DNA from: Methanosphaera sp.
Lineage (GTDB): Archaea > Methanobacteriota > Methanobacteria > Methanobacteriales > Methanobacteriaceae
Reading direction: 5' to 3'
Length of the DNA: 34,154 bases
NCBI RefSeq assembly: GCF_016282985.1
Contig: NZ_JAEELZ010000035.1
Location: 1-34,154 of the forward strand
Position 1 is the first letter of the stretch; the number at the start of each line of letters is the position of its first letter. A program made the translations under genes and the position numbers. Positions 1 to 34,154 of the stretch are shown in pieces. A model generated the notes under the pieces. The model was not told the DNA's origin. It saw only the letters and a program-made list of their open reading frames with translations, and did not search any database.

Positions 1-80
1 TGATGAAGAAAGGAAAATATTGAAATAAAATATTTCCCTCTGTAATAAAACTATATTTGGGTTATTACTCATATTTCTCT

Positions 81-104
81 CAATGCAAGGTTTTCTACAG
101 AGCC
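81..104 (-). repeat. Possible insertion-sequence terminal end
   Basis: Read on the minus strand from 104, the sequence begins GGCTCTGTAGAAAACC and continues into TTGCATTGA. A GGCTCT start is typical of terminal repeats of the ISL3 family of insertion sequences, so this may be the outer end of an element whose body lies before position 1. No transposase and no matching opposite end are visible here, so the call rests on one short motif recalled from memory. Confidence 0.2.
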
Positions 105-308
105 GAAAAAACAAAATAATATCAAGTATAATTTGAAAAAAAAATTTTAAAATTTTATACAGAATATAATAAAATAAAGTATAAAATATTAAAGTATTTT
201 TTATTTAAAGAAATTTAAATTGAAAACTAACACTATAAGAATATTATTTTACTAAATAACTTCAAAAGTCAATAAATATGGACACAAACTTTGATTTAAG
301 AATAAAAA

Positions 309-316
309 TTTATATA
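309..316 (+). promoter_or_regulatory. Candidate TATA box for the first glycosyltransferase
   Basis: TTTATATA is a close match to the archaeal TATA consensus and follows a purine-rich stretch (AATAAAAA) that could serve as the BRE. Transcription would start near 335-342, leaving an AT-rich leader of about 190 bases before the ATG at 531. The rest of 105-530 shows no convincing gene. In such AT-rich DNA a chance match is quite possible. Confidence 0.35.
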
Positions 317-530
317 CAGAGTTAAAGAAACTTATATCAGTTATTAAATAAGTAAAATAAGGATTATTTGAATTTTTTTCCATTTACTCTAAATGATATT
401 GTTGATTAGATGATAATTATTTTAATTTTTTGTAATTATTATTCTAAGAAATAACAATTATGAGATAAAAATGGTTTTAGATATTTATTTATTTTTAGAT
501 TATTTTTTTATTATAAAATCGGTGAAATAT

Positions 531-3500
531 ATGAAGTTTTCAATTATTGTGGATGTATATAATTGTGAAAATTATATAAAAAAATCAATAGACTCTATTT
601 TAAATCAAAGTATTAATTTTGAAGAGAATGTTCAATTAATTATTATTGATAAGGATAGTTCTGATAAAACATTAGATATTTTATATGAATATCAAAACAG
701 TTATCCTAATAATATATTAATTTTTACAAAAGAATTCTTCAAAGAATCATATAATTTATCACAAGTATATGATTATATTACTGGAGAATATGTAACTTTT
801 TTATCCAACAAAGATCATTTTACAAAAAATACATTGAAAGATATTTCTATGTTTTTAAAAAATAATCCTTCTGAAAATGTTGTTTCAATTCCAATAAATA
901 ACCCATCAAATAAAAATGACATGGAATTAAATAATAAATTTAATAATATTTCAGATAGTGGAGATTCAATTGAAATAACAGAAAAATTTGATTTTATTCA
1001 AAATTTCCTAATATCCAGTTTTATTAAATTTGATACATTAAAACGTTTTGATTTTGATTTAAATAATAATTTTAATACTATTGAAGGAACTTTTTTAATA
1101 AATAAAATTTTAGCAGAAGAAAACAAAATAGGACTAATAAAAACATCAAAATATTTTAAAATAGATTCCCAGTCATACATTTATACAACTCCTAAAGATT
1201 TTGAAAAGGAATTCTTTATTTCAAATCTAAATTTTTATTATTCAAATATAATCAATTATTTTAAGAATCAATATGGACATGTTCCCCATTTTATTCAAAA
1301 TATGATTGCATATAATCTATCTAAAGTAGTTCAACATAATTATAATTTTTTAAATAAAAAGGAAGAAGAAAAACTTTTCACATACTTATATAATATTTTG
1401 TTAAATATAGATTCAAAAATAATTATTCAAAATGATTTTATTCAACGACCTATAAAATCTTTTTTAACATATATAAAAAATAATCAACAATCATTCATCA
1501 ACATAGAAAATAATCAATTAGATTTCAAATCTAAAAATTTTTTAATTGATAGATTATCTTATCATCCAATTTATTTAACCTATAAGAAAATAGAGGATAA
1601 TATTTTTACTTTAAGAGGAATGTATAATTCACATTTTAATAGTGATTATTTAACTTTTGAAGCCATTATAGAAAATGAAAATGGTGATACTGAAGTTGTA
1701 GAATGTTTAAAATTAGATTATGTTCAAAAAGAAAAAAAGATATCTTATAATTTAAATAAGCCATGGGAATATACAAATTATTTTGAGTTTAATATTAAAT
1801 TTAAGGATGATAATAATAAAAAAATATATTTCCGAACAAAATACAATGATTTAAAAAATAATTATGAATATTTACCAAAAATAGAGTATGCTTATAAATC
1901 AGGAATTACCGAAGAAAATAACATAATATACTCAGAAACCAATAAAATTTCCTTTGAAAAAGAATTTATTGGAATTGGGAATAGTTACCTGTTTTCAATA
2001 ATTATGGCTATCTATAATACAGGTAATTATCTTGATGAATCAATATTATCTGTTATTAATCAAAGTTTAAATTTTGAAAAATATACACAATTGATTTTAG
2101 TAAATGATGGAAGTACAGATAATTCTCTTGAAATATGTAAAGAATATCAAGCACAATATCCGGATAACATTATATTAATTAATCAACAAAATGCTGGACA
2201 ATCAACTGCACGTAATAACGGTTTAAAACATGCAAAAGGAAGATATGTGAACTTTTTAGACAGTGATGATTATTTATCAGAAGATACTTTAAAACTTGTA
2301 TATGATTTTATTAATAAACATGAAAATGAAACAGATGTTATTGCTATACCTCTTACTCCATTTGGTAGATCACATGATGAACACAAATTAAATTATAAAT
2401 TTAATCAAACAAGAGTAATTAACTTAGAAAAAGAACCGGATAATCCTCAACTCTCAGCTTCTTCATCTTTTATTAAACTAGAAGTATTAGGTGATAATCG
2501 ATTTGATGCCAAATTAATTAGTTCTGAAGATGCACATTTAGTTAATCAAGTGTTATTAAATAAAAAAACATTAGGTGTTATAAATAATGCTTATTATTAT
2601 TATAGAAAACGATATGATACGAGTTCAACAATTGATACGATGACTTTTCAAAAGGAACATTATACTGATAGGTTAAAACACCATTTTATGAAAATAATTA
2701 ATCAATGTATTGAAAAAGAGGGTAAAGTTCCAAAATTCATACAATATGCTTTAATTTATGATATTCACTGGTTAGTTAAAGAAACAGAAACATTAGACAT
2801 ATTTAAAAATGAATTTGAACGTAAAGAATTCTTATATTATATTAAAAAAATATTCAGTTTCTTTGATGATGATGTTATTTTTAAAAACAAAAATATCAAT
2901 GATTATGGATTAAAATTATTTTGTTATTATTTAAAAAAAGAAGATCTTCATTTTGAATTAACAAAAAATGATGTGAAATTAAAAATATCTAATAAAATTA
3001 TAGACAACATGGGATGTCACCCTTTATATATTGATATAATTAAAATTCAGAATGGATTTTTAAATATTTCAGGATTTATTAATTCTTTAATTGACTATAA
3101 TTTTACCTCCATATTAGCTGTTAAAGAAAATGAAAATGGTTCTGTAGAATATTATCCATCAAAACAAGTTACTTATACTTCAAGAAAGAATAAACAATAC
3201 TTAGACATTATTTGGCAATACAAAAAAAATTTTGATATTCAAATTCCATTAAAAAACATATTTAATTCAAAAATTAGATTAAAATTCAATTTTCATAAAA
3301 ATGGAGATAATAGTAACTTTAAAAAGGAAAACATAATTTCTATTGATTCCGATATTAAATTTAATAAACATTCAAAATTTTCTGAAACAATAGGATTTTT
3401 AGTAAAAAAACAATATATTTTATTGTACGAAAATAAGACATTTACCATCATACCTTACACATATAAAAAATTATATTCCTTAGAAAAAGAAGTGTGGAAA

Positions 3501-4682
3501 AAATTAAAAGAAGAAAAACCTTATGGTTATAAAGAGGCATTAAAAGTTAGAAAGTTATATACATACTTATATCCACTAGTAAATAGAATTAAACGAGATA
3601 AAGAAATTTACTTGTTTATGGATAGAAAAGAAATTGCAGATGATAATTCAATGCATCTATTTAAGTATGCAAATACTGTGGATGATAATGTCAAAAAATA
3701 TTTGACCGTATCCAATAAAAGTAGAAATTATACCTCTTTATCTAAAATAGGAAATGTGATTAATTATAATTCACTTAAACATAAATTAATCTATATATTT
3801 GCAGATAAAATCATTTCTACACACCCCTACGAAAGCGAATTAAACCCTTTCTTTGAATATGGAGATGACAGACGTGAATTATTTAATGGTTTAAATGTTT
3901 CAAAAGTATATTTCTTACAACATGGTGTAACAAAAGATAATATTTCTGATTGGATGGGTAAATTTAATCATGATTTATCTTTAATAGTAACAGTTTCCGA
4001 TGAGGAACGTGAATCATTTTTTGTTGAAGGTTATGGATTTGATAAAGAAATTATTCAAACTCTAGGTTTTCCTAGATATGATAATTTAAATAATAAAAAT
4101 TCTAGTAAACATATTTTAATCATTCCTACTTGGAGAAAATATCTGCGTGGAAATAAAGAATTATTTGTTAATTCAGATTACTACAAAAGTTTAAATGGTT
4201 TGTTAAACAATAAAACTTTAATTTCTATTGCAAAAGAAAAAGGTTATACAATTATATTTAAAGCGCACCCCGAACTTGAAAAAAACATCAATGAAACTGA
4301 TGAATTATATATTGATTTATTTGATATCCCTGATGAAGTAAATTTATCTACAGAAGAATCATATCAAGAATTATTCAATAAATCCTCTTTATTAATTACT
4401 GATTACTCTTCTGTATTTTTTGATTTTGCATATATGAAAAAACCAGTAATATATTATCATCCAAATGATAATTATCATTACATGAATAGTTATTTTGACT
4501 ATGAAACTATGGGTTTTGGTGAAATAATAAAAGATGAAAATGATTTAGTAAACTTAATGATAGAATACATGAATAATGATTGTAATATGAAAAAGAAATA
4601 TATCGGACGTGTAGAAAACTTTTTCAAATATAATGACAAAAATAATTGTAAACGTGTATACAATTGGATTAAAAAGAATTAG
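531..4682 (+). CDS. Trimodular glycosyltransferase: two GT2 modules plus TagF-like polyol-phosphate transferase
   Basis: A 1383-residue cytoplasmic or membrane-associated enzyme, probably building a surface glycopolymer. Residues 1-110 and about 488-600 are GT2 (GT-A fold) domains. The second is intact, with NDGSTD near 524-529 and a DSDD metal motif near 577. The first is degraded, with DKDSSD and SNKD at the same places, so it has probably lost catalysis. About 1000-1383 is a CDP-glycerol/ribitol glycerophosphotransferase-type domain (TagB/TagF family) with QHG near 1130, AHPEL near 1245 and DYSSVFFDFAYMKKPV near 1291. The regions after each GT2 domain match each other (GHVPHFIQ/GKVPKFIQ, SYHPIYL/GCHPLYI), so one block of about 480 residues was duplicated. 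ATG 531 is chosen because GGTGA lies at 521-525 and the GT2 fold begins there. An ATG at 471 in the same frame has no such site. Function as a teichoic-acid-like polymerase is inference. Confidence 0.85.
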   Translation: MKFSIIVDVYNCENYIKKSIDSILNQSINFEENVQLIIIDKDSSDKTLDILYEYQNSYPNNILIFTKEFFKESYNLSQVYDYITGEYVTFLSNKDHFTKNTLKDISMFLKNNPSENVVSIPINNPSNKNDMELNNKFNNISDSGDSIEITEKFDFIQNFLISSFIKFDTLKRFDFDLNNNFNTIEGTFLINKILAEENKIGLIKTSKYFKIDSQSYIYTTPKDFEKEFFISNLNFYYSNIINYFKNQYGHVPHFIQNMIAYNLSKVVQHNYNFLNKKEEEKLFTYLYNILLNIDSKIIIQNDFIQRPIKSFLTYIKNNQQSFINIENNQLDFKSKNFLIDRLSYHPIYLTYKKIEDNIFTLRGMYNSHFNSDYLTFEAIIENENGDTEVVECLKLDYVQKEKKISYNLNKPWEYTNYFEFNIKFKDDNNKKIYFRTKYNDLKNNYEYLPKIEYAYKSGITEENNIIYSETNKISFEKEFIGIGNSYLFSIIMAIYNTGNYLDESILSVINQSLNFEKYTQLILVNDGSTDNSLEICKEYQAQYPDNIILINQQNAGQSTARNNGLKHAKGRYVNFLDSDDYLSEDTLKLVYDFINKHENETDVIAIPLTPFGRSHDEHKLNYKFNQTRVINLEKEPDNPQLSASSSFIKLEVLGDNRFDAKLISSEDAHLVNQVLLNKKTLGVINNAYYYYRKRYDTSSTIDTMTFQKEHYTDRLKHHFMKIINQCIEKEGKVPKFIQYALIYDIHWLVKETETLDIFKNEFERKEFLYYIKKIFSFFDDDVIFKNKNINDYGLKLFCYYLKKEDLHFELTKNDVKLKISNKIIDNMGCHPLYIDIIKIQNGFLNISGFINSLIDYNFTSILAVKENENGSVEYYPSKQVTYTSRKNKQYLDIIWQYKKNFDIQIPLKNIFNSKIRLKFNFHKNGDNSNFKKENIISIDSDIKFNKHSKFSETIGFLVKKQYILLYENKTFTIIPYTYKKLYSLEKEVWKKLKEEKPYGYKEALKVRKLYTYLYPLVNRIKRDKEIYLFMDRKEIADDNSMHLFKYANTVDDNVKKYLTVSNKSRNYTSLSKIGNVINYNSLKHKLIYIFADKIISTHPYESELNPFFEYGDDRRELFNGLNVSKVYFLQHGVTKDNISDWMGKFNHDLSLIVTVSDEERESFFVEGYGFDKEIIQTLGFPRYDNLNNKNSSKHILIIPTWRKYLRGNKELFVNSDYYKSLNGLLNNKTLISIAKEKGYTIIFKAHPELEKNINETDELYIDLFDIPDEVNLSTEESYQELFNKSSLLITDYSSVFFDFAYMKKPVIYYHPNDNYHYMNSYFDYETMGFGEIIKDENDLVNLMIEYMNNDCNMKKKYIGRVENFFKYNDKNNCKRVYNWIKKN

Positions 4683-5361
4683 TATAAAATGATTTATTAA
4701 TTATTTTATATTTTTTTCAATTATAAATAAATGCTTGTTTTGTAAAAATTATTAAATAAATCGTTTTGATTTCTTTAATAATTTATTTTTTCTAATGATT
4801 TCAGCATAATAGTATTTTATATATTGAATCATGAAATGTAATTTGTATTTTTTTATTTTTCGAAAAAAAAAATCAAAAATTATATTACATTATAAATCTA
4901 ACTTTAGTAGCTACTTATTTTGCAAAAAATATAAAATACTTTTTCTAAATAACTATTTTTAATAAAATTTTTTCTCTTAATAACGGAAATTCAAAAGATT
5001 TACTTTATTAATGACTTTAAAAGTATATGCAATAGAAGTATTAAACTTAATCAAAGCATTCCATATTATTTAAATCATAATAAGTATATTATTAATAATA
5101 AACATAATAATATACATAATAATTATTTACAATTATTTTTTCATTACGATTAATCTTATTTGAAAGATTTAATCAATAAAAAAAGAAAATTTAATCAAAA
5201 TAATGATTCTAATTATTTTAAATAGTAATTATGATATTAATAACATTTTATTTAAGAATATCCAAAAAATCTAAAAAAATAGAAAAACAGAGGATATTCA
5301 TTATTAAAAATATGGAAAATAATTATTAAATATTAAATAATTATATTTTTGAGGGATTTTT
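4683..5361. other. Long AT-rich gap without a clear gene
   Basis: About 680 bases of very AT-rich DNA separate two glycosyltransferase genes. It holds the hairpin at 4746-4792, a short self-complementary A/T run near 4851-4872 (TTTTTCGAAAAA), and near 5007-5223 a stretch in one frame with few stops but only Asn/Ile/Lys/Tyr-rich, low-complexity coding capacity. That stretch could be a decayed gene end, but nothing in it is recognisable. The promoter of the next gene should lie here. AATTATAT near 5337-5344 is too close to the coding start to be convincing. Confidence 0.4.
4746..4792 (+). terminator. Hairpin with T-rich tail after the GT2-GT2-TagF gene
   Basis: AATTATTAAA at 4747-4756 is perfectly complementary to TTTAATAATT at 4774-4783, and one more A-T pair extends the stem. 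A 17-base loop separates the arms, and ATTTTTTC follows. It lies 64 bases after the stop codon. The stem is all A/T, so the T-run may matter more than the hairpin for archaeal termination. Confidence 0.45.
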
Positions 5362-7395
5362 ATTTATAAAATTTCAATTATAATACCAGTATACAATGTT
5401 GAAAATTATATTGATCAAGCATTTGAATCAATATATAAACAAACAATAGGTTTTGAAAATTTAGAAGTAATTTTTATCGATGATTGTTCAACGGATAATA
5501 GTAAAAATAAATTAGAATACTTGGAAAAAAAATATGATAATGTAGTTTGTGCGTATTTAAAGGAAAATAGTGGATTTGCTGGAAAACCTAGAAACATAGG
5601 ATTAAACTTAGCTAAAGGCCAATACATAATGTTTTTAGATCCTGATGATATATATTTAGAAAATATTTGTGAATTTTTGTACAACAAAATCTCAGAAAAA
5701 AAAATAGACATGGTGTCCGTTAATTTTGGTATAAGAACTGTGGAAAATAAGATTAGTTGGGACCATATTGGACTTACAGATTATCTTAACATTTATTCCT
5801 TGAATGAAAAACCTTCATTATTAATATTACCTCCATCAATTTGGACAAAAATTTATAAAAAAGAGTTTTTATTAAAAAACAACATCAAATTCAACGAATA
5901 TTTACCTGGTCAAGATGCCTTATTTATGTACGAAGTATTATTAAAGGCAAATGGAATTTCATACTATAACGAATCTTTAGTTGTTTATGGAAAGAGAGAT
6001 TATTCTAAATCTTCTCAAAAATCTGTTACAGATGACTTAACTTTTAATCGATTATTAGAATATCTGAATATTTATGAAATCATGTATCAAACATTAGCAG
6101 AATCAAACCCCGATGTTGTTGTTGCATTAAACAGCCATATTTCATATTGGACATTATTATTACAAAAATCATCTGCAAACACTTCAGAAAATCTCATTCT
6201 AATTGAAAAATGTATGAAATTACTGGAAAAAATTAACCAATATCCCTCAAATAACTTGGAACTGTTAAATGTATTAAATAGATCTAAAACATATACATTC
6301 ATAAATTTATTAAATTTTCAAAATAATAAGATAAATGAAGATTTAATGCTAAAAGAAAAAGTTTACGAAGTTTTATTTAAAGAAAGTGTTGAATCAAATA
6401 CTATTGAAAAAATTGAAGAAAATTCTCAAATAAAAAATGATTTAAATATTCAAGAAAAGATTTCAATAATTACCTATGTATATAATGCTGAAAAATATTT
6501 ACATGATTGTTTAAATAGTTTACTCCATCAAAATTTTACAGACTTTGAAATAATCTGTATTGAAGATGCATCAACTGATAGATCAGCCAAAATATTAGAC
6601 TACTTCATAAAAAAAGATTCTAGAATCAAAGTAATTAAAAATAAAGAAAAAATAGGACCTAACAAATCAAGAAATATTGGAATTAAATATTCTAAAGGAG
6701 AATATATTCATTTTATTGATTCAAATGATTGGATAGATGAAAATACGTTAGAACTTTTATATCATACTGCTAAAAAAGAAAATACTGATGTAATTTTATA
6801 TAATTCGCTTAACTATGATATGGATAAAAAAATGTTTTTCAAACCAAAAAATTCTTTTAAATTTAATATAATATGTAATAAAACATTCAATTTCAAAGAT
6901 ATAGACAATGAAATAATTTTTGAAATTCCACATAATCCATTCAATAAATTTTTTAAAAAATCATTTTTAATAAATAATTCAATTTGTTTTGAAGAAAAAT
7001 TATATGATGACTATAACATTTTTTTCTTTAAAACCATCTTTGAAGCTGAAAAAATATTTTCATTGAAAAATTATTATTATAATAAACGTATCTCTAATGA
7101 ATCCATGAAAATAAATAATTATGATTCCTGTGAGAACTTAAAAAGCTGTGAAATAATTTTAAATTATTTTAAAAATAACGATTTATATGATTCTTATAAA
7201 AAAAATTTTTTGAATTATATTGTTAATTCTCTTCAAAATATCTTTAATGAAAATAATCCAAAATTCGAAGAAAAAACATCCCAAGACCTGAAAAATAAAA
7301 TACTTGAATTCATCTTAAAAAATAATCTCGAAAAAGACTTTGAAGAAAATTTAAGTCAAAGTAACTTAAATTTTATAAATACATTTAAACTTTAA
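5362..7395 (+). CDS. Two-domain GT2 glycosyltransferase with probable ATT start
   Basis: Two GT2 domains in about 677 residues. The first, from KISIIIPVYNVENY, has DDCSTD near residue 40 and DPDD near 93. The second starts near 366 (KISIITYVYNAEKY) with EDASTD near 402 and DSND near 453. Both keep the nucleotide-sugar and metal-binding positions, so two transfers in one polymer-building cycle are plausible. The start is odd. The frame is open only after the TGA at 5350-5352, and GAGG at 5351-5354 stands 7 bases before ATT at 5362, which would give MYKISIIIPVYN. The first conventional start, TTG 5521, would remove the nucleotide-binding half of the first domain. Either ATT initiates or an ATG has mutated. 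The substrate is unknown. It sits between another glycosyltransferase and a coiled-coil gene on the same strand. Confidence 0.75.
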   Translation: MYKISIIIPVYNVENYIDQAFESIYKQTIGFENLEVIFIDDCSTDNSKNKLEYLEKKYDNVVCAYLKENSGFAGKPRNIGLNLAKGQYIMFLDPDDIYLENICEFLYNKISEKKIDMVSVNFGIRTVENKISWDHIGLTDYLNIYSLNEKPSLLILPPSIWTKIYKKEFLLKNNIKFNEYLPGQDALFMYEVLLKANGISYYNESLVVYGKRDYSKSSQKSVTDDLTFNRLLEYLNIYEIMYQTLAESNPDVVVALNSHISYWTLLLQKSSANTSENLILIEKCMKLLEKINQYPSNNLELLNVLNRSKTYTFINLLNFQNNKINEDLMLKEKVYEVLFKESVESNTIEKIEENSQIKNDLNIQEKISIITYVYNAEKYLHDCLNSLLHQNFTDFEIICIEDASTDRSAKILDYFIKKDSRIKVIKNKEKIGPNKSRNIGIKYSKGEYIHFIDSNDWIDENTLELLYHTAKKENTDVILYNSLNYDMDKKMFFKPKNSFKFNIICNKTFNFKDIDNEIIFEIPHNPFNKFFKKSFLINNSICFEEKLYDDYNIFFFKTIFEAEKIFSLKNYYYNKRISNESMKINNYDSCENLKSCEIILNYFKNNDLYDSYKKNFLNYIVNSLQNIFNENNPKFEEKTSQDLKNKILEFILKNNLEKDFEENLSQSNLNFINTFKL

Positions 7396-7465
7396 GAAAA
7401 TATCTCAGAATAAATAAAAAAAAAGAATTATTAACTGTATCCAAATAGTTTTACGGGTGATTAAA

Positions 7466-7933
7466 ATGTTAAAAAAAATTAAAGAATCAATTTTAGAAAA
7501 AAGTGATAGTTATGTTTTTTATAAAGAAAACTATGAAAAACTTATCAAAGATAATGAAAATCAAAGGGAATTAATCAATACAATAAAGCAAAATCTAGAA
7601 GAAAAAAATAAAGAAATTAATAAAATTAATCAGGAAAAAGAGGATATTTCAAAAATACTCACAGATATAAATGATTTAAACATATCTACAAAAAGTATAG
7701 AAAATAAATTTAATGAATTAACCCAAATTAACAACAATATCCAAGAAATCAACAAAAATATACAGTCATCAACCACAAAAAATAAAGAATACAGTGAAAC
7801 CCAAACAAGCAACATAAACCAAATAAATGATTCTATAGAAATAATTGATAAAAAAATTAATATAACATCATTACATAACGAAAAAATTATGGATATAATT
7901 TCCAGTATATATCTGGAAGAACATGAAAAATAA
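7466..7933 (+). CDS. Coiled-coil protein of unknown function
   Basis: A 155-residue, highly charged protein rich in Lys, Glu, Asn and Ile. From about residue 15 to 145 it is nearly all heptad-like helix without Pro or Gly (segments such as NKEINKINQEKEDISKIL), and it has no signal peptide or membrane segment. ATG 7466 is chosen because GGGTGA lies at 7455-7460; a GTG at 7457 falls inside that site. It follows the two-domain glycosyltransferase by 70 bases and may be cotranscribed. An oligomerising or scaffolding partner for the glycosyltransferases is possible, but nothing in the sequence proves it. I do not recognise a family. Confidence 0.65.
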   Translation: MLKKIKESILEKSDSYVFYKENYEKLIKDNENQRELINTIKQNLEEKNKEINKINQEKEDISKILTDINDLNISTKSIENKFNELTQINNNIQEINKNIQSSTTKNKEYSETQTSNINQINDSIEIIDKKINITSLHNEKIMDIISSIYLEEHEK

Positions 7934-7963
7934 TAAACCTACCCTAAAAATATAGGATTTATT
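7932..7963. terminator. Shared hairpin between convergent genes
   Basis: AATAAACCTA at 7932-7941 pairs with TAGGATTTATT at 7953-7963 with one bulged base. It spans the 25-base gap between the convergent coiled-coil and aldo/keto reductase genes and overlaps the stop codon of each. There is no strong T-run, so a terminator role is only suggested by position. Confidence 0.3.
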
Positions 7964-9104
7964 CACCAAAATGTGTTTCTACTTTTTTTAGTTCTTCAGG
8001 TATATTAATCGATTGAGGACATATTGAAACACATTTTTCACATTTGGTACAATTATGTGCTTTTCTATCTTCATTTAAATGGAACCTATATTGTATTGAA
8101 GCATTTTCACTTCCTGATAATTTATCCATATTATATTCATAGAAACATTTTGGAATGTTAACACCAAAGGGACAAGGCATACAATAATTACATCCTGTAC
8201 AAGGAATATTTCTAAGTTCTTTGTATTTTTCTTTAACTTCTTCCAATATTTGTTTATCATTTTTTGATAATTTAAATGATTGATCAACTAAAGAAATATT
8301 GTCTTTAACTTGTTGTAAATTACTCATTCCACTTAATACACAATTTATTTCATCAAAATTCCACAAATAATTGAATGCCCATTCAATATTTGTATGTTGA
8401 ATTTTTGACTTTGAAAATATTTGCTTTATTTCATATGGAATATTTTGTGCTAATTGACCTCCTCTCAACGGTTCCATTATCATTGTTCCAATATTTAATT
8501 TATGTAATTTATTAAGCCCTTTTAGACCTGGATTTTCTTCATTGTCCAAATAGTTTATTTGAGTTAATGCAAAACCCCATTTTTCATAATCATTTAATAT
8601 TTGTTCTAATAATTCATAGGACCCGTGTGTAGAAAAACCTACATGCTTAATTCGTCCATCATCCAAAGCACGATCAATAAATTCATATAACCCTTTTTCT
8701 TTAATTGATGAATAATAAGAGTCCTTTATAGAGTGTACAAAGAATAATTCTATTTGTTCTGTCTGTAATCGTTTTAAATGCTTATTTAAAGTATCATCAA
8801 AATATTCCCATGAATTAATATTCCAAGAAGGCATTTTTGTAGATAAATGAATCTTATCTGAATAATCTTTTAAGTTTTCTGAAAGTATTGTTTCACTAAC
8901 ACCTGGCCTTGATCTGTCGGAAGTATGGTAAAGTAATGCTGTATCAAACATATTTATTCCATTTTCTACCGCGTATTCTATCATTTTTCGTGTTTCATCT
9001 TTGTCTACATCTTCAGGGTTTTGACTTTTTAAAGGTAATCTCATAGCACCAAAGCCTAAAATTGATGATTTTATACCTGTCTTTCCTAATGTCCTATATT
9101 TCAT
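7959..9104 (-). CDS. Aldo/keto reductase with C-terminal ferredoxin-type cluster domain
   Basis: A 381-residue soluble oxidoreductase. Residues 1-290 form an aldo/keto reductase TIM barrel with the catalytic tetrad visible as Asp54 (FDTA), Tyr59, Lys90 (STKM) and His124 (FVHS). The C-terminus carries two cysteine clusters, CTGCNYCMPCP near 303 and CTKCEKCVSICP near 354, typical of the fused 4Fe-4S aldo/keto reductases common in anaerobes. The substrate cannot be told. The iron-sulfur part suggests coupling to ferredoxin-type electron flow. No ribosome site precedes ATG 9104, and GTATATTT lies on the minus strand at 9127-9120, so a very short or absent leader is likely. It is convergent with the upstream glycan block and apparently not part of it. 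Confidence 0.9.
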   Translation of the reverse strand: MKYRTLGKTGIKSSILGFGAMRLPLKSQNPEDVDKDETRKMIEYAVENGINMFDTALLYHTSDRSRPGVSETILSENLKDYSDKIHLSTKMPSWNINSWEYFDDTLNKHLKRLQTEQIELFFVHSIKDSYYSSIKEKGLYEFIDRALDDGRIKHVGFSTHGSYELLEQILNDYEKWGFALTQINYLDNEENPGLKGLNKLHKLNIGTMIMEPLRGGQLAQNIPYEIKQIFSKSKIQHTNIEWAFNYLWNFDEINCVLSGMSNLQQVKDNISLVDQSFKLSKNDKQILEEVKEKYKELRNIPCTGCNYCMPCPFGVNIPKCFYEYNMDKLSGSENASIQYRFHLNEDRKAHNCTKCEKCVSICPQSINIPEELKKVETHFGE

Positions 9105-9187
9105 ATTATTCTATTTATTAAATATACTTGAAGTATTTATTTGAGAGAACAAAGGAATAAAATAATTGATAACGATACTGCCCATAT

Positions 9188-9225
9188 AAAAAAAAGAGTC
9201 ATAAAATGTATTAAAAAAAAGAAAA
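9188..9225 (-). terminator. T-runs downstream of the adhesin gene
   Basis: On the transcribed (minus) strand two tracts of eight T residues, at 9220-9213 and 9195-9188, follow the adhesin stop codon, the first preceded by CTTTTC. Archaeal RNA polymerase terminates at such T-runs without needing a hairpin. Confidence 0.45.
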
Positions 9226-9230
9226 GGATG

Positions 9231-12200
9231 TTATGATTTAATTATTTTAAAAGTTTTACTTACGCTGGTTGCTGCATATCTTGAATTTCCGTTGTATGAA
9301 ACTGTTAAGTTATATGATCCTGCTTTTGTAGGAAGGAATAAAAATTTAAAATAACCATTTACGTCTGTGGTAACTGTTGTTTTTGTTCCGTTGAGATTTA
9401 TTGTTAGGGGTGTATATCTTAAAGATAATCCATCCTTATCCGTTAAATTTCCCTCAAGAGTAATGTTTGTCTTTGGTTGCTTTTGTGATAATTGAATAGT
9501 AATGTTAGTTGTTTTAGGTACAACATTGAATGATAAATTACTGCTTGCTCCTGCATAACGTGTATTACCCGGATAAGAAACCGTTACATTATTTTTTCCA
9601 ACTGTTGTTGCTTTTATAGTTAATGAAAATTCCCCATAAGCATTTGTTGTAATGGAATATTCCTTACTATTCACAACTAATTTAACTGGAGTGTATCTTA
9701 AATTATTTTTATTTGCATCTGTGTATTTTCCAGTAATTATAACTTCATCAGAGTATGACTTCTGTGAAATTTTGTTTAACGTGAATTGTGTTGATTTTCT
9801 ATTTACATTGAATGTTGTTGTAAGATTAGCTGGAGAATATCGTGCATTACCACCATAAGATACTGTTACATTATTTGTACCAATATTTTCAGCTTTTATT
9901 AAGAAACTAAATTTACCATAAGAATCTGTATATACAACAAATTCTTTTTTATTAACTTCCAAATCAATTGGAGTGTATCTTAAATTATTAGAATTAATAT
10001 CTGCATAACATCCTGTAATATTAACATTATCCCCATATTCTACAGTCAATATTTTATTCAATGTGAAAAAAGTTCCTTTTCGAACAACTTCGAAAGTTAT
10101 ATTTTTTTCAGATTTATTATACCGATTATTTCCAGGATAGAAAACAGAAACATTGTTAACTCCCAAATTAGTTGCTTTCATAGTATACTTAAATCCACCA
10201 ACACCATCAGTAGTAATTGTATTCTTTACATCATTAATTATTAATGTAATAGGAGTATATCTTAAATTTACACCATTAGAATCCAAATATTTTCCAACAA
10301 TACTAATATTATCAGTATACTGCACTTCACTAGGAACATCAACCATGAAAACAGTATCTTTTCTAACTACATCAAATGTTATATTGGTTTCACATTTATT
10401 ATACCTATTATTCCCAGGATATGATGCAGAGACATTGTTTGTTCCCAAATTAGTTGCTTTCATTGTTAAAGTAAAATCACCAGTATCATTAGTTGTTAAT
10501 GAATATTTTTTATTGTTGACTGTTAATGTTATTGGAGTGTATCTTAAGTTTATTCCATTTGTATCAGCATATTTTCCAATTATGGTAATATTATCCGTGT
10601 ATTGTACTTGAGCAGGTATATTGAATATAAAATGTGTATCTTTTCGCGTAACAATGAATGTTGTTGAATTATTTGCACCTTTATATCTTGAATTTCCTTG
10701 ATATGTTACATCTACATTATTTTCTCCTAGTTTGTTGGTTCTAAATGTAAATGTAAAAATTCCATAAGCATTTGTATCATTAACATATCTTACTCCATTT
10801 ACTGTAATTATAATAGGAGTATATCTAAGATTTTTATTATCAATATCTGTATATTTACCCGTTATTGTAACATAATCTGTATATTGAACATCCATTATAT
10901 CCTCTAATGTTATTATTGATGCTTTTCTTGTAACATTAAATGTTGTTGTGTTAATTGATTGTTTGTAGGAATCATTTCCTGCAAATTCTACAGTCAAGTA
11001 ATTTTCTCCCATTTGAGTTATTTGGAATGTATAACTGTATTTTCCTTCATCATCAGTAGTGGTTTCAAAGGGTTGTGTAAAGTTTGATGAAATAATTATT
11101 GGTGTATCATTTAAACTATTACCATCAACATCTGTTAATTGACCAGTAACCGTTAAATCTTCACCATAAACTGCTTCTTCAATATTATCAAATATTATCT
11201 TAGTTTCAATTGAATGTGGTTTATAAACTATAATTACATCATCAGCCAAGAAAGTTTCAACATATTCTGCGGTTTTAGCATAAGTCTCTTCTACATCGAT
11301 ATCTGATGTTTCATTCCATATTCCGTTTTCATCATTGTTATTGATTGAAATAAAATTTTCACTATATGAATTAAGGTTAACAGCATTTAAATTATTATCA
11401 AGCATGATTATTTCATCAGCAACAAGATCTGTTGAATTTTCTTCAGAGTCTTCTAATTTAATGTTGTTTAAAGATGAATTGATGATAGTAATTTTTTTTG
11501 CTTGCATTAAAGGATTTAAATAATGTGAAGAATAATTTAACTGCGAATTTATTATTAATATTTCTGCTACTTTGTAGTATTCTGTTTCTTCATTTGCAAA
11601 ATCATAATCATTTGTATCATTAATAAAGCTTGTCATCACATTATCTGATAAAACTGTGTTTTCAATCAATATTTTTCCCTGATTTTTCATTAAAGGAGAA
11701 TCTTGTAAATTACTGGATATTCTTGATATTTGACTATTATTGATTGATACAATATTCCTATTATCTATTATACCGTAATTTATATCCATAAATAAACAAT
11801 CATTCATGTAAACATTTTTATTATTTTCAATCAGATATGTTGAAACATCATTATTCATAAATGAGACATTATTAAGATATAATGTTCCATTATTTACGAT
11901 ATTTACCGTACCATTTAAAGTAATGGAATTTATGGTTACTATTGAATTATTTCCAATATTTACATTGATGTTTCCTGTTATAACTGTGTCATTTCCATTG
12001 ATTATTAATTCTCTTACTTTGTTATCATAATCTAAATTTATTGAATCATACTCAGGCAATACCATGTTTATGGTGGTTGTTCCATTGATATTTAAATAAT
12101 TATAATAGTATAAGATTTCTTCAAAGTAATCTGTAACATTAATATCATAATCCTCATTTTCCATCATATTATCTTCTTCAGCAGAATCAATAGTTCCTAT

Positions 12201-12401
12201 TGAATCAGTCTTATAATCTGTTTTTTGATTTTTATTTAAATCATTAGGATTATATTTTACAACGCTTGTTTCATCAGCATTATCAATTATTTCATCAGCC
12301 ATATCCCCATTAGAAACTTCTTGAATTTCTGCTGAAACAACATTTGCTGATAAAATAATGATAAAGAATAATAAAAGCGTTAGAATATGGTTTTTATTCA
12401 A
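9231..12401 (-). CDS. Secreted adhesin-like protein with beta-helix and seven Ig-like repeats
   Basis: A 1056-residue extracellular protein. The first 27 residues are a signal peptide (MNKNHILT, a long hydrophobic run, then NVVSAE). An acidic linker follows. Residues of about 95-300 are Asn/Ile-rich and beta-helix-like (NGNDTVITGNINVNIGNNS), as in pectate-lyase-type adhesins. From about 400 to the end lie seven Ig-like units of about 94 residues, each with a GKYTD-like strand and, in six, LRYTP. Many N-x-S/T sequons suggest glycosylation. No C-terminal membrane anchor or cell-wall motif is visible. TTG 12401 is chosen as start because GGAGGT at 12414-12409 sits 7 bases before it; the TTG at 12416 falls beside that site. 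Adhesin-like proteins of this type are numerous in gut Methanobacteriales. The ligand is unknown. Confidence 0.85.
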   Translation of the reverse strand: MNKNHILTLLLFFIIILSANVVSAEIQEVSNGDMADEIIDNADETSVVKYNPNDLNKNQKTDYKTDSIGTIDSAEEDNMMENEDYDINVTDYFEEILYYYNYLNINGTTTINMVLPEYDSINLDYDNKVRELIINGNDTVITGNINVNIGNNSIVTINSITLNGTVNIVNNGTLYLNNVSFMNNDVSTYLIENNKNVYMNDCLFMDINYGIIDNRNIVSINNSQISRISSNLQDSPLMKNQGKILIENTVLSDNVMTSFINDTNDYDFANEETEYYKVAEILIINSQLNYSSHYLNPLMQAKKITIINSSLNNIKLEDSEENSTDLVADEIIMLDNNLNAVNLNSYSENFISINNNDENGIWNETSDIDVEETYAKTAEYVETFLADDVIIVYKPHSIETKIIFDNIEEAVYGEDLTVTGQLTDVDGNSLNDTPIIISSNFTQPFETTTDDEGKYSYTFQITQMGENYLTVEFAGNDSYKQSINTTTFNVTRKASIITLEDIMDVQYTDYVTITGKYTDIDNKNLRYTPIIITVNGVRYVNDTNAYGIFTFTFRTNKLGENNVDVTYQGNSRYKGANNSTTFIVTRKDTHFIFNIPAQVQYTDNITIIGKYADTNGINLRYTPITLTVNNKKYSLTTNDTGDFTLTMKATNLGTNNVSASYPGNNRYNKCETNITFDVVRKDTVFMVDVPSEVQYTDNISIVGKYLDSNGVNLRYTPITLIINDVKNTITTDGVGGFKYTMKATNLGVNNVSVFYPGNNRYNKSEKNITFEVVRKGTFFTLNKILTVEYGDNVNITGCYADINSNNLRYTPIDLEVNKKEFVVYTDSYGKFSFLIKAENIGTNNVTVSYGGNARYSPANLTTTFNVNRKSTQFTLNKISQKSYSDEVIITGKYTDANKNNLRYTPVKLVVNSKEYSITTNAYGEFSLTIKATTVGKNNVTVSYPGNTRYAGASSNLSFNVVPKTTNITIQLSQKQPKTNITLEGNLTDKDGLSLRYTPLTINLNGTKTTVTTDVNGYFKFLFLPTKAGSYNLTVSYNGNSRYAATSVSKTFKIIKS
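9234..11205 (-). repeat. Tandem repeats of 282 bp encoding Ig-like domains
   Basis: The DNA encoding LRYTP recurs (plus-strand GGAGTGTATCTTAA and variants) near 9409, 9688, 9970, 10252, 10534, 10816 and, more diverged, 11101. Spacing is 279, 282, 282, 282, 282 and 285 bases, so the unit is 94 codons. The third and fourth units (near 10160-10730) share long identical stretches such as CCCAAATTAGTTGCTTTCAT, suggesting recent duplication or gene conversion. Confidence 0.85.
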
Positions 12402-12466
12402 ATAAGTTACCTCCAATCTTTTTTCAACCTAAAAAAAATTATAATATATGGTATTATTTTGTTAAA

Positions 12467-12493
12467 TATCCTTAAAATATATTTCTAAGGATA
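12467..12493 (-). promoter_or_regulatory. Inverted repeat enclosing a TATA-like box, adhesin promoter
   Basis: TATCCTTA at 12467-12474 is the exact complement of TAAGGATA at 12486-12493. The 11 bases between include AAATATATTT, which can serve as a TATA box on either strand. Transcription toward the adhesin would start near 12453 and give a leader of about 52 bases containing GGAGGT. A protein bound to the dyad would cover the TATA box, as expected of a repressor. Confidence 0.45.
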
Positions 12494-12766
12494 CAAAAGA
12501 TAGAACAAAAACACTTTTCTAATAAATATTATATAATTTCTGGTGAAATGTTAATTCCATCTTTGAATAAAAATAGTAGTAATTTACTTAATATATTAAA
12601 ATATTTAAAAAAGCATTTAAAAAGTAGTTCTAACGATTTTCATAAAGTATTTTTATAAAACTAAACAAAATATTATCTATCTAAGCATAATCATTTTTAA
12701 TAAACTTAACTAAGAATACTTTTTTGGGATATTAATTAATATTTTATATTTAATGTGGGTAATATC
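12494..12766. other. Divergent intergenic region upstream of the LicC-LicA fusion
   Basis: With the adhesin promoter this makes a gap of about 365 bases between divergent genes. I see no gene in it. TTTTTATAAAA at 12650-12660 is a possible TATA box for the rightward LicC-LicA gene, which would give a leader of about 85 bases. TTTTATAT at 12742-12749 lies too close to the start codon. Confidence 0.35.
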
Positions 12767-14365
12767 ATGGAAAAAAATGCAATAATTATGGCTGCCGGTA
12801 AATCAGATAGATTTGCACCTTTTAGCTATGAAAAACCAAAGGGACTCTTTATTGTTAGGGGAGAAGTCTTGATTGAAAGACAGATAGAACAATTAATTGA
12901 AGCTGACGTAAATGAAATCTATGTTGTTGTTGGATACATGAAAGAGAAATTTTTCTATTTAGAACAGAAATATCCTCAGGTTCAATTAGTTGTAAATAAC
13001 ACCTATGGAAAATATGGAAACATTTATTCACTTTATGTAACGAGAGAATACTTAAAAAACACGTTTATATGTTGTGCTGATCATTATTTTTTAAGTAATC
13101 CCTTTTTAGAAAATAATATAGAAAATAAATCATATAGAGCCTGTACTTACATAGCCGGAAAATTCCGTGAATTTGGAATAGATTACTCCGATGCAAATAT
13201 TATCACAGGATGTTATGTTGGTGGTAAAGATAGGATGGCTATGATTGGTCATGCCTATTTCAATGAAAGATTTTCAAAAATTTTCAGAAAAACTCTTGAA
13301 GATGAAATTGATGATTTTGGGGTTGCAAATATGTTCTGGGAACAATATTATGCAACTCATTTGAAAGATTTGACATTATACATGAACAAATTTGACAAAA
13401 ATGAACTTTTAGAGTTTGATTCAATAGATGATTTAAGACAATTTGATTCTGATTTTTTATTAAATGTAGATTCTGAAATTGTTAATAATATCTGTAAGAC
13501 ATTAGATTGTCATCCAAATGAGATAAAAGAGATTGAAATTATTCAAGCAGGATTAACAAACGTTTCTTTCAAATTTTCAGTAAATGGACATGAATATGTA
13601 TACAGACATCCTGGAGGAACGGCAGATAATCTAATTGACAGAAAAACAGAGTTGTACACCCAATATAAAGCAAAAGAGTATAATCTTGATAATTCATTAA
13701 TTTACATGGACAAAACCGGTTGGAAAATTTCGCATTTTATCCAGAACATCATACCATGTGACATAATATCCAATGAAACACATTTGAAACAATCAATGGA
13801 AGCACTCCATAAAACACAAGAAATGCCAATAACTGATGAAGTTAAATTATTTGACAATGTTATCGAAGGAAAAAAATTAATGGCTAAGGCTTGCAGTACC
13901 AAAGGAAATTTATTCAAAGAATTTGAAGAATTAATTTCCAAAGTCGATTTAGTGGATTCATTTGTTAAAGAAGAAAGAGAAAAATATGGTATAGAGTTAG
14001 TGGTCAGTCACAATGATGTCTATGAACCTAACTTTATTTCCACAACAGAAGGTGACTTTTATTTAATTGATTGGGAATATTCTGGAATAAATGACCCTGT
14101 TAATGATGTTGCAGCCATATTTACCAGATATGAATATACGGAGGACATTCGTGAAAAATTATTAAAATCATTTTATAATAGAGAATTAACAGAGTTAGAA
14201 CATCGCCATGCCATGGGCCAATCAATATTAACCGCTTTTTATTGGATAAATTGGGGATTGTTTAAAGGTAGTGTTGGAGAAGACGATGGATTTTTCTTTT
14301 TACCCGCATATAGATACTTAGTAAAACATGTTGATGATGTAATTGATAGTTATGAGGAGATATAA
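12767..14365 (+). CDS. LicC-LicA fusion: nucleotidyltransferase plus choline-type kinase
   Basis: A 532-residue two-domain enzyme. Residues 1-230 are a LicC-type nucleotidyltransferase (IIMAAGKSDRFAP, then KPKGL, CCADHYF), which in bacteria makes CDP-choline from phosphocholine and CTP. About 235-532 are a choline/ethanolamine-kinase fold with HNDVYEPN at 415-422 and IDWEYSG from 434, the phosphotransfer and magnesium motifs. One chain could thus phosphorylate an amino-alcohol and activate it with CTP. The alcohol could be choline, ethanolamine or a related compound, and PntC-type phosphonate cytidylyltransferases are an alternative for the N-terminal part. No LicD-type transferase is in the window. 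ATG 12767 is preferred, with GGGT six bases before it; GTG 12755 is possible. The stop overlaps the next start by one base (TAATG), so the two genes are translationally coupled. Confidence 0.85.
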   Translation: MEKNAIIMAAGKSDRFAPFSYEKPKGLFIVRGEVLIERQIEQLIEADVNEIYVVVGYMKEKFFYLEQKYPQVQLVVNNTYGKYGNIYSLYVTREYLKNTFICCADHYFLSNPFLENNIENKSYRACTYIAGKFREFGIDYSDANIITGCYVGGKDRMAMIGHAYFNERFSKIFRKTLEDEIDDFGVANMFWEQYYATHLKDLTLYMNKFDKNELLEFDSIDDLRQFDSDFLLNVDSEIVNNICKTLDCHPNEIKEIEIIQAGLTNVSFKFSVNGHEYVYRHPGGTADNLIDRKTELYTQYKAKEYNLDNSLIYMDKTGWKISHFIQNIIPCDIISNETHLKQSMEALHKTQEMPITDEVKLFDNVIEGKKLMAKACSTKGNLFKEFEELISKVDLVDSFVKEEREKYGIELVVSHNDVYEPNFISTTEGDFYLIDWEYSGINDPVNDVAAIFTRYEYTEDIREKLLKSFYNRELTELEHRHAMGQSILTAFYWINWGLFKGSVGEDDGFFFLPAYRYLVKHVDDVIDSYEEI

Positions 14366-15078
14366 TGAATATACCAATAATATTAGCTGGAGGAGTAGGT
14401 TCTAGATTAGGTGCAGACAAACCTAAACAATTTATTGAAGTTCTTGGAAAACCAGTATTAGTATATACTATTGAAGCTTTCCAAAATCATCCCGAAATTG
14501 ATGCGATTGAGGTAGTTTGTATTGAAAGTCATATAGACTACTTAAAAGAACTTATTAAGGAATATAACCTGGATAAAGTAAAATGGATAACCAAAGGTGG
14601 AAAAGATTTTCAACATTCAGTAATTAATGGTGTGAATAATTTAAAAGACAAAATAAATGATGAAGATATAGTATTAGTACATTATGGTGCTTCACCATTT
14701 GTTTCTGAAGATATTATTAGTGATGCCATAAGAGTATGTAAAGAAAAAGGCAATTCCTCACCTGCAATGTCTTCCGTATTGTTATTAGGTAGTAATGATG
14801 GAGAAAAATCTACGCAATGGATTGACAGGGATAAAGTAATGGTACTTAATTCACCTCAGTGTTTTAAATTTTCTTATGTGTCCCAGTTATACGAGGAAGC
14901 CATAGAAAAAGGATTACTTGAAAAAATTGAACCACATACCACAACCCTCATGTATTATATGGGTAGAGAAATATATTTCTCCAAATCAAGTCAAACAAAT
15001 ATAAAAATTACTACAAAAGAGGATATAGATTTATTTGAAGGATATTTATTAATGAAAGAATCCAGAAAAAATAGTTAA
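14365..15078 (+). CDS. IspD/TarI-family cytidylyltransferase
   Basis: A 237-residue cytidylyltransferase starting with PIILAGGVGSRLGADKPKQF, the CTP-binding loop of the IspD/TarI family. IspD acts in the MEP isoprenoid route, but archaea use mevalonate, so a TarI-like role is more likely: activating ribitol 5-phosphate or another polyol phosphate with CTP. The usual H-D-A-x-R-P-F segment is replaced by HYGASPF near residue 110, so substrate or chemistry may differ. Other conserved pieces are WIDRDKV and NSPQCFKF in the middle and NIKITTKEDI near the C-terminus. It is coupled to the LicC-LicA gene by a one-base overlap, like the neighbouring tarI and licA/licC genes of pneumococcal lic1 loci. 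No TarJ-type reductase is present here. Confidence 0.75.
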   Translation: MNIPIILAGGVGSRLGADKPKQFIEVLGKPVLVYTIEAFQNHPEIDAIEVVCIESHIDYLKELIKEYNLDKVKWITKGGKDFQHSVINGVNNLKDKINDEDIVLVHYGASPFVSEDIISDAIRVCKEKGNSSPAMSSVLLLGSNDGEKSTQWIDRDKVMVLNSPQCFKFSYVSQLYEEAIEKGLLEKIEPHTTTLMYYMGREIYFSKSSQTNIKITTKEDIDLFEGYLLMKESRKNS

Positions 15079-15111
15079 TCGAATATTTTAAAAAAAGAAG
15101 TTTTAAAGAAT

Positions 15112-16791
15112 TTATTTTTCCATAAATTCTATTTCAAACATTATTGTTGGATATTCTAAGTCAAAGTTTGTAAGTACCTGTGGATGAACTTCTCCAAAGT
15201 ATCCAGTAAAGGTGAATGGAGTTTTTTCATCCATAGCTTCAACTGTGAACTTAGCACATCTACCCTGTATAAACAGTGTATCATCATAGTCTTCTAAAAT
15301 CATGTTAAATCCTAAGTTGGAGACAATTGATTCCATATAAGATTTTATTGTCGTTAAATTTGCATTAGTTGATATCTGAGCTCCAGCCATTTTTTTAACA
15401 GTTCTCATTTTTACTTCAACATTTTCATCTATGTATGCTACATCACCTATTTCAAAGATTTTTTGTGGTAACTCTTCATGTTTATTGTCTTCTAAGAATT
15501 CCAATAAACTGTTTATAAGTGATTGTCTAATCATAGTTCTGTCTTGTGTAATAGGTTGTGCTACTGTTACTGGTTGATCTTCTATTGGTCTACCTAATTT
15601 TGTGTAATGTTGTTCCTCACTGGTTAACATTAAACTTTTTATTTCTGTAAATCCTAATCCAATCATTATTTGTTCTAATACTTTATCAAATTCTCTTTTT
15701 GGATCAGGATTTGCAACTGTTGAATAATCAGGTAATTCTGCTGGTAAATCATTGAACCCATATCCTAAAGCTATGTTTTCTATAATGTCCACTTCATGTA
15801 AAATATCTATCCTGTATCGTGGCACAGTTACTCGAACTATTTCTTCATCTATTTTTTCTGCATCAAATCTGGTTTTTTCAAGATTTTTTACTATTTTATC
15901 TGAAGTTAATTCTATTCCTATATATTCAGAAGCAATTGATGTGTGAACATCTATAATCTGTGGTTCAAATTGAGGATATTCTATATCATCATGGTATGGA
16001 TAGACAACTTTCATTGTTTCAATTACTGCACCGTCATGTTCTGCCAAGTTACTTGCTATAATGTTTAAAGCATTTGTTACTGCATTTAAATCTGTCCCTG
16101 TTACATCAATGAACAAGTTTTTAGATTCGGTTGTTAATTTAGTTAAATCACTATTAATTATTGGTGGCATACTCATTATATTTCCATTTGCATCGACTAT
16201 TAAAGGATAATACTCCTTATCTTTTAAGAGTTTTGAGTATTTTTTTCCCTTATCATGTTCTTCTAGTATTTCATCCAAAGTTAATTCTTCTGTTGAATCT
16301 AAAGGAATAAATGTGTCTTCTTTTGGATTTCCTGCTTTGTAATAGAATGGACCTTCAACTTTATCCAAATCATGAATTCCTATTGCAACTTTTTTCCTAT
16401 CTCTTCCTATTACCCAATGTAAATGTTCCTGGAATTCCATTATATTAACTAATTCATCATCAGATATCTCTATGTTTTTTATTAAACATGTAGCCACGTA
16501 TGGTCTGACGTTTTCAAGTTTTTCATCCACAGTTATTGTATTTTCTGTTTCAATAACTTCATACTTTGGCATTCCCGTTTCAATTTCAAGGTATCCTTTA
16601 AGTGATCTTACTACTCCTTCTAAACTATAATAATCTGGTCTATTCGGGAAGAATTCTGCTTTTACTTCTTCATCCGTGTAACTTTCAACATCACTTGATA
16701 TCATTGGCAATATATTAATTAATTCATCATTATCAAGTGTTTTACCTAATTGTTTGTAAAGTTCATCATATTTGAAATTTATTACTGGCAT
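15112..16791 (-). CDS. pheT: Phenylalanyl-tRNA synthetase beta subunit, archaeal type
   Basis: A 559-residue beta chain of the alpha2-beta2 enzyme that charges tRNA-Phe in the cytoplasm. Length and start (MPVINFKYDELYKQLGK) match archaeal/eukaryal PheT rather than the roughly 800-residue bacterial form with its tRNA-binding N-terminus. FFPNRPDYYSLEGV near 47-60, the B5-type region around VPRYRIDILHEVDIIENIALGYG, and a C-terminal synthetase-like core (QPITQDRTMIRQSL) are all visible. GGAAC precedes the ATG on the minus strand. It follows the small membrane protein gene on the same strand by 50 bases and is convergent with the TarI-like gene. This is a housekeeping gene between glycan genes. 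Confidence 0.95.
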   Translation of the reverse strand: MPVINFKYDELYKQLGKTLDNDELINILPMISSDVESYTDEEVKAEFFPNRPDYYSLEGVVRSLKGYLEIETGMPKYEVIETENTITVDEKLENVRPYVATCLIKNIEISDDELVNIMEFQEHLHWVIGRDRKKVAIGIHDLDKVEGPFYYKAGNPKEDTFIPLDSTEELTLDEILEEHDKGKKYSKLLKDKEYYPLIVDANGNIMSMPPIINSDLTKLTTESKNLFIDVTGTDLNAVTNALNIIASNLAEHDGAVIETMKVVYPYHDDIEYPQFEPQIIDVHTSIASEYIGIELTSDKIVKNLEKTRFDAEKIDEEIVRVTVPRYRIDILHEVDIIENIALGYGFNDLPAELPDYSTVANPDPKREFDKVLEQIMIGLGFTEIKSLMLTSEEQHYTKLGRPIEDQPVTVAQPITQDRTMIRQSLINSLLEFLEDNKHEELPQKIFEIGDVAYIDENVEVKMRTVKKMAGAQISTNANLTTIKSYMESIVSNLGFNMILEDYDDTLFIQGRCAKFTVEAMDEKTPFTFTGYFGEVHPQVLTNFDLEYPTIMFEIEFMEK

Positions 16792-16841
16792 GTTATAGTT
16801 CCTTTTATTTATTTTAAAAAAATTGGGGGTTTATTTGTCTT

Positions 16842-17195
16842 TTAAAGTGATAATATTATCATGAAAAATATTGATTCAATTACAAAATGTAATGCTCTAT
16901 GATGTAATGCATTCATTTCTATTTCAAAATAGTTATGGAATACATCTATGCAGAAATGGATTGCACCTGCCAATACTCCTATTGTAAATGACTGGAATAC
17001 TAGTGATAAAACAATAAAATGGAAAATTGCTTCTAGTACTTCATGCACTATCCATGTAACGAATGATGATTTAACTATGTTGTGTATTATTTCACCGAAT
17101 ATTATATAAAAATCACTGAATGTGTGCCAGATAATTCCATGCATAATATCGGAACAAGCTAGTACAACTGCTATATAAAACCATTCAATATCCAT
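16842..17195 (-). CDS. His-rich small integral membrane protein
   Basis: A 117-residue protein of unknown function, almost wholly hydrophobic, with about three or four membrane helices and ten histidines (19, 24, 38, 51, 59, 80, 87, 98, 99, 103) spread through them. Motifs such as HEVLEAIFH and NALHHRALH could bind metal or heme, but this is inference. ATG 17195 is preceded by GGTGG on the minus strand. It is divergent from the HTH regulator across about 200 bases and upstream of pheT on the same strand. A comparison with other Methanobacteriales would show whether it is a conserved family. Confidence 0.7.
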   Translation of the reverse strand: MDIEWFYIAVVLACSDIMHGIIWHTFSDFYIIFGEIIHNIVKSSFVTWIVHEVLEAIFHFIVLSLVFQSFTIGVLAGAIHFCIDVFHNYFEIEMNALHHRALHFVIESIFFMIILSL

Positions 17196-17256
17196 ATATT
17201 GACCACCATTCTATGTTTAAATATTATATTATGTTATATGTTTGTCTTTTAAAATA

Positions 17257-17325
17257 GTTAAATGTATTTACATATGTATAATTAGTTTATTTATAACATT
17301 GTGAAATATATATATTACATTTAAC
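17257..17325. promoter_or_regulatory. Inverted repeats in the divergent promoter region
   Basis: GTTAAATGTA at 17257-17266 is the exact complement of TACATTTAAC at 17316-17325. The first arm also forms a small dyad, ATGTA-TT-TACAT, at 17262-17273. AATATATATATT at 17305-17316 is a likely TATA box for the rightward HTH gene, giving a leader of about 55 bases. The placement suggests operator sites, perhaps for the adjacent regulator itself. Confidence 0.4.
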
Positions 17326-17393
17326 ATAATAGATAATTAGGAAAATAATAAAAAAACGTGAAAAAATAAAATTATGCTTTGGAGGAATTGTCC

Positions 17394-17792
17394 ATGAAAC
17401 CACCTTGTGAAATAGTAGTCTGGTACGTTATACCATCCATTAGATCTAAGCTTGCAAAAGAATTATTGAAACTAGGAATGAAACAAAAAGAAATTTCACA
17501 ACTATTGGAAATTACACAACCTGCTGTTAGTCAATATATCAGTGACAAAAGAGGACATGAAATTGACTTCGAACCGGAAGTGGAAGAATATATTAAGAAC
17601 ATGGCACAAGAAATGACAACAGGTGAATTACAACCTATTGACCTTATACCTAAATTTTGTAAAGTTTGCAAAACTATCAAAACACAAGAAGTTCTCTGTC
17701 AATTACATAAAGAAAAAGTCAACATTCCTTCCCATTGTAATATATGTATGGGAAGCCAATCTGATGCAAGCATTTTTGAATTACATGACTAA
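17394..17792 (+). CDS. HTH transcriptional regulator with Cys-rich C-terminus
   Basis: A 132-residue DNA-binding protein. A helix-turn-helix lies at about 29-52 (MKQKEISQLLEITQPAVSQY), followed by Cys89, Cys92, Cys102, His105, Cys115 and Cys118 in CKVC...LCQLH...HCNIC, likely a zinc or iron-sulfur site. This arrangement matches archaeal predicted regulators of the COG2522 type, whose ligands are unknown. A role sensing metal or redox state is inference. ATG 17394 is chosen because GGAGGA at 17381-17386 is 7 bases upstream; TTG 17379 touches that site. It lies 89 bases before the glutamate-cysteine ligase gene, but a terminator separates them. Confidence 0.85.
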   Translation: MKPPCEIVVWYVIPSIRSKLAKELLKLGMKQKEISQLLEITQPAVSQYISDKRGHEIDFEPEVEEYIKNMAQEMTTGELQPIDLIPKFCKVCKTIKTQEVLCQLHKEKVNIPSHCNICMGSQSDASIFELHD

Positions 17793-17793
17793 A

Positions 17794-17827
17794 AAGAATT
17801 TTACAAAAATTCTTAACTTTTTTTTAC
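17794..17827 (+). terminator. Hairpin and T-run after the HTH regulator
   Basis: AAGAATTTT at 17794-17802 and AAAATTCTT at 17806-17814 are perfect complements with a three-base loop, followed by AAC and a long T-run. It starts immediately after the stop codon. It would separate the regulator transcript from the next gene, which has its own TATA box. Confidence 0.7.
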
Positions 17828-17850
17828 AAAAATTTTATAACATTGTTAAA

Positions 17851-17859
17851 TTTTATAAG
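17851..17859 (+). promoter_or_regulatory. TATA box for a leaderless glutamate-cysteine ligase mRNA
   Basis: TTTTATAAG is centred 27 bases before the ATG at 17882, the usual distance from archaeal TATA box to transcription start. No ribosome site is visible between them. Together these suggest that the transcript begins at or next to the start codon. Confidence 0.55.
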
Positions 17860-17881
17860 TGTTAAAAAACAATATAAATAT

Positions 17882-19297
17882 ATGAAAAAATTTCTGACAA
17901 CAACCAACATCAGAGGCCTATTAACTCCTAAAGAATTGCTTAGTGGAAACTTTGGATTTGAAAAAGAAGGACTGAGAATAGATCAAAAAGGAAATTTATC
18001 TATAACGCCACATCCTGATGTATTCGGAAATAAACTAAAAAATCCTTACATTACAACAGACTTTTCAGAAAGTCAAGTGGAAATAGTTACTCCAACATTT
18101 AATTCACTTAAAGAAGCATATCAATGTTTAACATTCTTAGTTGATATTGTTAACACATCCATACCAAATGACCAGTATATTTGGAACCAATCATTACCTT
18201 GCATACTTCCTGATAAATACATGATACCATTAGCAGAATATGAAGGTAAAAAAGGAGAAGAATCAAGAGACTACCGAATCAACTTAGCTAAAAAATACGG
18301 TACAAAAAAACAAATGATTTCAGGAATACATTATAACTTCTCAATAGATGAAAAAACGATACAAAAATTATATTCCAATTATGAAAAAGAAGATATTTCA
18401 TATAAAAATTTCAAAAACGAGATTTACTTAAAAATTACACGAAATTATCTCAGATTAAAGTGGTTAATAATATATTTAACAGGAGCAACACCATCAGCTC
18501 ATAAAACATTTACCAAAGAATGTATAGAACTTATGAAAAACTTCGATGGGATTGATAGTTTCTATTCCAAAGAAGGAGCATCTTTTAGAAATTCAAGTAT
18601 AGGATATAAAAATTTACTAGCATTATATCCACGTTATGATAATATTAGAAATTTTATTAACGATGTAAATTCTTTTATAGAAGAGGGAAGTTTATCCGAA
18701 GCAAAAGAATTATATACTCAGATAAGATTAAAACCAAAAGATCCTACCAACTATTTAGAATCTTTACTGGAAAATGGAATTCTATATTTGGAAGTAAGAA
18801 GTATTGATATTAATCCTTTTGACAAATGTGGAATATCTCTTGTAGATGCAGAATTCGTACATTTGTTCCTGATATATTTAATGCTTAAAGAAGAAAGCAA
18901 ATACGATGAATGGCAAAGTGAAGGAGTTTATAACGAAGAACTAATTGCCGAAAAAGCATTTAATCCGGATATTTTTTTACTTAAAGATGGTGAAAATATT
19001 AAAATTAAAGAATGGGCAAATGAAATTTTAAATGAAATTGAAGAATTAAATAATATCTTTGAATTAAAAAAAGAAAATATTATACAAATAATGCGTGAAA
19101 GAGTAAATAATTCTGAAAAAACCTACGCAAAACAACTTGTAGATATAATTGAAAATAAAGGTTTTGTTGCCAGCCAAACCTCCATTGCAATTCATAATAA
19201 GGAAACCAGTTTTGAATCAATAGATTTGGAAACTATTAGAAATAATGAAAAATTATTAGATTATTACACCCATTCTCTTCCAAAGATAAGATTATAA
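17882..19297 (+). CDS. gshA: Glutamate-cysteine ligase (gamma-glutamylcysteine synthetase)
   Basis: A 471-residue ligase joining glutamate and cysteine with ATP to give gamma-glutamylcysteine. Family signatures are FGFEKEGLRI (bacterial GLERETLRV), TTDFSESQVEIVTP, MISGIHYNFSI, RNSSIGY and YLEVRSIDINPF, as in the GshA/GshAB type of bacteria. The protein stops after this domain, with no ATP-grasp glutathione synthetase fused, so the likely product is gamma-glutamylcysteine unless a synthetase exists elsewhere. This enzyme is unusual in methanogens, which rely on coenzymes M and B, so transfer from bacteria is a reasonable inference. ATG 17882 is chosen from the TATA spacing and homology; an in-frame ATG at 17843 would lie upstream of that TATA box. 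It is followed by a strong hairpin terminator and stands as a single-gene unit. Confidence 0.9.
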   Translation: MKKFLTTTNIRGLLTPKELLSGNFGFEKEGLRIDQKGNLSITPHPDVFGNKLKNPYITTDFSESQVEIVTPTFNSLKEAYQCLTFLVDIVNTSIPNDQYIWNQSLPCILPDKYMIPLAEYEGKKGEESRDYRINLAKKYGTKKQMISGIHYNFSIDEKTIQKLYSNYEKEDISYKNFKNEIYLKITRNYLRLKWLIIYLTGATPSAHKTFTKECIELMKNFDGIDSFYSKEGASFRNSSIGYKNLLALYPRYDNIRNFINDVNSFIEEGSLSEAKELYTQIRLKPKDPTNYLESLLENGILYLEVRSIDINPFDKCGISLVDAEFVHLFLIYLMLKEESKYDEWQSEGVYNEELIAEKAFNPDIFLLKDGENIKIKEWANEILNEIEELNNIFELKKENIIQIMRERVNNSEKTYAKQLVDIIENKGFVASQTSIAIHNKETSFESIDLETIRNNEKLLDYYTHSLPKIRL

Positions 19298-19366
19298 AAT
19301 ATAATTACATTTTGGGAAGTAAAAAAAAAGTACAACTTGAATGATATTTAAAGAGGGAGAAATAAA

Positions 19367-19400
19367 TTGAAGTAAAATATATTTACTCAATTTTTTTATT
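19367..19400. terminator. Hairpin with T7 tail between convergent genes
   Basis: TTGAAGTAAA at 19367-19376 pairs with TTTACTCAA at 19382-19390, with one bulged A and a five-base ATATA loop. TTTTTTTATT follows on the plus strand. This should terminate the glutamate-cysteine ligase transcript and may also serve rfbC from the other side. Confidence 0.65.
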
Positions 19401-19414
19401 AACTATTTTTTTAA

Positions 19415-19972
19415 TTAAAAGTCTGTTTCTGTTTCACTTAACGGTTTCCAGAGTTTATCTTTTTCTGAAAGAATTATTTCATCAATATCATCAATTGGCC
19501 AATCAATACCTATTTCAGGATCATCCCATTTGATTCCACCTTCATCATCGGCTTTATAAAAATCAGTACATTTATATGTAAACTCTGCAGTATCACTTAG
19601 TACTACAAATCCATGTGCAAAACCTTCCGGAATGTAGAATTGTTTTTTATTTTCGGCAGATAATAATACTCCTTCCCATTTACCGTATGTAGGTGAATCT
19701 TTTCTCAAATCTACTGCAACATCAAATACTTCTCCACTGATAACTCTTACTAGTTTTCCTTGTGGTTGAGTATATTGGAAGTGAAGTCCTCTTAAAACTC
19801 CTTTTTTTGATTTTGATTGATTATCTTGAACAAATTCCATGTCCAGTCCATTTTCTGAGAATACTTCCTTATGATATGTTTCCATAAAATATCCTCTATT
19901 ATCCCCAAATACTTGTGGTTCTATGATGTAAACTCCTTCGATACTAGTTTTATTAAATTTAAAATCGGCCAT
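19415..19972 (-). CDS. rfbC: dTDP-4-dehydrorhamnose 3,5-epimerase
   Basis: A 185-residue cupin of the RmlC/RfbC family, the third step of dTDP-L-rhamnose synthesis. His64 in LRGLHFQ is the catalytic base. PEGFAHGFVVLSD and the YKCTDFY segment (Tyr133, Tyr139) complete the active site, and length is normal for the family. The start has AGAGGAA just upstream on the minus strand. Its pathway partners RfbA, RfbB and RfbD are not in the window, so they must lie elsewhere or the enzyme serves another dTDP-sugar. It is divergent from glf across 106 bases. Confidence 0.95.
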   Translation of the reverse strand: MADFKFNKTSIEGVYIIEPQVFGDNRGYFMETYHKEVFSENGLDMEFVQDNQSKSKKGVLRGLHFQYTQPQGKLVRVISGEVFDVAVDLRKDSPTYGKWEGVLLSAENKKQFYIPEGFAHGFVVLSDTAEFTYKCTDFYKADDEGGIKWDDPEIGIDWPIDDIDEIILSEKDKLWKPLSETETDF

Positions 19973-20078
19973 AATATTCCTCTTATTTTTTCTGATATTA
20001 TATTGTTATTCATAATCTTTAAAATTTATTATCAACCAAATACATACTTTCTAGTATATAATCTACAAGGGAAAATAT

Positions 20079-21188
20079 ATGAAATATGATTATTTAATAG
20101 TAGGATCCGGATTATTTGGTTCGATATTTGCATATGAAATGAAAAAAATAGGAAAAAACTGTTTAGTAATAGAAAAAAGAGACCATATTGGTGGAAACAT
20201 ATACACTTCCAAAGAAGAAAACATCAATGTACACAAATATGGAGCACATATTTTCCATACAAGTGACAAAGAAGTATGGGAGTATATTAACCAATTTACA
20301 GAGTTCAATAACTTTATTAACTCACCTGTTGCAGTTTATGAAGATAAAATGTACAATTTACCATTTAATATGAACACGTTCTATCAAATGTGGGGTACTA
20401 AAACACCTACCGAAGCTCTTGAAAAAATTGAAGAACAAAAAGCTGAAGCAAATATTACAGAACCTAAAAACTTAGAAGAACAAGCAATAAGTTTAGTTGG
20501 ACTGGATATTTACACAAAACTTATTAAAGGTTATACTGAAAAACAATGGGGAAAAGATTGTACTGAATTACCTGCATTCATTATTAAAAGATTACCGGTA
20601 CGATTGACATTTGACAACAACTACTTTAATGACAGATACCAGGGAATACCATTAGATGGATATACAACCGTAATCGAACAGATGTTGGATGGAACAGAAG
20701 TCAAGTTGAACACAGATTTCTTTAAAGACCGTGAAAACTGGGAGAATATTGCTGATAAAATAGTGTTTACTGGAATGATAGATCAATTCTATGACTACAA
20801 ATTCGGAAGATTAGAATATCGAGGATTACGTTTTGAAACTGAAACGCTTGATGTGGAAAATTATCAGGGAAATGCTGTGATTAATTATACTGAACGTGAA
20901 ATTCCTTACACTCGTATTATTGAACATAAACACTTTGAAGCATCAGAAAGTCCTAAAACTATAGTTACAAAAGAGTATCCTGCACAATGGAATCCAGGGG
21001 ATGAAGCATATTATCCTGTAAACAATGATAAAAATAACGAAATCTATGCGAAATATGAAGAACTTGCCAGTCAAGAAGAAAAAGTTATATTCGGTGGAAG
21101 ATTAGGTACATATAAATACTATGATATGTGGAAAATCATAGCTGAAGCATTAAATTGTGTTAAAAAAGAAAAAAAATTAATTGAATAA
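20079..21188 (+). CDS. glf: UDP-galactopyranose mutase
   Basis: A 369-residue flavoenzyme interconverting UDP-galactopyranose and UDP-galactofuranose, the donor for galactofuranose in surface glycans. Residues 5-20 hold the FAD-binding loop (LIVGSGLFGSIFAYE), followed by EKRDHIGGNIY and HKYGAHIFHT. GYTEKQWG and the C-terminal YYPVNNDKNNEIY and GGRLGTYKYYDM segments are characteristic of Glf. AGGG lies 7 bases before the ATG. Its end overlaps the end of the convergent GT4 gene by 12 bases. The adjacent GT4 enzyme could use the product, but that is only proximity. Confidence 0.95.
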   Translation: MKYDYLIVGSGLFGSIFAYEMKKIGKNCLVIEKRDHIGGNIYTSKEENINVHKYGAHIFHTSDKEVWEYINQFTEFNNFINSPVAVYEDKMYNLPFNMNTFYQMWGTKTPTEALEKIEEQKAEANITEPKNLEEQAISLVGLDIYTKLIKGYTEKQWGKDCTELPAFIIKRLPVRLTFDNNYFNDRYQGIPLDGYTTVIEQMLDGTEVKLNTDFFKDRENWENIADKIVFTGMIDQFYDYKFGRLEYRGLRFETETLDVENYQGNAVINYTEREIPYTRIIEHKHFEASESPKTIVTKEYPAQWNPGDEAYYPVNNDKNNEIYAKYEELASQEEKVIFGGRLGTYKYYDMWKIIAEALNCVKKEKKLIE

Positions 21189-22301
21189 GCTTTCATATGC
21201 TTTATTCAACTTATCCCCTATTACTTCTTTTGTATAATTATTTTTATTTTCTAAACCTTCAATTTGTAATTTTTTATATAATTCTCTGTCATTTAAAATC
21301 GTGAGTATCTGTTTAGCTAGTTCTTCATGATTTTTCGGTTCAAAAAATAGTCCTCCTTTTTGACCACTTGATTCAACTACTGGAGGAATACGTGCAGCCA
21401 CAAAAGGTGTTTCAAGTGATTGTGCTTCAATGATAACTATACCAAAACCTTCAACAATACTTGGAAGACAAAATACATCAGATGAATTCACTACTTTCAT
21501 CACGTCATCATGTTCTTCAACAAAACCTAGAAACTCAATATTTTCATCCAATTCCAATTGCTTGGTTAAATTTTTAAGATTTTCATCTTCAGGACCTGTA
21601 CCTATAATTTTACATTGAATTTCTGGAATTTCATCTTTAATTAGTGCTACTGCCTTTATTAAATCATTTACACGCTTATACTCCACCAATCTAGCCACAC
21701 ATGAAATTGTTGGTTTATCATATTTTTCTGATTCAACCATTGGAAAATCAACAATATTATGAACGGTTATTGTTTTTGTGTTATCAACATACTTGTTAAG
21801 GTTATTTCTTGTAAAATCTGAAACGGCAACATATAAATCAATATCTTTTTTAAAAATATATCTTTCAAGTATTTCACCAAAAAGACCAGATATACCCATA
21901 TTTTTTGTCCATTCACCAATCCATACGTCATGGTATCTTAGGGCTACTTTAGAGTTTAATTTTTCAGCAAGCTTATAAGCTACAGGATATGTGATGAAAT
22001 TATAACCAATTACGAGGTCAATATCTTCAAGATCTTTATGTTTATCTACGGCATCTTTCATAAACTTTAACCTACTGGTAAATGATCCTTTTTGTACATA
22101 ACCTCTATCTTCTCCACAACAGATTACATGTACATCCTGAATATTAAACTCATCAAGTTCGCCCTCTTTTGATGTTAGAACTGTAACATTATGATACTTT
22201 GAAAGTCCTAAAGCTTCATTATAACAACAAACTTCCACACCACCCTTAATATCTAAACAATCACTATGTGGAAAATATTCTGTAACTATACAAATATTCA
22301 T
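21177..22301 (-). CDS. GT4-family glycosyltransferase
   Basis: A 374-residue GT-B glycosyltransferase. The N-terminal half opens with MNICIVTEYFPHSD and the GGVEVCCYNEALGLSK acceptor region. The C-terminal half has ISCVARLVEYKRVNDLIKA, the GTGPE segment and SIVEGFGIVIIEAQS, the E-x7-E motif of retaining GT4 enzymes. It acts at the cytoplasmic face of the membrane in glycan assembly; donor and acceptor are unknown. It lies 12 bases downstream of the flippase gene on the same strand, so the two form an operon. AGGG precedes its ATG. Confidence 0.9.
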   Translation of the reverse strand: MNICIVTEYFPHSDCLDIKGGVEVCCYNEALGLSKYHNVTVLTSKEGELDEFNIQDVHVICCGEDRGYVQKGSFTSRLKFMKDAVDKHKDLEDIDLVIGYNFITYPVAYKLAEKLNSKVALRYHDVWIGEWTKNMGISGLFGEILERYIFKKDIDLYVAVSDFTRNNLNKYVDNTKTITVHNIVDFPMVESEKYDKPTISCVARLVEYKRVNDLIKAVALIKDEIPEIQCKIIGTGPEDENLKNLTKQLELDENIEFLGFVEEHDDVMKVVNSSDVFCLPSIVEGFGIVIIEAQSLETPFVAARIPPVVESSGQKGGLFFEPKNHEELAKQILTILNDRELYKKLQIEGLENKNNYTKEVIGDKLNKAYESLFN

Positions 22302-22313
22302 GACAATCCCTTA

Positions 22314-23756
22314 TTACCTATTTTTTACCTGTTCAACCAAACCAACAATTATTTTCCTGTCCTCATCATTAATAGCACCAGTCACAAACAATGCCACCAA
22401 ATAAACAACAATAGCTACAAAAACACCTACTACAAATGGCAATTGCAAATAGATTAATACAAATGCCATGAAAATGTTAGCAAGTAAAACTTGAAGTATC
22501 GGTTTGATAGTGGATTTAATATTTAATTTAAAGTCTGTTTTATGTAATGAATATAACATCAAGATTAATACCAATAATTCCGTTAAAACACTAGTCATAC
22601 TGGCACCAACATATGAATATTGTGAAATAAGAATATAATTCATAATTACACTAAATACTGCACCAATTGCAGCAACTTTTGTTACTAAAAATTGCTTATT
22701 GATTGCATTTAATAAAGTAGATGTTGTTCCACTTAAAAACATAAATATTACTGCCCACATTAAAACACTCATACATACTGTTGCATCCAAGTACTGGGAA
22801 CCAAATATAATATTAATTATATCATGGGAATATATTACAGATCCTATTACAATAGGAACCGATGAAATTAACATGTATTTCAACATTTTCTGATATAAAT
22901 CATTTAATTTTTCTTTATCTTCTACAAATAATTGACTCATTACTGGGAAAACTGCATTGGATAATAAAACAAATAAGGCTGATAATACCAATATTATTTT
23001 CTGTGAAGAACTAAAAAGTCCTACTGCAACACTACCTGACATAAATGTCAGTATTATTCCTGCAATCCAAAAGTATATTGATGTAAAAACACTTGTTATC
23101 CCAAAGGGAATACTGTTAACAATTATCTCTTTTAAAAAGTTTCTGCTAAAGTCATACTCAAATTTAGGATAATGTCTTATTTTAATAATCCAACCTAAAA
23201 CAAATGACAGAATCATAGCTATTGGATAAGTAGCTGCAATCCATACTACATCTAATTTCAAATATATGAATAGCAATGCAAGTAAGAAAACACCTACATT
23301 ATAAACTGTATTTATAATAGTTTGATAATGCATTTTCTCATTACTTTGATATAGGGAATAATAAAAAGTTGTAAAAGAGTTAAAAAACATGTAAACTCCA
23401 ATAACGATCATTACCCCCAATGCTTTTCCTGTAAATCCACTCAAATAACTAAAAATGACATATATTATGAATGTAATTATTGTAAGTATCAGACGTAAAA
23501 CAAATGCTGTTCCAAAATATTTACTTGTTAAATCATGATTTCTGGATACTTTCTGAATAGCATAATATCCGAGTCCTAAATCACAAAAAACTCCAAATAT
23601 ACCTATAACACTTAATGCAGAAGAAATAAGACCAAAATTATATGTTCCAAGATATCTGGCCGTGACTAATGTTAAAAGGAACATAAATACATTACTTATT
23701 AAACTAGCCAATACTAAAAAACCAGAATTCTTAACTACTCTTGTTGCTACAGACAT
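22314..23756 (-). CDS. Wzx-type polysaccharide flippase
   Basis: A 480-residue polytopic membrane protein of the polysaccharide transporter (PST) family in the MOP superfamily, with about 12-14 helices. The start, TRVVKNSGFLVLASLISNVF, and ARYLGTYNFGLISSALS are typical of Wzx proteins, which move lipid-linked oligosaccharides to the outer face. The end is GAINDEDRKIIVGLVEQVKNR. TTATATATGA on the minus strand near 23800-23791 is a candidate TATA box and would give a leader of about 13 bases, consistent with no clear ribosome site. It heads the operon with the GT4 gene. Confidence 0.9.
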   Translation of the reverse strand: MSVATRVVKNSGFLVLASLISNVFMFLLTLVTARYLGTYNFGLISSALSVIGIFGVFCDLGLGYYAIQKVSRNHDLTSKYFGTAFVLRLILTIITFIIYVIFSYLSGFTGKALGVMIVIGVYMFFNSFTTFYYSLYQSNEKMHYQTIINTVYNVGVFLLALLFIYLKLDVVWIAATYPIAMILSFVLGWIIKIRHYPKFEYDFSRNFLKEIIVNSIPFGITSVFTSIYFWIAGIILTFMSGSVAVGLFSSSQKIILVLSALFVLLSNAVFPVMSQLFVEDKEKLNDLYQKMLKYMLISSVPIVIGSVIYSHDIINIIFGSQYLDATVCMSVLMWAVIFMFLSGTTSTLLNAINKQFLVTKVAAIGAVFSVIMNYILISQYSYVGASMTSVLTELLVLILMLYSLHKTDFKLNIKSTIKPILQVLLANIFMAFVLIYLQLPFVVGVFVAIVVYLVALFVTGAINDEDRKIIVGLVEQVKNR

Positions 23757-24157
23757 ATTATCATTTAATTTTTTTTTTCAGTTAATTAGTTCATATATAA
23801 TTTAAAGTAATTTAATTTTTGGTCAAAAAATACTAATTATACAAAAAAGCTTTTTAAAAAATTTATTATTTCTCATTTTTTTTTCGATAAGATTGGTTTG
23901 TAAAATGTATTTAAAAAGTAATTATTTCTCAATTTAAGAATCAAGAAAAATTTATGTATAATAAAAAAAATATTAATTAACATATAGAATTACTTTATAA
24001 ATATCCGATATTTTTCAAAATAGTTTTTTTAATTTTTTCTAAAAAACATTTAAACAGAATTAAAAAAATGAACTATAACCATTAATTGAAAAATATCTTA
24101 AATCATTACACTATCATGAATGAAGAATGATTTTTTACAAGAATTACAGGAGTTTCG
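23757..24157. other. Divergent non-coding region between flippase and rfbF
   Basis: About 400 bases, extremely AT-rich, with several T- and A-runs and no supported gene. It must hold promoters for both directions. Candidates are TTATATATGA on the minus strand (23800-23791) for the flippase and CTTTATAAATAT at about 23994-24005 on the plus strand for rfbF, the latter implying a leader of about 130 bases. I saw no clear dyad. Confidence 0.4.
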
Positions 24158-24943
24158 ATGAAAATGAAAGTTGTCATCCTTGCGGGCGGATTTGGTACAA
24201 GAATATCAGAAGAATCACATTTAAAACCTAAACCAATGATTGAAATTGGAGAAAAACCAATACTATGGCACATTATGAAAATTTATTCTTATTATGGTTT
24301 TAATGAATTTATAATTTGTTTAGGTTACAAATCCCATATGATTAAAGAATTTTTTGCAGATTATTATTTACACACATCAGATGTCACCATAGACTTAGAA
24401 ACCAATGAATTAAAAATTCATAACAACTATGCGGAACCATGGAAAGTTACACTCGTAGATACTGGTTTAAACACCATGACCGGTGGAAGAATAAAAAGAA
24501 TAAAACCATATTTACCTAAAGATGAACCATTCATGTTGACTTATGGTGATGGAGTTTGTGATGTAGATTTAAACGAGTTACTGGAATATCATAAGAATCA
24601 TGGAAAGTTAGCCACTATCACAGCAATCAATTTAGATGCACGTTTTGGTGTTCTTAGAATAGATGATGAAAACACTATTACACAATTTTCAGAGAAAAGT
24701 AAAGCTGATGGTGGATGGATTAATGGTGGATTCATGGTATTAGAACCTGAAGTAATAGATTATATTACTGATGATACCACTATTTTTGAAAAAGCTCCGT
24801 TAGAAAACTTAGCACATGATGGAGAACTTAAATCATATAAACACAGAGGCTTCTGGAAGTGTATGGATACAAAACGTGACCATGATGCACTTGAAAAAAT
24901 GTGGAATGAAGATAATGCACCATGGTATATTTGGAAAGAATAG
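24158..24943 (+). CDS. rfbF: Glucose-1-phosphate cytidylyltransferase
   Basis: A 261-residue enzyme making CDP-glucose from glucose 1-phosphate and CTP, the entry to CDP-linked 6-deoxy and 3,6-dideoxy sugars. LAGGFGTRISEESHLKPKPM is the nucleotide-binding signature of the CDP-specific branch. LTYGDGVCDVDL holds the metal-binding Asp, and INGGFMVLEPEV the sugar-binding part. Length is standard. AGGAG lies five bases before ATG 24158. It begins a co-directional cluster that runs to about 34034, with only 12 bases before rfbG. Confidence 0.95.
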   Translation: MKMKVVILAGGFGTRISEESHLKPKPMIEIGEKPILWHIMKIYSYYGFNEFIICLGYKSHMIKEFFADYYLHTSDVTIDLETNELKIHNNYAEPWKVTLVDTGLNTMTGGRIKRIKPYLPKDEPFMLTYGDGVCDVDLNELLEYHKNHGKLATITAINLDARFGVLRIDDENTITQFSEKSKADGGWINGGFMVLEPEVIDYITDDTTIFEKAPLENLAHDGELKSYKHRGFWKCMDTKRDHDALEKMWNEDNAPWYIWKE

Positions 24944-24955
24944 CTGGTGAAATAA

Positions 24956-26023
24956 TTGGAAAAGTTTTTTAAAAACAAAACGGTTCTAGTTACTGGACAT
25001 ACCGGTTTTAAAGGGTCCTGGATATCAAAAATTTTAAGTAAATGGAATGCAAATGTTATAGGTTATTCTTTAGAAGCTGAAACAAATCCCAATTTGTATG
25101 ATTTACTAAAATTAGATGAAAGTGTTACATCAGTTATTGGTGATGTTCGTAATTTAAAACTCTTAAGAAAGACATTTAACGAATATTCACCCGAAATTGT
25201 TATTCATATGGCTGCTCAGCCAATTGTAAGAAAAAGTTATGAAAATCCAGTGTATACCTATGAAACAAACGTTATGGGCACTGTGAATGTATGTGAATGT
25301 ATTCGAGAATGTGAAAATGTAGAATCTTTTCTTAATGTAACTACAGACAAAGTCTATGAAAATAAGGATAAGAATCATTCATTCTCAGAAGATGAAAAAC
25401 TTGATGGATACGATCCGTATTCCAATAGTAAATCTTGTTCAGAACTAGTCACACATTCATATAATAATTCATTCTTTAAAGAACAGGGTATTAAATGTTC
25501 CACGGCCAGAGCAGGTAATGTGATTGGTGGAGGAGATTTTGCAATTGATCGTATTATCCCTGATTGTGTTAGAGCATCAATTAATAACGAAAACATCATA
25601 ATTAGAAATCCACATTCAATTAGACCATATCAACACGTGCTAGAACCATTATTACTCTATTTAACAATTGTTCAAAAACAATATCATAATGAAAAATATG
25701 CGGGTTATTATAATGTTGGTCCAGATGATGTGGATTGCATAACCACTGGTGAAATAACTGATTTATACTGCAAATATTATAATAAAAACAATGACAACCC
25801 AATTAAATGGATTAACAAATCAGATAATGGACCACATGAAGCAGCATTATTAAAATTAAATAATCAAAAAATTAAAGACACTTTTAACTGGAAACCCGTT
25901 TGGAATATTGAAAAAGCTGTTGAAAAAACTGTTGAATGGACAAAAAGTTACATAAATAATGAAGACATTATTGAATGCACTACTAATCAAATCAATGAAT
26001 ATCTAAAACAAAAAGGTGATTGA
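24956..26023 (+). CDS. rfbG: CDP-glucose 4,6-dehydratase
   Basis: A 355-residue extended short-chain dehydrogenase that converts CDP-glucose to CDP-4-keto-6-deoxyglucose with bound NAD. The Rossmann motif TGHTGFKGSW is at 13-22, followed by HMAAQPIVRKSYENP, TTDKVYEN and the catalytic DPYSNSK (Tyr-x3-Lys). The late segments RPYQHVLEPL and GYYNVGPDD are characteristic of RfbG. Translation starts at TTG 24956, set by GGTGA at 24946-24950 with a five-base spacer; there is no nearby ATG. Its end lies just before or overlaps the start of rfbH, indicating coupled translation. Confidence 0.95.
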   Translation: MEKFFKNKTVLVTGHTGFKGSWISKILSKWNANVIGYSLEAETNPNLYDLLKLDESVTSVIGDVRNLKLLRKTFNEYSPEIVIHMAAQPIVRKSYENPVYTYETNVMGTVNVCECIRECENVESFLNVTTDKVYENKDKNHSFSEDEKLDGYDPYSNSKSCSELVTHSYNNSFFKEQGIKCSTARAGNVIGGGDFAIDRIIPDCVRASINNENIIIRNPHSIRPYQHVLEPLLLYLTIVQKQYHNEKYAGYYNVGPDDVDCITTGEITDLYCKYYNKNNDNPIKWINKSDNGPHEAALLKLNNQKIKDTFNWKPVWNIEKAVEKTVEWTKSYINNEDIIECTTNQINEYLKQKGD

Positions 26024-26036
26024 AATTTTTGAGGAC

Positions 26037-27362
26037 ATGACTGAAAGTGAAGCAAGAAACGAAATATTACAATACGTAAAAGAATATGCTAAAAAATATC
26101 ATAATATTCCTGAAGAATACAAAGAAGGGGACAGAATAGTTTATGCTTCAAGAGTATATGATGAAAATGAAATGGTTAATCTTGTGGACAGTTCTTTAGA
26201 ATTTTGGTTAACCAGCGGTAGATATACCATAGAATTTGAAGAAAAGTTAAAACAATATTTAGGTGTAAACTATTGTTCATTTGTTAATTCAGGTTCTTCA
26301 GCAAATCTTTTAGCATTTATGACCCTGACTTCACCTCTTCTTGAAGAACGTCAAGTTAAACCAGGTGATGAAATCATTACAGTAGCTGCAGGGTTTCCTA
26401 CAACAGTAGCACCTATCATACAATATGGGGCTGTTCCAGTATTTGTTGATGTAACAATACCCCAATACAATATTGATATTAAACAATTAGAAGAAGCATT
26501 GTCTCCTCGAACAAAAGCCGTTATGATTGCACACACATTAGGTAATCCGTTTGACTTAAAAGCTGTTAAAAATTATTGTGAAGAACATAATTTATGGTTA
26601 ATCGAAGATAATTGTGATGCTTTAGGCACTACTTATACTATTGATGGAATAGAAAAGTTTACTGGTACAATCGGAGATATAGGAACCAGTAGTTTTTATC
26701 CTCCACACCATATGACAACAGGAGAAGGAGGAGCCGTATACACAGATAACCCATTATTACATAGAATCATTCGTTCATTACGTGACTGGGGAAGAGATTG
26801 TCAATGCCAATCAGGACAGGACAACCTTTGTGGAAACAGATTTACAAAAAAATACGGAGAATTACCATTAGGTTACGATCACAAATACGTTTATTCACAC
26901 TTTGGATATAACCTCAAAGCAACGGATATGCAGGCAGCAATTGGATGTGCTCAAATAGAAAAATTCCCATTATTTGTAGAAAAAAGAAAAGAAAATTTCA
27001 AATACTTGTATGATGGACTAAAAGATTTATCGGATAAACTCATATTACCTCAAAAAGTAGAAAATTCAGATCCTAGCTGGTTCGGATTTATGATAACTGT
27101 TAAAGAAGGTGTAAACAGGAACGAAATAGTACAGTTCCTGGAAGAACATGGAGTACAAACTAGAATGTTATTTGCCGGAAACATTATCAAACACCCTTGT
27201 TTTGATGAAATAAGAGATGATTATAGCAAATATAAAGTAATTGGAAATCTGGAAAACACAAATCGTATTATGAATGATACATTTTGGATTGGCCTATATC
27301 CCGGAATGACAAATGTAAAATTGGATTATATGATTAAATGTATTAAAAATTCATTAGAATAA
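26037..27362 (+). CDS. rfbH: CDP-4-keto-6-deoxyglucose 3-dehydrase (E1, RfbH)
   Basis: A PMP-dependent, iron-sulfur dehydrase removing the 3-hydroxyl of CDP-4-keto-6-deoxyglucose, about 441 residues from ATG 26037. Its fold is that of DegT-type aminotransferases, but the PLP lysine is replaced by His224 in YPPHHMTTGEGG, the hallmark of E1. Cys255, Cys257 and Cys265 in DCQCQSGQDNLCG, with Cys193 in EDNCDAL, match the 2Fe-2S ligand pattern C-x-C-x7-C of the Yersinia enzyme. The start is uncertain: ATG 26037 fits homologs (MTESEARNEIL) but has only a close GAGG. GTG 26016 has no site, and ATT 26025 has GGTGA five bases upstream. In bacteria E1 needs a reductase partner (E3/RfbI), and none is in this window. 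Confidence 0.93.
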   Translation: MTESEARNEILQYVKEYAKKYHNIPEEYKEGDRIVYASRVYDENEMVNLVDSSLEFWLTSGRYTIEFEEKLKQYLGVNYCSFVNSGSSANLLAFMTLTSPLLEERQVKPGDEIITVAAGFPTTVAPIIQYGAVPVFVDVTIPQYNIDIKQLEEALSPRTKAVMIAHTLGNPFDLKAVKNYCEEHNLWLIEDNCDALGTTYTIDGIEKFTGTIGDIGTSSFYPPHHMTTGEGGAVYTDNPLLHRIIRSLRDWGRDCQCQSGQDNLCGNRFTKKYGELPLGYDHKYVYSHFGYNLKATDMQAAIGCAQIEKFPLFVEKRKENFKYLYDGLKDLSDKLILPQKVENSDPSWFGFMITVKEGVNRNEIVQFLEEHGVQTRMLFAGNIIKHPCFDEIRDDYSKYKVIGNLENTNRIMNDTFWIGLYPGMTNVKLDYMIKCIKNSLE

Positions 27363-27409
27363 ATTACACAAAAATACGCTTAAAACAATAATTAAAAAAA
27401 AGTGGTTAT

Positions 27410-28192
27410 ATGAATTGTACAGAAGAAAGAATGGTTGAAATACTTAAAATTTTGAAAAAGGATTTTGGAGTAATTGCTGTTAAATCAGAATTTGAAACTG
27501 AAGGATCTAGAAAAGATGAATTAACTAAATTACGTGATATAATATCAAAATCTGGCTTAAAAATGTATATTAAAATTGGTGGATGTGAAGCCGTAAGAGA
27601 TCTTGATGATTGTAAAATATTAGGTGCTGATGGAATTATGGCACCTATGATTGAAACTCCATTTGCAGCATCTAAATTTAAAAATGCTTACAACAAAGTA
27701 TTTTACTCCAGTGAAGAAGGATCAATTGATAAAATAATTAATTTAGAAACAATTACTGCATATAACAATATGGATGATATTTTTAAAGAAAATCAGAATT
27801 TTTTAGATACTGTTGTTATTGGAAGAAGTGATTTTTCACGCTCATGTGGAATACCTAAATCAGAGGTTAACGGAAAAGAAATGCTTGAATATTGTAGAAA
27901 TATAATTAACCTTTCAAATGATTATGGATTTAATTCAGCTTTTGGAGGTAGTATATCCGTAAATAGTATTGATTTTATTAAAAAATTACAGGATTCAATT
28001 GATAGAATAGAAACACGAAAAATCGTTTTTGATATGAATAAACTTGGAGAAAATTATGCTGAAGCCATTGATAATGCAATTAAATTCGAATATTTATATC
28101 TTAGAAACAAATTAAATTATTATCAATCAATTGTTAATGAAGATAAACAAAGATTTGATGAATTAAAAAACAGAGTAGATGTAGAATTATAG
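27410..28192 (+). CDS. HpcH/HpaI-type aldolase family protein
   Basis: A 260-residue protein resembling the HpcH/HpaI aldolase/citrate lyase family (PEP/pyruvate TIM-barrel superfamily). GVIAVKSEFETEGS near 22-35, KMYIKIGGCEAVRDL near 60 and GADGIMAPMIETPFAASKF near 78-96 hold the likely metal-binding acids; VVIGRSDFSRS near 140 resembles the phosphate- or carboxylate-binding part. Family members cleave or form bonds between pyruvate (or PEP) and aldehydes. Here the gene lies between rfbH and a 2-keto-3-deoxygluconate-kinase-like gene, so supply of pyruvate to the ThDP enzyme, or synthesis of a keto-deoxy sugar unit, is plausible but unproven. The annotated substrate classes of this family are not reliable at this distance. 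It starts at ATG 27410, 47 bases after rfbH. Confidence 0.7.
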   Translation: MNCTEERMVEILKILKKDFGVIAVKSEFETEGSRKDELTKLRDIISKSGLKMYIKIGGCEAVRDLDDCKILGADGIMAPMIETPFAASKFKNAYNKVFYSSEEGSIDKIINLETITAYNNMDDIFKENQNFLDTVVIGRSDFSRSCGIPKSEVNGKEMLEYCRNIINLSNDYGFNSAFGGSISVNSIDFIKKLQDSIDRIETRKIVFDMNKLGENYAEAIDNAIKFEYLYLRNKLNYYQSIVNEDKQRFDELKNRVDVEL

Positions 28193-28199
28193 TGATTTT

Positions 28200-29219
28200 A
28201 TGAAAGTTGTTACTTTTGGAGAGATAATGTTAAGATTATCTCCTTTGGGATATGGTAGATTTGTTCAAAGTAATAAGTTTGATGTTACTTATGGAGGTAG
28301 TGAAGCAAATGTCGCATTATCTTTAGCAAATTATGGTATTGCTGTCGATTTTGTTTCAAAGGTACCTGATAATGAAATAGGACAATCAGCTATAAACCTT
28401 TTAAGACAGTATGGTGTTGGAATAAAAAACATTAGAAAAGATGGTGAAAGGTTAGGAATTTATTATCTTGAAAAAGGAGCTAGTCAAAGACCTTCAAAGG
28501 TAATTTACGACAGAAAATATTCTTCTATTTCTAAATCAACATTTGATGATTTTGATTGGGATAGTATATTCAAATCAGCAGAATGGTTCCATATTTCTGG
28601 TATAACTCCTGCTTTAAGTGAATCACTAGCTGAAATATCAAAATTTGCTTGTAAAAAAGCTAAAGAACATGGATTAAGAATTAGTTGTGATTTAAATTAT
28701 CGATCAAAACTATGGACCCCTGAAGAAGCCAATAAAGTTATGAGTGAAATTATTAAATATGTTGATGTATGCATCGCTAACGAAGAAGATATTGAAAAAG
28801 TATTTGGCATTAAAGCTGAGGATAGTGATGTTGACAAAGGCAAAATAAACTATCAGTCATATTCAAATGTTGCAAAACAGGTACATGAAAAATATGGTTG
28901 TAAATATGTTGCATGTACTTTAAGAACTTCAATATCAGCCAGCGATAATAAATGGAAATCATTAATTTATGATGGAAACAAAGTCATTCAATCCAAAGAA
29001 TATTTGATTCATCTTGTTGATAGAGTAGGTGGGGGAGATAGTTTTTCTGCAGGTCTCATCTATGGCTTTATGAATAATTTAACTTTAGAAGAAACATTAG
29101 AATTTGCAACAGCTGCAAGTTGTCTTAAACAAACTATTGAAGGAGATTATAATTTAGTTACTGTCAATGAAGTAAACGATTTAGCAAAAGGGAATACATC
29201 TGGAAGAGTACAAAGATAA
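28200..29219 (+). CDS. PfkB-family sugar kinase, KDG-kinase-like
   Basis: A 339-residue ribokinase-fold kinase. The start MKVVTFGEIMLRLSPLGYG and the TYGGSEANVALSLA motif resemble 2-keto-3-deoxygluconate kinases. RVGGGDSFSAGLIYGF near 275-290 is the C-terminal PfkB signature with the catalytic Asp and anion hole. ISCDLNYRSKLW near 160 fits the same subfamily. It would phosphorylate a sugar or keto-deoxy sugar acid; the real substrate is unknown. It starts 7 bases after the aldolase gene and ends 12 bases before the ThDP enzyme, so it belongs to the same operon. Kinase plus aldolase recalls the KDG-to-pyruvate route, but the aldolase is not of the KDPG type. Confidence 0.85.
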   Translation: MKVVTFGEIMLRLSPLGYGRFVQSNKFDVTYGGSEANVALSLANYGIAVDFVSKVPDNEIGQSAINLLRQYGVGIKNIRKDGERLGIYYLEKGASQRPSKVIYDRKYSSISKSTFDDFDWDSIFKSAEWFHISGITPALSESLAEISKFACKKAKEHGLRISCDLNYRSKLWTPEEANKVMSEIIKYVDVCIANEEDIEKVFGIKAEDSDVDKGKINYQSYSNVAKQVHEKYGCKYVACTLRTSISASDNKWKSLIYDGNKVIQSKEYLIHLVDRVGGGDSFSAGLIYGFMNNLTLEETLEFATAASCLKQTIEGDYNLVTVNEVNDLAKGNTSGRVQR

Positions 29220-29231
29220 AAAGGGATTAAC

Positions 29232-31061
29232 ATGAAGATTAGAGTAGCAGATTATATAGCAGAACTTTTAGCGGACAAAGGAATTGATACATTATTTACA
29301 GTAGTGGGTGGTGGAGCAATGCACCTCAATGATGGGTTTGGACATAATCCTAAAATTAAATGTATACACAACCATCATGAACAAGCTTGTTCCATAGCTG
29401 CAGAAGGATATTATAGAATGTCAAATAAACTTCCTGCAGTTTGTGTAACTACAGGCCCTGGTGGAACAAATGCTATTACTGGTGTTTTAGGAGCATACCT
29501 TGATTCAATACCTATGTTAATTATTTCAGGACAAGTTAAGTATGAAATGACTGTTGCAAGTACTGGTCTTGACTTACGTCAGTTAGGAGATCAGGAATGG
29601 GATATTGTTTCTACAGTAAATTCTATGACAAAATATGCTGAAATGGTTGTTGACGCCAATAAAATCAAATATTGTATTGAAAAAGCAATTTATTTGGCAA
29701 TGGATGGTAGACCAGGTCCTTGTTGGGTTGATATTCCATTAGACGTTCAAGGAGCTATAATCGATACTGATGATTTAATTGAATTTGATCCAAAAGAATT
29801 AGAGGCTAATTCAGTACAAGAAGTTACAGAGGATATCCTTGATAAGGTAATTGAAAAAATCAAAACTGCTAAAAGACCTGTAATATATGCAGGTAGCGCT
29901 ATTAGAACAAATGATGCATATGATTCATTTTTAAATGTCATCAATAAATTGCAGATTCCTGTAGTTAATGCCTGGAATGCAACCGATTCAATAGAATATG
30001 ATAATCCATTATGTGTTGGATGTGGTGGTTCATTTGGTGATAGACCAGCAAATTTTGCTGTTCAAAATAGTGATTTAATATTATCTTTAGGTTGCAGATT
30101 AAGTACTAGACAAGTTTCCTTTGCATATGACAGTTGGGCAAGAGAAGCTTACAAAATTATGGTAGAAATAGACCCTGCAGAAATAAATAAACCTACTCTT
30201 AATATTGATTTACCAATTCAATCAGACATTAAAGATTTCCTAGAGAAATTCAATGCATATCTTGAAAAAGAATATTCTGATTATACTTTTAAAAATGAGG
30301 ATTGGATAAAACAATGCAATATATGGAAAGAAAAATATCCTGTATGTGATAAGTCCAAATATGAACAGAAAGATAAAATAAACGTTTATGCATTTTTAGA
30401 TACTTTATCTGATTGTATGAAAGAAAATGATAAAATTGTTGTTGCTAATGGAGCTGCCTGTGCTTGTATACATGGATATAAACTTAAAAAAGGTCAACGG
30501 TTAGTGGTTAATTCCGGTGTTGCATCAATGGGTTATGACTTACCTGCAGCTATTGGAGCTTGCTTCGGGATTGATCAAAATGATATAATCTGCGTTTGTG
30601 GTGATGGTAGTATACAAATGAATTTACAGGAACTTCAAACCATAATACACCATAAATTACCGATTAAATTATTCTTAATAAATAATGATGGATATCAATC
30701 AATACGTATCACACAACGTTCATTCTTTGAACAGCCATTTATTGGAATAGGTTCAGACAGTGGTGATATCAGTTTCCCAAATATGGAAAAAATAGCCTAT
30801 GCTTACGGATTTAAATATAATCAATGTTCTGATATTAATAAGTTAAAAGACACTATAAATAACACATTGAATACAAGAGAACCTGTTATTTGTGAAGTAT
30901 TTGTGGATACTGCACAATCATTTGAACCAAAAAGTGCTTCAAAGAAACTGCCTAACGGAAAAATGGTTTCAGCTCCACTTGAAGATATGAAACCTTTCCT
31001 GGATAGAAAAGAATTAGAAGAAAACATGTACATTGATTTAATTGAAAACGAGGATAACTGA
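29232..31061 (+). CDS. Acetolactate-synthase-like ThDP-dependent enzyme
   Basis: A 609-residue ThDP enzyme with the three-domain order of acetolactate synthase. The activating Glu50 lies in NHHEQACSIAAEGY. The central FAD/nucleotide-type domain spans about 190-350, and the ThDP/metal motif runs from G457-D458-G459 to N484-N485 in the C-terminal domain. The N-terminal GPGGTNAITG segment is conserved. Classical acetolactate synthase makes branched amino acids, but the position between rfbH-cluster genes and a reductase resembles YerE of Yersinia, which adds a two-carbon unit from pyruvate to a CDP-4-keto-3,6-dideoxyhexose. That role is inference from context. The donor could also be another 2-keto acid. 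AGGG lies before ATG 29232, and the next gene follows after two bases. Confidence 0.85.
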   Translation: MKIRVADYIAELLADKGIDTLFTVVGGGAMHLNDGFGHNPKIKCIHNHHEQACSIAAEGYYRMSNKLPAVCVTTGPGGTNAITGVLGAYLDSIPMLIISGQVKYEMTVASTGLDLRQLGDQEWDIVSTVNSMTKYAEMVVDANKIKYCIEKAIYLAMDGRPGPCWVDIPLDVQGAIIDTDDLIEFDPKELEANSVQEVTEDILDKVIEKIKTAKRPVIYAGSAIRTNDAYDSFLNVINKLQIPVVNAWNATDSIEYDNPLCVGCGGSFGDRPANFAVQNSDLILSLGCRLSTRQVSFAYDSWAREAYKIMVEIDPAEINKPTLNIDLPIQSDIKDFLEKFNAYLEKEYSDYTFKNEDWIKQCNIWKEKYPVCDKSKYEQKDKINVYAFLDTLSDCMKENDKIVVANGAACACIHGYKLKKGQRLVVNSGVASMGYDLPAAIGACFGIDQNDIICVCGDGSIQMNLQELQTIIHHKLPIKLFLINNDGYQSIRITQRSFFEQPFIGIGSDSGDISFPNMEKIAYAYGFKYNQCSDINKLKDTINNTLNTREPVICEVFVDTAQSFEPKSASKKLPNGKMVSAPLEDMKPFLDRKELEENMYIDLIENEDN

Positions 31062-31063
31062 AT

Positions 31064-31978
31064 ATGAAAATTGTTATTACCGGCAGTACAGGAATGATTG
31101 GCTTAGCTTTAATAGAATTATTACATGATGAACATGATATTTATGCTATTGTTAGACCATCAAGTTCTAAAATAGATCTCTTAAAAGAATACTCGAACGT
31201 CAATATTATTGAATGTGATTTAAATAATTTAAAAAACATCTTAAATTTTATTAACAAAGCGGATGTATTTTTCCATTTAGGATGGGAGGGTACTACAGGA
31301 AACAAGAATCGTAATGCTAATGAATTACAATTGCAAAATATTCAGTATACTCTCGATGCCATTAAGCTTGCTGAAAAATTAAAGTGTAAATCATTTGTTG
31401 GATCAGGTTCACAAGCAGAGTATGGGATTAAAAACGAATTATTAAATGAAAATACGTCCATTAATCCTATAACCAGTTATGGAATTGCAAAATATGCGGC
31501 AGGCAAATTAGGTAAAAATTTATCCGAAGAATTAAACGTAAAATTTTGTTGGACCAGAATTTTAAGTGTCTACGGACCAGGATTTAATAATACTATGATT
31601 AATTCATGTATAGAATCCCTTATCAATAACATCCCATTTGATACAACAGAGGGAGAACAAGAATGGGATTATTTGTATTCTTTAGATTGTGCTAAAGCAT
31701 TATATGAAATTGCTCTGAATGGACATGACGGTGAGACTTATGTTCTGGGTTCTGGTAAAACAAGAGCCATAAAAGAATATATTACAATACTCAAAGAAAC
31801 TATGAATCCTGATTGTGAAATTAATTTTGGAAAATTGGATTATTCCGAAAATCAGATAATGTACTTATGTGCAGATATTAGTAAATTAAAAAAAGATACA
31901 AATTTTACTGTTGAAACATCATTTGAAGAAGGTATTTCTGAAACAATTAATTGGTATAAAAAGCATTATAAAAATTAA
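31064..31978 (+). CDS. Extended SDR: NAD-dependent sugar epimerase/reductase
   Basis: A 304-residue extended short-chain dehydrogenase. GSTGMIG at 7-13 binds NAD(P), and Tyr139-x3-Lys143 (SYGIAKYAAGK) is the catalytic pair. SGSQAEYG near 114 carries the Ser/Thr region, and EGEQEWDYLYSLDCAKAL is typical of nucleotide-sugar epimerases and reductases. It starts two bases after the ThDP gene, so it likely acts on that enzyme's product. In the yersiniose route YerF reduces the added acetyl group, and in abequose and related routes a similar SDR reduces C4. Either is possible. Confidence 0.88.
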   Translation: MKIVITGSTGMIGLALIELLHDEHDIYAIVRPSSSKIDLLKEYSNVNIIECDLNNLKNILNFINKADVFFHLGWEGTTGNKNRNANELQLQNIQYTLDAIKLAEKLKCKSFVGSGSQAEYGIKNELLNENTSINPITSYGIAKYAAGKLGKNLSEELNVKFCWTRILSVYGPGFNNTMINSCIESLINNIPFDTTEGEQEWDYLYSLDCAKALYEIALNGHDGETYVLGSGKTRAIKEYITILKETMNPDCEINFGKLDYSENQIMYLCADISKLKKDTNFTVETSFEEGISETINWYKKHYKN

Positions 31979-31982
31979 TAAT

Positions 31983-32072
31983 ATGAACAAATTATTAGAA
32001 TTTAAAGAATTAAAAATTTCCGTTATTATTTCATGTTACAACATTAACATTTCAAAAATGAAAGAATGCTGA
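31983..32072 (+). pseudogene. GT2 glycosyltransferase stub (N-terminal remnant)
   Basis: A 29-codon reading frame immediately after the reductase gene ends at a TGA. Its translation contains LKISVIISCYNINISK, the first beta strand and loop of a GT2 domain, then stops. No ribosome site is visible. It looks like the start of a glycosyltransferase whose rest was lost, lying just before an intact GT2 gene. A functional micro-peptide is less likely. Confidence 0.5.
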
Positions 32073-32106
32073 AATTTATAGATTATGAATAAAAGGAATT
32101 ATTACA

Positions 32107-33126
32107 ATGATAGAAGATAAACTAGAACTGGTTCTTGTAACCTATAACAGAGCACCATACCTGGAGAATACTTTAAAACAATTTTTAGATAGTCCTTTTA
32201 AGAATTGTAAATTCACTATTCTTGATAATTGTTCACCGGATGATACTCCTGAAATATGTGAAAAATATTCCAAACTTTTTCCAAATATGACCATTATTAG
32301 AAATCATTTGAATATTGGTGGAAACGCAAATATCACACAAGGATTAAGAACGTCTACTTCAGAATATACATGGTTACTTGCTGATGACGACAGTTATGAT
32401 TTTAATGATTGTGAAGATGTAATAAATGCCCTATTAAGTGATAAATATGATTTTATACATGTTTCTTCACCTCTTCTTCCCACAAATAAAAAAGAAGGAC
32501 AGGAAAAAGATTTAACTGAAATTATTGAAGAAATTAATCCCAATAGAGAAATTCATGCTGTTGATTTGGTCAACATCATCAAAGGAAAGTACTTTATGGA
32601 TCTTGCATTTATCTCATCATATATCTTCAAGACAGAGTTGATTAAATCCGATGACATAATCCGAGCATATGATAATGTTCCTAATTTCTTCCCACAATTT
32701 GCATTGATTAGTAAAAGTGTAAATGAAAATTTCTTAATATATAGAGCCAAATATGATTTGATAATTCAGGGAGATAATCCGGAAAATGATGCCGAACACA
32801 CCTACACTTATACTAAATTCTATGAAGGATGGCTCCATTCCGGATTAATGTTAAATGATAAAAAAATTAGGAAGATTTTCTATAAGAATCTAGATAATCA
32901 TTCAATACCAACTAACAATTATCTGATTGTTCTTCCTGTTGCAATTATGACCGACAAAGCTTTAAATAAAAAAAATATTAAGAACAATCTTATTTCACTA
33001 ATGGGTGCATTATACAAACATACAGGATGGATTAAAGGATTTTTCTTATCCGTTTACTTGATGTTGGTATATATTGTTCCTAGTTCAATATATAAAGCAT
33101 TATTTAAAAAAGTATACAATAAATAA
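32107..33126 (+). CDS. GT2 glycosyltransferase
   Basis: A 339-residue GT2 enzyme. The fold opens with LELVLVTYNRAPYLENTL, has LDNCSPDD near 39-46 and the metal motif ADDD at 92-95. The C-terminus has a hydrophobic, possibly membrane-attached segment near 308-331 (GFFLSVYLMLVYIVPSSIY). It resembles in layout the abequosyltransferase-type GT2 enzymes that use CDP-dideoxyhexoses, and its place right after the CDP-sugar genes makes it the best candidate to transfer that sugar. This is inference. AAGGAA lies about eight bases before the ATG. Confidence 0.88.
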   Translation: MIEDKLELVLVTYNRAPYLENTLKQFLDSPFKNCKFTILDNCSPDDTPEICEKYSKLFPNMTIIRNHLNIGGNANITQGLRTSTSEYTWLLADDDSYDFNDCEDVINALLSDKYDFIHVSSPLLPTNKKEGQEKDLTEIIEEINPNREIHAVDLVNIIKGKYFMDLAFISSYIFKTELIKSDDIIRAYDNVPNFFPQFALISKSVNENFLIYRAKYDLIIQGDNPENDAEHTYTYTKFYEGWLHSGLMLNDKKIRKIFYKNLDNHSIPTNNYLIVLPVAIMTDKALNKKNIKNNLISLMGALYKHTGWIKGFFLSVYLMLVYIVPSSIYKALFKKVYNK

Positions 33127-33138
33127 TAGGTGACAAAA

Positions 33139-33717
33139 ATGTTAAAAGTTGTTGGAATTGTAGGTAGTCCTCGTAAAAATGGTAATACTGAGTTTATGGT
33201 AAAATATACATTAGATAAAATAAAAAAGGAAGGTATTGAAACTGAACTTATCACTTTGAATGATAAAAACATCAATTATTGTGTTGGTTGTGACAGTTGC
33301 AAAAAAACTAATCACTGTGTCATAGAAGATGATATGCAGGACATTACCAAGAAAGTTAAAAATGCTGATGGAGTCATCATGAGCAGTCCCGTATATTTTG
33401 GTGACATGACCGGTCTTGCAAAAAGTTTCATTGATAGATTAAGACCTTTACGAAACAATCATTCTTTTAAGTATAAAGTATGTGGTGCGATAAGTACTGG
33501 TGGTTTCCGTAATGGAGGTCAGGAAACAACAATCCATTCCATTTATGATTTTTTCCTTATACAGGGAGGTATTGTTGTTGGTGATGACAGACCTACAGCC
33601 CATTATGGTGCTACTGGAGTAGGCAAGACTAGTGAAGATGATGTAGCTATAGAAACTTGTAAACATTTGGCTTCCAGAATGGTTGATGTATTAAAAAAAA
33701 TCAATGATGGGGAATAG
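33139..33717 (+). CDS. Iron-sulfur flavoprotein (flavodoxin-like)
   Basis: A 192-residue flavodoxin-fold protein of the NADPH-dependent FMN reductase/Isf type. GSPRKNGNTEF at 9-19 binds the FMN phosphate. Cys48, Cys51, Cys54 and Cys60 (CVGCDSCKKTNHC) form the compact 4Fe-4S motif of iron-sulfur flavoproteins known from methanogens. SSPVYFGDMTGLAKSFIDR is the second flavin-contact region. It would shuttle electrons between ferredoxin and an acceptor. ATG 33139 is chosen from GGTGA at 33129-33133; GTG 33130 overlaps that site. It follows the GT2 gene by 12 bases and is likely cotranscribed with the sugar cluster, so a role in the reductive deoxygenation step is conceivable but unproven. Confidence 0.88.
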   Translation: MLKVVGIVGSPRKNGNTEFMVKYTLDKIKKEGIETELITLNDKNINYCVGCDSCKKTNHCVIEDDMQDITKKVKNADGVIMSSPVYFGDMTGLAKSFIDRLRPLRNNHSFKYKVCGAISTGGFRNGGQETTIHSIYDFFLIQGGIVVGDDRPTAHYGATGVGKTSEDDVAIETCKHLASRMVDVLKKINDGE

Positions 33718-33719
33718 AA

Positions 33720-34034
33720 ATGACTAAAAAGCCGTTTCTTGCAAGAAAGATTACGAAAATATATCTTGAAAGTTATTTGGTTGTGCTGTCTTTAATATTC
33801 CTGTTTCCAATAATATATATGTTTCTTGTTGAAAAGAATCCTCAAATATTTGGAGCTAATATCATATTCTTCGAGTTTAATATGTTTTTATCATTGGTTT
33901 TACTAATCTATACATATTTTACACGTTATGAAAATAATAATTGGAAAGTTTTCATGCTTTATTTTTTATTAAGTATTGTATTTTTAGTAAGTAGCATGTT
34001 AATTCTGGGAGGAAATTTTTTCCTGAGTACTTGA
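33720..34034 (+). CDS. Small membrane protein of unknown function
   Basis: A 104-residue protein with about three hydrophobic helices (near 18-38, 48-66 and 77-98) and a basic N-terminus (MTKKPFLARKITK), suggesting the N-terminus stays inside. No family is recognised. It starts two bases after the flavoprotein stop codon, with GGGG about eight bases before the ATG, so it is translationally linked to it. A membrane partner for the flavoprotein is possible on position alone. Confidence 0.65.
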   Translation: MTKKPFLARKITKIYLESYLVVLSLIFLFPIIYMFLVEKNPQIFGANIIFFEFNMFLSLVLLIYTYFTRYENNNWKVFMLYFLLSIVFLVSSMLILGGNFFLST

Positions 34035-34061
34035 CAAAATTATTTTTGATAGAAAAAAAGT

Positions 34062-34091
34062 ATTACTCCCTTTGGGATAATCCTTTTAATC
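34062..34091 (+). terminator. Possible hairpin after the small membrane protein
   Basis: ATTACTCCC at 34062-34070 pairs with GGGATAAT at 34074-34081 with one bulged C and a TTT loop. CCTTTTAATC follows, so the T-run is weak. It lies 28 bases after the stop codon and may end the long rfb cluster transcript. CTTATAAAAA a little further on could be a TATA box for a gene beyond the window. Confidence 0.35.
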
Positions 34092-34154
34092 TTATAAAAA
34101 TAATGATTGTCTTTGCAAAATCAAACTAACAATTATTACAAAATAATTATGACA

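Follow-up and report, generated by a model that had tools for sequence, protein, structure and literature searches.

A candidate archaeal GgaB-type phosphoglycan polymerase with a decayed glycosyltransferase module in Methanosphaera

Introduction

The window analyzed here, a stretch of 34,154 nucleotides from Methanosphaera sp. (contig NZ_JAEELZ010000035.1), carries a gene whose product contains a GT2 glycosyltransferase block twice, followed by a TagF-like domain. This raises the question of what such a protein might make in an archaeon, and why one of the two blocks, having lost its catalytic motifs, is still present. Teichoic-acid gene homologues and phosphate-rich walls have been described in M. 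ruminantium, and the data from this organism point to unidentified wall glycopolymers (Leahy 2010, PMC2812497); a PF04464-type gene of this organism has been labelled teichoic acid biosynthesis (PMC5816558). The general idea of teichoic-acid-like genes in these methanogens is already known, as is most of the overall plan. New here are the link to GgaB, the argument drawn from the QHG motif and the pattern of decay in the distal modules. The reading favored in this work, with moderate confidence, is that the gene encodes an archaeal GgaB-type phosphoglycan polymerase in which the first copy is kept as a non-catalytic part.

The gene and its two modules

The features of the gene are the following:

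531..4682, + strand: complete gene of the putative two-module GgaB-like polymerase (1383 aa), in the order GT2-helical-beta, GT2-helical-beta, TagF-like
531..1862, + strand: copy 1 module (aa 1-444), with a decayed GT-A/GT2 domain, helical linker and beta-sandwich (BLASTP self-alignment, motif table, AlphaFold)
804..815, + strand: SNKD (aa 92-95) in copy 1, where the metal motif DSDD has been lost
1986..3308, + strand: copy 2 module (aa 486-926), with an intact GT2 carrying DSDD and SED, helical linker and beta-sandwich
2259..2270, + strand: DSDD (aa 577-580), the metal motif that copy 2 has kept intact
3588..4673, + strand: TagF-like domain PF04464, QHG variant (aa 1020-1380)

An RBS-like GGTGA stands immediately before position 531, and an in-frame ATG is also present upstream at 471. 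Two GT2 stretches and PF04464 were detected by Pfam in the protein. An earlier note, made from the letters of this DNA, had claimed a two-fold GT2-helical-beta block, and the self-alignment that it proposed bears this out: by BLASTP, aa 3-444 matched aa 487 to about 925 with 142 of 453 positions identical (31%; 168 bits, E 6e-51), and the similarity reached far past the GT2 fold into the helical and beta regions. Every landmark pair named in that note was located, with a period of 482–485 residues: GHVPHFIQ at 249 and GKVPKFIQ at 731, SYHPIYL at 343 and GCHPLYI at 828, ENENGD at 381 and ENENGS at 866. The loss of the metal motif in copy 1 is real and the losses are broader than had been claimed, as the base aspartate motif SED was replaced by IEG, NDGSTD by DKDSSD and ARN by NLS; neither the DxD nor the base aspartate of an active GT2 is found in this copy. 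Copy 2 has the intact DSDD attributed to it, and SED as well.

Structure prediction gave confident models for both modules. Copy 1 was modeled as a GT-A domain, a helical linker and a beta-sandwich (pLDDT 89, pTM 0.87), from an input alignment that contained intact copies, and copy 2 together with the TagF-like domain reached a pLDDT of 91.8. The best Foldseek matches of both models were TarS, RmlT and TarP; in the second model, TarL matched the TagF-like portion.

Relationship with GgaB of Bacillus

Full-length relatives were found in Bacillota by a contig scan, among them the GgaB of Bacillus halotolerans in the tag/gga locus, the identity of which is backed by the synteny tagG-tagH-ggaA-ggaB-gtaB-mnaA-tagU, following the gene order of the Bacillus tag/gga locus (PMC8753576). 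Copy 2 plus the TagF-like domain aligned with this GgaB over its full length, with 36% identity in 927 aligned positions (E 1e-167), and the B. halotolerans protein also has the QHG motif. The Methanosphaera protein combines a GT2, its appendage and a QHG TagF-like domain with full-length similarity, as a bifunctional polymerase of the GgaB type does. The product of GgaA and GgaB is poly(GlcGalNAc-1-P), with no polyol (PMC11841062), and capsule polymerases with the same GT-A/TagF-like domain order yield oligosaccharide phosphates (Litschko 2018, PMC5974469). The relatives in Bacillota fit the lateral acquisition that has been inferred for many methanogen glycosyltransferases (PMC3445992).

Separately, a 920-aa protein (L086, 4926-7685) was observed on a contig labelled uncultured Bacillales, with domain scores about those of the Methanosphaera protein of L069/L070; this MAG contig may have been given a wrong label or put in the wrong bin.

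The TagF-like domain and its putative donor

The PF04464 domain at aa 1020-1380 scored 162.5 bits against a Pfam gathering cut-off of 22.1, and this gene is the only one with PF04464 in the source genome. Its motifs are QHG, LGFPRYDNL, PTWR, KAHP and ITDYSS. The H-G, H-P and DYSS motifs that had been claimed are present as QHG, KAHP and ITDYSS, and QHG and KAHP align with the two catalytic histidines of TagF (H444 and H584), both of which are retained. Together with the 36% identity to Bacillus GgaB and a fold nearest to TarS, RmlT and TarP, this domain upholds the proposal that an archaeon has a TagF-like polymerase of the teichoic-acid type.

The more specific assignment to the CDP-polyol phosphotransferases was weakened. 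Glycerol-phosphate polymerases, TagF and those like it, have been described with WHG and hexose-phosphate transferases with QHG (PMC11666461), a rule which comes from a single remark in the literature and one characterized relative. WHG is found in TagF and Cps3D and in many stand-alone archaeal PF04464 proteins; the 1383-aa protein has QHG where the CDP-polyol subgroup has WHG (or WHA). QHG stood at the first catalytic histidine in 44 of the 47 module-bearing archaeal proteins, the remaining three pattern matches being RHG, NHA and KHG, and the PF04464 scores of this module-bearing family were far below those of the stand-alone WHG-type proteins.

The alternative, which we regard as unlikely, is a CDP-polyol polymerase, in which the IspD/TarI-like gene of the contig would supply a CDP donor, the TagF-like domain would transfer glycerol- or ribitol-phosphate from this donor and copy 2 would glycosylate the polyol. 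Two genes of the window bear on it:

12755..14365, + strand: LicC-like nucleotidyltransferase fused to a choline-kinase-like domain, possibly for CDP-donor synthesis
14365..15078, + strand: IspD/TarI-like cytidylyltransferase (112 bits to PF01128), a possible CDP-polyol source

An IspD of the MEP pathway is not expected in archaea, and since both genes lie 8–10 kb away on the same contig, a supply of CDP-polyol is possible. Of the genomes of the genus, six of the 13 with PF04464 and none of the seven without it have an IspD-like gene scoring over 100 bits, and the fold of the module resembles glycosyltransferases of poly-ribitol-phosphate. Against this alternative stand the QHG motif and the polyol-free product of GgaB. 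Moreover, the module family is present in genomes G003, G004, G006 and G008 (99% complete), none of which has an IspD-like gene scoring over 100 bits; such a gene was present in just five of the 12 Methanosphaera genomes with module-type proteins, so IspD is not required for the family and was discarded as a marker of it. In G012 (L166), the IspD-like gene and a neighbor sized like the LicC-LicA fusion directly adjoin two LicD-containing proteins, and these genes may therefore feed LicD instead; the set suggests a phosphocholine- or polyol-phosphate decoration. The single LicD gene of the source genome lies elsewhere than 12755-15078.

TagD was also considered as a donor source and rejected, since all of its matches in the 99 genomes searched were under the curated cut-off, mostly at a level general in archaea. 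Matches reaching about E 1e-32 or better were found in nine of these genomes, G004 and G008 not being among them. In these two Methanosphaera genomes, both 99% complete, the searches found nothing that matched TagD or TarI convincingly, and the PF04464 proteins are all of the QHG type, none having WHG. QHG, the kinship with GgaB and the lack of a convincing TagD or TarI in G004 and G008 point to a nucleotide sugar as the most likely donor, and a sugar-1-phosphate polymer appears likelier as the product than a polyol phosphate.

Additionally, three proteins with two TagF-like domains per chain, QHG in the first and WHG in the second, were observed (L059, 7215-10334; L060, 161-3481; L062, 7013-10588). 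From their motifs, they are possibly combined sugar-phosphate and polyol-phosphate transferases.

Number and decay of modules in the family

Relatives of the 1383-aa protein occur in many genomes across the genus and the family (Methanobacteriaceae), with one to five modules ahead of TagF as counted with HMMs built in this analysis. In the 13 non-redundant multi-module proteins, the TagF-adjacent module always has DxD and the base (13/13), whereas DxD is gone in 10 of the 22 distal modules and the base also in seven of those 10. This difference in DxD loss gave p 0.005 by Fisher's test and p 0.03 by a sign test (6 vs 0 proteins), values that are optimistic because the rows are related. At least six changes among distal modules were counted by parsimony on the tree. 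DxD, base or both are missing in 15 of 39 single-module proteins, so decay is not restricted to distal modules.

In a 28-row tree, copy 1 grouped with module two of G012 (97/92) and module one of G015 (95/90), in a part of the tree where long branches converge, and the 18 modules that are single or adjacent to TagF stood separately (86/92). The branch of copy 1 measured 1.4–1.57 changes per site vs 0.55–0.6 for copy 2. This grouping of copy 1 with distal modules from other species makes an old duplication probable, a dating that is favored by the trees and not proven. A recent duplication inside the 1383-aa protein was accordingly disfavored, although the AU test does not reject a clade of copies 1 and 2: with 28 rows the forced clade was 26 log units worse (AU p 0.055), and with 79 rows the AU p was 0.20. 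The internal duplication proposed earlier therefore stands as a repeat, but one that is probably old and family-wide and not peculiar to this protein. A literal fusion of ggaA and ggaB was also discarded, the comparison being kept as an analogy only, since in the tree GgaA-like proteins do not group with the distal modules of archaea; GgaA forms a long, weakly resolved row, and the record from which it was taken has a frameshift in the gene.

In two close genomes, tandem single-module genes (L039, 14059-16713; L041, 15920-18574) showed 92–94% identity in GT2 plus appendage and 70% in TagF. Recombination may have exchanged TagF domains inside such arrays, or the array members compared may not correspond to each other.

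Retention of copy 1

It might be argued that copy 1 is a functionless leftover in decay, kept in frame merely because active domains come after it. All of its catalytic motifs are lost and its branch is long, as given above, and because a frameshift in copy 1 would cost copy 2 and the TagF-like domain, its open frame is no proof of function. However, the sequence of copy 1 still fits a confident GT-A-helical-beta model (with intact copies in the alignment), an internal start could have freed copy 2, and decayed copies last in several lineages with dN/dS below 1 in relatives. For the single-module protein with a decayed GT2 in G048 and G054, dN/dS was 0.19 (GT2) and 0.14 (appendage), and for three decayed distal GT2 domains in G007 and G018 it was 0.39, 0.62 and 0.08, with few differences; these values are those of decayed modules of relatives and not of copy 1. 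We consider the leftover explanation unlikely as well. The decayed yet retained module described in the earlier note is supported by these comparable domains. A retained non-catalytic role of copy 1 is plausible.

A broader proposal, quite unlikely in our estimate, is that these proteins are phosphoglycan polymerases whose GT2 modules (one to five, active or inactive) have been tuned by evolution, the inactive ones serving as a chain-binding or length-setting arm that feeds an indispensable GT2-TagF core.

Other genes of the contig

Downstream, a double-GT2 gene (5350-7395) has an open frame that starts right behind a TGA at 5350, with a complete first GT2 from about 5365. No ATG, GTG or TTG was found ahead of this GT2, where ATT codons only follow an RBS-like GAGGG; therefore, either a rare start is used or the start codon has been lost. 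Further on, in the region 24158-31978, RfbF, RfbG and RfbH equivalogs scored above the curated cut-offs, and after them come an aldolase-like and a KDG-kinase-like protein, a TPP enzyme resembling acetolactate synthase, and an SDR. From its gene content, the region looks like a pathway for CDP-3,6-dideoxyhexose or a yersiniose-like branched sugar in an archaeon.

Proposed mechanism and significance

Donor type, polymer and the part played by copy 1 are inferred in the following mechanism. The GT-A domain of copy 2, which is intact, would add a hexose and the C-terminal TagF-like domain would add a sugar-1-phosphate from a nucleotide sugar. By taking turns, the two domains would build a chain of poly(glycosyl-sugar-1-phosphate), its carrier probably being a lipid, and this chain would become a teichoic-acid-like surface polymer. 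Copy 1 would be a module of this type, old and no longer able to transfer sugar, that is kept as a non-catalytic part, perhaps for chain binding, oligomerization or positioning; this role is taken solely from the analogy of fold with TarS and RmlT and their helical and beta appendages.

Some PF04464 proteins, such as TagB, add single units. The enzyme could on this precedent be a side-chain or capping enzyme placing one glycosyl-phosphate unit onto a glycan, and the flippase, Galf mutase, CDP-dideoxyhexose and possible branched-sugar genes of the contig fit the decoration of a repeat unit. Nevertheless, two intact catalytic domains per chain are what the bifunctional GgaB, CslB and Cps1B have, and a capping role is considered very unlikely.

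The GgaB-type reading puts forward a particular family of candidate polymerases in the gut methanogen Methanosphaera, related to M. ruminantium, and it predicts a sugar-1-phosphate and not a polyol phosphate as product. The catalytic loss observed repeatedly in distal modules is open to in vitro testing. The archaeal occurrence with one to five modules, several of them inactivated, is an interesting variant.

Comparison with known systems

The TagF of Staphylococcus epidermidis, the TarL of S. aureus and Cps3D share with the archaeal protein a PF04464-type domain, two catalytic histidines and DYSS, but they are of the WHG or WHA type and use CDP-polyol donors. TarS, TarP and RmlT, in which a GT-A domain carries appended domains (helical linker and beta), are the best structural match of the module (Foldseek E 3e-21), at 12–17% identity and with partial superposition only (TM about 0.5–0.57). 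They are free-standing and decorate poly-ribitol-phosphate, whereas the module here is fused in a larger chain. The capsule polymerases CslB, Cps1B, Cps12B and Ccs2, likened here by description and not by sequence, also have an N-terminal GT-A and a C-terminal TagF-like domain and make oligosaccharide phosphates (PMC5974469), but many have TPR domains, and they have one GT-A. The GgaA of Bacillus, encoded next to ggaB, has a module of the same type without TagF. The closest likeness in domain order is to Bacillus GgaB itself, which together with GgaA makes the minor wall teichoic acid and has an identical GT2-helical-beta-TagF-like arrangement and QHG. The Methanosphaera protein differs from it in its archaeal host and in the extra front module fused to it, which is devoid of catalytic residues and, in a weakly resolved tree, has no specific sister relationship to GgaA.
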